A stretch of DNA of 64,000 nucleotides from Acetobacter papayae JCM 25143 (lineage in GTDB: Bacteria; Pseudomonadota; Alphaproteobacteria; Acetobacterales; Acetobacteraceae), in assembly GCF_000613285.1 (NCBI RefSeq), contig NZ_BAIN01000001.1, positions 1 through 64,000 on the forward strand, in the 5' to 3' direction. Both the position numbers and the translations under genes were made by a program. Positions 1 through 64,000 of the stretch are shown piece by piece (the first letter of the stretch is position 1; each line of letters begins with the position of its first letter). Under the pieces are notes generated by a model that saw only the letters and a program-made list of their open reading frames with translations, was not told where the DNA came from and made no database searches.

Positions 1-693
1 TGCGCCTTGCGCCAGCCTTCCCCCGTTTCGCTGCCGGCTATGCTGTCGGGGCGGTGCATCCATGTCAGGGCCGTGGCGAAACCGGGCCAGTCATGATGGG
101 TGAGCGTTGTGGGGGCGTGCCATTCCGGCAGAGGGGGCGTGGGTAGGCGGGCAAGGGCAGCGGCCATGGCCTGCCGCACATGGCCCGCGAACAGCCCCGC
201 CGTTAACGGCCAGACCGGGTCCAGAAACGGAATGCGGCCCAGTGCCGAGGCAGGCAGCAGGTAGTCTGGCGAGGTGATGACCATCCTGTCGTGAAAGCGC
301 TCAGCCCGGCCCGATACGGCAACCTGTTCGCCGGATTTGATCTGCTTTGCCTGCCAGGGGGAGAAAAAGGACAGTTCAATCAGCCCGCCCTCATCTGTCA
401 GGGTCACGCGCCAGGGCTGTCGGCTGCGCGGAGCCGGGGGGCGGATATCGCTTACAGTGCCGGTAACGGTTACGATCGTATCGGACTGGACATGCGCCAG
501 CAGTGGGCGCAGCCTGCGATCGGTTACACTTTCAGGCAGGCGGAACAGTAGATCCGCCACCCTGTTGCCACCGGCTATGCGCGCCAGCAGGCGCGCGCGC
601 GCGGTATTGACGCCCGGCAGGGTCTCAAGGGGCGCGAGCAGGGGGGCAAGAACGGCTCGCCAGAGAGGATGTGATGGGCGAAGGACTGGACAC
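1..693 (-). CDS. recG: ATP-dependent DNA helicase RecG, N-terminal part (runs off the window)
   Basis: RecG remodels stalled forks and Holliday junctions. About 220 N-terminal residues are visible: the helix-hairpin segment with LETLPGVNTARARLLARIAG, then LPESVTDRRLRPLL and the OB-fold wedge region containing RQPWRVTLTDEGG and ELSFFSPWQAKQ. The helicase motors lie beyond the left edge. The clear RecG frame has no ATG, GTG or TTG near its 5' end. A GTG at 693 in another frame would give an N-terminus MSSPSPITSSLAS, joining the RecG frame if one base is wrong near 652-657, so the start shown is inferred. The gene is divergent from sdhE. Identity is firm, the start is not. Confidence 0.85.
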
Positions 694-760
694 CGGCGTA
701 CATGCGCCTCTGTTTGACAGGCTGACAGACAAAAACAGCAAGGTATAGGACAGTAGAGCC

Positions 761-1069
761 ATGAGTGACAATTTGACAGATACAGTCGAAGCCGGAAGCA
801 CAGCCGAGCTGGACGCCCGACGCAGGCGGCTGAAGTTCCGCGCCAATCATCGCGGCACCTTTGAAACCGATATCCTGATCGGTGGTTTCGTGCAGGATGT
901 GGCGGATACGCTGAATGCTGCCGAGCTGACGGATATGGAAGCCATTTTGGAAATGCCCGACCCCGATCTGACAGACTGGCTGTTTGGTCGCCTGCCATTG
1001 CCCGAGGAAAAAGCCACCCCCATGCTGCGCCGTATGGTGGATGCCTGCCGCGCCCGGTGCGGGCATTAA
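761..1069 (+). CDS. sdhE: FAD assembly factor SdhE (succinate dehydrogenase assembly factor 2 family)
   Basis: This 102-residue protein belongs to the SdhE/YgfY family, which helps attach FAD covalently to the succinate dehydrogenase flavoprotein in the cytoplasm. The signature is RANHRGTFETD at residues 27-37, containing the conserved RG(xx)E, followed by a small acidic helical bundle (EMPDPDLTDWLFGRLPLPEE) typical of the family. The length fits. It sits between divergent recG and mfd, 69 bp before mfd, an arrangement I know from acetic acid bacteria. The reading frame is intact. Confidence 0.93.
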   Translation: MSDNLTDTVEAGSTAELDARRRRLKFRANHRGTFETDILIGGFVQDVADTLNAAELTDMEAILEMPDPDLTDWLFGRLPLPEEKATPMLRRMVDACRARCGH

Positions 1070-1138
1070 GGTTTCCATGGAGCGGCCACGGGACTATACC
1101 CGGAGCGAGCAGAGCAGAGAGACAGATACGGATAGCGC

Positions 1139-4100
1139 ATGACGGTACAGATAGGCAGCCCGCACACGATCGCCACTATCTGGGGGGTGCCCGAAGGATA
1201 TGATGCATTGCTGCTGGCCCGCCGCGCGCGTGAGCATGCGGGGCCGGTGCTGCATATTGCCCGGAGCGATGCCAGCATGGCGCGGCTGGCCGACATGCTG
1301 GGCTTTGTCGCCACGGATATCGAGGTGCTGCGTTTCCCCGCATGGGACTGCCTGCCTATGACCGGGTTTCTCCCAACCCTGCGATTGTAGCCGAGCGTGT
1401 CGCGACCCTCTCCCGCCTGCTGGAGCCCGCCCGTGGCCCGCGTCTGGTGCTGACAACCGTCAATGCCGCCGTGCAGCGCGTAGCACCGCGCAAGACATTT
1501 GAGGGGCAGTCCCTCAGTATTCGTGAGGGCGAGAGCCTCGATCAGACATTCCTGATCGATCTGCTGATCGCCAATGGCTACACCCGTACGGATACGGTGA
1601 TGGAAGCGGGCGAGTTCTCTACTCGCGGCGGTATTTTCGACCTTTATCCGGCAGGGGCTGCCGAACCGCTCCGGCTCGACCTGTTTGGTGACGAGGTGGA
1701 GAACATCCGTGCCTTCGATCCCGGCACCCAGCGCTCGACCGACCGGCGTGAAGCTGGTGCTGTGCCCGGTATCGGAATTTTCGCTTGATGCGGAAAAAAT
1801 CTCGCGGTTCAGAACCGGCTGGCGCGATGCCTTTGGCCCTGGCGCTGCGGCAGACCCGATTTACGAACATGTTTCGGATGGCAGGCGCTATCCGGGGCTT
1901 GAGCACTGGCTGCCCCTTTTTCACGATCATCTGGAAACTCTGTTCGACTACCTGCCGGGTGTTGCGGTCTCGCTCGAACAGCAGGTGGATGAAGGCCTGA
2001 GCGCTAGGCTGGACATGATAGAGGATCACTATCAGGCCCGCAGGCAACCGGCCCGCGAGGGCGAAACCCCGTATCGCCCGCTCTTGCCGCACCTGCTCTA
2101 TCTCGACCGCAAGGGGTGGGATGCCGCCATTGCGCGTCTGCCCGTAGTGGCGTTCAGCCCTATGCCCAGCCTGAAGGGGCCGTGGGGGTGGATGTGGGCG
2201 GACGTTTTGGCAAGATGTACGCCAAGATCGTGCCCGGCGCACAGCGCGAACAGGTCTTTACCCTGCTGGGAGAAGCCGCGCGTGAATGGGCGCAGGTGGG
2301 GCGGCGTACTTTTGTGGCCGCATGGACACGCGGCTCACGCGAGCGCATTGCCGTTCTGCTGCGTGAACACGGACTGGCCACGGAAACCTACGAGAGCTGG
2401 GAGCAGGCCCGCAAGGCCAAGCCCGGCCCGGTGGGGCTTGTGGCGTTTGAGCTGGAACGTGGCTTTGTGGGCGATGATCTGGCGTTTGTGTCCGAGCAGG
2501 ACCTGCTGGGTGAGCGCATAGGGCGGCCACCGCGTCGTCGCCGCCGGGCGGATGAACTGATTGCCGAAGCCAGCGAGCTTTCCGCCGGTGATCTGGTGGT
2601 GCATCAGGATTACGGCATAGGCCGGTATGACGGGCTTGAAACGGTTAGCGTTGGCGTGGCCCCGCATGATTGCCTGCGCCTGCTGTATGATGGCGGGGAA
2701 AAGCTGTACCTGCCGGTAGAAAACATCGAACTGCTTAGCCGCTTTGGCTCTGATCAGGCCGGGGTGGCGCTGGACAAGCTGGGCGGTGTCGCGTGGCAGA
2801 ACCGCAAGGCGCAGATGAAGCGGCGCATCCGCGATATGGCGGGCGAGCTTATTCGCACTGCCGCCGCGCGTGCCCTGCTGGTGGCCCCGGAATTTGCCCC
2901 GCCCGAAGGTATGTGGGACGAATTCTGCGCGCGTTTCCCGTTTGTGGAAACCGATGACCAGTCCCGCGCCATTGCCGATGTGCTGGACGATATGGGGTCG
3001 GGCAGACCCATGGACCGGCTGGTCTGTGGTGATGTCGGGTTCGGTAAGACCGAGGTTGCCCTGCGCGCGGCGTTTGTCGCGGCCATGTCTGGCGGGCAGG
3101 TGGCGGTTGTCGTGCCCACCACGCTGCTGGCGCGCCAGCATTATCGCACCTTTGCTACCCGGTTTGAAGGCTTTCCCATCAAGGTGGCCCAGCTTTCGCG
3201 CATGGTTACGGGCAAGGATGCAACGGAGGTGCGTAAAGGTCTGGCCGATGGCAGCATCAATGTCGTGATCGGCACCCATGCGTTGCTGGCCAAAACGGTT
3301 CAGTTCGCCTCGCTGGAACTGCTCATTATCGACGAGGAGCAGCATTTTGGCGTGGCGCACAAGGAAAAGCTCAAGGCCCTGCGCGAAGGCGTGCATGTGC
3401 TGACCCTCTCTGCCACACCGCTGCCGCGCACGCTCCAGCTTTCCCTTTCCGGCGTGCGGGAAATGAGCCTGATCGCCACCCCGCCCACCGACAGGTTGGC
3501 GGTGCGCACGTTTATCATGCCGTTTGACAGTGTGGTGATCCGCGAGGCCATCCAGCGTGAGCGCTTCAGGGGCGGCCAGATTTTCTGTGTTGCACCGCGT
3601 GTGGAAGACCTTGACCGTATGGCTGAACGGTTGGCCACTATTGTGCCCGATGCCCGTCTGGTGCAGGCCCATGGCCGCCTGACGCCCACCGAGCTTGAAC
3701 GGGTCATGACCGAGTTTTCGGATGGCAAATACGACATTCTGCTCTCCACCAATATTGTGGAAAGCGGGCTGGACATGCCTGCGGTCAACACGCTGATCAT
3801 TCACCGGGCAGACATGTTCGGGCTGGGGCAGCTCTACCAGTTGCGCGGGCGTGTGGGGCGCGGCAAGCAGCGTGGCTACGCCTATCTGACATGGCCGCAG
3901 ACTCATGCGCTGGCGGAATCGGCGCAAAAGCGGCTTGAGGTCATGCAGACACTCGATACGCTGGGCGCAGGCTTTACACTCGCCTCGCACGATCTGGACC
4001 TGCGTGGTGCGGGTAATCTGCTGGGTGATCAGCAGTCCGGCCATGTGCGTGAGGTGGGGATAGAGCTATACCAGCAGATGCTGGAAGATGCCGTGGCCGA

Positions 4101-4601
4101 CCTGCGTGCCGAGCAGGGCCGCCGCAAGCCCGAGGATCGCGAATGGACGCCCGGTATTGTCATGGGCCTGCCGGTGCTGATTCCCGACAGCTATGTGCCG
4201 GACCTGCCCGTGCGGCTTGGATTGTACCGCCGTATCAGTGGTCTTTCTTCCGATGCCGAGACGGAAGCGATGGAGGCCGAACTGATCGACCGTTTTGGTG
4301 CGTTGCCGGAGGAAGTCAAAAACCTGCTGGATGTTGTTGATCTTAAAAGACTATGCAGCAGTCCGGCGTGGAAAAAGTGGATGCCGGGCCAAAAGGTATG
4401 GTGCTTCAGTTCCGCAATAACAGCTTTCGCGATCCGGCGGGGTTGGTGCAGTGGATGGCAGGCTGGAAAGATGGTGTGATGCGCCTGCGCCCCGACCACA
4501 AGCTGGCTGTGGTGCGTGAACTCACCAACGTCCAGCGCGTGGGGCTGGCCCGTAAGGTGCTGGGTGGTCTTGCGAAAATACGCGAAAAGGCCCTTGCCTG
4601 A
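1139..4601 (+). CDS. mfd: Transcription-repair coupling factor Mfd (four frame breaks)
   Basis: Mfd removes stalled RNA polymerase and recruits UvrA at lesions. The parts together give about 1,150 residues, the normal size. Visible in order are the UvrB-like N-terminus (EGYDALLLARRAREH, FPAWDCLP), the RNA polymerase-interacting domain (GDLVVHQDYGIGRYDGLE), Walker A GDVGFGKTE, a DEEQ box, QLRGRVGRG, and the C-terminal regulatory domain. The frame changes near 1357, 1738-1746, 2160 and 4352, and in each case the Mfd protein resumes immediately in another frame. Three look like one-base deletions; the second fits one extra base, a 4-bp ACCG duplication, or a two-base loss. I infer sequence error, not decay. 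A hairpin terminator follows. Confidence 0.93.
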
Positions 4602-4607
4602 ATAAAC

Positions 4608-4631
4608 CGGCTCCTGCCTGTGCGGGAGCCG
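4608..4631 (+). terminator. Rho-independent terminator after mfd
   Basis: A perfect 7-bp stem CGGCTCC (4608-4614) and GGAGCCG (4625-4631) lies 6 bp after the mfd stop and is followed by GTAGGTTTTA. The stem is strong but the T tract short. It separates mfd from the convergent gene that follows. Confidence 0.7.
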
Positions 4632-4690
4632 TAGGTTTTAAAGTGATCCCGCTCTGAGCATGAGCGGGGATACAGGGCTGCTCGGGCTGG

Positions 4691-5612
4691 TTATTTAAGC
4701 GGCAGCGGAAAGCCGTTGACGGTCAGCACGCCGCTTTCCCATATCGTGTCCCATGTGTTGCGCTCACCCTCGCGGTGGCTGACAAGCCGGGCGAGTGCGA
4801 GGCCCGCGGCCAGTTTTAACTGCTGCTCATCGCGCGCATGCTGAATGAGTTCTGGCAGATTGCTGATTTCCAGATGTCCCTGAGCCGAGGTCGTGTTGAC
4901 GTTACCTGTCAGGGTGGCGCTGCCATGGCCCTCAAGGCGGATATCGCCCTGTGTGGCGGTAAAGGCCGACAGCGTGGTGTGTACGGCGGGCGATGCCGTA
5001 CTGCGGCCCCCTATGGCATCCATAAGCCCGGCCAGTTCGCGGCTGGGCAGGGTAAAGCGGGCCTGTGCATCCGAGGGCAGAAGCCCCTGATTGGCTACGT
5101 TATGGTAGCTGATGCCAGACAGGGCCAGCGTGGCGCTGGCCAGTGGCGTGCCGCCCTGTATCTGAAAATGCAGGCCGCCGAGCATGACTTTGGCGGTGCG
5201 GTGCGTAACGCTAACACCCTGCCATGTCAGATCGAGCGCCTTGCCTGCCTGTAGCGTGGCTTCAGCTGTCTGCCCCTGTTGCGCCAGCCATGCCGAGCAG
5301 CCGGGTGTGTGGGTGTTGGTCATGGCGGCCAGCACGAGCAGCGAGGCTGCAGCCGCCAGATCATCCGTGGCGGCGGGGTCAGTCGGTTTGCCGTTCAGGG
5401 TCAGGTGCCGCGCGCTCAGGGTGCTCTGCCCGTCTGGCGTGTGCAGCTGCACCGAGTCATAGATCACGCCCTGTGGGGTGTCGTGCCGTGGCCCCATGCG
5501 TGAGGGTTATGCATTCATGCGGAGGGGCCGCGTGGGCGATTTGTCCCGTTGTGGCGGCGCATACGCTCACGACACCGAGAAAAAGACGGGAAAAGAGGGG
5601 GGCGTGCTTCAT
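4691..5612 (-). CDS. Secreted protein of unknown function (one frame break)
   Basis: The main frame (4691-5497) encodes a 268-residue protein rich in beta-strand-like Thr/Ala/Gly stretches with no motif I recognise. Just upstream, in a different frame, an ATG at 5612 opens a good Sec signal peptide (MKHAPLFSRLFLGVV, then a cleavage-like AHAAPP). I infer one gene of about 307 residues whose frame is broken near 5495-5505, exporting a periplasmic or outer-membrane-facing protein. It converges with mfd and is divergent from the transporter at 5664. Family not assigned; it may be restricted to acetic acid bacteria and relatives. Confidence 0.6.
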
Positions 5613-5663
5613 TTCATGGCAAGGGTGCCGTAAGTGGAAACAGCAAGCAACCCTTGGGAATGA

Positions 5664-6661
5664 ATGGGAGCAGAAGTGGTGCGTTTCTTGAAAAAGGATC
5701 CTTTTCTGGTCGGCTTGCTCTGCGCCATTTTTCTGGCGTCTGTGCTGCCTTGTCACGGAGCGGCGGTGCCGGTCTTTCACTGGCTGTCGGTGGGGCTGAT
5801 CGCGCTCATGTTCTTTCTGCAAGGGGCGCGGCTTTCGCGTAAAGCAGTGGTGGATGGCATGGTGGCCTGGCGGCTGCACCTGCTGATCATGTGCTGCACC
5901 TTTGTTATCTTTCCCCTGCTGGGGTTGGCGGCGCATGCGCTGGTGCCGGGGTTGCTGCTGCCCGAGCTCTGGCTGGGTATCCTGTTCCTGTGCTGTCTGC
6001 CTTCCACGGTGCAGTCTTCCATTGCGTTTACGTCTATCGCAGGGGGCAATGTGCCTGCGGCTGTCTGCGCGGCCACGGCTTCCAACGTGTTTGGTATTTT
6101 CATCACGCCTGTTCTGGTCGGGCTGGTGCTGAGCCAGCATGGCCAGCTTTCTGGTAACCCGCTCGATATCGTTTTTCAGCTTCTTCTGCCTTTATTGCCG
6201 GGCAGGTGCTTCAGCCTTGGCTGGGTAAGTGGGCGCACCGGCACAAGACGCTGCTTTCCTTTTCGGACCGTGGTTCGATTCTGGTGGTGGTGTATGCGGC
6301 TTTTAGCGATGCGGTCATGCAGGGGCTCTGGCACCGGTTGCCGCTGGCGGATCTGGGGCTGGTGGCGCTGGCCGATACGGTGCTGCTCGCACTGGTTCTG
6401 CTGTTGACAACAGTGCTGAGCCGGGTGTTGGGGCTATCGCGGCAGGATGAGATAACGGTTATTTTCTGCGGTTCAAAAAAGACGCTGGCTTCTGGCGTGC
6501 CTATGGCCAACGTGCTGTTTCCCGCAGCATCGGTCGGGCTGATCGTGCTACCGCTGATGCTGTATCATCAGATCCAGCTTTTTATATGTGCCGTGCTGGC
6601 GCGCAGGCTCTCGCAATCGAAAAATCGTGAAGAGGCCGGGGCCATTGGTCAGGATGCCTGA
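5664..6661 (+). CDS. SBF-like (bile acid:sodium symporter fold) membrane transporter (one frame break)
   Basis: A polytopic inner-membrane protein of about 332 residues resembling the YfeH/SBF-like family. About ten hydrophobic segments are visible, with family-type motifs: LMFFLQGARLS near residue 50, STVQSSIAFTSIAGGN near 110, ASNVFGIFITPVLVG, and GSKKTLASGVPMA in the C-terminal half. The substrate cannot be told from sequence; organic anions are typical of the fold. The frame changes near 6190: restoring one base in CTGCC(N)TTTATTGCC gives LPFIAGQVLQPWLGK. It is divergent from the secreted protein and is followed 33 bp later by the decarboxylase, so they may be co-transcribed. Confidence 0.8.
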
Positions 6662-6694
6662 ACGCGCAGGCTGAATACGGGCAGGAAAAACAAT

Positions 6695-8146
6695 ATGGCA
6701 GGTCTGGACCCCGCTCGGTGGGATGAAATGCGCGCTCTCGGCCACCGCATGCTCGATGAGATGTTCGATAACATCAGCACCGTGGCGCAGGGGCCGGTGT
6801 GGCAGCCCCCGCCCGATGCAGTGCGCCAGCATTTTGCGCAAGCACCGCTCCCGCGTGAAGGGCGAGCGCTGGAAGCGCTTTATGCGGAGTTTGCGCAGTC
6901 CGTGCGTCCCTACGCGGTTGGCAACCGGCACCCCCGTTTCATGGGCTGGGTGCATGGGGGCGGCACGGCGCAGGGCATGCTGGCAGAGATGCTGGCCGCT
7001 GGGTTGAATGCCAATTTAGGTGGGCGCAACCATGTTCCTGTCGATGTCGAGCGGATGGTCATACGCTGGGCGGCGGAACTGTTTGGTTTCCCGACTGATG
7101 CCAGCGGGCTGCTGGTTACAGGCTCGTCCATGGCCAATTTTATCGCTATTCTGACGGCCAGCCGTGCGATGGCGGGGCGAGATATCCGCCAGAACGGCGT
7201 GGCAGGGCAGGGGCTTGTAGGGTACGCGGCCCAGACCGCCCATGGCTGTGTTGCCCGTGCTTTCGATATGGCTGGACTGGGCACGCAGGCCCTGCGCCGG
7301 GTGCCGGTGGATGAGCATTACCGGATGGATATAGCCGCCCTGCGCACCATGTTGGCGGCGGACCGGGCCAAAGGGCTGCAACCCTTTGTGGTCGTGGGCA
7401 CGGCAGGTACGGTGGATACGGGCAGTTCAGACCCGCTGGACGCGCTGGCTGATCTGGCTCAGGCCGAAGGCCTGTGGTTTCATGTGGATGGCGCGTTTGG
7501 CGCTCTGGCCTGCCTTTCGCCTGAGCATGCACCTGCCCTGCGAGGGATGGAGCGGGCGGATAGTCTGGCGTTTGATTTCCACAAATGGGCGCAGGTGCCC
7601 TACGACGCCGGGTGTGTGTTGGTACGAGACCCCAGCCTGCAGGCAGCGGCCTTTGCCCAGACCCTTGATTACCTCTCGCGCGAGGACAGGGGGCTGGCAG
7701 CCTCGGCCCCGTGGTTCTGTGATCTGGGGCCGGATCTTTCACGCGGGTTTCGTGCGCTCAAGGTCTGGTTCGCGCTTGAAGGCTTTGGCACGCAGGGGCT
7801 GGGGCAGGTTGTGGCACGCTGCTGCAACGTGGCGCAGCATCTGGCGGAACGTGTCAGGCACACGCCCACTCTACGCCTGATGGCCCCGGTGGCGCTGAAT
7901 ATCGTCTGCTTTCGTGTGGATGTGCCGGGGGTGGACGATCTCGATCACCTGAATGCAGAGCTGGTCAAGGACCTGCAAGAAAGTGGAATTGCAGCGCCTT
8001 CCACCACGCGGCTGGGTGGCGTGCTGGTTATTCGCGCAGCCATCGTCAACCACCGGACGACCGAGCAGGATGCGGATATCATGCTCGATGCCCTGCTGGC
8101 ACTGGCGGCACGGCGGGTGCCGGAAGGCGCAGTGGAAACAGACTGA
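6695..8146 (+). CDS. Group II PLP-dependent decarboxylase (aromatic amino acid decarboxylase family)
   Basis: An intact 483-residue fold-type I PLP enzyme that should remove CO2 from an amino acid, probably an aromatic one. Visible are the cofactor-binding HVDGAFGALA with Asp265, and FDFHKWAQVPYD with the Schiff-base Lys297, both diagnostic for group II decarboxylases; N-terminal HPRFMGWVHGGG and LLVTGSSMANF also fit. Start at 6695 is preceded by AGGAAAAAC. The substrate is not predictable (Tyr, Phe, Trp, Dopa or a non-standard acid). It lies beside the polysaccharide locus but converges with it, and I see no direct link. Confidence 0.85.
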   Translation: MAGLDPARWDEMRALGHRMLDEMFDNISTVAQGPVWQPPPDAVRQHFAQAPLPREGRALEALYAEFAQSVRPYAVGNRHPRFMGWVHGGGTAQGMLAEMLAAGLNANLGGRNHVPVDVERMVIRWAAELFGFPTDASGLLVTGSSMANFIAILTASRAMAGRDIRQNGVAGQGLVGYAAQTAHGCVARAFDMAGLGTQALRRVPVDEHYRMDIAALRTMLAADRAKGLQPFVVVGTAGTVDTGSSDPLDALADLAQAEGLWFHVDGAFGALACLSPEHAPALRGMERADSLAFDFHKWAQVPYDAGCVLVRDPSLQAAAFAQTLDYLSREDRGLAASAPWFCDLGPDLSRGFRALKVWFALEGFGTQGLGQVVARCCNVAQHLAERVRHTPTLRLMAPVALNIVCFRVDVPGVDDLDHLNAELVKDLQESGIAAPSTTRLGGVLVIRAAIVNHRTTEQDADIMLDALLALAARRVPEGAVETD

Positions 8147-8155
8147 GCGCGTCTG

Positions 8156-9166
8156 TCAGGCCCCGTGAGCAAGAAAAATCGCGGTGTCCAGTATCTGCTG
8201 TTCAAGGGGAGCTGGCTCAAGAGCACGGCGTGCAAGGCGAGCATGCCAGAGTGTCGCATCGCCCACATATCGGTCATCTGGCTGGCTTGGGTCCAGTGCG
8301 GGCCGCTCTATGGGGTGGGCAGCCTCTCCCAGTATCTGCGCGACAAGGCTGGCCAGAGCGCCGACTTCGACAACCCGTTCGCCCGCAGTTTCAAAAACCG
8401 GCGGCTGAAGGTGGGGGAAGAGCAGCATATCCCCAAAGCAGATATCCAGCAGGTCGCGCACATGGATATAGGAGCGATAGACCTTTTTACGGGCGTTAAG
8501 CCGTATCGGGCGGCCGGCCTGCATGTCCAGAATGACACAGGCCAGAACGTAGCTTGTAACCTTGTTGATAAAAGGCCCCGCCAAGTTGAACAGGCGCGGG
8601 CAGGTAAAAGGTACGTCCAGTGCCGCGCACAGGGCGGTAAAATGGGCCTCGTCATCCCGTTTCATGGTGCCGTAGCTGTCGGAGCTTGCGCCGGTGGAGG
8701 GCTGCGTGGCGGCGCCAGACGAGGGCATTAAAAACCCTTCGGGGCGCAACCGCTCAAGGGTCTGCTCGACTTGCAGAGATATGGCACGGTTGGTTGCCAC
8801 GAATGCCTCTGGCGAAAGGGCCGAGGCTTTTTCTTTGGTCAGATAGGCAAAATGCGCCACGAGCGTGGGAGCCACAGGGGCTGTGGCCATGGCATCAAGG
8901 GGGAGGACCGGCAGCGTGCGGCCTGATGAAAGGGTCAGTTCCCCCGCCGTCGAGCCATAGACACTTACACGCCCGGCTGTTTGCTCTGCCAGTGTTTCAT
9001 CCAGCAGTTCCAGACAGGCCCGGCCGATCCACCCGCGTCCCCCTGTTACGAGAACGCGCAACTCCGGCCTTGCTGTAAGGGCGGCCTTGATATCGGCCGA
9101 AAAAGCAAAGGGCCGCGGCTTTGTGCCGTATGGGGCAGGGCCGGGTGGTGCGGAGGGAGCCTGCAT
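8156..9166 (-). CDS. NAD(P)-dependent epimerase/dehydratase (SDR), possible YerF-like CDP-sugar reductase
   Basis: A 336-residue extended SDR. The Rossmann motif TGGRGWIG is at residues 41-48 and the catalytic SYGTMK, with Tyr165 and Lys169, at 164-169, so it should be an active nucleotide-sugar oxidoreductase or epimerase. Its ATG shares a base with the TAA of the TPP enzyme upstream (TAATG), implying translational coupling. In yersiniose synthesis, YerE (TPP) and YerF (reductase) form such a pair acting on CDP-4-keto-3,6-dideoxyglucose, and rfbF/G/H lie close by. The YerF-like role is inference; a paratose/abequose-type 4-reductase is the main alternative. Confidence 0.8.
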   Translation of the reverse strand: MQAPSAPPGPAPYGTKPRPFAFSADIKAALTARPELRVLVTGGRGWIGRACLELLDETLAEQTAGRVSVYGSTAGELTLSSGRTLPVLPLDAMATAPVAPTLVAHFAYLTKEKASALSPEAFVATNRAISLQVEQTLERLRPEGFLMPSSGAATQPSTGASSDSYGTMKRDDEAHFTALCAALDVPFTCPRLFNLAGPFINKVTSYVLACVILDMQAGRPIRLNARKKVYRSYIHVRDLLDICFGDMLLFPHLQPPVFETAGERVVEVGALASLVAQILGEAAHPIERPALDPSQPDDRYVGDATLWHARLARRALEPAPLEQQILDTAIFLAHGA

Positions 9167-10974
9167 TACGGTTCGAGCATGTTCGATGCCAGTTCCTCAC
9201 GCGACAGGAAGGGGGCGAGGTCTTCAAAGCTGGAGGAGACAATAGTGCCGTCTTCAAGCTGGCGGCTGGCCAGTTTGGGAGCAAAAGGCTGGTTCTCATC
9301 CAGAATGATCTCGCACACCGCAGGGCCGGGTATTGCCAGAAAATCCTTGATGGAAGCGTTCATGCCCTCATGGCTTTCGATACGCCGGTAAGGCAGGCGG
9401 AAGCCTTTTGTCAGGGCTTCAAAGTCAGGCAGAACAACGCCCGAGCTGGGGCCTGCGCCGATTTCCTCTCCATTGAAAAAATTATGCTGGGTTTGAAAAA
9501 TCGAGACATAGCCAGCATTATTCAGCAGGAATATCTTGATAGGCATTCTGTTGCTGGCAATGGTTTGGAGTTCTTGCAGGTTCATCATGATCGAACCATC
9601 GCCCGCCAGACAGATGACTTCCCGCCCGGAGGCCTCATAAGCGCCAATGGCGGCAGGCAGGTCATATCCCATGCTGGCACAGCCCGAATTGGACCACATG
9701 CGCTGCCCCTGCCGGAAAATGGCAGCCTGAAAACCGACAACCGCTGCCGTGGCATTGGCGGCAATGACAATCTGGTTCTCAGGGAGTGATTCAAACAGCT
9801 CTTTTACAAAACAATAGGGATTAACCTTATCATTTTCATAATATTCAGGCAGCACGACAGGGTATTTCGCCACACGCTGCCTGCACCATTCCAGCCAGTC
9901 CGTATGTTCGGTGCTGGGGGTTGGCCATGGCCATGCCGCGAGGGCAGGCAGCAGAGCGCGCAGGTCTGCCAGAATGGGGGTGTCGGGTTTGATGGAGGGC
10001 TTGCGCAGTTCCATCTCATCGATATCGACCCAGATTTTCTTGGCGTTGGGTGCGAAAGAGCCCCAGTTATAGCTGATCTGGCGGATATTCAGCCTGCACC
10101 CCAGAACAACCAGCAGATCTGCGTTCTGGACGGTGAAGTTGCCGCCGCGATCCCCGATAGTGGAGGGGCGACCGCAATAGAGCGGGTGGTCATTGGTGAG
10201 AATGTCTTGTGCGTTCCAGCCGCCGACAACCGGAATGCCCGCTTTTTCAGCAAAACTCAGGAACGCATCATACTGGCCCGAAAGGCGAACGCCGGTTCCT
10301 GCCAGAATAACAGGCCGCCGGGCCTGCCCGATCTGTGTCGCAATGGTGCTGACCGCCTGGGCAATATCTGTTTCCTCCCATGGCGTCTCCTGTTCGGAGG
10401 GGTCATAACCGGGCAGCGTGTCGGGGTCTATGTAAGCCCCCTGCACATCGAGCGGAATATCGAGCCATGTGGGGCCGGGGCGGCCAGAGCGGGCCAGATG
10501 GAAGGCTTTTTCCAGATGGTAGCGGATTGTCTGCGGGTCGGTCACCATGGCGCTGTATTTGGTCACCGAGCGGATCATGTATTCGATATCGATTTCCTGA
10601 TCGCCAAACTGCCGCAGCGGCAGGCCGGTATGGCGGACGGTTGTCTCGCGCTTGACCTGACCGCTCAACACCACCATGCCGACTGAATCGACATAGGCAC
10701 CATAAACGCCAGTAATGGCGTTGGTGCCACCCGGCCCGGTTGTGACGTTAACCAGCGCAATGTCGTTGGCATAACGGAAGTAGGATTCTGCAGCCATGGT
10801 GCAGGCCTGTTCATGGTGGTTGAACACGCAGGTCAGGTCCGGGTGCATACCCAGCGAGTGGTTGAGGTGCATGGCACCACCCCCCGTAACCATGAAAACA
10901 TGGCGTACGCCGGCTTCGGATACTTTCTGGGCAACCCAGTCGGAGAGTTTTACCTTGGCCATTGTTCTATCCAT
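9166..10974 (-). CDS. Thiamine diphosphate-binding enzyme, acetolactate-synthase-like (YerE-like candidate)
   Basis: About 602 residues with all three domains of the acetolactate synthase/pyruvate oxidase family. The N-terminal domain has FNHHEQACTMAAESY with the catalytic Glu (about residue 55) and NVTTGPGGTNAITG; the C-terminal ThDP/Mg motif is LAGDGSIMMNLQELQTI ending in LLNN. The frame also opens at a TTG (10989), and 10962 is another possible ATG. A true IlvB would normally have an ilvH partner, whereas here the partner is a coupled SDR (TAATG). With rfbF/G/H nearby this fits YerE, which adds a two-carbon unit from pyruvate to CDP-4-keto-3,6-dideoxyglucose. Substrate assignment is inference. 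Confidence 0.85.
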   Translation of the reverse strand: MDRTMAKVKLSDWVAQKVSEAGVRHVFMVTGGGAMHLNHSLGMHPDLTCVFNHHEQACTMAAESYFRYANDIALVNVTTGPGGTNAITGVYGAYVDSVGMVVLSGQVKRETTVRHTGLPLRQFGDQEIDIEYMIRSVTKYSAMVTDPQTIRYHLEKAFHLARSGRPGPTWLDIPLDVQGAYIDPDTLPGYDPSEQETPWEETDIAQAVSTIATQIGQARRPVILAGTGVRLSGQYDAFLSFAEKAGIPVVGGWNAQDILTNDHPLYCGRPSTIGDRGGNFTVQNADLLVVLGCRLNIRQISYNWGSFAPNAKKIWVDIDEMELRKPSIKPDTPILADLRALLPALAAWPWPTPSTEHTDWLEWCRQRVAKYPVVLPEYYENDKVNPYCFVKELFESLPENQIVIAANATAAVVGFQAAIFRQGQRMWSNSGCASMGYDLPAAIGAYEASGREVICLAGDGSIMMNLQELQTIASNRMPIKIFLLNNAGYVSIFQTQHNFFNGEEIGAGPSSGVVLPDFEALTKGFRLPYRRIESHEGMNASIKDFLAIPGPAVCEIILDENQPFAPKLASRQLEDGTIVSSSFEDLAPFLSREELASNMLEP

Positions 10975-11383
10975 GTAAGAATTCTTCAAAATGTCACTCT
11001 GGGCCGTGTCATGCCTGTCAGTGCGAGCAATCGGGCGTCTTGCCCGCTGTTATGTGCCCTCACATCTGACCATGACAGCCTGTCTGTACCCGCCATTGGC
11101 AGCGCGATTGTTAACATTTCGCCAGAACACTGTGAAGGGTGCGGCACAGGCCGTATTGGGGGAGGCAAAAACCGGCGGAGGTTCATGCCGGGCGTGGACA
11201 TTTTGTGGCGCATATCCGCCACAGAAGGCCGGTGCGTCGGTTGCGTTTTTAGCAATTTACGTGCATTCTGGGGGCTCAAGTCTGTAGTCGTTTTTTGCAT
11301 GGTTTTAGTGACATGGCATGGCAATTTCTGGATTGCATTTGCGGTCGCGGCCAAATCTCTCTTTCCCGTTTGGAGCGCCACAT
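10975..11383. other. Intergenic region between the divergent TPP enzyme and neuB-like genes
   Basis: About 400 bp with no gene I can support. Open frames exist on both strands but show no recognisable family or translation signals. It must hold the promoters of two divergent units. The clear element is the inverted repeat at 11204-11223. The part from about 11230 to 11350 is more AT-rich, with several T runs, and is the likely promoter area for the gene at 11384, but I cannot choose specific -35/-10 boxes. Confidence 0.5.
11204..11223. promoter_or_regulatory. Inverted repeat, operator-like
   Basis: TGTGGCG (11204-11210), a 6-nt spacer CATATC, then CGCCACA (11217-11223) form a perfect 7-bp dyad in the shared upstream region of two divergent sugar genes. 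Its placement suggests a repressor or activator site; no T tract follows, so a terminator is less likely. No regulator can be named. Confidence 0.35.
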
Positions 11384-12477
11384 ATGGCAGGGCAGAAATC
11401 TCGCCAGTATTTTGAAGACCTCTTTGTGCTTGAAATGGCCAATAATCATTGGGGCAGCATCGAGCGCGGACTGAAAATTATTCATGACCATGCAGCCATT
11501 GCCCGTAAAAACAATGTCAAGGCAGCAATAAAGCTCCAGTTCCGGGATGTGGATGAATTCATTCATCCGAATTTCAAAGGCAATACAGACCTTCGGTATG
11601 TAAAAAAGACAGAAGATACCCGTCTGGATCGTGAGGGTTTTTCCGTCATGGTTGAGGCTATCAAGGCGGCTGGCTGCATTCCTATGGCCACCCCTTTTGA
11701 CGAGGCTCGGTAGACCTGTGTGTCGCCTTTGATTTTCCGCTGATAAAAATCGCCAGTTCAGACATGAATGACTGGTCGCTTCTGGAAAAAGTCGCGTCCA
11801 CCGGCCGCCCGGTGATTGTCTCCACCGGTGGTGGTTCGGAAAGTGCGATTGATGATCTGGTCGCGTTTTTCGAAAAGCGGCAGGTGCCGCTGGCCATCAA
11901 TCACTGCGTTTCGCTCTATCCTTCGGAAGATAGCGAACTGGAACTTAACCAGATCGATTATCTGCGTAGCCGCTACCCTGATCTGGTCATTGGTTTCTCC
12001 ACGCACGAATACCATGACTGGCATTCGTCCATGCTGATTTCCTACGCCAAGGGCGCGCGGATGTGGGAACGCCATGTCGATATCGACTATCAGGGCGTGC
12101 CGGTTTCTTCCTACTGCTCGCTGCCTGAGCAGTGCGATGAGTGGTTTCAGGCTTTCCACAAGGCGCGGGAAATGTGCGGGGGAACAGAGGCAACGCGCAG
12201 GAATATTTCCGAACGCGAAGTCCATTACCTTGATGCGCTGGTACGCGGCATTTACGCACGCCGGAAGCTGGAGGCGGGGTATGTGTTCTCTGCCGATACC
12301 TTCGCGCATGATTTCTATCTGGCGGTTCCGCTGCGCAAGGGGCAGCTATCCAGCCGTGAAATGATCGAAGGCGAGGTGCTGACCCAGACACTCGACCCCG
12401 ATCAGGCTCTGACGGTCGAACATGTGGAAAAGGTCGGCGGTCAGAAAAAAGCGTTTTTGCTCAATCGCGGCCTGTAA
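11384..12477 (+). CDS. N-acetylneuraminate synthase family protein (NeuB-like; one frame break)
   Basis: A NeuB-like aldolase of about 364 residues that would condense phosphoenolpyruvate with a sugar to make a nonulosonic acid or related 2-keto acid. Visible are LEMANNHWGSIERGL near the N-terminus, KLQFRDVDEF (the KFQ site), FPLIKIASSDMNDWSLLEK, PVIVSTGGG, NHCVSLYP, IGFSTHEYHDW, and a C-terminal SAF domain (LRKGQLSSREMIEGEVL). The frame breaks near 11706; restoring one base in GAGGC(N)TCGGTAGAC gives FDEASVDLCVAFDFPL. No neuA or neuC-type gene lies beside it, so the product is unknown. ATG at 11384 is the only start that fits the family N-terminus. Confidence 0.82.
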
Positions 12478-12507
12478 AGGCCAGAGACAGACTTTTTGCC
12501 TTCTGCT

Positions 12508-12542
12508 CGGGCTGACCTGACTTTATCCGTCAGGTCAGCCCG
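12508..12542 (+). terminator. Rho-independent terminator after the neuB-like gene
   Basis: A perfect 14-bp stem CGGGCTGACCTGAC (12508-12521) and GTCAGGTCAGCCCG (12529-12542), 7-nt loop, followed by TTTTCTTT. It lies between convergent genes. The T tract serves the plus-strand transcript; the stem may also stop rfbH transcription from the other side. Confidence 0.9.
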
Positions 12543-12569
12543 TTTTCTTTAAACGGGCCGTATTCTGCT

Positions 12570-13918
12570 TTAGTGCGGCTTTTTGCAGAAATTGTGGAAC
12601 TCTTCGGCCATATAGGCAATGTGTGCCTCTGAAAGGCCGGGGAAGACCCCCACCCAGAAGGTGGCGTTCATAACCTGATCCGCGTTGTCCAGTGTGCCGA
12701 CAACGCGGTGGGGGCGTTCACGCATATAAGGCTGGCGCAGCAGGTTGCCACCAAACAGGAAGCGGGTCGCGATCAGGCATTCGTTCAGGTGCTTGACCAG
12801 CGCATCACGCGTGAAGGGGGCGCCGGGCCGAACTGTCAGCGGAAACCCGAACCATGACGGGTTTGAATGCGGCGTGGCCTGCGGAAGGATAAGGAATTCC
12901 TCAAGCGGTTTGAGCAGCGACAGGAGCTGTTCGAAATTGCGCCGACGAGCCGCGATGAAGTTTTCAAGATGATCGAACTGCGCCAGCCCGACGGCAGCCT
13001 GCATATCGGTAATCTTGAGGTTATAGCCAATGCTCGAATAGGTATATTTGTGGTCGTAGCCAAAGGGTAGGGTGCCAAGCTGCTGCTCGAAGCGCCGCTT
13101 GCAGCTATTGTCCCGACCCGGATCGCACCAGCAGTCGCGCCCCCAGTCCCGCATGGATTCAAGAACACGCTTGAGCTTTGAATCGTTGGTGAAAACTGCG
13201 CCGCCTTCGCCCATGGTCATATGGTGGGCCGGGTAGAAGCTGAGCGTGCCGATATCGCCAAACGAGCCGACAATCTTGTCCCTGTATGTGGCGCCCAGAG
13301 CGTCGCAGGTATCTTCCACCACAAAAAGATCGTGCTTTCTGGCAAGCTCCATAACCGTATCGAGGTCAAATGGATTGCCCAGCGTATGGGCCACGGCAAT
13401 AGCGCGCGTGCGCGGCGTAATGGCAGCCTCGATCAGGTCTGCGCGGATATTATAGGTGGGGATGTCCACATCCACGAAAACCGGTAGCAGGTTGTTCTGC
13501 AGAATGGGGTTTACGGTTGTCGGAAAACCGGCGGCACAGGTAATGACCTCATCGCCCGGTTGCAGGGCGCGTTTGCCCAGTAGGGGGTTTGCCAACGTGC
13601 TGACAGCCAGCAGGTTGGCGGATGAGCCAGAGTTGCAGGTCAGTGCATGCCGCACCCCCATGAACTGGCGCAGCCGCTGTTCAAAGGCGCTGTTGAAACG
13701 TCCTGTGGTCAGCCAGAAATCAAGCGCGCTTTCTACCAGCGAGGTGACATCCGTTGCATCATAGACCTTGCCGGAAACCGGAACAGGGGTTTTGCCGGGC
13801 ACGAATGGGGCTGGGGCGTGGGCAATGGCTGTATATTCGGCAACGAGAGAAAATATCTGTTCTTTAAGGTCTTCAGCGTGCGTGCCTTTTCAGAAGAAGT
13901 ATTTGCAGTGCTTGTCAT
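12570..13918 (-). CDS. rfbH: CDP-4-dehydro-6-deoxyglucose 3-dehydrase (E1, RfbH/DdhC; one frame break)
   Basis: E1 is a PMP- and [2Fe-2S]-dependent enzyme that, with an E3 reductase, removes the 3-hydroxyl of CDP-4-keto-6-deoxyglucose to give 3,6-dideoxy sugars. Two diagnostics are present. The PLP-lysine position is His ([13 protein letters not shown]), as in E1 and unlike normal aminotransferases. The cysteines are spaced C-X57-C-X1-C-X7-C, from DTCDALG to [11 protein letters not shown], exactly the E1 iron-sulfur pattern. The intact frame starts only at 13802; the family N-terminus ([15 protein letters not shown], then [16 protein letters not shown]) continues in another frame up to ATG 13918, with a one-base loss near 13871. 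Full length is about 449 residues. No E3 gene is visible in the window. Confidence 0.93.
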
Positions 13919-13995
13919 GTCTGTTCCAGAAAAAGCGCAGGGTTGAGGGTGTGGGGAGGAATTTCAAAAGTATATTTTAGGTAATTTCTTTTTAT

Positions 13996-14025
13996 ATTTT
14001 AATATTTTGTTTGGAATTTTGTCAA
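13996..14025 (-). promoter_or_regulatory. Probable sigma70 promoter for rfbH
   Basis: On the minus strand a perfect -35 TTGACA (14025-14020) is followed after 18 bp by TAAAAT (14001-13996), one mismatch from the -10 consensus, inside a very AT-rich tract. Transcription would start about 70 bp upstream of the rfbH ATG at 13918. Confidence 0.5.
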
Positions 14026-14098
14026 GAAGGAGGGCGCTGACGCCCTTGCTCCCCGAGGGTTGGAAAGTGTCATGGAAGAACATTTTTCACTCTGTCTT

Positions 14099-14104
14099 AA
14101 GGAG
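14099..14104 (+). promoter_or_regulatory. Strong Shine-Dalgarno deciding the start of the zinc-ribbon methyltransferase
   Basis: AAGGAG lies 6 nt before the ATG at 14111 and supports that start over the later in-frame ATGs (for example 14168). Confidence 0.65.
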
Positions 14105-14110
14105 TGATAT

Positions 14111-15045
14111 ATGTTTGCGCATATGACCCCAAAGGCATTGGTAATGCACGAGACTGGACAGCAGATGAGCCGTGAAAAGTTTTCCCCCACAAAGGAGAGG
14201 GTCGCGCGGGCCTGTGTCTGCTGTGGGGGGCAGGATCTTGAACGCTCTCCGGCTGTTCTCATGCCGTTTATTGCGCATCGTGTTTTTGACTGGCTGCCGG
14301 TCACGATCGATGAAAGCTGGGGGCTTTCCACGATCAGGAGCGGGCATGCTACTCGCTCTGTAATTCCCTGTATTGTCGTGATTGTGGATTTTTGTTTCTG
14401 GATATGCGGTTTTCCGATGTTGAGCTGCAAAGGCTTTATACGGATTATCGCGGTAAGGCCTATACTGAACTCAGGGAGCATTATGAACCCGGCTATGCGG
14501 CCCGGAATGATGTTCTGAACACGGTGATAGACTATATCCCCGATATAGAGAATTTTCTCGAAAAATACCTGACTTTTCCAATAAATATTCTCGATTGGGG
14601 TGGAGATACGGGAAAAAATACACCTTTCAGGAACAGGTGTGCCGCGTTTGATATTTACGATATCAGTGGCAACCAACCTGTGTCAGGGGCTGGTATTGTT
14701 TCAAGAAACGATCTGAATCTGAAGCATTATGATCTGATCGTGTGCAGTAATGTGCTCGAACATGTGCCGTATCCATCCGATCTGCTCAATGATATTGCGC
14801 AAACCATGCGTGAGCAGTCCGTTTTATATGTGGAAGTGCCGTTTGAAGCCATTATGAGGCAGGAAGAGGTTGCCCTGCCGCAGGGTAAAAGGCACTGGCA
14901 CGAGCATATCAATTTTTATTCCGAAAAATCCCTTCGCTGCCTTTTTGATAAAGTTGGCCTTGATATTTTGGAACTGAGGCCTTTCCGGGCCATAACCGGC
15001 GGCGCGCCTTTCCATATGTTTCAGATTGCGTGTAAGCTGAAATGA
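14111..15045 (+). CDS. SAM-dependent methyltransferase with N-terminal zinc-ribbon (one frame break)
   Basis: About 311 residues. The N-terminus carries two cysteine pairs, CVCCGG near residue 36 and [11 protein letters not shown] near 85, resembling the putative zinc-binding domain found in sugar C-methyltransferases and related enzymes. A class I methyltransferase core follows: [26 protein letters not shown] and VEVPFEAI. The frame changes near 14335-14345; the second cysteine pair reads in the downstream frame together with the core. Its stop overlaps an ATG of rfbF (ATGA, 15042-15045), implying coupling with CDP-sugar synthesis. Likely substrate is a nucleotide sugar or glycan residue. 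Local base composition is lower in GC than the flanks. Confidence 0.75.
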
Positions 15046-15851
15046 AGGCCGCAGGTCATCTCGAGCGTGGAGCGTCAGTCGGGTTTATGCAAGCAGTAAT
15101 ACTGGCCGGTGGGCTGGGCACCAGAATTTCCGAGGAATCCTTTATTCGCCCCAAACCGATGATCGAGATCGGGGGGCGGCCTATACTCTGGCATATCATG
15201 AAGATTTACTCTGCTTATGGTATCCATGATTTTATCATATGCTGTGGCTATAAAGGGTATATGATCAAAGAGTATTTTGCGAATTATTTTCTGCATATGT
15301 CTGACGTTACAATAGACATAAGAAACAATACTGTGGAAGTGCATACGCAAAAATCCGAGCCATGGCGCATTACCCTGATTGATACCGGTCAAGAAACAAT
15401 GACAGGTGGCCGCCTCAAGCGTGTTGCTCCTTACCTCAAGGGCGATTTCTGCATGACGTATGGGGATGGTGTCAGCACTGTGGACATCGGCAAGTTGGTC
15501 GCTTTTCACAAACAGCACGGCAGGCAGGCAACCATGACCGCCGTGCAGCCCCCCGGCCGTTTTGGTTCCATTCAGTTCGATAAGGCAACTGTTACGTCGT
15601 TTCTGGAAAAACCCGATGGTGATGGTCATTGGGTCAATGGTGGCTTTTTTGTCCTCTCGCCTGATGTGATTGAACGCATTGAAGGCGATGCCACTGTCTG
15701 GGAAGGCAAGCCACTCGAAAGCCTCGCCAGAGATCGGGAGCTTGAGGCGTATTTCCACCATGGTTTCTGGCAGCCCATGGATACGCAGCGCGATAAAACC
15801 TACCTTGAGGAACTCTGGTCTACTGATCAGGCGCCTTGGAAAATCTGGTAA
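15042..15851 (+). CDS. rfbF: Glucose-1-phosphate cytidylyltransferase (RfbF/DdhA)
   Basis: Makes CDP-glucose from CTP and glucose 1-phosphate, the first committed step to CDP-3,6-dideoxyhexoses. The sugar-nucleotidyltransferase signature [15 protein letters not shown] and [19 protein letters not shown] is followed by [12 protein letters not shown] and [17 protein letters not shown], which are characteristic of RfbF. The ATG at 15042 overlaps the upstream stop, but the family N-terminus matches the internal ATG at 15087 (MQAVILAGG), giving about 254 residues; either could be used. rfbG begins in its stop codon (TAATG). The frame is intact. Confidence 0.95.
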
Positions 15852-16942
15852 TGGTCAGGCCGAATTTCTGGAGCGGCAAGCGGGTATTCCTGACTGGGCA
15901 TACCGGTTTCAAGGGAAGCTGGCTTTCGCTCTGGCTGCGCGAACTCGAGGCCGAGGTAACAGGCTACGCACGAAGGCCTCCAACGGATGTAAACCTGTTT
16001 GAAAGTGCCGATGTGGCACAGGGTATGACATCCGTTATAGGCGAAATCTGCGATGCCGGGTTTCTGGCCGCCACATTGGCTGAGGCGCGACCGGATATTG
16101 TCATCCACATGGCGGCTCAGCCGCTGGTGCGGTATTCGTATGACAACCCGGTGGAAACCTATTCGACCAACGTGATGGGGCTGGTGGCGCTCCTTGAGGC
16201 GGTGCGCCAGACCGACAGCGTGCGTGCGGTGGTGAATGTTACCTCCGACAAATGCTACGAAAACCGCGAGTGGCTCTGGGGCTACCGCGAAACCGACCCC
16301 ATGGGTGGTTTCGATCCCTATTCTTCTAGCAAGGGTTGTGCCGAACTGGTTACGGCGGCCTATACGCGCTCCTTTTTCAATCCCGAACGCTATGCCGAGC
16401 ATGGCGTGGCGCTTGCCAGCGCTCGCGCTGGGAATGTGATCGGGGGTGGAGACTGGGCCTGCGACAGGCTTATTCCCGATATTATGCGGGCACTGGCCGC
16501 GCATGAACCGGTGAAGGTGCGCAACCCGCAGGCCATTCGTCCATGGCAGCATGTTCTGGAACCCCTGCGCGGGTATCTGATGCTGGCTGAACACCTGTAT
16601 GAAAACGGTGCGGGCTTTGCGGGAGGGTGGAATTTCGGTCCTTCGGATACAGATGTCAAACCCGTTCAGTGGATCGTTGAAAACCTGACCCGGCAATGGG
16701 GGGAGGGTGCTGCATGGATATGCGAGCAGGGGCAGGGTGTGCATGAGGCAACCCATCTGAAACTCGACTGCTCAAAAGCGCAGGCCCTGCTGGGCTGGAC
16801 ACCGGTCTGGGGGCTGGAGGCCGCTCTGGACAGGATTGTCAGCTGGCATCAGGCCCATGCGCGTGGAGAGTCCATGCGGGCGTATACCCTTGCGCAAATC
16901 CGGCAATACCAATCCGCAGTCAGGGAAAAGAGCGGCTGCTAG
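15851..16942 (+). CDS. rfbG: CDP-glucose 4,6-dehydratase (RfbG/DdhB)
   Basis: Converts CDP-glucose to CDP-4-keto-6-deoxyglucose, the substrate of RfbH. It is an extended SDR of 363 residues: the NAD motif TGHTGFKG is near residue 15, VNVTSDKCYENREW is the characteristic dehydratase segment, and YSSSKGCAE holds the Tyr and Lys of the YxxxK pair. The start ATG at 15851 overlaps the rfbF stop (TAATG), which argues against the upstream in-frame TTG at 15836. The gene is intact and follows rfbF directly, as in Salmonella and Yersinia dideoxyhexose clusters. Confidence 0.95.
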   Translation: MVRPNFWSGKRVFLTGHTGFKGSWLSLWLRELEAEVTGYARRPPTDVNLFESADVAQGMTSVIGEICDAGFLAATLAEARPDIVIHMAAQPLVRYSYDNPVETYSTNVMGLVALLEAVRQTDSVRAVVNVTSDKCYENREWLWGYRETDPMGGFDPYSSSKGCAELVTAAYTRSFFNPERYAEHGVALASARAGNVIGGGDWACDRLIPDIMRALAAHEPVKVRNPQAIRPWQHVLEPLRGYLMLAEHLYENGAGFAGGWNFGPSDTDVKPVQWIVENLTRQWGEGAAWICEQGQGVHEATHLKLDCSKAQALLGWTPVWGLEAALDRIVSWHQAHARGESMRAYTLAQIRQYQSAVREKSGC

Positions 16943-17127
16943 CTTGTGTATGAACGCAGGCGGTTGGTACAGCCTTGTTCTGGCGGGTTAGGTCGGATGT
17001 TGGCGTGACACTGTGTTTGGCTGTGGTGAAAAAATATTGTGTTGTTGTGGTGTGAGGCCGCCTGAGAGGCTGCGCCGCATCATTATCTGGAATGGTGGCA
17101 GGCAGGGCCCTGACCCGGAGTGAAATC

Positions 17128-18287
17128 ATGAGTGCTGCTTGCTTTTCCACAGCTCTGGACCAGCTTGAAAGCGATATTCTGGCGGTCATGCGTGATCGTT
17201 CCCCAGCATGGTTGCGTAGCCAGCTTGCCAACGGGGCATATGTTTATGGGGCTGGCAATTTTGGCCGTCGGATTGCGCGGCAGATGGTGCAGGCCGGCCT
17301 GCCATGCCTTGGCATGATCGATCGTCGGGCTGGGGCTGATCTGGCCAGTATCGAGGGGCTGCCGGTGCTGCACCCTGACGCGATTACGCCCGAAATCGCG
17401 GCCGGAAAAGTTTTTGTGCTGGGTATATTGAACCCCCATAACGATATGGGAGAACTGGTTCGCCTCGGGCAGGATTATGGGTTTGAGCATGTTTTCTGGG
17501 GGGCGGATATTGTCGATGCGCTGGGTGCTTCGATTGGTGATTTCTGCTGAATGAACGCCAGTTTTTTATTGATCACTTCGAGCAGGTGCGCGCGCTTGCC
17601 AGCCTGCTGGGTGATGCGGTTTCGGTCGAAACACTGCTGTCTATCCTGCGGTTTCGCGTGATTGGGGGCAATGCGCCACAATCCCCTGTTCTGTCGCGCA
17701 AAATGTACCTGCCTGAAGATCTGCCGGGGTTTGATGCCCCTATCAGTTTTCTGGATGGTGGTGCTTATGATGGCGATACATTCCGGGGGCTGGTAAAGGC
17801 GGGGGTTTCAATCAATCGCTGGCTGGCTTTTGAGCCAGATGCCGCGAATTTTGAAAAACTGGCGCAGTTTGGCGAAAGCTGCGGTGCTCAAGCCACCTTC
17901 ATGCCGTGTGGCCTGTCTGACAGCATGCATCAGGTTTCGTTTGCGACAGGGAACGAGCAGGGGTCGCGTATTGTCGGCGGTCATGAGCCGGGTGGTGAGA
18001 GTATTCAGTGCGTGGCGGTGGATAAGGTTTTTCACGGCATTCCGGTTGATTACGTCAAGCTGGATATCGAAGGGGCCGAGGCTGCCGCCCTACGGGGTAT
18101 GAGTCAGACCATACGCCAGAATAATGCCCGGCTTGCGATCAGCGTTTATCATCGCCCCGAGGATATCTGGGCACTGCCGTTCCAGATCAGGGATATTCTG
18201 CCCGATGCGGATATCTTTTTGCGCCAGCACGAAAAAAACACGTTTGAAGTGGTGGCCTATGCAATCCCGCGCCCGCGTAAGATCTGA
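17128..18287 (+). CDS. FkbM family methyltransferase with N-terminal Rossmann-like domain (one frame break)
   Basis: About 386 residues in two parts. The N-terminal 135 residues contain a nucleotide-binding-like GAYVYGAGNFGRR and resemble the small Rossmann domains found in sugar-modifying enzymes. The C-terminal part is an FkbM methyltransferase: ISFLDGGAYDGDTFRGL, FEPDAANFEKL and VDYVKLDIEGAEAAAL. One base restored near 17543 (GATTTC(N)TGCTG) joins the parts through LLNERQFFIDHFEQVRAL; without it there would be two ORFs (stop at 17550, restart at 17586). GGAG precedes the ATG at 17128. It probably O-methylates a glycan or nucleotide sugar. The stop lies inside a hairpin. Confidence 0.8.
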
Positions 18288-18297
18288 CGCGGGCGCG
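18268..18297 (+). terminator. Hairpin spanning the FkbM stop codon
   Basis: A perfect 11-bp stem CGCGCCCGCGT (18268-18278) and ACGCGGGCGCG (18287-18297) with an 8-nt loop that holds most of the TGA stop codon. There is no T tract, so it may be a partial terminator or an mRNA-stabilising structure before the gene at 18333. Confidence 0.5.
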
Positions 18298-18332
18298 CCT
18301 GCCCGTTTCCTGCATTGTGGAAGAGATTATAA

Positions 18333-19586
18333 ATGACAAAAGTTGTGTACGTAGCGGCCAGTTCGCAAGGTGACATGCTGAACGGGCTGGGCCGTGCGCT
18401 GGGTCGGTGTTTTTCCGATGCGGGTTACGAGTTTGTCGAACTTGATCTGGCTTCCGGGGAGATGGCTCTGGCAGTTCTTAAAGAAAAGATCATCGGCCAG
18501 AATGTGGAGGTCGCCTTCAGCTTCATGGGTATTGGCGCTGATCTGGCCTTGAACGGACAGAATGGGCAGCAGCACAGGGTATGGGAAGAGTGCGGTATTC
18601 CGTTTGTTTCACTCTATGGAGATTCCCCCGCCCATTTTTTTGACCGTCATGTGGTCAGGAGCAGCAATTTCGCCACGCTGTACGGCTTTCCCGAGCATGC
18701 GGCCCTGCGCAGGCGGTTGCCGCTGGTTAATGGGGTAATCGGGACAATCGGGTCAGTTATGGTGGACCCGATGCGTCGGGAAGATGTTGATATCGAACGC
18801 AAGCGCTCCGGGCAGCTTCTTTTCCTGAAAAACACCCATAATCCGCAGGTTCTGTGGGATAGCTGGGAGAACGTACTGCCCCCGCGCATGCTCAAGGCCA
18901 TACGGGAAATTGCCACGTATCTGACGGAGAACATGAGTAACCCCGCAACCAATCAGATTGACGATATCGTTGTAGAGTATTTTGCCAACCATAATTTCGA
19001 TGTGCAGAGCCTCATAAAACTGCGCCTGTTCTTTATTTCAAACCTTGATCACTATCTGCGCTATGTAAAAGCAGCCTTTCTGGCAAACATACTGGCGGAG
19101 TTCCCGGTGCGCATTCAGGGCACCGGGTGGGGGCATGTTGACCTGTCCAATAAACGCTGCACTTATGTTGATTCCTGTAATTATCAGGAATCAACAGGGC
19201 TTATTCAAAGTTCTCTTGCAATGATCGATATGTCACCCAATACCGGACTGGCTGCGCATGACCGGGTCTGTCGTTCTTATGGCGCGTACACTCTGTGTCT
19301 GACAAACAGGCAGCCATTTTTTAATGACCTGCCTCGTGCAGATGAGTTTATGTTTGATTTCGAGCCCGATGCCATCAGGCATTGCGTAGCGGAAACCATC
19401 GCTCACCCTGACAGAACCATAGAGGCAGGGATTGAAGTTTCGACCTGTTTCCAGAAAAAATACGCGCCGGATATTTTCGTATCCACCGTTCTGGAACTGG
19501 CAGCCGCAATCCGGCTTGACCGGGTAAAAGCCCAGCCGGAAGGGCTGCCTGCCGGGTTTGTATGGCCTCCTGCATCATTGCAGTAA
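18333..19586 (+). CDS. Glycosyltransferase-like protein of the surface-sugar locus
   Basis: An intact 417-residue cytosolic protein without signal or membrane segments. The overall pattern resembles CgeB/GT-B-like glycosyltransferases: an N-terminal Rossmann-type half (VVYVAASSQGDMLNGLGRAL), then a C-terminal half with RIQGTGWG, SSLAMIDMSPNTGLAAHDR and FEPDAIRHCVAETIAHPDR, the usual nucleotide-sugar side of such enzymes. I cannot name the donor or linkage. It is 45 bp downstream of the FkbM gene on the same strand and is terminated by a hairpin before convergent cobT. Assignment is by pattern only. Confidence 0.6.
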   Translation: MTKVVYVAASSQGDMLNGLGRALGRCFSDAGYEFVELDLASGEMALAVLKEKIIGQNVEVAFSFMGIGADLALNGQNGQQHRVWEECGIPFVSLYGDSPAHFFDRHVVRSSNFATLYGFPEHAALRRRLPLVNGVIGTIGSVMVDPMRREDVDIERKRSGQLLFLKNTHNPQVLWDSWENVLPPRMLKAIREIATYLTENMSNPATNQIDDIVVEYFANHNFDVQSLIKLRLFFISNLDHYLRYVKAAFLANILAEFPVRIQGTGWGHVDLSNKRCTYVDSCNYQESTGLIQSSLAMIDMSPNTGLAAHDRVCRSYGAYTLCLTNRQPFFNDLPRADEFMFDFEPDAIRHCVAETIAHPDRTIEAGIEVSTCFQKKYAPDIFVSTVLELAAAIRLDRVKAQPEGLPAGFVWPPASLQ

Positions 19587-19595
19587 AAACGGACT

Positions 19596-19630
19596 GCAAG
19601 AGAATGCGCCTTCCCGGTGCGCTCTCTTGC
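19596..19630. terminator. Hairpin between convergent genes (glycosyltransferase-like / cobT)
   Basis: GCAAGAG (19596-19602) pairs with CTCTTGC (19624-19630), with further inner pairing of GCGCC/GGTGCGC across a short loop. It sits between two converging stop codons and probably acts on both strands; no long T tract. Confidence 0.55.
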
Positions 19631-19640
19631 TCAGGCCGCT

Positions 19641-21564
19641 CTAGCGCGTGCGTCGGGGGGCGCGTTCATCAAACAGGCTCGACAGGGCCTGTAGCATGGT
19701 GCCCCCGAGTTCTTCCGCATCGGTGATTGTCACGGCTTTCTGGTAATAGCGCGTGACATCATGGCCGATGCCGATGGCGGTCAGTTCCACCGGGCTTCGG
19801 TTTTCTATCAGCGTGATTACCTCGCGCAGATGGTCTTCCAGATAGGAGGCGGGGTTTACGGACAGGGTGCTGTCATCCACCGGCGCGCGTCTGAAATAAC
19901 CATAAGGATTTTGCGGGCTTCCGGGCGGCTTTTCAGCCGTTTCCATGCCCAGAGCAGGGCCTCGCCATCAATGTTTTCTTTTAAAAGCCCCTCGCGCAGC
20001 ATCAGGCCCAGATTGGTGCGTGCCCGACGCCACGGTGTATCCGCCGCCTTATAGATGATGTGCCGCAGGTCATTGAGCCTGCCGGGGTTGGCGGGTTTGT
20101 GGTCTGTCAGCCATTGCTCACGGCTTTGCCCGCCTTTCCATGCGCGGGTGGTAAAGCGAGAATTTCCACCTTTACGTTGCAGCGCTCCAGCGTGCGGGCC
20201 AGAATATCGCCACAGGCCGCCGCCACCGAAATAGGGCGCCCCCGCATGGAGCCGGAATTGTCCAGTAACAGGGTGACAACCGTATCGCGGAATTCCGTCT
20301 CCCGTTCCTGTTTATAGGACAGCGAGAGAGACGGGTTGGCCACAATGCGTGACAGTCTGCCCGCATCCAACATGCCTTCTTCCAGATCGAACGACCAGGA
20401 GCGGGTCTGCTGGGCCATCAGGCGGCGTTGCAGGCGGTTGGCCAGACGCGACACAACGCCGTGCAGGGTAGCGAGTTGCAGGTCAAGCTGGTGGCGCAGG
20501 CGGGAGAGTTCCTCCGGGTCGCATAGGTCTTCGGCGGGAACTTCCTCATCAAACCGGGTGGTATAGGCATGGTAGCTGCGTGCGGTATCGCCGGGGTCTA
20601 TTTCGGCCCGGCTACCGGGGCCTGCGGCCTCGCCCGTGCCTTCGGCCATGCCGGAGTCCTGTTCGTCCTCTCCAGTATCGGGTGCGCTGTCCCCACTCCC
20701 CGCCATGAGTTGAGGCTGACTGACAGCATCTTCAAGATCAGGTTCCTGCTCGGGGCTTTGTTCCGGTTGATCCGCCGGGGGCTGCTCGGAGGTATCCTCG
20801 GGCATGTCCGAGGTGTCGCCACCGGGGTCTTCGCTGTTTTCGTTTTCTTCCTGTGCCGTGTCGTCTTCTGCCAGAGCGCAGGCGGCCAGTAGGCGCCGGG
20901 TGGCGCGGGCATAGGCGGTTTGGCTTTCCTGATCGCGGGCGAGGGTGTCCAGCACGCTCAGGGCCTGCGGGGGCAGGGTGGCCTTCCATTTTTCCACAAT
21001 AGTGCGTGCGGCTTCGGGTATGGGCTCACCGGTCAGCTTTTCACGGGCCAGCAGTTCAAGCCCGACCACGGGTGAAAGCTGTGTGGGGTCTGTCAGGCGC
21101 TCCAGCCCTGCAGCCTGCACGTCCTGTTCAAGGCGCTGGCGCAGATTGGCGGCCACGCCACGCATATGGCGCGAACCCAGTGATTCGATACGGGCTTGCT
21201 CCAGCGCGTCATAGACCTCGCGCGCCATGGTTTCGGCAGGCTGGCGTGCCGCGTGCAGGGTAAAGTCGTGGTGCTTGAGGCGCAGCGCCTGCGCGTCCGC
21301 CACGCCGCGCAGGCGCTGTTTTTCATCCTCGTTCAGCGAGAGCGACGGATTTTGCAAGCGGACTTTGCCGCCGAGGCTGAGCGGTGCCAGCGGCATGTTA
21401 CCGCTATGGAATGACACATCGGCTTCCTGCCCGCCGCCCATGGCGCGCAGGGTGGCCGCTGTGGCCTGCCGAAAAGCATCGGCGCGTTTTTCCGCCTCCT
21501 CGCGCGAGAGGCGGGGCAAAAGCGCCGTTGGATTTTTTGGCGGGTCTTGTGTTGTGTCAGCCAT
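19641..21564 (-). CDS. cobT: Cobaltochelatase subunit CobT (two frame breaks)
   Basis: CobT, with CobS and CobN, forms the aerobic ATP-dependent cobaltochelatase of vitamin B12 synthesis. About 640 residues. The N-terminal half includes a long acidic Glu/Asp/Pro stretch, and the C-terminal half is a von Willebrand A-type domain with the metal site DNSGSMRG (DxSxS). The C-terminus is reached only by restoring one base near 20156 ([20 protein letters not shown]) and one near 19888 ([14 protein letters not shown]). Both losses turn GGC into GC. It lies 25 bp downstream of cobS. Confidence 0.92.
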
Positions 21565-21589
21565 AACCAGCCTGCTCCGGTCTGAGGTA

Positions 21590-22595
21590 TTACGCCGTGC
21601 GGGCGGGCAGCGGGCTACTGTTGAAGCAGCGCTGGTAATATTCGGCCACCATGGCGCGCTCGGCCTCGTCGCACTTGTTCAGGAACGTTAGGCGGAAAGC
21701 AAAGGCCGTATCCTTGAAAATCTGATCGTTTTCGGCCCATGCGATAACAGAGCGGGGGGACATGACGGTGGATAGATCACCCGCCATGAAGCCAGCGCGC
21801 GTCAGGGCGGCGAGGGCAACCATCTGCTCGATTTTGGCGCGGGCCTGCGTGTCGTTTTCCGCGATTCCCATGCGGGAGCAGATAATGCCCACCTCCTGTC
21901 TGTGGGGCAGATAGTTGAGCGAGGTGACGATGTTCCAGCGGTCCATCTGCCCCTGATTGATCTGCTGCGTGCCGTGATACAGGCCCGTGGTATCACCCAG
22001 ACCCACCGTATTGGCGGTAGCGAACAGGCGGAACCACGGGTTGGGCGTAATGACACGGTTCTGATCCAGCAGGGTCAGCTTGCCTTCGACTTCCAGCACG
22101 CGCTGGATCACGAACATGACATCGGGTCGCCCGGCATCGTATTCATCAAATACGAGCGCGCAGGGGCGTTGCAGGCACCACGCAGCAGGCCTTCCTGAAA
22201 CTCGGTAATCTGCTGGCCATCACGCACCACGATGGCGTCCTTGCCGACGAGGTCGATACGCGAAACATGGCTGTCGAGGTTGATGCGAATGCACGGCCAG
22301 TTCAGCCGGGCGGCAATCTGCTCCACATGGAGGATTTACCCGTGCCGTGGAAGCCCTGCACCATCACCCGGCGGTTGAAGGCAAAGCCTGCCAGAATGGC
22401 CAGCGTGGTGTCGTGGTCGAACAGATAGGCCGGATCAATCGGGGGTACATGGTCCGTGCGGATAGAAAAGGCCGGAACGGTCATGTCGGTATCAAGGCCG
22501 AAGACCTCACGGACAGACACGTTCAGGTCGGGAACGGAAATGGCCGAGATAGGGGGCAGATCGCCCGTGGAGGGCTGGGTGGAGAGGTCCGTCAT
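21590..22595 (-). CDS. cobS: Cobaltochelatase subunit CobS, AAA+ ATPase (two frame breaks)
   Basis: CobS is the AAA+ motor partner of CobT. About 335 residues. Walker A is GFHGTGKSS, followed in another frame by [19 protein letters not shown], then [11 protein letters not shown] (Walker B region) and [19 protein letters not shown] (sensor region). Breaks near 22330 (TCCTCC(C)ATGTGG) and 22182 (CTGCTGC(C)GTGGTGC) each need one restored base. Start ATG is at 22595. Upstream on the same strand is the J-domain gene, an order common in alphaproteobacteria. CobN is not in the window. Confidence 0.93.
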
Positions 22596-22665
22596 GATGA
22601 TCCGTCTGGTCGTAAGGTGAAACGCCCTGCGTGCCTGCGGGGTCTGGCAGGTGCAGGATACATGA

Positions 22666-23274
22666 TCAGTTTGTTTTTTCGAGGCCTTCTGACATCAGAT
22701 GTGTGCGAAGCATGGTAAAGGCTACGTTGATCTGCTTGAGGCGTTCTTCCGCCGCGCGGTCTCCGTTGTTGGTATCGGGGTGGTGGCGGCGGGCCAGCGT
22801 GCGATACTGCGTTTTGGCGTCTTCCATCGAAACGGGCCATGGCAGACCCAGCACCGCCAGCGCTTCACGCAGGGGCGGGGGGGCTGCGGGTGTTGCGCGC
22901 GAGCGGGCCTGTTCAGCCCGGCTGCGGCGGCTGCGCCCCAGAATGTCCAGCGGGTCGAGAATGTCTTCTTCCGTGGTGTTGTGGTTTTTGGGCGAGCCTG
23001 CCTGCCCAAAGGTCCATGTCGGGCGGTCCCAGCGGGCATCGGCGCGCAGATGGGCCTCGATCTGTCCGGGGCTCATGCCTTTGTAGTAATCCCAGCGCGC
23101 GTTATACTCGCGCACATGCTCGAGGCAGAACCAGTAATACTGGTTCAGCGTCTCGCGTGAGCGGGGGGCGCGGTAGCCTGCCGCGTTTGAGCAGTTCGGC
23201 ATGTCGCAGCAACGCTGCGGCGCGTCGGGGTCCGGGTCAAACGCGCGGGCGCGGGTGTTCCTTGGCTTGGTCAT
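22666..23274 (-). CDS. DnaJ-domain protein upstream of cobS
   Basis: An intact 202-residue protein with the J domain at the C-terminus: LGLPWPVSMEDAKTQYRTLA then RRHHPDTNNGDRAAEERLKQIN, including the HPD tripeptide needed to stimulate a DnaK-type ATPase. The N-terminal half has CCDMPNCSNAAGYRAP and a WFCLEHVREYN segment, possibly a small zinc site. It is not DnaJ itself (no Gly/Phe or zinc-finger core). Proteins of this type are regularly found beside cobS and bolA in alphaproteobacteria; a chaperone role for the chelatase is conceivable but unproven. The TGA lies 70 bp before cobS. Confidence 0.88.
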   Translation of the reverse strand: MTKPRNTRARAFDPDPDAPQRCCDMPNCSNAAGYRAPRSRETLNQYYWFCLEHVREYNARWDYYKGMSPGQIEAHLRADARWDRPTWTFGQAGSPKNHNTTEEDILDPLDILGRSRRSRAEQARSRATPAAPPPLREALAVLGLPWPVSMEDAKTQYRTLARRHHPDTNNGDRAAEERLKQINVAFTMLRTHLMSEGLEKTN

Positions 23275-23325
23275 TTCCTGTTATTTGCGTTGCAAACGCA
23301 TCAGTCGCAAGGGGTTAATGCCGAT

Positions 23326-23667
23326 ATGAGCAGTCTTTCGGATTCTGCCACGGGTTCTGTTCCCTCCAAAGCACGCGCCGGACGCATGCACCACAAACTG
23401 CTCGCGGCCTTTCAGCCCCAGCGGCTTGAAATGCTCGACGAAAGCAGCCGCCATGCCCACCATGTTTCCATGGTGCGTGGCCCGGATGCGGGAGCCACCG
23501 AAACGCATTTCCGTATGCTGATCGTCTCCAAGGCGTTTGAAGGCGTCAGCCGCGTTAACCGTTCACGCATGGTGCATGATGTGCTGGCCGATGAACTGAA
23601 CAGCGGGCTGCACGCTCTTGCACTGACCCTGCGCACCCCGCAGGAAGAAGAAAGCCATACGGCATGA
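23326..23667 (+). CDS. BolA family protein
   Basis: About 113 residues. The BolA fold is seen in KLLAAFQPQRLEMLDESSRH, THFRMLIVSKAFEGVSRVNR and SRMVHDVLADEL; the invariant histidine and the VNRSRMVH signature are present. BolA proteins pair with monothiol glutaredoxins to bind or move Fe-S clusters. ATG 23326 is preferred to the upstream TTG at 23290. The last codons overlap the next gene (ATGA at 23664-23667). It is divergent from the J-domain gene. Confidence 0.93.
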   Translation: MSSLSDSATGSVPSKARAGRMHHKLLAAFQPQRLEMLDESSRHAHHVSMVRGPDAGATETHFRMLIVSKAFEGVSRVNRSRMVHDVLADELNSGLHALALTLRTPQEEESHTA

Positions 23668-24224
23668 GCCTGTGGCAACATATCCGGCGCAGTGCCCTGC
23701 TGTTACCCCTGCTGCTGGCCGCGTGCGCTGGCCAAGGCATGCAGGGCGCATCGTCAGAACGCGATATCGCGCGGGTCGAGGCGTATTTCCATACGGTCGA
23801 CCTCAAGGCGGCTCCTTTCTCGCAGGTCTGGCCTGATGGTGCCGTGGGTAGCGGGGAACTGGCCTACCATCCCGGCTATCTGGATATGCGCTTTACCGCT
23901 CCGCACCCCATGACCCTGCATGCCGAAGGCCGCCATGCTGTTTTTACGGACAGTGCGACAGGGGCTGAAACCCGCATAGGGCTGGCCCATAACCCGCTTG
24001 GGTTGCTGCTGGACAACCCGGTGCATCTGGGGGGCGCGGTGACCGTGACCGATATCCGCCATGCCCCCGGCGTGCTCCAGCTTTCCCTCGCCCGGACGGA
24101 TAACCCGTCGCAGGGGCTGGTGACGCTCCGCTTTCGCGATTCTGCGGCGCGTCTGGCACTCTATGAGGTGCGGATTGTCGATGAACGACGCCGTGTGACG
24201 GTGATTACGCTGGGGTCAGGCTAG
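23664..24224 (+). CDS. LolA-like lipoprotein
   Basis: An intact 186-residue protein whose body matches the LolA family (lipoprotein carrier): [49 protein letters not shown]. Unlike classical soluble LolA, the N-terminus ([16 protein letters not shown]) ends in a lipobox LAAC, so it should be lipid-anchored in the envelope. It is translationally coupled to bolA and converges with lipB, whose restored end overlaps it by 20 bp. It may be a second, specialised lipid or lipoprotein-binding LolA-like protein; the main lolA may be elsewhere. Confidence 0.75.
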
Positions 24225-24905
24225 GCTCAACCGGTTGCAGGGCGGAGGGCTGGCTGCCAAAAACGGTGGGCCAGCATTCCACCAGCGCCTGATCCAGTGC
24301 GGCCATATCCGTATCAAGCCAAGGCGGCGAAAGCTGGTAACGCCGAACTCCCTGATGCCACAGGGTACGATTCCGTCAAAATCTTCCAGCCGGGGGGCAA
24401 GGTTTATGGCAATGCCATGCCAGCTTACCCAGCGTGAAATGCGCACCCCGATTGCGGCAATTTTTTCTTCCATGCCGCTGGCCGGGTCTTGCACCCATAC
24501 GCCAACACGCCCTTCGCGCACTTCTCCTTTAATGCCGAAACGCGCGAGAGCCGCGATAATCCAGCGTTCGAGTGCCTGTACATAAGCACGCAGGTCGCGG
24601 GCGGGAACATCCCCATGGGGGCGTTGCAGGTCAAGCATGGCATAGGCAATGCGCTGGCCCGGCCCATGGTAGGTCCACTGTCCACCCCGTCCGGCGGGGT
24701 AGGTGGGGTAACCGGCGGGGTTGAACAGGTCTTCCGTCCGGGCGGAGGTGCCTGCAGTGTAAAGCGGCGGGTGTTCGAGCAGCCAGACGCGCTCTGGTAC
24801 CCCCGTTGCCCGGATGTCGCGTGCAATCTGCTCCATGCGCGACAGGGCCTGCGGGTAAGGAACTGTTTTTTTGCTGATTTCCCACAAAATATGTTCTTTG
24901 GTCAT
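24205..24905 (-). CDS. lipB: Octanoyltransferase LipB (one frame break)
   Basis: LipB moves octanoyl from ACP to lipoyl domains, the first step of endogenous lipoate synthesis. Seen are [31 protein letters not shown] (the RGGxxTxHGPGQ signature), [19 protein letters not shown] (Lys of the Cys-Lys dyad in KIAAIGVR) and GIVPCGI (catalytic Cys). Near 24318 one base is missing (GGC(C)TTGATACG); restoring it gives [19 protein letters not shown] and a stop at 24205 instead of the unlikely tail ending at 24216. About 233 residues, normal for the family. Confidence 0.93.
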
Positions 24906-24977
24906 TGCCGCGTGTCCATGGTTCGGTTATATGCCTCTCACCACACGGTATCGCCTTTTTGGTACCGGTTGTCACGG

Positions 24978-25063
24978 GCGGTCGTGGCGGAATGGTAGAC
25001 GCGCAAGCTTGAGGTGCTTGTGGGGGAAACCCCGTGGAAGTTCGAGTCTTCTCGACCGCACCA
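24978..25063 (+). tRNA. tRNA-Leu (GAG)
   Basis: A complete class II tRNA: acceptor GCGGTCG (24978-24984) pairs with CGACCGC (25053-25059). The anticodon stem CAAGC/GCTTG encloses the loop TTGAGGT with anticodon GAG. A long variable arm (GGGGGAAACCCC core) identifies it as leucine type, the T-arm has TTCGAGT, and CCA is encoded. Total 86 nt. A terminator hairpin lies about 30 bp downstream. Confidence 0.95.
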
Positions 25064-25383
25064 TTTTTCTCCAGAAAAATGACAAATTCAGAATCCCTCC
25101 CTGGTAAGGGGAGGGGCTGTTTTTGTGTCTTCGGGTCCGGCACTGATCCGAATTTGGCCTCTGGCCTGTCATATTCGCGCCGTTCTTTTCCTGTCTATGG
25201 GAATGGCCGCGCGAGCGGAGATATGTAACAAGAGATACTATTGGCTGGCAGAGTGGAGCCGTGTTGCCCCAAGGATGGGTGGCGGCGTGTTCTGGTCTGG
25301 TGGCACGGTCTGGCTGGTGGCGACATGCTGCATGGTCGGTCTGAATGGTTGAGACTCAACGTGATTTTCTAAGGTGTGCATTC
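25064..25383. other. Intergenic region between tRNA-Leu and galU
   Basis: About 320 bp. The first 60 bp hold the tRNA terminator. The rest has no supported gene: a 75-codon frame at 25125-25352 lacks family resemblance and a ribosome site. The galU promoter must lie here, but no convincing -35/-10 pair was found. Confidence 0.5.
25095..25124 (+). terminator. Terminator downstream of tRNA-Leu
   Basis: Stem CCCTCCC (25095-25101) and GGGAGGG (25109-25115) around the loop TGGTAAG, followed by GCTGTTTTT. A typical factor-independent terminator for the tRNA transcript. Confidence 0.8.
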
Positions 25384-26267
25384 GTGTCCAAACCCAAGCC
25401 TTTACGTAAAGCAGTTCTGCCGGTTGCAGGGCTGGGAACGCGCTTTCTGCCGGCCACCAAGCCATGCCCAAGGAAATGCTGCCGGTTGTAGACAAGCCCC
25501 TTATCCAGTACGCGATCGATGAAGCACGTGCTGCGGGTATCGAGGAATTCTGTCTGATCACGGGGCGCGGCAAAGATTCCCTGATTGATTATTTCGATAT
25601 TGCCTACGAGCTTGAAACCACGCTGAAAGAACGCAACAAGCTGGATTGTCTGGAGGCGCTTGGCCCCAGCTCCATTCAGGCCGGTTCGCTCATGGCAGTG
25701 CGCCAGCAGGAGCCGCTTGGTCTGGGACACGCCATCTGGTGCGCACGCGCATTCATTGGTGACGACCCGTTTGCCATTCTGCTGCCGGATGATCTGGTTC
25801 AGTCTGAAAAAGGCTGCCTCAAGCAGTTGGCCGAAGCGTATAATGAAACGGGCGGCAGTGTTGTGGCAGTGTCGGAAGTGCCGCGTGAGCACACGAACCG
25901 CTACGGTATTCTCGATGTTGGCAAGGATGACGGGCATCTGGTCGAGGTGCGCGGGCTGGTTGAAAAACCCAAGCCCGAGGACGCTCCTTCCAATCTGTCC
26001 ATTATTGGCCGTTACGTGCTGACCCCGCATGTCATGCGGCATCTGGCCAAGCTGGAGCGCGGCGCGGGTGGTGAAGTGCAGTTGACCGACGCCATGGCCA
26101 AAACCATTGGCGAGGTACCATTCCACGGACTGCGCTACGAAGGTACGCGTTACGACTGCGGCAACAAGCTTGGCTTCCTTGAAGCCCAGATTGCCTTTGC
26201 TCTGCAGCGCCCGGAACTGGCTGAGGGCGTGCGCGCCTTCCTGCCCAAGTATGAGGGGCAGAAATAA
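25384..26267 (+). CDS. galU: UTP--glucose-1-phosphate uridylyltransferase GalU (one frame break)
   Basis: Makes UDP-glucose for exopolysaccharide, LPS and trehalose. About 294 residues. The N-terminus (KAVLPVAGLGTRFLPATK) lies in one frame from GTG 25384, and the rest (MPKEMLPVVDKPLIQYAIDEA onward) in another; one G restored near 25461 gives the universal PATKAMPKEMLP. Further signatures are ILLPDDLVQ, GLVEKPKPEDAPS and the C-terminal YDCGNKLGFLEA. The next gene starts in its stop codon (TAATG at 26267), so the two form an operon. Confidence 0.95.
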
Positions 26268-27675
26268 TGACGTTTTCTCACAACTTTGACGCCACCAGCC
26301 TGCGTGAATACGATATCCGCGGGATTGTCGGTAAAACCCTGAGCGCTGAGGATGCCTTCGCTATCGGGCGTACATTCGGCAGCATGGTGCGCCGTAATGG
26401 TGGACGCACGCTTGTAGTCGGATACGACGGCCGCCTGTCTTCCCCCATGCTGGAGGAAGCCCTGGTGCAGGGTGCGGTGGAATGCGGGCTTGAAGTGACC
26501 CGTGTGGGCCGCGGCCCGACTCCCATGCTGTATTACGCCTCGGCCACGCTTGAGGCCGATGGCGCGATCATGGTGACGGGCAGCCATAATCCGCCGGATT
26601 ACAACGGCTTCAAGATGATGCTGGCGGGTAAGCCCTTCTTTGGCGCCCAGATCAAGGAACTGGGCGAGCTTTCCGCGCAGGGCAATGTTGTCGCGCGTGA
26701 GGATGGCAGCGTGCGCGAAGCCGATGTGCGCGACGAATATGTTGCCCGCCTGGTCAAGGACTACGTGGGCGGTTCGCGCAAGCTGAAGATTGTCTGGGAT
26801 AACGGCAACAGTTCCGCTGGCGAGATTCTGGAAAAGCTGGTGGCGGCCCTGCCGGGCGAGCATATCGTGCTCAATGCTGCTATTGATGGCACGTTCCCGG
26901 CTCATCACCCCGACCCGACGGTTGCAAGAATCTTCAGCAGCTTATCAGCGTCGTGCGTGATAATGGTGCCGATGTGGGTATTGCCTTCGATGGCGATGCC
27001 GACCGGATCGGTCTGGTGGACAACAAGGGCGAAATCCTGTGGGGCGACCAGACGCTGATTCTGCTGGCGCGTGATGTGCTCAAGACCCATCCGGGTGCGA
27101 CCATCATTGCAGACGTAAAGGCCAGTCAGGTTCTGTTCGACGAGGTTGCGCGCGCGGGCGGCAAGCCGCTGATGTGGCGCACCGGCCATTCGCTCATCAA
27201 GTCCAAGATGGCCGAAACCGGCTCGCCGCTGGCGGGTGAAATGTCGGGCCATATCTTCTTTGCCGATAAATGGTACGGCTTTGACGATGCCCTTTATGGT
27301 GGGGTGCGCGCACTGGATATTCTGGCGCGTATGGATGAGCCTCTTTCGGTTTTCCGCGAGTCTCTGCCCAAGACCATTTCCACCCCGGAAGTGCGTTTTG
27401 ACTGCGATGATCACCGTAAATTCAAGGTGATTGAGGAAGTGGCCGAGCGCCTGCGTAAGGCCGGTGCCGATGTTTCCGAAATCGATGGCGTTCGGGTGAA
27501 CACGTCTGATGGCTGGTGGCTGCTGCGTGCCTCCAACACGCAGGCCGTGCTGGTGGCGCGGGCAGAAGGGAGCGACGAGGCTGGTCTGGAACGGCTCAAA
27601 GCGGCTCTGGTGGTGCAGCTTGAAGAGTCCGGCCTGTCCAGCCCGGATTTTTCGGGTGACAACGCCGGGCACTAA
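26267..27675 (+). CDS. Phosphomannomutase/phosphoglucomutase (one frame break)
   Basis: An alpha-D-phosphohexomutase of about 469 residues that interconverts hexose 1- and 6-phosphates, feeding galU and GDP-mannose synthesis. Domain 1 has [10 protein letters not shown] and the phosphoserine loop [13 protein letters not shown]; domain 3 the Mg loop FDGDADRIG; domain 3-4 GEMSGHIFF (substrate loop); domain 4 WLLRASNTQ (phosphate loop). The frame breaks near 26925; one base restored (GTTGC(C)AAGAAT) gives DPTVAKNLQQL. It is the second gene of the galU operon and is followed by a hairpin. PMM and PGM cannot be separated by eye; dual specificity is common. Confidence 0.92.
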
Positions 27676-27696
27676 ATCTGCTCGTCTGTTATGGTT

Positions 27697-27727
27697 CGGG
27701 CGGTCTGGCGGTATGCCGGGCCGCCCG
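27697..27727 (+). terminator. Terminator after the galU-mutase operon
   Basis: CGGGCGG (27697-27703) pairs with CCGCCCG (27721-27727), and the inner CTGGC pairs with GCCGG, giving a nearly continuous 12-bp stem, followed by TTCCGTTT. Confidence 0.65.
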
Positions 27728-27835
27728 TTCCGTTTGAGGCGGCTTCAGAATCAGGCCTGCCCTGTCAGGTTTGAATATGTGTCTTGCAGGGAATATATGT
27801 TTCAGTTCGCTCCCAGTTACTGATATAGAGGACAA

Positions 27836-28849
27836 ATGTTGTCCCCTTTCATGGACCCTGCCGGACGGCGGATTTCCTATTTGCGCCTGTCAGTAACAGA
27901 CAGGTGCGATATGCGGTGTTTGTACTGCATGTCGGAAAACATGACCTTCCTGCCCAGAGATGATGTTCTCGATTATGACGAGCTGCTGCGCCTTGCCCGC
28001 GTGTTTATGCATCAGGGCGTAAGGCGGCTGCGGATTACTGGCGGTGAACCGCTGGTGCGCAAGGATATCGGGCATTTTCTGCTGGCGCTGCGGCCTCTTC
28101 TGGGTCAGGCCGATGAGCCCGGACGGCTCGATGAAATCACGCTTACCACCAATGGTAGCAGGCTGGCTGAATTTGCCGAGTTGCTGGTACGCGCAGGCGT
28201 GCGGCGGGTGAATGTCAGCCTTGATACCCTTGACCCGGAGCGTTTCACCCAACTGACCCGGCGCGGCAGGCTGGCGACCACACTCGATGGGATTCGTGCC
28301 GCGCGTGAGGCGGGCCTTGCCGTGCGTATCAATACTGTGGCCATGGCAGGCGGAAACGACACCGAGTTTGATGACCTGCTGGATGGTGTGGAGAAATCGG
28401 AGCTGATCTGTGCCTGATTGAAACCATGCCCATGGGTGAGACAGGCGATAGCCGGATCGCGCGTTATCTGCCGTTATCCGATGTCCGGACTGATCTGGCA
28501 CGGCGCTGGACACTGGAGGATAGTCCCCACAGGCTGGTGGGCCAGCGCGCTATGTTCGTGTGGCCGAAACAGGGCAGCGCCTTGGGTTTATTACGCCGTT
28601 GAGCCATAATTTCTGCTCAACCTGCAACCGGGTGCGGCTATCGTGCACCGGCAGGCTTTACACCTGTCTGGGGCAGGAGGATGGTGCCGATTTGCGCGGC
28701 TGATGCGGGCTGGAGCGGATGATGCCGCACTGGCCGGGATGATTGATCAGGCTATTGGCCGCAAGCCCGCCCGGCATGACTTCATGCTGGACCCTGCCTT
28801 GGGGCAGGTTGCTGGGCCGGAGCGGCATATGAGTGTGACCGGGGGTTAA
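27836..28849 (+). CDS. moaA: GTP 3',8-cyclase MoaA (three frame breaks)
   Basis: A radical SAM enzyme that starts molybdenum cofactor synthesis from GTP. About 338 residues. The N-terminal cluster site is [10 protein letters not shown] (CxxxCxxC), preceded by [11 protein letters not shown]; then RITGGEPL and TLTTNGSRL. The C-terminal second cluster site is seen as [17 protein letters not shown], and the end carries the MoaA-type terminal Gly-Gly (MSVTGG). Breaks occur near 28382, 28541 and 28697; one base at each restores the continuous protein ([18 protein letters not shown]). The gene converges with the methyltransferase at 28846 and overlaps its stop by 4 bp. GAGG precedes the ATG. Confidence 0.93.
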
Positions 28850-29759
28850 TCCGGTATCTGCTCCGTTGCTTTGCTGCCGGACAGTACATCGCGCAGATCA
28901 TGCTGAAACTGGCCGGGTTGCAGAGGCTGCGGCTGTGTTGGCGCTGGAGCCCAGCCAGACAGAACGGCCATGTGCAGCGGCATAGAAAAACCATCAGTAT
29001 TGTTTTTATTACAATCCATTGTGCGAGAGTCTTCACTGTTAGACTCAAGCTCTGCTGCGGCTGCCGCAAACAGCATGCGTGAGGTAAAGCGTCGTGGCCG
29101 CTGCACAAGGGCGCTGGTTTCGCCCGCAGCCCGCAGGTCGGCCAGCAGGGCGGTGGTGGAGCGGTAGCGCAGGTCCAACCGCTCGCTATCCACAACCGGC
29201 AGGGCAAAGCCCGCGCGTTGTAAAAGCTGCACACAGCCCTGCTGGGTAGGCAGGGGCGAAACCCGGGGCGAAACCCCATCGCTCAAGCTAGTTCAGCCCG
29301 CTCAAGAGCCGAGCGGAGGGGGCGCAGGGTCGGCAGAATAGGCATGCAGGCCAGAAACAGCCCATCGGGCCGGAGGCTCTGGCGGATCTGCATGAACGTG
29401 CCGGGCAGGTCGTTCACCCAGTGTAGCGACAGGCAAGCTACCACAAGGTCAAAACTTGCCGGTGCAAAGGGCAGGGCTTCCGGGCTGGCGCACAGCGCAT
29501 GAGGTGCACAAAGGGCGGCCTGCCGGGCTGAGATATCCATGGACAGTGTGGGGATATGCCGCTCTGCCAGCATCTGGCTGACCAGCCCACGGCCGCCTAT
29601 ATCCAGCGCTGCGGTAAAGGGGCGCGCGACATCATCCAGCCGGTCTGACAGGATTGCGGTTGCGGCGTCCAGAATGGGGCTGATCAGGGCCTGTCTGCCT
29701 GCGGCCCTGTCCCTGTGGAGCCTGATGGCGCGGTGGTCGAAGATGGCGGGCGTGTTCAT
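28846..29759 (-). CDS. SAM-dependent methyltransferase, BioC/NDUFAF5-like (one frame break)
   Basis: About 304 residues. Class I methyltransferase motifs are AALDIGGRGLVSQML (motif I), TLSMDISARQ, FDLVVACLSLHWVNDLPG and SLRPDGLFLACM. LSLHWVNDLP is typical of BioC and of the mitochondrial complex I assembly factor NDUFAF5. Near 29287 one restored base (GAACTA(N)GCTTGAGC) joins this to the C-terminal part DGVSPRVSPLPTQQG...FALPVVDSERLDL, which is needed for family length. Start ATG 29759 fits family N-termini better than the 33-residue extension. In alphaproteobacteria such genes often sit next to comF, as here (divergent). Confidence 0.82.
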
Positions 29760-29846
29760 TTCGCTGGTGTGCGCGCTCAGGCCTGTTTTGCCAAGTCTGC
29801 CTTTGCCGTTATGACCGCAGGCAGGCTGTTGAACGGAGGCTGGGCT

Positions 29847-30622
29847 ATGGGTGCGCATATGCTGCGGGTGGCAGGCCGGTTCGTGCTGGACAGGCTGTAC
29901 CCGCCTTCCTGCCTACTGTGTGGGGCTGATACGGTGCAGGCCGGGCTGGTCTGTGGGGCGTGTTTTGTGCGCCTGCCATGCTGGGGCCTCCATACTGCAA
30001 GGCGTGTGCGCAGCCTCAGGCTTCCAGCGCATTGCTGGGAGCAGACGGCCTTTGTGCCGCCTGCGAGCGGCGGCACCCGGCATGGGATCAGGGGCGTGCG
30101 GCTTTTGTGTACGATGCCGCGGCACGCGACATGATCCTGCGGCTGAAATATGCGGACCAGATTGATTATGCAGCATTTCTGGCAAAGCATATGGTCCGGG
30201 CGGGGCAGGATGTGCTGGTGCCGGGTGCGCTGGTGGTGCCTGTGCCGGTGCATCGGTGGCGGCTGCTCTCGCGGCGCTACAATCAGGCGGCTTTATTGAG
30301 CCGCCATATCGCCAGAATGCAGGGCAGCGAACATGGGCCGGATGTACTGGAGCGCCTGCGCGCCACGGTGCGGCTTGCCCGTTTTTCGCGCGGGGCAAGA
30401 AGGCAGGAAATGCAGGGAGTCATGCGGGTTCGGGCGCGTTGGCGTGGTGTGCTGCGCGGGCGCACGGTCGTGCTGGTTGATGACATGCTGACAACAGGTG
30501 CCACGGCAACAGCCTGTGTGCAGGCTCTGCGAGAGGCCGGTGCGCAAAAGATACACCTGCTGGTGGCTGGTGTAGTGCCTGAGCGGCCCGGGCTTGATAT
30601 AGATTTGCAGGAAATGCACTAA
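29847..30622 (+). CDS. comF: ComF family protein (one frame break)
   Basis: A phosphoribosyltransferase-like protein of about 258 residues related to ComF/GntX, linked to DNA uptake or nucleotide salvage. The N-terminal double zinc ribbon (CLLCG, CGAC, CKAC, CAAC) is followed by VVPVPVHRWRLLSRRYNQAALL and the PRPP-binding VVLVDDMLTTGATATAC. One base restored near 29977 (CGCCTGCC(N)ATGCTG) joins FVRLP to MLGPPYCKAC. GGAGG 8 nt upstream supports ATG 29847 over the earlier ATG at 29813. It is followed by grxC on the same strand. Confidence 0.92.
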
Positions 30623-30702
30623 CAACTCTGTCAGATCCCGCGTGGCATCACCATGTGATAGGCGAAAGCTTCGGGTGTCAGAGGAAGTGCAAGAGAGAGC
30701 TT

Positions 30703-30963
30703 ATGTCAGAGATTGTTATCTATACCCAGCCGGGCTGCCCATACTGCCGCCGGGCCGTGTCCCTGCTGCAAAGCAAGAACGTGCCGTTTAAGGAAATCAA
30801 TGCGCCGCACGGCACCGCCGAGCGCGAAGACTCCATCCGTCGTTCAGGTGGGCGGACGACCGTGCCGCAGGTCTTTGTGGGCGATACAGCGCTGGGTGGG
30901 TGTGATGACCTGATGGCGCTTGAACGCTCGGGCCGTCTGGATGCAAGCCTTGGTATTGCCTGA
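30703..30963 (+). CDS. grxC: Glutaredoxin 3 (dithiol)
   Basis: An intact 86-residue glutaredoxin. The active site CPYC (GCPYCRR) is near residue 11, with TVPQVFVGD (cis-Pro) and GGCDDL for glutathione binding. It reduces disulfides with glutathione. ATG 30703 gives the canonical MSEIVIYTQPGCPYC start; the frame is open further upstream but without a family match. It lies between comF and the DUF1178 gene, an order frequent in alphaproteobacteria. Confidence 0.95.
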   Translation: MSEIVIYTQPGCPYCRRAVSLLQSKNVPFKEINAPHGTAEREDSIRRSGGRTTVPQVFVGDTALGGCDDLMALERSGRLDASLGIA

Positions 30964-31016
30964 ATATGGCAGCCGGTGCCTGCGCGTGAGTGGATGGTAA
31001 GGGAGAGGCGCAAGAG

Positions 31017-31523
31017 ATGATCTGCTACCGCCTGCGCTGTGCTGATGGCCATCAGTTTGAAGGATGGTACAAGGACAGCGCGACTTTCAGCCGCTTGCGC
31101 GAGGCTGGCATGCTGTCCTGTGCTGAATGTGGCATGGCCGCTGTGGATCAGGCCCCCATGGCGCCTGCCATCGTCAGTGGTGGGCGGCGGCAGGAAGCCG
31201 CGCCACAGGTGCAGGACACGCCTGCCGTGGCGGGTGCATCCGGCCAGAATCAGCCTGTGCCCACTGGGCAGAGCGGCTCTGAACCCTTGAGCGTTAGCGA
31301 AGAGGACAGGATTCTGGGTGCGCTGAGGCAGATGCGCGAGATGGTTGAAAAAAACTGCGAAAATGTTGGTGAGCATTTTGCGCACGAAGCGTTGCGGATA
31401 CATCATGGCGAGGCACCGGAGCGCGGTATTTATGGAGATGTAAGCGCGCGGGACCGTGAAATGCTGCACGATGAAGGTGTGCAGTTTCACGCCATCCCGT
31501 GGGTAAGCAAGACCGATAGCTGA
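31017..31523 (+). CDS. DUF1178 family protein
   Basis: An intact 168-residue cytosolic protein of unknown function. The N-terminus MICYRLRCADGHQFEGWYKD with a following LSCAECGM pair resembles a small zinc ribbon, and the C-terminal YGDVSARDREMLHDEGVQFHAIPW is the conserved family tail. The middle (residues about 55-95) is low-complexity Gln/Pro/Gly. The ATG at 31017 follows GGGAGAGG. It lies 53 bp after grxC; in many relatives a carbon-nitrogen hydrolase gene sits between them, but not here. Confidence 0.9.
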   Translation: MICYRLRCADGHQFEGWYKDSATFSRLREAGMLSCAECGMAAVDQAPMAPAIVSGGRRQEAAPQVQDTPAVAGASGQNQPVPTGQSGSEPLSVSEEDRILGALRQMREMVEKNCENVGEHFAHEALRIHHGEAPERGIYGDVSARDREMLHDEGVQFHAIPWVSKTDS

Positions 31524-31597
31524 CGCCGAGCCAGCATAACGGGGCGGCCGCGCAATGCGGGGTTTGTCATTTATGGCTTGCGGCAAGGAGTAGGCAC

Positions 31598-32104
31598 ATG
31601 AGTGGACAGAGCATGGCAGCGCGTTCAGGCCGGTGGTTTAGCGGTAATATGCGCGGTTGGGCGGCCGTTTTTGCCTTCTGTGCGCTGCTGATTGGCGGCG
31701 GCTTTAGGCCGGCTATGGCAGCCTCAGAAGGAACGCTGATGGGTTACTGGCTGAGTCAGGACCATGATGGTGTGTTTCTGGTTCAGCAATGCGGCGATGT
31801 CGTGTGTGGGCACCTTGTTGGGCTACAGTACGAAGGCACGGACGTGCCGCGTGGGCATGATGGCAAGGTGGAATGCAACCTCATGATGCTGACGGATTTC
31901 CGGCCCATGAAGGAGAATACCCGCAAGTTGCAGGGGCATATTCTCGACCCCGATACAGGGCATGTATACGATGCTCAGATATGGGCGGATGGGCCGGATG
32001 TGCTCAAGCTCCGGGGTTATCTGGGCCTGCCGTTATTCGGGCAGACCCAGACATGGACACGCTATACAGGCCCCGCCATGGGCCCGATGTGCAAAATGCC
32101 CTGA
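31598..32104 (+). CDS. Secreted DUF2147 family protein
   Basis: An intact 168-residue protein with an N-terminal signal peptide (hydrophobic core WAAVFAFCALLIGGGF, cleavage after AMAAS) and a DUF2147-type body: GYWLSQDHDGVFLVQQCGD, VCGHLVGLQYEG and LKLRGYLGLPLFGQTQTWTR. DUF2147 proteins are small periplasmic or outer-envelope proteins without a known biochemical role. AAGGAG precedes the ATG by about 8 nt. The gene converges with ubiG. Confidence 0.88.
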   Translation: MSGQSMAARSGRWFSGNMRGWAAVFAFCALLIGGGFRPAMAASEGTLMGYWLSQDHDGVFLVQQCGDVVCGHLVGLQYEGTDVPRGHDGKVECNLMMLTDFRPMKENTRKLQGHILDPDTGHVYDAQIWADGPDVLKLRGYLGLPLFGQTQTWTRYTGPAMGPMCKMP

Positions 32105-32159
32105 AGCCGCTGCCGGTGCCCTGCGCTGCCGCAGGCGCCACCAGATAAAACCTGACAAA

Positions 32160-32960
32160 TCAGCGTTTTATGAACGACGCAATGTAGTTCACGCTCAGGT
32201 CTCGCGTTTCTTTCCAGCTATTGGCCCAGCCTGCGGGGCCGGGTGTCAGGCCGGTAATGGTCTGCATATCCAGCCCTGCGGCGCGGGCCTGCCGGGCGAG
32301 GTCTGATGGGCGGATGAATTTTTTCCAGTCATGCGTGCCTACGGGCAGCAGGCGTAGCAGGTATTCTGCACCGACTTTGCCAATGGCGAATGAGCGCAGG
32401 GTGCGGTTCATGGTCGAGACAATAACCGTGCCGCCCGGTTCCACCAGTGCACTGAGCAACTGCATGAACGCCTCGGGGTCTGTCACATGCTCAATGATTT
32501 CCAGCGCGATAACGGCATCAAAGCGTTGCCCTTCAGCCACCAGATCTTCCGCACTGCCATTGCGGTAGGTGAGCGGGCCTGAACCAGCAGGGAGAGGGTG
32601 CGCCTCAAGATGGGCGCGGGCAGCGGCGATTCCATCTGCCGAGGCATCAAGCCCCAGCACATCATGCCCAGCCGTGGCGAGCGATTCGCTGGCCAGTCCC
32701 GCACCGCAGCCGATATCGAGCAGCCGTACCCGGCGCGATGTCCGGCCACGCAGGGGCAGGTGGCGGCTGATCCATTCTGTCCGCACGGTGTTCATGGCGT
32801 GCAGGGGCCGCATGGGGCCTGTGGGGTCCCACCATTGTTGGGCCAGCGCGCTGAAGCGGGCGATTTCCTCGGGGCAGACAGAGGCGTTTGTCACGGGGCC
32901 GGGGGCCGCGTTCAGGGGCATGCCCTGCGGCATATCCGTTGGAGCGCTGGTGGCTGGCAT
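32160..32960 (-). CDS. ubiG: Ubiquinone biosynthesis O-methyltransferase UbiG
   Basis: Catalyses both O-methylations of ubiquinone synthesis. An intact 266-residue class I methyltransferase: RFSALAQQWWDPTGPMRPLH is the typical UbiG N-terminus, then LLDIGCGAGLASESLA (motif I), FDAVIALEIIEHVTDP, GGTVIVSTMNRTLRSFAIGK and the C-terminal GTHDWKKFIRPSDL, which distinguishes UbiG from other methyltransferases. It is divergent from lysC, the usual alphaproteobacterial order. Confidence 0.96.
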   Translation of the reverse strand: MPATSAPTDMPQGMPLNAAPGPVTNASVCPEEIARFSALAQQWWDPTGPMRPLHAMNTVRTEWISRHLPLRGRTSRRVRLLDIGCGAGLASESLATAGHDVLGLDASADGIAAARAHLEAHPLPAGSGPLTYRNGSAEDLVAEGQRFDAVIALEIIEHVTDPEAFMQLLSALVEPGGTVIVSTMNRTLRSFAIGKVGAEYLLRLLPVGTHDWKKFIRPSDLARQARAAGLDMQTITGLTPGPAGWANSWKETRDLSVNYIASFIKR

Positions 32961-33146
32961 GCAACAAATTCCTTTACTGCTGGTCTCCCCGCTGGACGAA
33001 AGGGGGCCGGGGAGGCTATGTGACGCGCCTTGTGAAGCCGCGCAACCGCCCGGAGAGCTTTATATCCTTCATACACGGGAGGGAAAGCTGGGGCGGGGGT
33101 TTTTCGTGGCCCGTTATTTCGCGGCGTGTCTGGTGGAGAAAAACGT

Positions 33147-34400
33147 ATGTCCGGTTCCGCACCCCGGATTGTCATGAAATTCGGCGGCACGTCCGTGGGC
33201 GATCTTGATCGTATCCGGGCCGTGGCCGAACGTGTCAAAAAGCAGAAAGACGCCGGCTGCGATGTTCTGGTGGTTGTTTCTGCCATGGCGGGAGAGACCA
33301 ACCGGCTGGTGGGCTACTGTCAGTCCCTGTCCCCCCTGCACGACCCCAAGGAATACGATTCGATCGTAGCCACGGGCGAGCAGGTAACAAGCGGGCTGCT
33401 GGCCATTGCATTGCAGACTCTGGGCGTGCCCTCGCGCTCCTTTGCCGGGTGGCAGGTGCCGATCGAGACCGATTCCGCCCATGGCAAGGCCAGTCTGGAC
33501 CGTATTGATGGCGAACGCCTGCTGGGCGCCATGGCCGAGGGCGTTGTGCCGGTTGTGGCGGGCTTTCAGGGGGTTGCGCCTGATGGCCGGGTGTCCACGC
33601 TGGGGCGTGGCGGGTCCGATACGTCGGCTGTTGCACTGGCGGCGGCCATCCGGGCTGACCGATGCGATATTTATACCGATGTGGACGGGATCTACACGAC
33701 CGACCCGCGTATAGTCGCCAAGGCGCGCAAGCTCGACAGGATTACCTACGAGGAAATGCTGGAACTGGCCTCCGTAGGGGCCAAGGTACTGCAGACCCGC
33801 AGTGTTGCGCTGGCCATGCGCCAAGGCGTGCGGGTGCAGGTGCTGTCCAGTTTTGAAGATGGTCCGGCGGTTATGGAAGGCCAGCTTCCTGGATCTCTGG
33901 TGGTGGATGAGGACGAAATCGTGGAAAAGAAACTGGTCACCGGCATTGCCTATTCCCGTGATGAAGCCAAGCTGTCTGTCCGGCGCATTCCAGACCGGCC
34001 CGGCATTGCCGCAGCGATTTTCGGCCCGCTGAGCGAGGCGAATGTCAATGTGGACATGATCGTGCAGAGCACGGGCGCGGATGGCACCACCAACATGACT
34101 TTCACCACCAGCAAGACCGATCTGCCGCGCGCCATAGACGTGCTGGATTCCGTGCGTGAAGCCGTGCAGTACGAGGAGCTCCAGACCGACCCGGATATCG
34201 TGAAGGTTAGCGTGGTTGGCACGGGCATGCGTTCGCATGCCGGGGTGGCCAGCATCATGTTCCGCACCCTGTCCGAGCGCTCGATCAACATTCAGGCGAT
34301 TTCTACCAGCGAAATCAAAGTGTCCGTTCTGGTCGCGGCAGAATATGCCGAACTGGCCGTGCGCGCCCTGCATACCGCTTATGGGCTGGATAATGTCTGA
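33147..34400 (+). CDS. lysC: Aspartate kinase LysC
   Basis: Phosphorylates aspartate at the entry to lysine, threonine and methionine synthesis. An intact 417-residue monofunctional aspartokinase: N-terminal IVMKFGGTSVGDLDRI, VATGEQVTSGLLA, LGRGGSDTSAVALAAA, YTDVDGIYTTDPRI in the kinase domain, then two ACT domains (DRPGIAAAIFGPLSEANVNVDM and VVGTGMRSHAGVASIMF), which give feedback inhibition. The ATG at 33147 follows GGAG; the earlier ATG at 33126 is in frame but lacks a ribosome site. Its end overlaps the next gene by 8 bp. Confidence 0.97.
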   Translation: MSGSAPRIVMKFGGTSVGDLDRIRAVAERVKKQKDAGCDVLVVVSAMAGETNRLVGYCQSLSPLHDPKEYDSIVATGEQVTSGLLAIALQTLGVPSRSFAGWQVPIETDSAHGKASLDRIDGERLLGAMAEGVVPVVAGFQGVAPDGRVSTLGRGGSDTSAVALAAAIRADRCDIYTDVDGIYTTDPRIVAKARKLDRITYEEMLELASVGAKVLQTRSVALAMRQGVRVQVLSSFEDGPAVMEGQLPGSLVVDEDEIVEKKLVTGIAYSRDEAKLSVRRIPDRPGIAAAIFGPLSEANVNVDMIVQSTGADGTTNMTFTTSKTDLPRAIDVLDSVREAVQYEELQTDPDIVKVSVVGTGMRSHAGVASIMFRTLSERSINIQAISTSEIKVSVLVAAEYAELAVRALHTAYGLDNV

Positions 34401-35477
34401 GGTGCTGCCCGCAGAGGCGGAACTGGCTCCCACGCAGGCCGAGCTCCAGCGCGCTCGCGCGCGGCTTGACCGGCTGTGGCAGCGGGGCACGGCGTTTCTG
34501 GGAACGCCCTATGCCATTCTTGGCGGTGCCATGTCCTGGCTGAGTGAGCGGCATCTGGTTTCGGCCATTTCCAATGCGGGCGGGTTTGGCGTTATTGCTT
34601 GCGGTGCGATGGAGCCCGATCGACTGGCGGAGGAAATTGCCGCCACCCGCGCCATGACCGATCGCCCATTCGGGGTGAACCTGATTACCATGCACCCCCG
34701 GCTGGATGACCTGATCAAGGTCTGTCTGGACGCGAGTGTCACGCATATCGTGCTGGCGGGGGGTATTCCGCCGGGTGCGGCTATCAAGGCCATCAAGGAA
34801 GGCGGGGCAAAGGTCATTGCCTTCGCACCAGCACTTGTTCTGGCCAAGCGCCTGATCAAGATGGGCGTTGATGCACTGGTGATTGAGGGAACGGAAGCCG
34901 GTGGCCATGTCGGCCCGGTTTCTCTAACGGTTCTCGCGCAGGAAATCCTGCCGGTCATTCAGGACGTGCCCGTGTTTGTTGCCGGTGGTCTGGCGCGGGG
35001 CGATGCTCTTCTGGGGTATCTGGAAATGGGGCCGCGGGTGGCCAGTTCGGCACGCGCTTTGCTGCCGCCGAAGAAAGCATCGCCCACGAGAAGTTCAAAA
35101 AAGCCTTCCTGCGTGCCGCCGCGCGCGATGCGGTGACATCGCCCCAGCTTGATGAGCGCTTTCCGGTCATTCCTGTGCGCTCGCTGGCTAATGAAGGCGG
35201 GCGTAAGTTTGTGGCGCATCAGGCTGATGTCATTCGCCGCTTTCAGGGTGGCGAACTGACGCGCGAAGAAGCCCAGCTTGAAATCGAGCATTTCTGGGCC
35301 GGTGCCTTGCGGCGTGCCGTGATTGATGGTGATGTGGAAAACGGCTCCGTCATGGCGGGGCAGTCGGTAGGGATGGTCAGGTCTGTCCAGCCTGTCGCGG
35401 AAATTATTGCTGACCTGATAGAGCAGGCCGTGTTAGCTCTGGTCGGGCAACAAAGACGTATGGATGCCGATGGCTGA
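34393..35477 (+). CDS. Nitronate monooxygenase family protein (one frame break)
   Basis: An FMN enzyme of the 2-nitropropane dioxygenase/nitronate monooxygenase TIM-barrel family, about 361 residues. Seen are YAILGGAMSWLSERHLVSAI, NAGGFGVIACGAM, RPFGVNLI, VIEGTEAGGHVGP (FMN phosphate loop) and VFVAGGLARGDAL. The frame breaks near 35030; one G restored in ATGGG(N)GCCGCGGG gives EMGAAGGQFGTRFAAAEESI, as in the family. It overlaps lysC by 8 bp, so it is translated from the same message. Physiological substrate unknown; detoxification of nitronates is typical. Confidence 0.87.
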
Positions 35478-36659
35478 ACACACACACGGTCCAGAGCAAG
35501 TGCAGGGCAGTTCCACACCGCCTCTGCCTGATGTGGCCATGATCGGTGTGGGTGAGGCATTGCGCCAGCGGCGCGAGCAATTGGGGTGGTCGCTGGATGA
35601 TGTGTCCGGCTGGCTGCGTATCCGTCGTTCCTATCTGGAAGCGCTGGAAAGCGGGCAGGCCGGTATCCTGCCTGCAGAAGTTTATGCCCTTGGATTTTTA
35701 AGGACTTACGGACAGGCACTAGGGTTTGACCCCGAAAGTCTGGCCGGGTTCTACCGCAAGGGCAGCCGGGCAGCCGGGCACAGGCCCGAGCTTGATTTTC
35801 CCGTTCCTATCCCTGACCGGCGCCTGCCTCCGGCGGTGGCTATTTCCATCGGTCTTGGGGTTGTCGTTCTTAGTTATGTGGGTTGGTACTGCTTCATGGG
35901 GCGGGCAACCCCGCTGCCGGAGCCAGTGCCGCCGGTGGCGAGTCTCATGCCCGGAGAGGCCGCGCATAATGCGCCCTCTCCGCAGGTTGCCTCCATTCTG
36001 CCAGAGAAAAGCGGCATTCCTGACACAGCTTCAGGTCAAGGCAGGGTGCAGGACGTGCCAGTTCCTCCGCCACTGCCTCAATCACCCGAAGCGGTACAGG
36101 ATTCGTCTGAATCTGCTTTTTCAGGTGAGGGTGCAGCACCGCAGGCAGCGGGCGCACCCGAACATTCTGCCGAACAGGGGGCTAGTGCATCTGTTTCTGG
36201 GGCCGAGGTCGCTCAATCTGCAGCAGCCCCTGCTGGCGGTAGTGTAGTCTCTGGGCCTTCTGCTGGTGGCCAGCCCATGGTGATCCGGGCTGGGCAGGTA
36301 AGCTGGATTCAGGTGCGTGATGGTGCAGGCAAGGTTGTTTACGACAAGGTTCTGCAACCAGGTGAAAGCTGGAATGTGCCCGAAGGCAATGGCCCTTATG
36401 ACCTGACAGTGGGCAATGCTGGTGTATAACAGTGAATGAAGGGGATGTAACAACACCGCCTCTGGGCCGTAACGGTGCAGTGCGGCGGCATCTGGTGCTG
36501 AGCGCACAGGCCGTGCGGGATGGTTCGCTGGTTGCCAGTGTGGCTGCTCCGCCTGTGGCGCGGAGTGCCCCGGCAGATGTCGCGCCGTCTGTGCCGCATG
36601 CGGCCTCTGATGCGGATAAACTGAACGCGGATCAGATCGAAGGGCAGGGCTTGCGCTAA
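35464..36659 (+). CDS. rodZ: RodZ-like helix-turn-helix membrane protein (one frame break)
   Basis: About 398 residues in the RodZ layout: an N-terminal HTH domain (LRQRREQLGWSLDDVSGWLRI, then RRSYLEALESGQ), a single transmembrane helix (AVAISIGLGVVVLSYVGWYC), a long Pro/Ala/Ser-rich periplasmic linker and a C-terminal beta domain (VSWIQVRDGAGKVVYDKVL, LQPGESWNVPEG). RodZ links MreB to the elongasome and controls rod shape. One base missing near 36425 truncates the frame; restored it continues ITVNEGDVTTPPLGRNGA to a stop at 36659. It overlaps the preceding gene by 14 bp. ATG at 35470 is an alternative start. ispG follows, a common order. Confidence 0.85.
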
Positions 36660-36806
36660 CTCCCTGCCATGGTCATGGCGCTGTTTCTGTTTTGTGTGTA
36701 GCCAAAAGCGTTTGTTTTTGGCAGGACAGCACCAGAATTCGCGGGCAAGCCGTGGTGCCGAGCACGGTTCTGTCCGCCAACTGTCGTCTCGACAAAAGGA
36801 TGTAAA

Positions 36807-37963
36807 ATGAGCGGCTACCGGCCTTACCAGCATATAGAACGACGGAAATCCAGGCAGATCCATGTCGGCAAGGTGGCTGTCGGTGGGGACGCCCCGATTT
36901 CCATCCAGACCATGACCAACACCCTGACCAGCGATGCGCAGGCGACAATCGAGCAGATTCGTCGGGCAGAACTGGCGGGCGTGGATATTGTGCGTGTGTC
37001 CTGCCCGGACGAGGAAAGCACCGCAGCTCTTGCCGAAATCGTGCGCGAAGTTAACGTGCCGATCGTGGCGGACATTCACTTCCACTACAAGCGCGCTATC
37101 GAAGCCGCTCAGGCGGGTGCCGCCTGCCTGCGTATCAACCCCGGCAATATCGGCAGCGCCGAGCGCGTACGCGAAGTGGTGAAAGCCGCCAAGGATTATG
37201 GCTGCTCCATCCGTATCGGGGTTAACGCCGGGTCGCTTGAAAAGCACTTGCTGGAAAAATACGGTGAGCCCAACCCTGAAGCGCTGGTCGAAAGCGCTCT
37301 GGAACACGCTAAAATCCTTGAAGATCATGATTTCCGTGAATTCAAGATCAGTGTGAAGGCGTCTGACGTGTTTCTGGCCGTTGCTGCCTATCAGCAGCTT
37401 GCCGATGCGTGCGACTACCCGCTGCATATCGGTATTACCGAAGCAGGCAGCAAGCGCGCTGGCACGGTCAAATCCTCCATCGGGCTGGGCAACCTGCTGT
37501 GGGCGGGCGTGGGTGATACCATGCGCGTTTCGCTGTCCGCCGCCCCGGAAGAGGAAGTGCTGGTTGGCTGGGATATTCTCAAGTCCCTCGGCCTGCGCCA
37601 CCGTGGCGTGAAGATCATTTCCTGCCCGTCTTGTGCGCGTCAGGGCTTTAACGTGATCGAGACGGTGCAGACACTTGAAGACCGTCTGGCGCATATCAAA
37701 ACACCGCTGACCCTGTCGATCATTGGCTGCGTGGTGAATGGCCCCGGTGAAGCTGATGACCGATCTGGGCGTTACGGGCGGTGGTTCTGGCCGTCACATG
37801 GTGTATTCGGCTGGCAAGCAGGATCACACGGTGCCCGCAGGCGACATGATCAACCATGTCGTGGATCTGGTTGAGGCCCGCGTGGCCAGATCGAGGCGGA
37901 AGAAGCAAGGCAAAGCAGGCTGGTGAAGCCGAGCAACTGCCGGATATGGCTTCGGCTAACTAA
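36807..37963 (+). CDS. ispG: 4-hydroxy-3-methylbut-2-enyl diphosphate synthase IspG (C-terminal frame breaks)
   Basis: The penultimate enzyme of the MEP isoprenoid pathway, a [4Fe-4S] protein. Visible are [49 protein letters not shown], and the cluster cysteines in [13 protein letters not shown] and GCVVNGPGE. After GPGEA the frame shifts near 37752 (two bases missing; restored [20 protein letters not shown]), and again near 37887 and 37910, giving a tail VARQIEAEEA-like ending [11 protein letters not shown] with a stop at 37963. About 385 residues. AAGGA 6 nt before the ATG is strong. This gene is normally essential, so the breaks argue for sequence error. Confidence 0.93.
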
Positions 37964-38020
37964 GCGGCTAGCGGCTTCGGGCTGTCTGCCCGAGGCCGGA
38001 TCAGGAAACTGGCGCCGGAG

Positions 38021-38055
38021 TGCGCCGCGCATGGAACTGTTTCGTGCGCGGCGCA
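38021..38055 (+). terminator. Hairpin downstream of ispG
   Basis: A perfect 11-bp stem TGCGCCGCGCA (38021-38031) and TGCGCGGCGCA (38045-38055) with a 13-nt loop, followed after 5 bp by TTTTG. It lies between ispG and hisS and is most simply the ispG terminator. Confidence 0.65.
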
Positions 38056-38111
38056 TGGCGTTTTGTGGAACCATCAAAGACAACACGCAGCATTCCGGGG
38101 CGTGACACGGA

Positions 38112-39386
38112 ATGCGGGATCGAGAGCAGGGCAGGCCGGTGAGCAGCATTCAACCCGTAAGAGGAACCCACGACCTTATTGGCGAGGAGCAGCGCCGCCA
38201 CGCACAGGTTGTCGAAGCTGCGCGACGGATTGCGGGGCTGTATGGCTTTGATGAGTGGTCCACCCCGATTTTTGAGGAAACACGGGTTTTTTCGCGCTCG
38301 CTGGGCGATACGTCAGATGTTGTGTCCAAGGAAATGTATTCCTTTAGTGACCGGGATGGTGAAAGCCTGACCCTTCGCCCAGAAGGCACGGCCGCCATCT
38401 GCCGTGCGCTGGTCAGCAACGCGCTAACACAGTCCTTGCCTCAGAAGGTTTTTTACACCGGGCCGATGTTCCGGCACGAGCGCCCCCAGAAAGGGCGCTA
38501 TCGGCAGTTTCATCAGATCGGCGCTGAATTGCTGGGGGCCGCCGAGCCGCTGGCCGATGCCGAGGTGATTGCCATGGGGCATGCGGTACTGTCGGCCCTT
38601 GGTGTGGCCGAGCATGTAACGCTGGAACTCAATACGCTGGGTGATGCCGAAAGCCGGGATGCCTGGCGTGCTGCGCTGGTGGCCTATTTTTCCGACTATA
38701 AGGACCGCCTGTCGGAAGACAGTCTGGTGCGGCTGGAAAAGAATCCCCTGCGCATTCTGGACAGCAAGAACGAAGGCGACCGCGCATTGGTGGCGGATGC
38801 CCCGCGCATGGCAGAGTATATGACCCCGCAGGCGCAGGACTTCTGGGATGAACTGCGCGCCAAGCTGGATGTGTTCGGCATCGATTACAAAGTCAGCCCC
38901 GGTATCGTGCGCGGGCTGGATTACTATAACCACACCACGTTTGAATTCGTGACGACGCGACTTGGCTCACAGGGCACGGTGCTGGCTGGTGGCCGGTATG
39001 ATGGGCTGGTCAAGCAGATGGGCGGGCCGGATGTGCCTGCTATCGGCTGGGCAGCGGGTGTCGAGCGTCTGGCCATGTTGCTGGAAACACCGCCGCAGGC
39101 CCCCCGGTCCGTCGTGATCGTGCCCGTGGGCTCGCCGGATGAGCGGGCCCTGTGTGGCATTCTGCAGGCGTTGCGCGCGCAGGGTATCCGAACCGAAATT
39201 GGCTATAAAGGGGCCTTGCGCAAACGGATGGAGCGGGCTGCAAAACAGAATGCCAGCCATGTCCTGTTTGTGGGGGAAGACGAACTCGCGGCCGGTCTGT
39301 TCCGGGTAAAGGATATGGAAAGCGGGCAGGAGCGTGAAGCCACGCATCAGGCGCTCATGACGGATGCCGGGAGCGTGTTTGCGTGA
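38112..39386 (+). CDS. hisS: Histidyl-tRNA synthetase
   Basis: Charges tRNA-His. An intact class II synthetase of up to 424 residues: [14 protein letters not shown], motif 2 [21 protein letters not shown]-type segment, LNTLGD, the histidine-A motifs [17 protein letters not shown] and [10 protein letters not shown] (motif 3), and a C-terminal anticodon-binding domain ([12 protein letters not shown]). The first in-frame ATG is 38112; a GTG at 38139 (just before [11 protein letters not shown]) matches usual N-termini and is an alternative. prfA begins within its stop codon, so the two are coupled. Confidence 0.96.
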
Positions 39387-40444
39387 ACGCACTGGATGAA
39401 CGGCTGGACAGGATTGTCAGCCGCGCACTGGAACTTGAAGCCCTATTGGCTGGCGGTCTGGGGGGAGATGCGTTTACCCAGGCCTCGCGCGAATATGCCG
39501 AGCTTGAAGGTGTGGTCAGCCAGATCAACGCCCTGCGTGATGCGGAGCAGGAAATGACGCAGGCCGAGCAATTGCTGGCCGACCCCGAAATGCGTGAACT
39601 GGCAACGGTGGAACTGGAAGAGCTGAAAAGCCGCCTGCCATCGTTGCATCAGGCCGTGCGGCTGGCGCTGCTGCCGCGTGACGTTGCGGATGAGCGTAGC
39701 GCTATTCTGGAAATTCGCCCCGCTGCCGGGGGAGATGAGGCCGCGTTGTTCGCTGCCGAACTGTTCGACCTTTACCGTCGCTATGCCGAGCTGAAAGGCT
39801 GGCGCTTTACGGTTATGGATTACGATGAGAGCGAACTGGGTGGCCTGCGCTGCGGCATAGCGGAAATCAATGGCCGCAGCGTGTTCGCTCGTTTCAAATA
39901 TGAATCCGGGGTGCATCGCGTGCAGCGTGTGCCAGCTACGGAAAGTCAGGGTCGTATTCATACCTCCACCGTGACCGTGGCCGTTTTGCCTGAAGCGGAA
40001 GAGGTGGATGTCAATATCAACGAAACAGACCTGCGTATCGATGTTTTCCGGGCATCGGGCGCGGGTGGGCAGCATGTGAACAAGACCGAAAGTGCGGTGC
40101 GGATTACGCATATGCCCAGCGGTATTGTTGTTTCCATGCAGGAAGAAAAAAGCCAGCACAAGAACCGCGCCAAGGCCATGAAAATCCTGCGTGCGCGGTT
40201 GTATGAGCGCGAGCGCGAGCAGGCTCATGCCAACCGCGCGGCGGATCGTCGCTCACAGGTGGGAACGGGCGATCGTTCCGAGCGGATCAGAACTTATAAT
40301 TTCCCGCAAGGCCGCGTTACGGATCACCGGATCAACCTGACTGCCTATAAGATTGACCGCTTTATGCTGGGCGAGATTGATGAGTTCGTGGATGCGCTGA
40401 CACAGGACGAACAGGCCGCCCTGTTGGCGGCTGAAGGCCTGTAG
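39383..40444 (+). CDS. prfA: Peptide chain release factor 1
   Basis: Recognises UAA/UAG and triggers peptide release. An intact 353-residue RF1: [47 protein letters not shown] with the PAT-type tripeptide region, and the catalytic GGQ in [22 protein letters not shown]-type sequence, then [18 protein letters not shown]. The start is GTG at 39383 overlapping the hisS TGA (GTGA). Its usual partner prmC lies downstream but separated by a minus-strand gene. Confidence 0.97.
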
Positions 40445-40452
40445 CACTCTGG

Positions 40453-40468
40453 GCCACCGGCAGGTGGC
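40453..40468. terminator. Small hairpin between convergent prfA and the secreted-protein gene
   Basis: GCCACC (40453-40458) and GGTGGC (40463-40468) with a GGCA tetraloop-like turn just after the prfA stop. Short and without a T tract, so only a weak terminator candidate. Confidence 0.35.
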
Positions 40469-40483
40469 TTGGGGCTGTAGTGC

Positions 40484-40936
40484 CTAGCTGATGGGGGCTG
40501 CGCAGGAGTCTGACTGGCCGGGCCGGTGTTCGGCTGTCTCGGGTGAATCCGGGTCCAGCAGGTAGAAATCCGTAAAACCGTTTGAGCCAAGGGCAAAGAA
40601 ATGATGCCCATCAGGGCTGTGCAGCACGCCATCGCTGCTGACTTCGTGGGTTTCTACCCGGCCTTCAGGGGTGCGGATGGTGATTTCTCCGCATAACGTA
40701 TACGAATGTTCGGTGCGTCCGGTTGGTGTCGGCACACGCACTGTCTTGGCCCGGTTCATGTCATTAAGCTTGATGGTGCTGACAAGCTGACCGTCCAGAT
40801 AGATGCGCGAAACTTCGGATATTTCCGTATCCGCCTTTTCATCGGTCACGGAAAACTCCCCTGCATGGGCCATGGTAGGGAACAGGGCAAAAAAAGCGAA
40901 CACAAAGGCCGCGGCCCGGGCTGTACGTGTTGGCAT
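40484..40936 (-). CDS. Secreted protein of unknown function between prfA and prmC
   Basis: About 150 residues from ATG 40936. The N-terminus is a clear Sec signal peptide (RTARAAAFVFAFFALFPTMAHA, split here by family-like cleavage AHA^GEF). The mature part reads as a small beta-rich protein with VSRIYLDGQLVSTIKLND, SYTLCGEITIRTPEG and a Cys near the C-terminus that could pair with that in TLCGE. No family recognised. A longer frame upstream (to 41140) overlaps prmC and is unlikely. The start is 38 bp from that of prmC, divergent. Confidence 0.65.
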   Translation of the reverse strand: MPTRTARAAAFVFAFFALFPTMAHAGEFSVTDEKADTEISEVSRIYLDGQLVSTIKLNDMNRAKTVRVPTPTGRTEHSYTLCGEITIRTPEGRVETHEVSSDGVLHSPDGHHFFALGSNGFTDFYLLDPDSPETAEHRPGQSDSCAAPIS

Positions 40937-40974
40937 GGCGGAAACAGGCCTATGTGGGCTTGGAGTATAAGAAC

Positions 40975-41856
40975 GTGACATTTGCGGATCATAACCGGGG
41001 ACAGGCGCCAATAGAACAGCTTTTACGGCAGGGTGCACAGGCTCTGGCGGAAGCCGGCGTAGAAAACCCGAGACGTGAAGCCAGACTGCTGTTGCAGCAC
41101 GCACTGGGTTTGACTGCCGAGCAGATGCTGGCCCTTTCACCTCGTAGCGAGGTTGATCAGGCGTGCTATCTGGACTGGGTGGCGCGCCGTACGCAGCATG
41201 AGCCGTTTGCTTATATTACTGGGCAGAAAGGGTTCTGGACACTCGATCTGGCAGTCTCCTCCGCCAGCCTTGTGCCGCGTGGCGATACGGAAACGCTCGT
41301 ATCCTGCGTGCTGGATCATTTTCCCGACAGGGATGCGCCACTATCGGTGCTGGATCTGGGTACGGGAACCGGCTGTATTCTGCTGGCCGTGCTGAGCGAA
41401 TATAAGCAGGCATGGGGTATGGGGGTGGATATCAGCCCGCAGGCGGCAGTTCTTGCCGCAGGCAATGCCGCGCGTTGCGGGCTTGGTGGTCGTGCGGCTT
41501 TTATTGCGGGAAGCTGGACGGACGCACTGGCGCCAGAGGCCCGGTTTGATCTCGTGCTGAGCAATCCGCCCTATATTCCTACGCGCGACCTGGCGGAACT
41601 GATGCCCGAAGTCCGAAACCATGAACCCGTGCGCGCACTGGATGGCGGTCGGGATGGGCTGGATGCGTACCGCCTGCTGTGCACAGACCTGCCAGCCCGG
41701 CTTACGCCGGATGGGCTTGGGGTCTTTGAAATCGGCATAGGGCAGGAAGCGGATCTGAGGGCGCTGGCGGCTGAAAACCATCTCGACGTGGCTGAGGTGC
41801 GGCCCGATTTTGAGGGCATATCCCGCGCGGTAGTCATGCGGCATCAGCCGATATGA
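40975..41856 (+). CDS. prmC: Release factor glutamine methyltransferase PrmC
   Basis: Methylates the GGQ glutamine of RF1/RF2. About 293 residues: a helical N-terminal RF-binding domain (ENPRREARLLLQHALGL), EPFAYITGQKGFW, LVPRGDTETLV, SAM motif I SVLDLGTGTGCILLAVL, and the catalytic NPPY in FDLVLSNPPYIP, then LDGGRDGLDAYR. The GTG at 40975 is chosen because the upstream frame runs into the divergent gene; an ATG-like start at 40927 is also in frame. It shares a locus with its substrate gene prfA. Confidence 0.94.
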   Translation: MTFADHNRGQAPIEQLLRQGAQALAEAGVENPRREARLLLQHALGLTAEQMLALSPRSEVDQACYLDWVARRTQHEPFAYITGQKGFWTLDLAVSSASLVPRGDTETLVSCVLDHFPDRDAPLSVLDLGTGTGCILLAVLSEYKQAWGMGVDISPQAAVLAAGNAARCGLGGRAAFIAGSWTDALAPEARFDLVLSNPPYIPTRDLAELMPEVRNHEPVRALDGGRDGLDAYRLLCTDLPARLTPDGLGVFEIGIGQEADLRALAAENHLDVAEVRPDFEGISRAVVMRHQPI

Positions 41857-42109
41857 AAAAAGCGGTTGCTTTAAGGCCTGTGGTTGGTAATGTAAAAGAG
41901 CTTGATCAAAAAGGCCATCTGTGGGTTGTTGTAACCTCGTTAGGCCAAACAAGCGGTACGGGCCTTTATATCTGGCAATGACCATGTTGCTGCCTATTAG
42001 AAGTGCCCCTCCAGAAAAACAATTTGGACCTTCATTCAGGAACTGGCCCGTCAGGAATGGCCCGCTCCCATGTAAAGTGCCATGAACAGGAAAGCGCTGT
42101 GGTAAGCCC

Positions 42110-42556
42110 ATGAATGTAAAGCGGATGCGGACCAGACATCATCGTTCTGGCGGGAGCAGTGGATCGTCCTCCAGGCAGTCGAGCGGCCAGATTCCCATGA
42201 ACCGGAACCACGTTTTCGACAGCCATGGCCCGGATGTGAGGGTGCGCGGCACCGCCCAGCAGCTTTTTGAAAAATATCTCCAGCTTGGCCGCGATGCCAC
42301 AGGCTCTGGGGATCGTGTGGCGGCTGAAGCCTATTTCCAGCATGCCGAACATTATTTCCGTATCATGAATGCCATGGCGCAGGCCGCTCAGCAGAGCCAG
42401 ATCGAGCGCGCTGAGCGTCAGGCCGGTCGCCAGCAGCGTAACCAGAATAACGCGACGGAAGACGGCGAGGATAAAGCGCCTGAAGCTGATGCGGAAGAAG
42501 AGGGCGAAGTCAGGGATCTGGCTATGGAACCGCAGCCCGAACTGTCAGAGGGCTAA
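42110..42556 (+). CDS. DUF4167 domain protein
   Basis: An intact 148-residue protein with a basic N-terminus (RRxx/Ser/Gly-rich, residues 1-30), a conserved core NRNHVFDSHGPDVRVRGTAQ and QLFEKYLQLGRDATGSGDRV, VAAEAYFQHAEHYFRIMNAM, and an acidic low-complexity tail. This is DUF4167, widespread in alphaproteobacteria; the basic tail suggests nucleic-acid binding, but function is unknown. A strong hairpin follows. About 250 bp upstream hold no gene. Confidence 0.9.
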   Translation: MNVKRMRTRHHRSGGSSGSSSRQSSGQIPMNRNHVFDSHGPDVRVRGTAQQLFEKYLQLGRDATGSGDRVAAEAYFQHAEHYFRIMNAMAQAAQQSQIERAERQAGRQQRNQNNATEDGEDKAPEADAEEEGEVRDLAMEPQPELSEG

Positions 42557-42566
42557 GCAGTTCCAG

Positions 42567-42616
42567 CACTCTTCCCATGTCATAGCTTGATTGTGGCTGA
42601 TGGCATGGGAAGGGTG
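42567..42616 (+). terminator. Long hairpin downstream of the DUF4167 gene
   Basis: CACTCTTCCCATG (42567-42579) pairs with CATGGGAAGGGTG (42604-42616) with a single G-U pair, around a 24-nt loop. It is a strong structure but has no T tract directly after it. Confidence 0.55.
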
Positions 42617-42647
42617 ATGTCCATGCAGAATCTATACGCATGACGCG

Positions 42648-42680
42648 CAAAGACGCACGGCTATTGCCGTGGTGTCTTTG
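42648..42680. terminator. Hairpin between the DUF4167 gene and tRNA-Met
   Basis: CAAAGAC (42648-42654) pairs with GTCTTTG (42674-42680), with inner ACGGC/GCCGT pairing, followed on the plus strand by AAAAAACC. On the minus strand the preceding T-rich stretch just after the tRNA suggests it may help end the tRNA transcript. Confidence 0.5.
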
Positions 42681-42707
42681 AAAAAACCAAGTTTTTATGA
42701 AAAAAAC

Positions 42708-42782
42708 TGGTAGCGGCGGACGGATTTGAACCGCCGACCAAGGGATTATGATTCCCCTGCTCTACCACTGAGCTACGCCGCC
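42708..42782 (-). tRNA. tRNA-Met (CAT)
   Basis: A 75-nt cloverleaf on the minus strand: acceptor GGCGGCG with CGCCGCT, D-arm GCTC/GAGC, anticodon stem GGGGA/TCCCT around ATCATAA with anticodon CAT, T-arm with TTCAAAT, and encoded CCA. The GGCGGCGTAGCTC start fits elongator tRNA-Met of alphaproteobacteria; tRNA-Ile with a lysidine-modified CAT is the alternative. Confidence 0.88.
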
Positions 42783-42882
42783 ATCGTTTGTTGGCGCTGA
42801 TCTACCGTGTTCCGGCATGGGCGTCAACCCGTGTTTATGGTTTTTGTTTCTTTTTGTAGATCATGCGCTTACCGCAGGGTCC

Positions 42883-43341
42883 TTACGGCCCAAGGTTGCC
42901 GGAACCGAAGATATAATTACTGACCTGCTGCTCAAGGCTCGTAGGTTCCTGTGTGTGGGTCAGCAGGGCACCGGGAGGGGCGTATGTGCTGTCATGCCCC
43001 GGTTCGATCATAAGCGCGTTTTCTGATGCCAGCGTGGCACTGCCAATGCTGAGCGTGCTGTCCTGTGGTAGCCGTAGCGACGAGGCGAGCCGAAAGCGCA
43101 CAAGTGCCATCTGACTGGCGGGGTCCAGAGTAATGGAAGATACCCGCCCGACCCGCACGCCTGCCAGTTCGACATCCGCGCCACGGGTCAGCCCGTTTGC
43201 TGAAACAAACCGGGCGGACAGTTCGTAGCCATTGCCGCCTGGGGCTTTTTGTGTTCCCAGCGCGTAGGAGGCAAAACCCGCTGCAGCCAGCAAAACAGCG
43301 CCACTGAAAATCCATGCGCCTGTGCGGCTCTGCCTCATCAT
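42883..43341 (-). CDS. mlaD: MlaD-like MCE family protein
   Basis: A 152-residue protein with one N-terminal membrane anchor (WIFSGAVLLAAAGFASYALG) and an MCE domain: YELSARFVSANGLTRGADVEL, AGVRVGRVSSITLDP and DSTLSIGSATLASENALMIEP. It matches MlaD, which forms the periplasmic hexameric ring of the phospholipid transporter keeping the outer membrane asymmetric. It stands alone here: no mlaE/mlaF is adjacent. The start is at one of two tandem ATGs (43341 or 43338). Divergent from uppP. Confidence 0.9.
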   Translation of the reverse strand: MMRQSRTGAWIFSGAVLLAAAGFASYALGTQKAPGGNGYELSARFVSANGLTRGADVELAGVRVGRVSSITLDPASQMALVRFRLASSLRLPQDSTLSIGSATLASENALMIEPGHDSTYAPPGALLTHTQEPTSLEQQVSNYIFGSGNLGP

Positions 43342-43449
43342 GTTTTTACCTTCTTTTATGGCTACCTGTTCCCGGCCTGTTATCAGGGCCGGACGAAAAC
43401 CTTGCAGCCATCGGGGGCATGGTGCAAGGACATCAATAAGAAAAGAGTA

Positions 43450-44316
43450 ATGGGGATACAGGCGCATATGTCGTACATGCAGGCATTTATCATGGCGTTG
43501 CTGCAAGGCGCGACAGAGCTTTTCCCGGTCAGTAGTCTGGGGCATGCCGTTATTCTGCCAGCATTGCTGCACTGGAATTACGACCTGCACGATGTGTCGT
43601 TCCTTCCTTTTCTGGTCATGCTGCATCTGGGCACCTCTGTTGCCCTGCTGGTGTTTTTTTTCAGGGACTGGCGTGCGCTGTTTCTGGGGGCTGTCGGGCG
43701 GGACGGGCAGCGTATCCAGCTTGAAAGCCTGCATATTTTCTGGCTGCTGATTGTTGCAACCATCCCTGCGGTTGTGGTGGGGGGGCTGTTCGAGCATCTG
43801 CTCCGTTCGTTTTTTGGCTCGGCCTCATCGGCGGCGGTGTTCCTGTTTCTGAACGGGCTTTTGCTACTGCTGACAGAGCGGCTGCGCAGCAGTGTGGTTA
43901 CCCGTGAGGTGCGCTGTATTGCCGGCCTGACCTCGCGTGATGCCGTGGTGATCGGTCTGTTCCAGTGTCTGGCGTTTTTTCCCGGCCTGTCGCGCTCGGG
44001 GGCGACAATCTGTGGTGGGCTTTTGCGCGGCCTGCACCATGATGCGGCGGCACGCTTTTCCTTTCTTATGGCGCAGCCTGTCATTATTGCCGCGACCGTG
44101 CGCGAGGGTTTCAAGCTGTGGCATGCGCCGCCAGATGCTGGGCAGATCCACCTTGCCATGGCGGCAGCCGTTGTCGCCGGGGTTACCGCGCTGGCCAGCA
44201 CCGCGTTTCTCATGCGTTATTTCCGCAGTCATGACCGCTGGGCCATGACCCCCTTTGCCCTGTACTGCATGGTGCTGGGCGGCGTGGCGTTTCTCGCCTT
44301 GCGTTTCATGGGCTGA
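43450..44316 (+). CDS. uppP: Undecaprenyl-diphosphatase UppP
   Basis: Recycles undecaprenyl diphosphate, the lipid carrier of peptidoglycan and polysaccharide subunits; overexpression is known to give bacitracin resistance. An intact, polytopic 288-residue protein with the family motifs ALLQGATELFPVSSLGHAVI near the N-terminus and FFPGLSRSGATICGG in the middle. ATG 43450 or the ATG at 43468 (MSYMQAFIMALLQG) could be the start. The permease gene begins 11 bp after its stop. Confidence 0.93.
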   Translation: MGIQAHMSYMQAFIMALLQGATELFPVSSLGHAVILPALLHWNYDLHDVSFLPFLVMLHLGTSVALLVFFFRDWRALFLGAVGRDGQRIQLESLHIFWLLIVATIPAVVVGGLFEHLLRSFFGSASSAAVFLFLNGLLLLLTERLRSSVVTREVRCIAGLTSRDAVVIGLFQCLAFFPGLSRSGATICGGLLRGLHHDAAARFSFLMAQPVIIAATVREGFKLWHAPPDAGQIHLAMAAAVVAGVTALASTAFLMRYFRSHDRWAMTPFALYCMVLGGVAFLALRFMG

Positions 44317-44327
44317 GGCGGGCGGAT

Positions 44328-45848
44328 ATGGCGGCTGTGCCGTCTGTGCACCGTCGCAAGCGGCTTGAACATGCGGGGCGCGAAGGTGCCGCGGGCTCTT
44401 TGCGCCGCACACTTGGGCCGGTGCATCTTGTCCTGCTTGGGGTTGGGTCTACGGTCGGGGCTGGTATTTATGTCATGACCGGTGTGGCGGCGGCGGATTA
44501 CGCCGGGCCAGCCGTGCTGCTTTCGTTTATGCTGGCAGGGGTGGCCTGCCTTTTTACTGCGCTATCCTACGCCGAACTGGCGTCTCTTATGCCGGTGGCC
44601 GGGTCGGCCTATACCTATGCATATGTTTCGCTGGGGGAAGGCTGGGCATGGGCTGTTGGCTGGCTCCTGCTGCTTGAATACGGCATTTCCTGTGCGGGTG
44701 TGGCCTCGGGGCTGTCGGGCTATCTTGTCAGCCTGCTGCATGATTTTGGCATGCTGGTGCCTCAGTCCCTGAGCACGACAACAGTGCAGGTGGCGCAGGG
44801 GGCTTCTACCCAGACGGTGCATTTCGGGCTGAGGCTTGATTTGCCGGGGGCCGCTTCCATCCTGCTTGTAACCAGTGTGCTGCTTGTGGGGGTGCGGGAG
44901 TCTTTTCGTATCAATGCCGCTATTGTGCTCCTCAAGGTCGGGGTGCTGCTTCTGTTTGTGGGGGTAGGGGTATGGTGGGTCCGGCCTGCGTTATGGACCC
45001 CTTTTATCCCGGCTTATGAAGGCGGATTGCATTACGGTGTGCCGGGTATTTTTCGTGCCGCGTCGCTGATTTTTTTCGCTTATGTCGGGTTTGAGGCGGT
45101 TTCCACTGCAGCGGGAGAGGCCCGTAACCCCCGTCGCGATGTGCCTCTGGGTATTGTCGGGGCGCTGGTCGTGTGTACGGGGCTTTATATGGCCGTGGCT
45201 GCTGTGCTGGTGGGCGTGGTGCCATGGCGGGGGCTCGGTGTGGCAGACCCGCTGGCCGTGGCAGTTGGGGTTATGGGCCAACCATGGCTTGCTTTGTGTA
45301 TCAAGCTTGGGGCGGTTATCGGCCTGTGCTCGGTTTTGCTGGGGCTGTTATACGCCCAGAGCCGTATTTTCTATACAATGGCGGAAGATGGCCTGCTTTC
45401 CGCTTTGTTTCGCAGGCTGCACCCACGCTTTCTCACCCCATGGCACGGAACACTGGTGCTGGGTGTCGGGGTTGCTCTGGCAACGGCGGTGCTGCCGGTT
45501 GAAATGATTGGTGATCTGGTAAGCCTTGGCACGGCCATGGCGTTTGGGGTCGTGTGCCTGACGGTTATCTGGCTGCGGAATGTCGAGCCGGATATGCCGC
45601 GTGTCTTCCGGGTGCCTCTGGGCGGGTTTTGGATACGGGGTATCTGGATTGGTTATGTGCCGCTGTTGGGTGTGCTGTTCTGCCTTGTCATGATCGTGCC
45701 GCTTGCTGCCGACATGGCGCTGGCGTTGTGGCAGGGCAATCCGCTGCCAGTTGCGCTGCTTGTGGGCTACGCGCTGGCAGGCTGGGCGTTTTACCGGTTT
45801 TACGGCCGCCATCATTCACGGATGGGGCAGGCGGAATCCGGCCCGTGA
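44328..45848 (+). CDS. APC family amino acid permease
   Basis: An intact 506-residue inner-membrane protein with about twelve transmembrane segments. The N-terminal LLGVGSTVGAGIYVMTG is the APC superfamily substrate-binding helix, and SYAELASLMPVAGSAYTYAY is the cationic amino acid transporter-type signature; FFAYVGFEAVSTAAGEARNP follows in the sixth segment. It probably imports an amino acid or related amine; specificity cannot be read from sequence. It follows uppP by 11 bp but shows no functional link. Confidence 0.9.
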   Translation: MAAVPSVHRRKRLEHAGREGAAGSLRRTLGPVHLVLLGVGSTVGAGIYVMTGVAAADYAGPAVLLSFMLAGVACLFTALSYAELASLMPVAGSAYTYAYVSLGEGWAWAVGWLLLLEYGISCAGVASGLSGYLVSLLHDFGMLVPQSLSTTTVQVAQGASTQTVHFGLRLDLPGAASILLVTSVLLVGVRESFRINAAIVLLKVGVLLLFVGVGVWWVRPALWTPFIPAYEGGLHYGVPGIFRAASLIFFAYVGFEAVSTAAGEARNPRRDVPLGIVGALVVCTGLYMAVAAVLVGVVPWRGLGVADPLAVAVGVMGQPWLALCIKLGAVIGLCSVLLGLLYAQSRIFYTMAEDGLLSALFRRLHPRFLTPWHGTLVLGVGVALATAVLPVEMIGDLVSLGTAMAFGVVCLTVIWLRNVEPDMPRVFRVPLGGFWIRGIWIGYVPLLGVLFCLVMIVPLAADMALALWQGNPLPVALLVGYALAGWAFYRFYGRHHSRMGQAESGP

Positions 45849-45861
45849 GGCCAGAACCCGC

Positions 45862-46932
45862 CTAGTCGTTGGGGGGGTAGGAAGCCAGAAGCCTTTTCTG
45901 CCACCGCCATAGGCGAATGCCGCGCCACAGATTGGTAGGCCGCCACCCTTGCGCGACCTTGCTTGCACCAATGCGAAAGCTTTCGCCGTAGTGGTGAAAC
46001 TGGGCTGCGTAGGCTTCCTTGAGTGTGGTGCGAGAATCCCAGATATGGGTGGCTTCGGAGCCGACACCGTTGACTTCGATAATTTCGAAATCCTCCCCGT
46101 TACGCAGGGCCTCGCGCGAGCGGAATTTCACATCGATACGCCCGAAATGAAAATCGGGAATATCCTGCATGATCGCGTCTATGCGCGCGGTGAGGGCAGG
46201 GGTGATATCCTCCTTGCCGTTATGGAAGACCGCGCCCTTGCAGTGGTTGCCGGTAAAGAGCAGTTCCATCCGCTCGCCTTCGGGCAGAACGGTGTGCAGG
46301 CGTTCTTTCAGGCGTTTTTCATACAGTTCTGGCAGGCGGGCAGCGCGGTTGTCCTGACGGATAAGCTCCAGAACCGTGTCGCGGCCGTTGCCGGTTATGC
46401 TCGGGATGTCCTTGTAGGTCAGGGACGAAATATGGCCCTGAGGGTCATCGGGGTGGCGGATGTAGAACAGCCCCGCCTCATGCGGCAATAAAATGAGGCG
46501 CTGGATAACCAGATCGATCCCGCGCGGAAAAGCCGCCAGTGTTTTTTCCAGATCAGCCTGTGTGCGCACAAGGCGTACGCCGGTGCCGTTGCAGCCAATA
46601 TCGGGTTTGACCACCACGGGCAGTTCAAGGCCTTTGGCCTTGATGGCAGCACGTGCGCGGGTTGCGTCGTCCTTGCCGGTGGTCAGGGTTGTGTAGGGGG
46701 CAATCCAGCCGGAGGCATATGAGCCTGCCATGTCCAGAATACTGCTTTTGCTTTCTCCACACAGCCCGCCTGTGACAATGCGCGGGTTGGCGGCGGTCGG
46801 CACGGTCAGGCTGCGATAGCGCAGGCCGAGCAGGAACCAGTACAGCACTACCGGGGTATAAAAGAGCCAGCCGGGCCAGAATTCAAACAGGGAGAGCGGG
46901 TTGGCCGCCTTGGCTGAAGTATCATCGGTCAT
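45862..46932 (-). CDS. ATP-grasp domain protein coupled to a DedA protein
   Basis: About 356 residues from ATG 46932. A short hydrophobic segment (FWPGWLFYTPVVLYWFLLG) precedes a soluble ATP-grasp-like part: LELPVVVKPDIGCNGTGVRL (nucleotide-binding strand and Gly-rich loop), FYIRHPDDPQGHISSLTY, FGRIDVKFRSRE and FEIIEVNGVGSEATH, where Glu-x-Asn is the usual metal site. It would ligate a carboxylate to an amine or thiol, or act on a membrane precursor; the substrate is unknown. Its ATG overlaps the DedA stop (ATGA), suggesting they are made together. Confidence 0.75.
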   Translation of the reverse strand: MTDDTSAKAANPLSLFEFWPGWLFYTPVVLYWFLLGLRYRSLTVPTAANPRIVTGGLCGESKSSILDMAGSYASGWIAPYTTLTTGKDDATRARAAIKAKGLELPVVVKPDIGCNGTGVRLVRTQADLEKTLAAFPRGIDLVIQRLILLPHEAGLFYIRHPDDPQGHISSLTYKDIPSITGNGRDTVLELIRQDNRAARLPELYEKRLKERLHTVLPEGERMELLFTGNHCKGAVFHNGKEDITPALTARIDAIMQDIPDFHFGRIDVKFRSREALRNGEDFEIIEVNGVGSEATHIWDSRTTLKEAYAAQFHHYGESFRIGASKVAQGWRPTNLWRGIRLWRWQKRLLASYPPND

Positions 46933-47600
46933 GAGTTGTGGTTTTTCCTGATGCGGGCGGCAACCCGCCCCGAAAGGATCATGAGTGCCGCAAAACCTGC
47001 AATGCCAGCCCAACGCCACGCGCCCAGATGCGCCAGCAGGAAAGCGCCGATTTTGAGCGAAAGCAGGAACAGCCCTGTTGTCCACAGCATGGTGGCCAGC
47101 ACGGTGGCCAGTGTGAAGGTTTTCAGCCCCGCACGAAAAAAACCACACGCGGTATAAAGCGGCAGGCGCGTGCCGGGAATGAAACGGCTGATAAACACAG
47201 CCCTGAACAGGTTGCGTGTCAGCCACTGGCGTTGCTGGCTAATACCCGGCATGTCGACCCACCGCCGGGCGGGTGGCCAGCATGCCGCCAGAGCGCCAAG
47301 GCCATACAGCCCAACATCGCCCAGAACGATTCCTGAATAAAGGGCCGTCAGCGCCGCGAAAGGGGATACGACATGGAGCTGAACCTGAATGGCGGTAATC
47401 AGCGTGGCGGCGTCTTCCAGCACAAAGGTGGCCAGAATGATGATGACAACCTGCATAAAAGGGCTTGCGGCTGTCAGGTGAAGGACATGCTCAAGCAAGG
47501 AACCCCGGCTCTCCTCTCCTGTTGTGCGGGTCTGTGCCCGGCTGGGATACAGGGCAGGATGAACCCGTTGCAGGAGGCGCTCAAGCCGGTGTCCTGTCAA
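46929..47600 (-). CDS. DedA family membrane protein
   Basis: A 223-residue polytopic protein of the DedA/SNARE-associated family, implicated in lipid-carrier flipping and membrane homeostasis. Seen are ATFVLEDAATLITAIQVQ (acidic residue in the first reentrant region), LYSGIVLGDVGLYGLGALAA, and AVFISRFIPGTRLPLYTACG, the conserved FxxRFxPGxR motif. The only start in this frame is TTG at 47600, so the N-terminus is uncertain. It is upstream of, and overlaps, the ATP-grasp gene. Confidence 0.85.
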   Translation of the reverse strand: MTGHRLERLLQRVHPALYPSRAQTRTTGEESRGSLLEHVLHLTAASPFMQVVIIILATFVLEDAATLITAIQVQLHVVSPFAALTALYSGIVLGDVGLYGLGALAACWPPARRWVDMPGISQQRQWLTRNLFRAVFISRFIPGTRLPLYTACGFFRAGLKTFTLATVLATMLWTTGLFLLSLKIGAFLLAHLGAWRWAGIAGFAALMILSGRVAARIRKNHNS

Positions 47601-47719
47601 GCTGGAGCACGGCAGGCCCCATACGGGAAAAGAGAGTGGATGAACGCGCGAACAGGGTGCTAGACGGGAAGGCGTCAGTCATGGCACAGGCGGCGCAAGG
47701 CAGCCGGGACGAGGGGATA

Positions 47720-48706
47720 ATGGATAGAAGAACTCTGCTTGTTCGCGGTTTGGCCGCCTCGGCCTTTACGGGGCTTTCTAGTGTGCCTGTGTGCAGGGCA
47801 TGGGGGCAGCCTGCTACCTATGCCGCCTTTCTGGCCGGTGTCAGGCACGAGGCGCTGGGGCAGGGTCTTCCGGCGGGGGTAATCGATCAGGCATTGGCCC
47901 TGTGCAAAACCCCCAATGCAGCCGTTATCAAGGCGGATCGGCACCAGCCGGAGCAGGTTCTGACATGGGCGCAGTACAAGGACAGGGTGCTGACGGAAAA
48001 AAAGCTGTCCGATGGCCTCCAAGCCATGACCGAACAGGGCGAGCGCATCGGCCAGATTGGCGGGCAGTACAAGGTCAGCCGGGGCGTGATTGCTGGCATC
48101 TGGGGGCTGGAATCTGCCTATGGCACCCGTATGGGCAAGTTTTCCGTTATCGATGCGCTGGCCACACTGGCTTTTGAAGGGCGGAGGGCTGCGTTTTTCA
48201 GGGGCGAGCTATTCAAGGCGCTGCATATTCTTGCCCAGGGCGGTATGGAGCCGCGCGCCATGCTGGGCAGCTATGCGGGGGCGATGGGGCAACCCCAGTT
48301 CATGCCCAGCGCCTATGAGCGTTTTGCTGTCAGCTACCCCGAAGGCGGACGGCCCGATATCTGGCGTAACGAGGCGGATGTATTCGCCTCCATTGCCAAT
48401 TATCTGGCCCGGAGCGGCTGGCAGGATGGGGCAATATGGGGCGAAGCCGTGATTGTGCCGGATTCCATGGCGCAGGCCCAACTCGGGCGCAGCCATGTCA
48501 GGCCGCTATCATGGTGGGTGCAGCAGGGTGTGCGGCCCCGTGCCGGGCGTTTTGCCGATAATGCGGCTATGGGGGCGGTTATCCGCCCGGATGGGCCCGG
48601 TGGTGAAGCGTTTGTCGTTTACCATAATTTCAATGTAATACGCCGTTACAACGCTTCGGACTTCTATGCGCTGGCGGTTGGTATTCTGGGTGATGCGATA
48701 ACGTGA
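47720..48706 (+). CDS. Lytic murein transglycosylase, MltB-like
   Basis: About 328 residues. ATG 47720 follows GAGGGG and starts a probable Tat signal (MDRRTLLVRGLAASAFTG, twin Arg). The catalytic domain shows GQIGGQYKVSRGVIAGIWGLE with the catalytic Glu in GIWGLESAYGTRMG, ALATLAFEGRRAAFFRGEL, GSYAGAMGQPQFMPSAY and WQDGAIWG, all typical of the MltB (SLT_2) family. It cleaves peptidoglycan glycan strands. Translation runs directly into the next gene (GTGA overlap), which begins the cell-wall operon. Confidence 0.9.
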   Translation: MDRRTLLVRGLAASAFTGLSSVPVCRAWGQPATYAAFLAGVRHEALGQGLPAGVIDQALALCKTPNAAVIKADRHQPEQVLTWAQYKDRVLTEKKLSDGLQAMTEQGERIGQIGGQYKVSRGVIAGIWGLESAYGTRMGKFSVIDALATLAFEGRRAAFFRGELFKALHILAQGGMEPRAMLGSYAGAMGQPQFMPSAYERFAVSYPEGGRPDIWRNEADVFASIANYLARSGWQDGAIWGEAVIVPDSMAQAQLGRSHVRPLSWWVQQGVRPRAGRFADNAAMGAVIRPDGPGGEAFVVYHNFNVIRRYNASDFYALAVGILGDAIT

Positions 48707-49557
48707 AAAAAGCGGTTTTATGTATGGGTTTGCTGCTGGTGGCCTGCCGGCGCGAGCCACAGGCAACGCCTGACCCGCATTACGTAACCGGAGCTTCATG
48801 GCAGGCGGACGGGCGGTGGTTCTACCCGCGTGAGGATTTTGCATGGCAGGATACAGGGCTTGCCGTACGTGACCATGGGCAGGACGGCGAACTCACCGCC
48901 GATGGTGAAGTGCGTGACAGCATGGCCATGACCGGCGCGCACCAGACCCTGCAACTACCGGCCATTGTAAGCGTAACCAATCTTGAAAACGGGCGTGAGG
49001 TGGTGGTTCGCCTGAATGACCGTGGCCCTGCACAGGCCGGACGCATGCTGTCGCTTTCAGCGCGGGCGGCTGATCTGCTGGGCATGGGAGAGGGCCCTGC
49101 CCGCGTGCGGGTTGTCGAGAACGAAGCGGAAAGCCGCAGGCTGGCGGAAATCCTGCCCGGTGCGCCGAAGCTCGAAATCAGTGCGGCCCCGCGTGAGGGT
49201 GTTACCCAGACGGACCTGTCCGGACAGGGGAGTTCTACCGTGGGTATGGCGGTGCAGGCGGGAGATGCCGCTACGCCGAAAACAGGCCTGACGCTACCCG
49301 CTCTGCCAGCCGAGGTTAGGCAGGGTTGGGCCGCGCCGGGTATGCTCTGGGTAGAGGTTATGGACCTGACATCGCGCTACAGCGCCATGGTTCAGGCAGC
49401 CCGATACGGGGGGGTGATACGCCCCGATCTGACTGCCGGATATGGCATGATGTGGGCGGTGCGCTTTGGACCGTTTACGACTATACAGGACGCGGATTCA
49501 GCGCTGAGACGGGCACTGGCCGCCGGACTGACTGGCTCTCATATCGTCGTCGAATAG
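48703..49557 (+). CDS. rlpA: RlpA-like septal ring lytic transglycosylase lipoprotein
   Basis: An intact 284-residue lipoprotein. The lipobox LLVAC lies at residues 11-15. A double-psi beta-barrel domain follows (TADGEVRDSMAMTGAHQTLQ, VSVTNLENGREVVVRLNDRGP), and the C-terminus has a SPOR-like segment (MMWAVRFGPFTTIQDADSAL). RlpA degrades denuded glycan strands at the septum. The start GTG overlaps the previous stop (GTGA). The next gene is 6 bp downstream. Confidence 0.9.
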   Translation: MKKAVLCMGLLLVACRREPQATPDPHYVTGASWQADGRWFYPREDFAWQDTGLAVRDHGQDGELTADGEVRDSMAMTGAHQTLQLPAIVSVTNLENGREVVVRLNDRGPAQAGRMLSLSARAADLLGMGEGPARVRVVENEAESRRLAEILPGAPKLEISAAPREGVTQTDLSGQGSSTVGMAVQAGDAATPKTGLTLPALPAEVRQGWAAPGMLWVEVMDLTSRYSAMVQAARYGGVIRPDLTAGYGMMWAVRFGPFTTIQDADSALRRALAAGLTGSHIVVE

Positions 49558-49563
49558 GAAAAC

Positions 49564-50780
49564 ATGTTGCAGACCCGACGGTTCTTACTCACAGGGGGCG
49601 CGGCCCTTTTTTGTGGCGGTGTTTCGAGCAGCCTTGTGGCGGATGCCTGGGGCAAAACGCGTGGCCGTGCGGCAACTGCCGCAAAACAGGCCCCAGCCGA
49701 TGCGCCGCCGCCCGCCCCGGCCACAACGCCCGTTGGCCCGGTCGAGACCTCCGCGCGCTGGGCCTGCATTCTTGATTACAGCAGTGGAGCCCCCCTGCTG
49801 GAAAAAAATGCCGACGAGCGTATGCCCCCCTCATCACTAACCAAGATGATGACAGCTTATGTCACGTTTGGCATGCTGCGTACGGGGCGCCTGAAACTTG
49901 ATCAGACCCTGCCTGTGAGTGAGCGCGCATGGCGTATGCAGGGCTCCAGAATGTTCCTGCCGCTGGGCCAGAGCGTGCCCGTGCAGGACCTTATTCAGGG
50001 CATGGTCATTCAATCCGGTAACGATGCGTGCATTGTTCTGGCGGAGGGGATCGCCAGTTCGGAGGAGCAGTTCGTCGCGCTGATGAACGAGACCGCCGCG
50101 CGTCTGGGGCTCAGCAATTCCCATTTCATGAATGCGACCGGCTGGCCCGCGGAGGGGCATTACATGTCCGCGCGGGACGTGGCGTATCTCGCGCTGCGTC
50201 TGATTCATGATTTCCCAGAATATTACCACTTCTTTTCCGAAAAAGAGTTTTTCTACAACAATATCCGTCAGGAAAACCGCAACAGTCTGGTGGTGAAAGG
50301 TTTGGCCGACGGGCTGAAGACCGGCCACACGGATGCAGGTGGTTTCGGGCTGTGCGCCTCGTCCGAGCGTGAGGGCAGGCGGGTTATCATGGCCATTAAC
50401 GGGCTTACATCCTCCGGCGAGCGTGGCGTGAGGGTGAACGGCTCATGGGCTGGGCTTTCGCCAATTTTGAAACCGCTTGGGTTGTCCATAAAGGCGATAT
50501 CGTAGAGCAGGCCCCGGTATGGATGGGGGCCGAGCGCACAGTGGCTCTGGTCGCGGCACAGGATCTGAAACTACTTCTGCCCCATGGCTGGCGCAATGGC
50601 ACCCAGCTTGCGCTGGACTATAACAGCCCGCTGGTGGCCCCCGTTACGCAGGGGCAGGTTGTGGGCCGCATTACCGTTTCTCTACCGGGCGGCAAGCAGG
50701 CGCAGGTGCCGGTTGAAGCCGCAAGCTCCGTGCCTGCTCTTGGCCTTGTCGGGCGGGCCGCGCGCAGGCTGCATCTGTAA
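49564..50780 (+). CDS. D-alanyl-D-alanine carboxypeptidase, DacC/PBP5-like (one frame break)
   Basis: Trims the terminal D-Ala of pentapeptides. About 405 residues: signal with RRFLLTGGAALF (twin-Arg, Tat-like), then SxxK in PPSSLTKMM, SGN in IQSGNDACIVLAEG and KTG in LKTGHTDAGG. The C-terminal beta domain continues in another frame from about 50426: restoring one base in CGTGG(N)CGTGAGG gives REGERLMGWAFANFETAWV, ending VGRAARRLHL at 50780. It lies between rlpA and tmk in the same transcription direction. Confidence 0.93.
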
Positions 50781-50785
50781 CGGGT

Positions 50786-51423
50786 ATGTACAAGGGTGTG
50801 TTTATAACGCTTGAGGGCGGTGAAGGCGCAGGCAAGTCCACCCAGTTACGGCTGGTGGGCGAAGCCCTGCGTGAACGCGGGCATGACGTGCTGATTACGC
50901 GCGAGCCGGGAGGTTCTCCCGGCGCGGAAGACCTGCGCCAGCTCCTGCTGTTCGGCAATAACCCGCTTTCTCTGCGGGCCGAAATTCTGGCGCATTTCGC
51001 CGCACGTTACGACCATGTGGATCGTGTGATCCTGCTGCGCTCGAAGCAGGGCAGATTGTCCTGTGTGATAGGTTTACCGATTCCACACTGGCCTATCAGG
51101 GCTATGGCCGTGCGGCGGGGCAGGCGGGTATTCTGGCCCTGATCCGTAACCTGACCGCTATGCTGGCCCTCCGGCCGGACAGGACTTTCCTGCTCGAAGT
51201 GCCGCGCGCCATTGCGCGCCAGCGGCTTGCCGCCCGTGCGGGACGCCCGGACCGATACGAGCAGGCGGATGAAGACTTTCATGCGCGTGTAGCGGAGGGT
51301 TTTGAGGCCATGGCCCTCCATGAGCCTGAACGGGTCAGGCGTGTGAACACCGCGCAGGAAGAGGCCGGGCAGATCAGCCACCGGATTGTGGAGGATATTC
51401 TGGCTCTGGTCTGTCAGGCGTGA
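50786..51423 (+). CDS. tmk: Thymidylate kinase (one frame break)
   Basis: Phosphorylates dTMP to dTDP. About 212 residues: P-loop LEGGEGAGKSTQ, TREPGGSPGAEDLRQLLL, and, after restoring one base near 51035 (ATCCTGC(C)TGCGCTC), LEAGQIVLCDRFTDSTLAYQG (DRx motif), LRPDRTFLLEVP and RYEQADEDFH. The gene is essential in bacteria, so the frame break is almost certainly sequence error. The holB start overlaps its stop. Confidence 0.95.
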
Positions 51424-52396
51424 GGCCGGGCATGGGGGAGACAGGCACTACCATTACAGGCCCACGCCTTGCCTCACTGGCATTGCAGGGGCATGAGGCC
51501 GGGCTTGACGTATTCCGTCAGGCGCTGGAGCGGGGCTGTATGCCCCATGCGTGGCTGATTACCGGCCCGCCCGGTATTGGCAAGGCCACGTTTGCCTTTG
51601 CGCTGGGGCGTCTGCTGCTGGGAGCCACGCAGGCGGACAGCCCGGCAGGCCGGCGCGTTTCTGCTGCCACCCATGCCGACCTATTGGTGGTTGAGCGCGG
51701 TTTTGATGAAAAGCGCCAGCGCTATCGCTCCGAGATCGTTGCGGACGATGTGCGGCCCATCAATGCGTTTTTGCGCCGTACCGCCGCGGAAGGTGGTTGG
51801 CGCGTTGTTATTGTCGATGGCGCAGAATGGATGAACCGCAGTGCGGCCAATGCGCTACTGAAAATACTCGAAGAGCCTCCGCCTGCAACCATCCTGCTTC
51901 TGACAAGCTCAGCCCCCGGACGTCTGTTGCCGACTATTCGCAGCCGGTGCCGCAGGCTTGCGCTCGGAGGGCTTGATGCCCGCACCATGGGGGCGGTACT
52001 GCGCACTATAGCGCCTGAGGCCGATCCGGCTGAGCTGGAGCGCGTGACTGCACTGGCCCACGGGGCCCCGGCCGCGCACTTGCCCTGCTGGCCGATACGC
52101 AGGGTGAAATCGCCCGTTGTGTCGAGCGCGTGTGTGCAGGTTTCAGTGCATTGGAAGGTTATGAAGTCGCGGAAATGGTTCTGCGCAAGGAATATGGTTT
52201 CGATCTGTTTTTCAGCCTGTTATCAGATCGGCTTCAGGCGGTGGCCAGACAGGCCGCGCTGAGTGGAAGCGCTCATGGTCTTGCCTGTGCGCGTGCATGG
52301 GAGACCCTTGTACGCCTATATGGTGAAACAGAGCGTTTCAACCTGGATAAACAGGAAGCCCTACTCGAAGCCATGACGATTGCGAGCCAAGCATGA
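51420..52396 (+). CDS. holB: DNA polymerase III subunit delta' (one frame break)
   Basis: The clamp-loader delta' subunit, about 325 residues. Seen are HAWLITGPPGIGKATFAFAL (P-loop), WRVVIVDGAEWMNRSAANAL and LLKILEEPPPATILLLTSSA (the ALLKxLEEPP signature), then RLLPTIRSRCR. The frame breaks near 52070; one base restored gives AHGAPGRALALLADTQG and the C-terminal helical collar ending at 52396. The start GTG 51420 overlaps the tmk TGA; ATG 51432 is an alternative. It also overlaps metG by 4 bp. Confidence 0.93.
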
Positions 52397-53933
52397 CCCG
52401 TCGTTTTTACGTTACTACTCCCATCTATTATGTAAACGGTGCGCCGCATATCGGGCACGCCTATACATCTATCGCGGCGGATGTCATGGCGCGGTTCCAC
52501 CGTCTGGCCGGTCATGATGTGTTTTTTCTGACCGGCACCGACGAGCATGGTCAGAAGGTGGAGCAGGCAGCACAGGCCGCCGGTGTTGAGCCGCAGGCCT
52601 TTGTTGACCGTATTGCTGCTGATTTCCGCGATATGGCTGATTCCATGGCCATTTCGTATGACGATTTTATCCGCACGACCGAGCCGCGCCACGTGACCGG
52701 AGCGCAGGCCCTGTGGGAACGTGTTGCGCAGAACGATGCCATTTATCTTGGCGCGTATGAAGGTTGGTACGCCCTGCGGGATGAATGTTTCTACGGTGAG
52801 GACGAACTGACCACCGGGCCAGATGGTCAGAAGCTGGCACCCACGGGTGCTCCGGTGGAGTGGGTCAAGGAGCCCTCTTACTTCTTCCGTCTTTCCGCGT
52901 TTCAGGACCGGCTGCTGGAACTATATGAGCAGTGCCCGGAATTTCTGGGGCCACATGGTGCACGCAACGAGATTATCAGCTTTGTCCGTCAGGGGCTGCG
53001 TGACCTGTCAATCAGCCGCACGAGCTTTAAATGGGGTATTCCCGTGCCGGGGGATGAGGCCCATGTCATGTATGTGTGGTTTGATGCGCTGGCCAATTAC
53101 CTGAGCGCGCTGGGCTTTCCTGACATGGATGGTGCACGGGCGGCCTACTGGCCAGCGGACCTGCATCTTGTCGGCAAGGACATTGCACGCTTTCACGCTG
53201 TTTACTGGCCTGCGTTCCTTATGGCCGCGGGCATTGATGTGCCCAGCCGGATTTTCGCCAATGGCTGGTGGACGGTCGAAGGCCAGAAAATGAGCAAGTC
53301 GATCGGCAATGTTATTGACCCGCGCGATCTCGTGCGTGAGTTCGGCCTTGATGCGGTGCGTTTCTTCCTTTTGCGTGAAGTGCCGTTTGGCGGGGATAGC
53401 GATCTGTCGCGCAAGGCGCTGATTACGCGCAATAATGTCGAGCTGGCCAATGATCTGGGCAACCTTGCCCAGCGCACGCTCTCACTGGTTGCGAAAAACT
53501 GCGAGGCGATGATCCTGCGCGGGGTGAGCCAACGGTTGAGGATAAGCAGCTTCTCGCACAGGTGGCGGTGCTGCCCCAGCTTATGGCCACGCAACTGGAA
53601 CGCAGTGCCCTGACGGATGCGCTGGAGGATGTCTGGAAGGTTATCCGCGCCTGCAATGCGTATATCGACCATCAGGCACCCTGGGCGTTGCGCAAGACTG
53701 ACACGGTGCGCATGGCCAGCGTCCTGCGGGTTCTGCTGGATGCGCTGCGGGGTATTGCCACGGTTCTTCAGCCTTTCATGCCTCAGACCATGGAGCGTAT
53801 GCTCGACCAGCTTGCTGTGCAGCCCGACGAGCGTAGCCTTGCCGCACTTGAGGTGCCTCTGCCTGCAGGGCGCGCGCTTCCTGCACCACAGGGACTGTTC
53901 CCCCGCTATGTCGAGCCGGAAGCAGCGCCATGA
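52393..53933 (+). CDS. metG: Methionyl-tRNA synthetase (one frame break)
   Basis: Class I synthetase, about 513 residues, lacking a C-terminal tRNA-binding extension (a normal short form). The HIGH motif is in NGAPHIGHAYTSIAADV, then FLTGTDEHGQKVEQAA; the catalytic lysines are in VEGQKMSKSIGNVIDPRD (KMSKS). Near 53515 one base is missing (GATCC(C)TGCGCGG), which restores EAMIPARGEPTVEDKQLL and a helical anticodon-binding domain to the stop at 53933. The start follows the holB ATGA overlap. It is essential, so the break is not a real disruption. Confidence 0.96.
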
Positions 53934-54745
53934 GTAGCGCCGCAAATGGAGTGGGTCAGGGCTGTTTGATCGATACCCACTGCCATCTCGATCATTTTTC
54001 CGATGAGGAACTGCCCCTCCTGCTGGATGAGGCCCGGCAGACAGGGCTTGCCGGTCTGGTTACGATCGGCACGCGCCTGTCACGCGCAGGCGAACAGCTT
54101 GCGCTGGCAGGCCATGATAAACCGGACCTGCGTGTCTGGTGCACGATTGGCACCCATCCTGACCATGTGGATGAAGAACATCTGCCCCCGGCTGAGCAGA
54201 TTGCCGCCATGGCCGACAGGCCAGAGGTAATAGGCATTGGTGAAACCGGACTGGACTATTTCCATGGCGAGGACGCCATACGTCCGTTGCAGCAGGAGAG
54301 TTTTCGCCGTCATATCGCAGCAGCACGTCTGCTGGATGTGCCGGTGATCATCCATGCCCGTCAGGCGGATGACGATGTGGCGGCAGTGCTGGAAGATGAA
54401 TACGCCAAAGGTGCGTTCCCTATTCTTCTGCACTGCTTTGCATCCGGGCCGGAACTGGCGCAGCGGGTGCTGGCTCTTGGCGGTTATGTCAGCTTTTCGG
54501 GTATAGCAACCTTTCCCAAATGCGATGAAATTCGTGCAGTGGCCCAGAGCGTGCCGGATGAGCGAATTGTCGTGGAAACGGATGCCCCTTATCTGGCACC
54601 GGTGCCAAGGCGCGGCAAACGCAACCAGCCCGCATGGGTGGCCTATACGGCCGAGCGTCTGGCGCAAGAGCGGGGCATGGATAAAAGCGCGTTTGCAGAT
54701 CTGACAACGGCCAATTTCTTTCGCCTGTTCCGTAAGGCAGTCTAG
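53930..54745 (+). CDS. tatD: TatD family metal-dependent DNase/hydrolase
   Basis: An intact 271-residue TIM-barrel amidohydrolase. Metal ligands are visible in IDTHCHLDHF, GIGETGLDYF, IIHARQA, LHCF and ETDAPYLAP. TatD enzymes act as 3'-5' exonucleases or deoxyribonucleases; the cellular role is not settled. ATG overlaps the metG stop. The MBL-fold gene follows 11 bp later, the usual order in alphaproteobacteria. Confidence 0.94.
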   Translation: MSSAANGVGQGCLIDTHCHLDHFSDEELPLLLDEARQTGLAGLVTIGTRLSRAGEQLALAGHDKPDLRVWCTIGTHPDHVDEEHLPPAEQIAAMADRPEVIGIGETGLDYFHGEDAIRPLQQESFRRHIAAARLLDVPVIIHARQADDDVAAVLEDEYAKGAFPILLHCFASGPELAQRVLALGGYVSFSGIATFPKCDEIRAVAQSVPDERIVVETDAPYLAPVPRRGKRNQPAWVAYTAERLAQERGMDKSAFADLTTANFFRLFRKAV

Positions 54746-54756
54746 GGAGCGGGTTT

Positions 54757-55578
54757 ATGAAAGTGGTTGTTCTGGGCTGCGGCGGCTCTGCTGGTGTACC
54801 CATGGTCGGTGGTGAAGACGGCGGGGGGGACTGGGGCGACTGCGACCCTAGCGAACCCCGCAACAGGCGTACCCGTTCCTCTATCCTCTTGCAGATGGAT
54901 AATGGCGAGGCTGTGCTGATCGATACCGGGCCAGACCTGCGTGCGCAGCTTCTGGCGCAGCGTATCAGCCGCTTTCAGTCTATTATCTATACGCATGGCC
55001 ATTCCGACCATGTCGATGGTATTAACGAGGTGCGTGCCGTCAACCGGGTGATAGGCCAGCCTATTAAGGCCTATGGCACGGCCGAAGTGCTGGCCGAAAT
55101 TGAACAGCGCTTCAGTTTTGTGTTCAAGCCATGGAAGCCGCCGGGTTTTTTCCGGGCGGTGCTGGAGGCTCACCCTTTCGAAATCGGCAAGGAAACCGCG
55201 ATAGGCAGTTATGCCTTCACGTTTATCGAGCAGCAGCACGGTTATGCTGGTTCTAGCGGCGTGCGATGCGGGAATTTTGCCTACAGCACGGATGTTGTGG
55301 AGCTTTCAGAGCAGAGCCTGAATGTGCTGGAAGGTGTGGATACCTGGATAGTGGACTGTTTTCAGCTCACACCCCATGTGGCTCATGCCTGGCTTGACCG
55401 GGTGATGGAATGGCGTGAGCGGATAAAGCCCCGGCGCACGATCCTGACCCATATGGGGGTTGCCATGGACTGGGCATCACTCTGTGCAATTCTGCCCGAT
55501 GGAGTGGAGCCTGCATATGACGGCCTGAGCATCGACCTGCCAGACCCACCACGGGCGAACAATCAGCAAGTAGCGTAA
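54757..55578 (+). CDS. MBL-fold metallo-hydrolase, PhnP-like
   Basis: An intact 273-residue protein. It begins VVVLGCGGSAGVPMVGGEDG, with a metal-binding THGHSDHVDGINEVRAVNR (HxHxDH), LIDTGPDLR, YSTDVVELSEQSL and LTHMGVAMDW near the C-terminus. This matches the cyclic-phosphodiesterase-type MBL proteins related to PhnP. No phn genes are near, so it is not a phosphonate operon; the substrate may be a cyclic or modified phosphate ester. Last gene of the tmk-holB-metG-tatD operon. Confidence 0.9.
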   Translation: MKVVVLGCGGSAGVPMVGGEDGGGDWGDCDPSEPRNRRTRSSILLQMDNGEAVLIDTGPDLRAQLLAQRISRFQSIIYTHGHSDHVDGINEVRAVNRVIGQPIKAYGTAEVLAEIEQRFSFVFKPWKPPGFFRAVLEAHPFEIGKETAIGSYAFTFIEQQHGYAGSSGVRCGNFAYSTDVVELSEQSLNVLEGVDTWIVDCFQLTPHVAHAWLDRVMEWRERIKPRRTILTHMGVAMDWASLCAILPDGVEPAYDGLSIDLPDPPRANNQQVA

Positions 55579-55590
55579 AAAGGCCATGAA

Positions 55591-55613
55591 GCGGGGCGGT
55601 GATGCCGCCCCGC
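55591..55613. terminator. Bidirectional terminator hairpin
   Basis: A perfect 9-bp stem GCGGGGCGG (55591-55599) and CCGCCCCGC (55605-55613) with a short TGATG-type loop, between the convergent MBL and universal stress genes. Very stable but without T tracts. Confidence 0.6.
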
Positions 55614-55620
55614 ATTCAGG

Positions 55621-56499
55621 CTAGCGGCTCATCAGAACGGTCAGGTCCGCGTGTTCGAGAACATGGCGGGTAACACCACCCAGAATAAGCTGGCGCAGGC
55701 GTGAGTGAGAATACGCCCCCATGGCCAGCAGGTCGGCGCCGAAATCCGTGCAGGCGGCCATAAGTCCTTTACCGACATCGCGATCCACCGGAGGGAACTC
55801 CACCGCATCGGCCTCAATGCCGTGCAGGGCCAGATAGTCCAGCACGTCCTGTGCGCTGGGGCCACGGCGCTGGTAGTCCTCGCAGTGCAGAACGCGCACG
55901 GCCTCGGCCTCGGCGGCCCATGCTAGTGCGCCATGCAGCGCGGCGGAGGATTCCGCCGTGCCGTTCCAGCCGATGCACACGCGCTTGATCAGCCCCACGG
56001 GGGGCGTGCGTGGTGCCATGACTACGGGGCGGCCACTATCGAACAGCACGGCATGCAATGTTTCGGAAGAGGAAACCTCGCGGCCTGAATCCGGGTGCGG
56101 CACCAGCGTAAAATCGGACAGACGGGCATGGGAGGGAATGATCTCGCTTTCAACGCCGCGTAGAACGGTAAAGCTGACACTGGGGAAAGGCAGGCCGTTG
56201 GCGGAATGACGCGAAACCAGCGGCACATCAGGGTTAGCTGCGGCAAAGCGCTCGAAAAGCGTGTGCACATCATGGGCATGGCGCGAGCTTTCGTGCTCCG
56301 CCGAGCGCATGAGTTCTTCCACCATCGCCCCGGACAGGCCTTCGCCCGCAAGGGGGGCAATGTCCCGTCCGTCGGTTCTGACGTGTAATATGGCCAGATG
56401 CGCGCCGAAACGCCGTGCGAAATTATAGCCTCGTGTCAGGGCCGCCTCTCCATTGGAGACGCTGGGCATGGGCAGCAGGATTTTTCGCACTTCTTTCAT
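55621..56499 (-). CDS. Universal stress protein, tandem-domain
   Basis: An intact 292-residue protein with two UspA-like halves. The first starts KILLPMPSVSNGEAALTRGY; the second has CIGWNGTAESSAALHGALA and ends with an ATP-type GAYSHSRLRQLILGGVTRHV, where GxxGHS/R-like and GGVTRHVL resemble the nucleotide-binding signature. Linked to stress survival; partner unknown. It converges with the MBL gene and precedes a hairpin downstream of pdxH. Confidence 0.9.
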   Translation of the reverse strand: MKEVRKILLPMPSVSNGEAALTRGYNFARRFGAHLAILHVRTDGRDIAPLAGEGLSGAMVEELMRSAEHESSRHAHDVHTLFERFAAANPDVPLVSRHSANGLPFPSVSFTVLRGVESEIIPSHARLSDFTLVPHPDSGREVSSSETLHAVLFDSGRPVVMAPRTPPVGLIKRVCIGWNGTAESSAALHGALAWAAEAEAVRVLHCEDYQRRGPSAQDVLDYLALHGIEADAVEFPPVDRDVGKGLMAACTDFGADLLAMGAYSHSRLRQLILGGVTRHVLEHADLTVLMSR

Positions 56500-56573
56500 G
56501 GGGCTTCCTTCCTTCGGGCCGTGTTTACATCTTATTACGCCAGACCATCATCGACGTTGCGCTGGATCAATGT

Positions 56574-56597
56574 CCAGCCGGGTTCTCTTCCGGCTGG
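56574..56597. terminator. Hairpin downstream of pdxH
   Basis: A perfect 8-bp stem CCAGCCGG (56574-56581) and CCGGCTGG (56590-56597) with an 8-nt loop. It lies between the pdxH stop and the start of the stress protein, both on the minus strand. No T tract, so only a moderate candidate. Confidence 0.45.
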
Positions 56598-56629
56598 CAG
56601 AGTGGGGGCTGATCGGGCAGGGCTGTGGC

Positions 56630-57268
56630 TCAGGGATAAAGGCGTGTGACCTGCCAGCCTGCATCTGCCCGCTCCCAGATTGCGCGGTCATGCAGCCTGA
56701 ATGGGCGTTCCTGCCAGAATTCGAAATGTTCGGGGCTAACGCGGTAGCCGGACCAGTTGGCGGGGCGCGGAATGGCTCCTTCACCATAGAGGGCCTCTGC
56801 ATTGTGCAGGCGCTCTTCAAACACCGTGCGGGAAGCCAGCGGGCGGGACTGGTCAGAGGCAATGGCTCCCAGACGCGAGACCCGGCTACGACTCGCAAAA
56901 TAGGCGTCCGCCTCGGCAGGGCTCACAGGGCTGACCGGGCCTTCGATTCGGATTTGCCGGCGCAGGCCTTTCCAGTGGAACAGCAGCGCCACATGCGGAT
57001 TGGCCGCTAGTTCATTACCCTTGCGGCTATCAAGGTTGGTGTAGAAAACAAAGCCACGCCGGTCCGCACCTTTGAGCAGGACTATACGGGCGGAGGGGCG
57101 GCCATCTGGTGTTGCTGTGGCCAGCACCATGGCGTTCGGGTCGTTTATTTCGGTTTTTTCCGCCTCGGCCATCCAGCTTTCAAAGAGTGTGAAAGGGTCC
57201 GCTTGCAGGTCGATCAGCGGCAGGTCATCGCGTGGGGGAGCGGAAAGAGGCGAGGGGGTATCCGTCAT
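56630..57268 (-). CDS. pdxH: Pyridoxamine 5'-phosphate oxidase
   Basis: An FMN flavoenzyme making pyridoxal 5'-phosphate. An intact 212-residue protein: NAMVLATATPDGRPSARIVL, LKGADRRGFVFYTNLDSRKG (FMN site), HVALLFHWKGLRRQIRIEG, SRVSRLGAIASDQSRPL and the C-terminal NWSGYRVSPEHFEFWQ with WQVTRLYP, the PdxH end. It is divergent from fabI; the 160 bp between them must contain both promoters. Confidence 0.96.
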   Translation of the reverse strand: MTDTPSPLSAPPRDDLPLIDLQADPFTLFESWMAEAEKTEINDPNAMVLATATPDGRPSARIVLLKGADRRGFVFYTNLDSRKGNELAANPHVALLFHWKGLRRQIRIEGPVSPVSPAEADAYFASRSRVSRLGAIASDQSRPLASRTVFEERLHNAEALYGEGAIPRPANWSGYRVSPEHFEFWQERPFRLHDRAIWERADAGWQVTRLYP

Positions 57269-57431
57269 GGCGTTTACTCGTATGCTGCGGTTTCTACTTC
57301 ACTCATACTCCCGTGAAGGGCTGCTTTGAAGTATGGGAGTAGCGTTCGGGCTTGTTTCACCGCTCCGGGTGTGCGACCAACCACGGCGCAACACCCCACT
57401 GGTTTTCACTCGCATAGGCTGAGGTTATCGC

Positions 57432-58271
57432 ATGTCTTCTTCCCACACTGTACCGGCCGCGCAGGGCACTCTGATGAAGGGCAAGAGAGGCCTGGTGATG
57501 GGAGTTGCCAATGACAAGTCCATTGCCTGGGCTATTGCATCCGCCGTTGCGGCGCAGGGTGGCGAACTGGCCTTTACTTATCAGGGCGATGCACTGGGCA
57601 AGCGCGTGCAGCCGCTGGCGGAAAGTATTGGCGCAAAGCTGGTGCTGCCGTGCGATGTAACCGACGATGCTGCTATCGATGCCACTTTCGACATTCTGGA
57701 AAAAGAATGGGGTGAGTTGGATTTCGTGGTGCATGCCATTGGCTGGGCGGACAAGCAGTATCTGCGTGGCCGGTATGTTGATACCCCGCGTGAAGCGTTT
57801 CTGACCGCCATGGATATTTCGTGCTTCTCTTTCACGGCGGTGGCGCAGCGCGCAGCGCGGCTGATGAAAAAAGGCGGCTCGCTGCTGACGCTGAGCTACC
57901 TTGGGGCCGAGCGCGTTATGCCGCATTACAATGTTATGGGCGTGGCCAAGGCAGCGCTTGAGGCCTCCGTGCGTTATATGGCGGCTGATCTGGGGCGTGA
58001 CGCCATTCGCGTCAATGCGATTTCCGCCGGACCGATCAAGACGCTGGCCGCCAGCGGTATTGGCGATTTCCGCTATATCCTCAAATGGAACCAGTACAAC
58101 GCCCCGCTTGAGCGGAACGTGACGCTGGAGGAAGTAGGCGGGGCAGGGCTTTATATGCTCTCCGACCTGTCATCGGGCGTGACGGGCGAGGTGCACCATG
58201 TCGATTGCGGGTACCATATGGTGGGCATGAAAAACCCTTCCGCTCCTGATCTTTCTGTTGCCTCTGACTGA
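57432..58271 (+). CDS. fabI: Enoyl-[acyl-carrier-protein] reductase FabI
   Basis: The NADH-dependent last reduction of each fatty acid elongation cycle. An intact 279-residue SDR: nucleotide loop GVANDKSIAWAIA, LPCDVTDDAAI, HAIGWADKQYL, the active-site Tyr-x6-Lys in HYNVMGVAKAALE, and NAISAGPIKTLAASGIGDF. The loop and Y-x6-K spacing separate FabI from FabG. The target of triclosan and isoniazid-type drugs in other species. aroC follows 9 bp later. Confidence 0.96.
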   Translation: MSSSHTVPAAQGTLMKGKRGLVMGVANDKSIAWAIASAVAAQGGELAFTYQGDALGKRVQPLAESIGAKLVLPCDVTDDAAIDATFDILEKEWGELDFVVHAIGWADKQYLRGRYVDTPREAFLTAMDISCFSFTAVAQRAARLMKKGGSLLTLSYLGAERVMPHYNVMGVAKAALEASVRYMAADLGRDAIRVNAISAGPIKTLAASGIGDFRYILKWNQYNAPLERNVTLEEVGGAGLYMLSDLSSGVTGEVHHVDCGYHMVGMKNPSAPDLSVASD

Positions 58272-58280
58272 GGTTTAGCC

Positions 58281-59354
58281 GTGTCCTATAATACGTTCGG
58301 TCATCTGTTCCGTGTCACCACCTGGGGCGAAAGCCACGGGCCTGCCATCGGGTGTGTCATTGACGGCTGTCCGCCGCGTATTCCCATGAGCGAGGCGGAT
58401 ATCCAGCCGTTTCTGGACCGCCGCAAGCCTGGCCAGTCGGCGTTTACCACGCAGCGGCGCGAGGCGGATGAGGTGCGTATTCTCTCGGGTGTCTTTGAAG
58501 GACAAACGACAGGCACGCCCATTTCTCTTATGATCGAAAACACCGATCAGCGTTCACGTGATTATGGAGACATCGCCCAGAGCTACCGGCCCGGCCATGC
58601 GGATCTGACCTATGATCTGAAATACGGTATCCGTGATTACAGGGGTGGTGGCCGTTCCTCCGCGCGTGAGACGGCCTGCCGTGTCGCGGCTGGGGCTGTA
58701 GCGCGTAAGGTACTGGGCGAAGGCATAAAAATTCGTGGCGCACTCGTGCAGCTAGGCCCGCACGACATCGACCGCACCCGCTGGGACTGGGCTGAAGTCG
58801 AACGCAATCCGTTCTTCTCGCCTGATGAGGGGGTTGTGGCTGCGTGGGAAGCGTATCTGCATGATATCCGCAAAGCGGGTTCCTCTATCGGTGCGGTGAT
58901 CGAGGTTGTGGCTGAAGGCGTGCCAGCGGGCTTGGGTGCGCCCATTTACGGCAAGCTGGATGCAGATATCGCTGCGGCGTTTATGAGCATCAATGCCGTC
59001 AAAGGTGTGGAAATTGGCGATGGTTTTGCCGCCGCATCCCTGACTGGCCCAGAAAATGCCGATGCCCTGTATAGCAAGGATGGCCAGCTTACTTTTGGGG
59101 CCAATCATGCGGGTGGTATTCTGGGCGGGATTTCCAGCGGGCAGCCAGTGGTAGCGCGTTTTGCCGTTAAGCCCACAAGCTCGATGCTGACCCCTGTGGA
59201 TTCCATTACCCGCTCAGGGCAGCAAACGCAGGTGGTGACAAAAGGGCGGCATGATCCGTGCGTGGGGATCAGGGCTGTGCCGGTGGGTGAGGCCATGATG
59301 GCCTGCGTACTGGCAGACCATCTGTTGCGGCATCGGGGGCAGACGGGAGGCTGA
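58281..59354 (+). CDS. aroC: Chorismate synthase
   Basis: The last shikimate step, with reduced FMN, giving chorismate. An intact 357-residue protein: [20 protein letters not shown] at the start, [54 protein letters not shown] and [20 protein letters not shown], all typical. It appears co-transcribed with fabI and converges with the OsmC gene, whose stop is 3 bp away. Confidence 0.97.
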
Positions 59355-59356
59355 AA

Positions 59357-59788
59357 TTAGCCTTCCAGCTCGGCGCGAAGGGTAATTTCGGCGCGGAACA
59401 GCTTGGAAACGGGGCAGCCCGCCTTGGCTTTTTCGGCCAGAGCCAGAAACTGCTCGGCAGAGGTTCCCGGCACGTTAGCCTTTAGGGTCAGGTCAATCTG
59501 GGTAATGCCGAACCCACCATCCGTCTTGTTGAGGTGAACAGCAGCTTCTGTCTGGATAGACTGGGCTGTTAGCCCGGCTTCTCCCAGAATGAGCGAAAGC
59601 GCCATGGAAAAACAGGCGGCATGGGCGGCCCCCAGCAGCTCTTCCGGGTTGCTGCCTGCCTTGCCTTCAAAGCGGGTGGCAAAGCCATAGGGCACAGCCT
59701 GCAACGCACCGCTTTCAGTGCTGATCGTGCCGTGGCCTTCGCGGATGGAGCCTTTCCAGTGTGCGCTGCCATGCTTGGTAATTGTCAT
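59357..59788 (-). CDS. OsmC/Ohr family peroxiredoxin-like protein
   Basis: An intact 143-residue protein. The two cysteines of the family are visible in GAAHAACFSMALSLIL and AKAGCPVSKLFRAEI, and GSNPEELLGAAHAACF is diagnostic. It belongs to the OsmC group that reduces organic hydroperoxides with a Cys-Cys pair. It converges with aroC; the region upstream (towards 60100) lacks another gene. Confidence 0.93.
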   Translation of the reverse strand: MTITKHGSAHWKGSIREGHGTISTESGALQAVPYGFATRFEGKAGSNPEELLGAAHAACFSMALSLILGEAGLTAQSIQTEAAVHLNKTDGGFGITQIDLTLKANVPGTSAEQFLALAEKAKAGCPVSKLFRAEITLRAELEG

Positions 59789-60100
59789 ACTGCGCTTTCC
59801 ATTTTCTCATATGTGCCAGCAACCGGCCCGCTTGCGCAGAACCATGGTGGGTCCTGCGCTACAGCCCGGTCAGATCGTAGAATAACGCGCGCGTAGGGGC
59901 AGGGTTTTCAACAAACGCTGTAATCTCGCTAAGGTGAGCAGGCGCGCGATGGATATAAGCCTATACTGCGCGCAGTAATGCAGCTAGCAATTAGGCCGCC
60001 GGTTACCTGTGGCTGCAAGAGCAGGAACCCGTGGCGAAAAATAAAAGCCGCCAGTCCGCTGAATGTTGTCCTTGCGGGGCTGAGTGGCAATGCGGAGACC
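59789..60100. other. Intergenic region between osmC-like and mqo
   Basis: About 310 bp between divergent genes. The plus-strand frame before mqo stays open back to 59978 but without a family match, so I keep it non-coding. It should hold the promoters of both genes. I see no repeat or strong hairpin. Confidence 0.5.
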
Positions 60101-61599
60101 ATGATGAGTTCCAACTCGACCGATATTGCCTCTTCTGTTGATGTTGTCCTGATTGGCGGTGGCGTCATGAGCGCCACACTCGGGACTTTGCTCCGTCAGC
60201 TTCAGCCTGACTGGAAAATCAGCATTTACGAGCGGCTCGATACTGTTGCGGAAGAAAGTTCAAACGCCTGGAACAACGCAGGCACAGGACATTCAGCCTG
60301 TGCGAGCTCAACTACACACCGCAGGGTGCTGACGGAAAGGTCGATATTTCCAAGGCAGTTGCGGTAAACGAGCAGTTTCAGGTTTCGCGGCAGTTCTGGG
60401 CTTATCTGGTCGAAAATGGCGTTATTCCTGCTGCGGGCGATTTTCTGACTGCTGTTCCTCATATGAGCTTTGTCTGGGGGGCCGATAACGTGGCCTTCCT
60501 GCGTAAGCGGCATGAGGCGCTGTCCGCTCACCCGCTATTTGCCGGTATGGATTATTCGGAAGACCGTCAGCAGATTGCCCAGTGGGCACCGCTGATCATG
60601 CAGAACAGGCCCAAAGGTGAGCCTATTGCCGTCACCCGCAGCCTGATGGGCACGGATGTCAATTTTGGCGCGCTGACACGCCTGCTGTTCAGCTATCTGT
60701 CCGGCACAAAGGGCTGCGTGCTGCATACCCGGCACGATGTGCAGGATATCCGCCGCGATGAAGATGGCCAGTGGCGGCTGAAAGTGCGTGACCTGCGTGA
60801 AAATACCGATCGTATCGTGCGCTCGCGCTTTGTCTTTATCGGTGGTGGTGGTGCGGCTCTGACCCTGCTGCAGAAAACCGGCATTCCGCAGGCGCAGGGT
60901 GTTGGTGGCTTCCCAGTCAGCGGGCAGTTCCTGCGCTGCACCAACAAGGCGCTGATCGCCCGGCATCGCGCCAAGGTTTATGGCAAAGCTTCGGTTGGTG
61001 CGCCGCCCATGTCCGTGCCGCATCTTGATACCCGCATGATTGATGGTAAGCCTGCGCTGCTGTTCGGGCCGTATGCTGGGTTCTCTACCCGCTTTCTCAA
61101 GCAGGGTTCGCTGATGGATCTGCCGCTTTCCGTGCGGCCGGGTAATATCGGGCCAATGTTGGCCGTTGCGCGTGATAATTGGCCCCTGACCAAATATCTG
61201 ATCCAGCAGGTTATGCAGTCGCAGGAAGACCGGATTGCGGCCCTGCGCGACTTTATTCCCGATGCCAAGGCAGAGGATTGGGAGCTGGTGGTGGCTGGCC
61301 AGCGTGTGCAGATTATCAAGCAGGACCCGAAGAAAGGTGGTGTGCTTCAGTTCGGCACGGAAGTGATCGCCAGTGATGACGGTTCGGTGGCGGCCCTTCT
61401 TGGTGCTTCGCCCGGCGCTTCCACGGCGGCTCCGATCATGCTCAACGTTCTGCAGAAATGCTTTGCTGCCAAAATGCCCGAATGGACCGACAGGCTTAAG
61501 GCCATGGTGCCCTCGTTCGGGCAGAAGCTGGCGAATAATCCGGCCCTGTGCCAGCAGCAGTTCGACCGTACAACGAAAATTCTGGGGCTCACACTCTAG
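60101..61599 (+). CDS. mqo: Malate:quinone oxidoreductase (one frame break)
   Basis: A membrane-associated FAD enzyme oxidising malate to oxaloacetate with quinone, often replacing malate dehydrogenase in acetic acid bacteria. About 499 residues: [20 protein letters not shown] (FAD site), [23 protein letters not shown], then, after restoring one base near 60298 (TCAGC(C)CTGTGC), [20 protein letters not shown]; later [29 protein letters not shown] and [19 protein letters not shown] precedes the ATG (60101 or 60104). A terminator hairpin follows. Confidence 0.95.
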
Positions 61600-61612
61600 C
61601 AGCGTATAGTAG

Positions 61613-61637
61613 GCCGGGTTCCTGTAATGGACCCGGC
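61613..61637 (+). terminator. Terminator after mqo
   Basis: A perfect 7-bp stem GCCGGGT (61613-61619) and ACCCGGC (61631-61637) with an 11-nt loop, followed by TTTCG. It lies 13 bp after the mqo stop. Confidence 0.7.
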
Positions 61638-61727
61638 TTTCGCACCTTTTTCAGCCTGTGCCGGTGCGCTTTATTGCGGGCCGGGCAGGGTGTTCACATA
61701 AGAGTGTTCAGGTCAGATCCGAAATGC

Positions 61728-62237
61728 TCATATCGGCCGTTGCCACCATGGTGTGCGGGAGAAATCCGTTTGAGGGATGAAATCTTCGGGGGCGCCGGAA
61801 AAACAGACGGTATTAGTCGGCGTTTCCTGCAAGGAAAGTTCCGTGCAGTGCAGTACACCTCCCTCGTGCTTCAGGAATGCATTGATTTTGGCCATGAGCA
61901 GGCAGGCCATAAGCTCGGTTGTAGGGTCGCCCGGAGTTACGACAATCCGACGCGCGCGTGCGGGCTCGTGCACTAGAAACCAGTCCAGCAAAGGATCATC
62001 CTGCGCCAGTTGCAGGGCATGATCGAGCTTTTCATCCACAAAGCGGTGCCATGTGCCTTTGGCCTGCTGGAATGAAATGGCCATGTTGCCCAAGCCATCA
62101 AGGCGGGCAGGGGTTGTGGCGTTCAACCGCACGGTCACGAGTTCATTATGCCCATGGGGCAGGGCACAGCTTTCCGATGCGCCGTGGATCAGTCGGTGGC
62201 CCATGGAAAAGCGGCGGGTAAAAACAAGTTCAGGCAT
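61728..62237 (-). CDS. queD: 6-carboxytetrahydropterin synthase QueD family
   Basis: About 169 residues from ATG 62237 of the 6-pyruvoyl/6-carboxytetrahydropterin synthase family. Zinc ligands are seen as the His of MGHRLIHGA and the HGH of [11 protein letters not shown]; the catalytic Cys is in the same SCALPHGHN segment, and [13 protein letters not shown] and [13 protein letters not shown] follow. The assignment to queuosine/7-deazaguanine synthesis rests on its position directly after queC and queE. The start overlaps the end of queC by 8 bp. Confidence 0.87.
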
Positions 62238-62961
62238 GTTCGGCTTTCCTGGCCTGATAGGCTTCCCATCCGGTTTGCCGTAGGTGGCAGGCGGGGCAGG
62301 TGCCACAGCCATAGCCCCATGGGTGCAGTGTTTCGCGCTGCCCGGTATAGCAGGTATGGCTTTCCCGGTTGATCAGGGAAACAAGGTCTTGCCCGCCGAG
62401 TTCTTCCGCTAGCATCCATGTTTCCGCCTTGCTCAGCCACATGAGCGGGGTATGGATAACGTAACGCCGCTCCATGCCTAGGTTGAGTGAGACCTGAAGC
62501 GATTTGATTGTGTCATCGCGGCAGTCAGGATAGCCGGAATAATCGGTTTCGCACACGCCGGTAATAATGTGCCGGATTGTGCGCCGTGCGGCCAGTGCTG
62601 CGGCAAAGGTCAGAAATAGCAAGTTGCGGCCGGGCACAAAGGTGTTGGGTAACCCACTTTCGGTTATGGTGATTTCCGCTTCGCGGGTCAGTGCTGTTTC
62701 CGAGACCATGTGCAGGGCGTCGAGTGGCAGAGTATGGTCGGGCCCAAGGCGCTCGCGCCAGAGCGGGTTGCTGGCTGCCATGCCTTCACGCAGGGCCGCA
62801 CGGCATTCCAGTTCCACCGCGTGGCGCTGTCCATAATGGAAGCCCAGTGTTTCAACGCGATTGAAACGCGCCAATGCCCATGCCAGACAGGTGGCTGAAT
62901 CCTGCCCGCCGGAAAACAGCACAATGGCAGCCTCGTGTTGATCTCTTTCAGCAAGCGGCAT
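62230..62961 (-). CDS. queC: 7-cyano-7-deazaguanine synthase QueC
   Basis: An ATP-dependent enzyme converting 7-carboxy-7-deazaguanine to preQ0. About 243 residues from ATG 62961: PP-loop [67 protein letters not shown], and C-terminal zinc cysteines in HTCYTGQ and [11 protein letters not shown]. It lies just after queE (2 bp gap) and overlaps queD, so the three form an operon. Confidence 0.95.
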
Positions 62962-62963
62962 GG

Positions 62964-63605
62964 CTAGGGAATTCCGGTTAGTTTGTGGGTCTGCAGGGAC
63001 AGCCCCCATTGTGGGTGCGCCAGACAATACCGGATGGCAGCCTGAAGGTTCTCGGCCTGATGCGCACCATCCATAGGTTGTAGCCAGAACAGGCGGAAAT
63101 CAAGCTGAGCAAGATCTGCCGGGTCCAGTCCCTGCTGTGGGTAGACCAGCTTGAGTTCCGTCCCCTGTGTCTGGAGCAAAGGCGTGCCAGCCTTGGGGCT
63201 GATGCACAGCCAGTCTATGCCTTCAGGCGCGTGGAGGGTGCCATTGCTTTCAACAGCAATGTCAAAATCCAGCGCGTGCATGGCGGCAATGAGTGGAGAA
63301 TCAAGCTGGAGCAGGGGTTCTCCCCCTGTAAAAACCACCAGTTTACGGCCACCGCCTCCGGCGTTGGTGGGCCAGAAGCTGTCGATTGTGCCAGCCAGTG
63401 CGGCGGCGGTTTCAAACCGGCCGCCATTATCCCCATCCGTGCCGACAAAATCGGTATCGCAAAAGCGACACTGGGCACTTTCGCGGTCCTGCTCCCGGCC
63501 CGACCACAGATTGCAGCCGGTAAAGCGGCAGAACACGGCAACGCGTCCTGCCTGTCCTCCTTCACCCTGCAGGGTGAGGAAAATCTCCTTGACGGTATAG
63601 CTCAT
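62964..63605 (-). CDS. queE: 7-carboxy-7-deazaguanine synthase QueE
   Basis: A radical SAM enzyme contracting carboxytetrahydropterin. An intact 213-residue protein: [20 protein letters not shown], then the cluster cysteines spaced C-X14-C-X2-C (from GCNLWSG to QCRFCDTDF), [11 protein letters not shown], and a C-terminal [11 protein letters not shown] segment. The wide first spacing, rather than CX3CX2C, is known for a QueE subclass. First gene of the que operon; 15 bp upstream bioB ends on the same strand, so it may be co-transcribed with it. Confidence 0.93.
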
Positions 63606-63620
63606 CCTGTCCGGGGCGGG

Positions 63621-64000
63621 TTACAGGCCGATACCGGTGGTGTGCATGCCCAGATTCTGCATCAGAACGCGGTCGCGCTGGGCCTGCGGGTTAGGGGTGG
63701 TCAGCAGGCGTTCACCATAGAAAATGGAGTTCGCACCGGCCAGAAAGCACAGGGTCTGTGTTTCGTCCGTCATGTTTTCGCGCCCGGCGGCAAGCCGCAC
63801 GCGGCTTTTTGGCATGGTGATACGCGCAGCGGCGATCATGCGTACGAAATCAAGCGGGCTGACTTCATCCGCCTTGGCCAGAGGCGTGCCTTCAACACGG
63901 ACAAGCAGGTTGATGGGAACGCTTTCGGGGTGGGTCGGCAGGTTGGCAAGCGAGGCGATCAGCCCCGCACGGTCGCTCTCACCTTCGCCCATGCCAACAA
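63621..64000 (-). CDS. bioB: Biotin synthase BioB, C-terminal part (runs off the window)
   Basis: About 125 C-terminal residues of a radical SAM biotin synthase: [57 protein letters not shown], and the substrate-binding Arg-containing [12 protein letters not shown] with [13 protein letters not shown] and the usual short C-terminus. The CxxxCxxC site lies beyond the right edge. It is followed by queE. Confidence 0.93.

Follow-up and report, generated by a model that had tools for sequence, protein, structure and literature searches.

The window analysed here, a stretch of 64,000 nucleotides, forms the opening 64 kb of a contig of 175 kb; the assembly (3.04 Mb, 177 contigs) is 86.98% complete. 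It holds an RfbH gene and the following features around it:

12570 to 13802, minus strand: RfbH, E1-type CDP-4-keto-6-deoxyglucose 3-dehydrase, GTG start, 410 residues (NF011936, 692.9 bits, cut-off 423)
13803 to 13889, minus strand: in-frame extension above the GTG that fits the N-terminal RfbH profile and contains no ATG, GTG or TTG; the open frame ends at 13889
15042 to 15851, plus strand: RfbF, glucose-1-phosphate cytidylyltransferase (TIGR02623, 459.7 bits, cut-off 300.25)
15836 to 16942, plus strand: RfbG, CDP-glucose 4,6-dehydratase (TIGR02622, 493.6 bits, cut-off 278.45)
9166 to 10989, minus strand: ThDP-dependent YerE-like carboligase (best PDB match 8rph, 408 bits)
8156 to 9166, minus strand: NAD-dependent epimerase/dehydratase-family protein, candidate branch ketoreductase by putative role (PF01370, 68.6 bits)
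11318 to 11713, plus strand: front piece of a broken NeuB-like synthase, resembling by eye the start of the intact relative at locus L054 (family F8)
11764 to 12477, plus strand: rear piece of the same NeuB-like synthase in another frame (PF03102, 74.2 bits, profile positions 101 to 237 of 241)

The preliminary description of this DNA had set the RfbH gene apart from ordinary DegT-type aminotransferases, and the profile scores agree with that separation. The protein passes the RfbH model, and all aminotransferase models stay below their cut-offs: the NCBIfam models for PseC, the LegC family, WecE, ArnB and DesI gave at most 200.6 bits (the PseC score, cut-off 423.5) against cut-offs of at least 375. 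Among the PDB matches listed, the solved E1 chains 3bcx and 3bb8 reached 578.4 and 574.3 bits and the other chains no more than 185.6 bits; the ColD chain scored 180.5 bits. E1 is the CDP-6-deoxy-L-threo-D-glycero-4-hexulose 3-dehydrase (DdhC/AscC/RfbH) of Y. pseudotuberculosis, and its chain 3bcx is identical to the window protein at 242 of 403 ungapped positions (60.0%). The residues of interest are:

13305 to 13307, minus strand: Cys166, first predicted [2Fe-2S] ligand, equivalent to E1 Cys193
13302 to 13304, minus strand: Asp167, equivalent to E1 Asp194
13233 to 13235, minus strand: Tyr190, equivalent to E1 Tyr217
13224 to 13226, minus strand: His193, at the position of the PLP lysine, equivalent to E1 His220
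13131 to 13133, minus strand: Cys224, equivalent to E1 Cys251
13125 to 13127, minus strand: Cys226, equivalent to E1 Cys253
13101 to 13103, minus strand: Cys234, equivalent to E1 Cys261

The alignment with E1 that had been suggested as a check matched all seven of these E1 residues, the four cysteines and the histidine among them. The cysteine spacing claimed earlier, C-X57-C-X1-C-X7-C, is exact in the window protein (Cys166, Cys224, Cys226 and Cys234) and identical in E1. The 12-residue segment said to carry histidine in place of the PLP lysine begins at residue 190, and its first histidine is His193, aligned to E1 His220. With eight cysteines in 410 residues, simple arithmetic gives a chance of about 340 x (8/410)^4 = 5e-5 for the four-cysteine pattern. 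We take E1 Asp194 and Tyr217, the counterparts of Asp167 and Tyr190, to have catalytic roles. Arg403 of E1 presumably has a role as well, and the window protein has glutamine there; this difference was given no weight, as the position varies in a six-row alignment. An ordinary aminotransferase of the DegT/PseC type was rejected on the strength of His193, which leaves no PLP-binding lysine, and of the model scores. Judged by its sequence, the gene is an ordinary and well-preserved member of the E1/RfbH family. The reaction proposed for it, 3-deoxygenation and not amination, is supported by this family membership, and with RfbF and RfbG close by, its putative function is best read as C-3 deoxygenation of CDP-4-keto-6-deoxyglucose.

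We then considered the motif across the family in a set of 86 RfbH proteins: that of the window, those of 80 collection loci (the best 80 by score of at least 589 relatives), and those at the loci of five further carriers. Two search peptides were used for the collection, and one of them, [VI]ED[CT]CDAL, includes the first cysteine, so that this residue was partly selected for in the sample; the other three cysteines and the histidine are free of selection by the peptides. The four-cysteine spacing and the histidine are present in all 86 proteins (80 of them the best 80 of at least 589). The motif is a textbook hallmark of the RfbH family and nothing special to the window gene. The residue preceding the first cysteine is cysteine in 72 proteins, threonine in four and another residue in 10 (n = 86, including the best 80 of at least 589); the window protein has threonine. 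RfbH is accessory in the genus, with scores over the cut-off in four of 49 same-genus genomes, its own genome included. The RfbH proteins of two loci from this genus, L041 and L042 (genomes G046 and G023), are only 55% identical to that of the window and lie distant from it in the tree. Since they are so unlike it, RfbH appears either to have been acquired repeatedly in the genus or to have diverged strongly. No YerE-like match was found in the RfbH cluster of L041 or L042.

RfbF, RfbG and RfbH correspond, by their predicted functions, to the pathway that leads through CDP-glucose to 3,6-dideoxy sugars. The YerE-like carboligase points to a further step. The structure it matches best, 8rph, is described as JanthE, a YerE-like enzyme. 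In the accessible part of PMC12247030, YerE is reported to add a pyruvate-derived branch to CDP-3,6-dideoxy-4-keto-glucose, the related ErwE to prefer longer, functionalised donors such as 4-hydroxy-2-oxo acids, and more than 200 YerE-like enzymes to have been found by cluster similarity in an in silico study. The window module resembles the C-4 branching pathways of yersiniose A and erwiniose in having a YerE-like ThDP enzyme, whose acceptor in those pathways is a 3-deoxygenated CDP-keto sugar (PMC12247030, available in part), and it differs from them in its NeuB-like gene. The front piece of that gene gave no family match on its own. Across the 80 collection loci (the best 80 of at least 589), a YerE-like protein above 200 bits is present in 43 and a NeuB-like protein above 45 bits in 21. 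Among the best 80 of at least 589, a YerE-like protein above 400 bits accompanies 19 of the 21 NeuB-bearing loci (Fisher p = 7e-9, a value overstated because the loci are related); at a NeuB threshold of 100 bits, 17 of 19 loci have the YerE-like partner. On the basis of NeuB chemistry, we propose that the NeuB-like enzyme may supply the branch donor. In the literature, available in part, neither the NeuB link nor the E3 gap described below was found stated within the reach of the search, which left the in silico survey of YerE-like enzymes outside.

The cluster of E1 receives its electrons from E3, a reductase with a [2Fe-2S] cluster of its own, as described in the accessible part of PMC8987622. 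Three E3 candidates reached no NCBIfam model at its cut-off, and E3 was therefore defined by its architecture (an N-terminal C-X4-C-X2-C with flavin and NAD domains) and its position beside rfbF, rfbG or rfbH. A profile was built from eight E3 candidates. Neither the pattern nor the profile found an E3 in the window or in the 10 to 20 kb around RfbH in each of the five further carriers. An E3 lies in the flank (up to 10 kb per side) of nine of the 80 collection loci (the best 80 of at least 589), with that of L114 cut by a contig end. In 39 of these 80 loci (the best 80 of at least 589) the flank falls short of 10 kb on at least one side; of the 41 with about 10 kb on either side, six have an E3. 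It is absent from the flank of 71 of the 80 loci (the best 80 of at least 589), or of 77 of 86 counting all.

Other redox proteins near RfbH were searched for as well. A [2Fe-2S] ferredoxin profile run over 11569 ORFs of at least 60 residues in the 86 loci recovered eight E3 proteins and no ORF in the E3-less loci. In the E3-less loci, a 4Fe-4S pattern matched only two adjoining ORFs of L090, and a lax E3 search gave a single match with an E value of 0.014. The longest non-overlapping ORFs of at least 110 residues from the 86 loci, the window being trimmed to about 2.5 to 23.5 kb, were clustered into neighbour families, which were judged by eye with Pfam scans of seven proteins. A redox partner hidden near RfbH was rejected on this survey: no redox family was recognised in the 45 largest families apart from E3 itself, in eight loci. 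Of the 86 loci (the best 80 of at least 589 included), the 77 that have no E3 in the flank all retain the four cysteine ligands, which argues that the putative cluster still works in E3-less RfbH.

An eight-row E3 alignment was also searched against whole genomes, namely the window's own, those of the five further carriers and those of 75 collection carriers out of 80, with cut-offs of E <= 1e-20 in one search and E <= 1e-60 in the other. Four control genomes, which had contributed E3 proteins to this alignment, scored 485 to 535 bits. The best match in the window's own assembly (86.98% complete) reached 86 bits over model positions 104 to 329, without the N-terminal ferredoxin part. At E <= 1e-20 nothing matched in genomes G005, G023, G127 and G133, and in G046 only the flavin/NAD part of E3 did. 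A full E1/E3 two-component system was thus not found in the window or in its own assembly. The 75 carrier genomes (of the best 80 of at least 589) divide into seven with 450 to 535 bits (L089 at 449.8), 15 with a best score of about 304 to 370 bits, and 53 with less than 300 bits or no match at the cut-offs; many genomes are MAGs, so that absence from any single one is weak evidence. The group at about 304 to 370 bits looks like a separate, mostly beta/gamma-proteobacterial paralogue, since three control genomes contain both kinds; service to E1 is nevertheless conceivable for it. Away from the RfbH locus, genomes G168, G169 and G170 (loci L086, L099 and L121) each encode a second full-length E3-like protein, scoring about 356 bits. 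It may act outside sugar metabolism, and some of its relatives carry the name of a glucoseen reductase.

A quick maximum-likelihood tree was computed for 87 RfbH proteins, the 86 of the set (the best 80 of at least 589 included) and Yersinia E1. All nine loci linked to E3 group with Yersinia E1 in a single supported set of 27 (SH-aLRT 95), and the E3 label requires at least three changes on the tree. The window RfbH belongs to a separate supported set of 23 (SH-aLRT 98), to judge by their titles mostly from alpha-proteobacteria, in which none of the 23 loci is E3-linked in flanks of up to 10 kb per side. All 23 genomes of this clade, several of them MAGs, were searched whole, and none reached 300 bits; the best were L054 at 226.8 and L053 at 215.8.

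As a whole, these results are best explained, with a probability of about 85%, by E1/RfbH-type 3-deoxygenation supplied with general ferredoxin or flavodoxin electrons and followed by YerE-like C-4 branching and reduction. By analogy with E1 biochemistry, PMP would condense with the 4-keto sugar to a Schiff base, His193 would accept a proton from PMP, and the C-3 hydroxyl would depart to leave CDP-3,4-glucoseen. Two electrons passing through the predicted [2Fe-2S] cluster on Cys166, Cys224, Cys226 and Cys234 would reduce this intermediate, and the product would be CDP-4-keto-3,6-dideoxyglucose. The YerE-like carboligase would then probably add a branch at C-4 of the keto sugar, and reduction would yield a branched sugar of the cell surface. 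As no E3 was found and SpnQ offers a precedent, the window system probably borrows its electrons from general ferredoxins or flavodoxins, in line with the proposal for SpnQ; this related PMP- and [2Fe-2S]-dependent dehydrase is stated in the accessible part of PMC8987622 to use, possibly, ferredoxin/flavodoxin reductase pairs and not E3. Encoded in the window's own genome are one short [2Fe-2S] ferredoxin (L004), three reductases whose ferredoxin domain is C-terminal, and another two NAD_binding_1 proteins, on contigs C174 and C163. One of these reductases or NAD_binding_1 proteins could be a dedicated, un-E3-like partner of RfbH.

A classical E1/E3 pair would be restored if E3 lay in the missing 13% of the assembly or if a divergent reductase were encoded elsewhere, which we regard as unlikely. 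An assembly in 177 contigs and only 87% complete could lack the gene, and some carriers, mostly beta/gamma-proteobacteria, do hold a full-length E3-like protein of about 297 to 370 bits with no E3 near RfbH. However, two of the four genomes with no match at E <= 1e-20 (G023 and G127) are listed as 100% complete, the genome with the flavin/NAD part only (G046) is 99% complete, and the window's clade has no genome at 300 bits, several of the 23 being MAGs. The failure to find E3 in the 86.98% complete assembly would also suit an aminotransferase, or a redox-neutral route like that of ColD in which PMP is regenerated by glutamate and the intermediate is hydrolysed, the Fe-S cluster not serving electron transfer. 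ColD (GDP-4-keto-6-deoxymannose 3-dehydrase, 2gms) performs such chemistry with a histidine and no cluster, and SpnQ has both the histidine and the cluster yet transaminates when the reductase is absent, according to the accessible part of PMC8987622; the histidine swap alone therefore does not confer E1 chemistry, and the behaviour of SpnQ leaves amination some small room on sequence grounds. Under conditions similar to those used for SpnQ, E1 and ColD are reported in that part of the same source to have no transaminase activity (PMC8987622). All 86 proteins (the best 80 of at least 589 included) retain the four cysteine ligands, whether E3 is near or not, and the window protein resembles E1 (578.4 bits) and not ColD (180.5 bits). 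Both the aminotransferase and the redox-neutral route are quite improbable on this evidence.

The 5' end of RfbH raises the question of a decaying pseudogene, in which a frame break would have removed the proper start. No ATG, GTG or TTG is present in the RfbH frame above the GTG at 13802, up to 13889, and the ATG at 13918 is in a different frame, whereas a start codon lies 25 to 75 codons upstream of a reference motif in 71 of the 73 RfbH proteins, out of 86 (the best 80 of at least 589 included), in which that motif could be located. The exceptions are the window protein, whose nearest GTG is 9 codons upstream, and L083, with a TTG at 24 codons, just under the bound. The whole-genome RfbH profile match extends to 13880, from profile position 5; the GTG form lacks about 30 N-terminal residues, as its match begins at position 32 instead of about 5, and retains all the residues discussed. 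The catalytic part had been described as intact despite the break, and this holds, with a match spanning profile positions 32 to 438 of 440. Housekeeping ORFs of the window are likewise broken or partial:

26267 to 27675: pgmG, split into two frames (profile positions 1 to 225 and 229 to 459 of 460)
1685 to 4479: mfd, in two frames
52393 to 53613: metG, partial profile coverage
27836 to 28417: moaA, partial profile coverage
20107 to 21564: cobT, partial profile coverage
36807 to 37874: ispG, partial profile coverage
24216 to 24905: lipB, partial profile coverage

A two-frame split is demonstrated for PgmG and Mfd only. The damage suggests low-quality sequence in the window, and as these nearby genes are likewise split or partial, the RfbH frame break is most likely a sequence error. 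With the ligands and the matched active-site residues also intact, a decaying gene is very improbable.

Read as an E1-type dehydrase, the window protein shares with Yersinia E1 the cysteine spacing, the histidine, Asp194, Tyr217 and the proximity of RfbF and RfbG. It differs in that no E3 gene was found for it, in the YerE-like carboligase and the broken NeuB-like gene beside it, and in the loss of its N-terminal start from the sequence. It is like SpnQ (dTDP-4-keto-2,6-dideoxyglucose 3-dehydrase, spinosyn) as a PMP and [2Fe-2S] dehydrase, a likeness taken from the description in the accessible part of PMC8987622; SpnQ has another sugar nucleotide and another pathway. ColD is also a DegT-fold dehydrase with histidine in place of lysine, and it differs in having, according to the accessible part of PMC8987622, no Fe-S cluster.

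The motif is confirmed and ordinary, and it is the E3-less setting that is worth specialist attention. It is electron supply that would matter here: in its published description E1 takes electrons from E3 (PMC8987622, available in part), yet 71 of 80 loci (the best 80 of at least 589) are E3-less in the flank. In a trial that combined E1 and E3 of Yersinia and Salmonella, no combined activity was obtained, and the Fe-S clusters and the electron path from E3 to E1 were suspected, as reported in the accessible part of PMC7851689. E3-independent E1 enzymes, if real, could aid the making of 3,6-dideoxy sugars and would account for the reducing power of branched-sugar pathways. A broader reading, which we put forward tentatively and hold to be somewhat doubtful, is that most RfbH proteins outside the beta/gamma-proteobacterial branch are E3-free and run on the general ferredoxin/flavodoxin pool, E3 being a later specialisation, and that C-4 branching in the window module is fed by the NeuB-like enzyme. 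From phosphoenolpyruvate and an aldehyde the NeuB-like synthase would form a hydroxylated 2-oxo acid, which the YerE-like enzyme would then couple to the E1-derived sugar. Split transketolase-like genes, named by eye, also lie beside RfbH at L044 (5082 to 6868) and in the nine-locus family F11; they perhaps represent another sugar-branching route.
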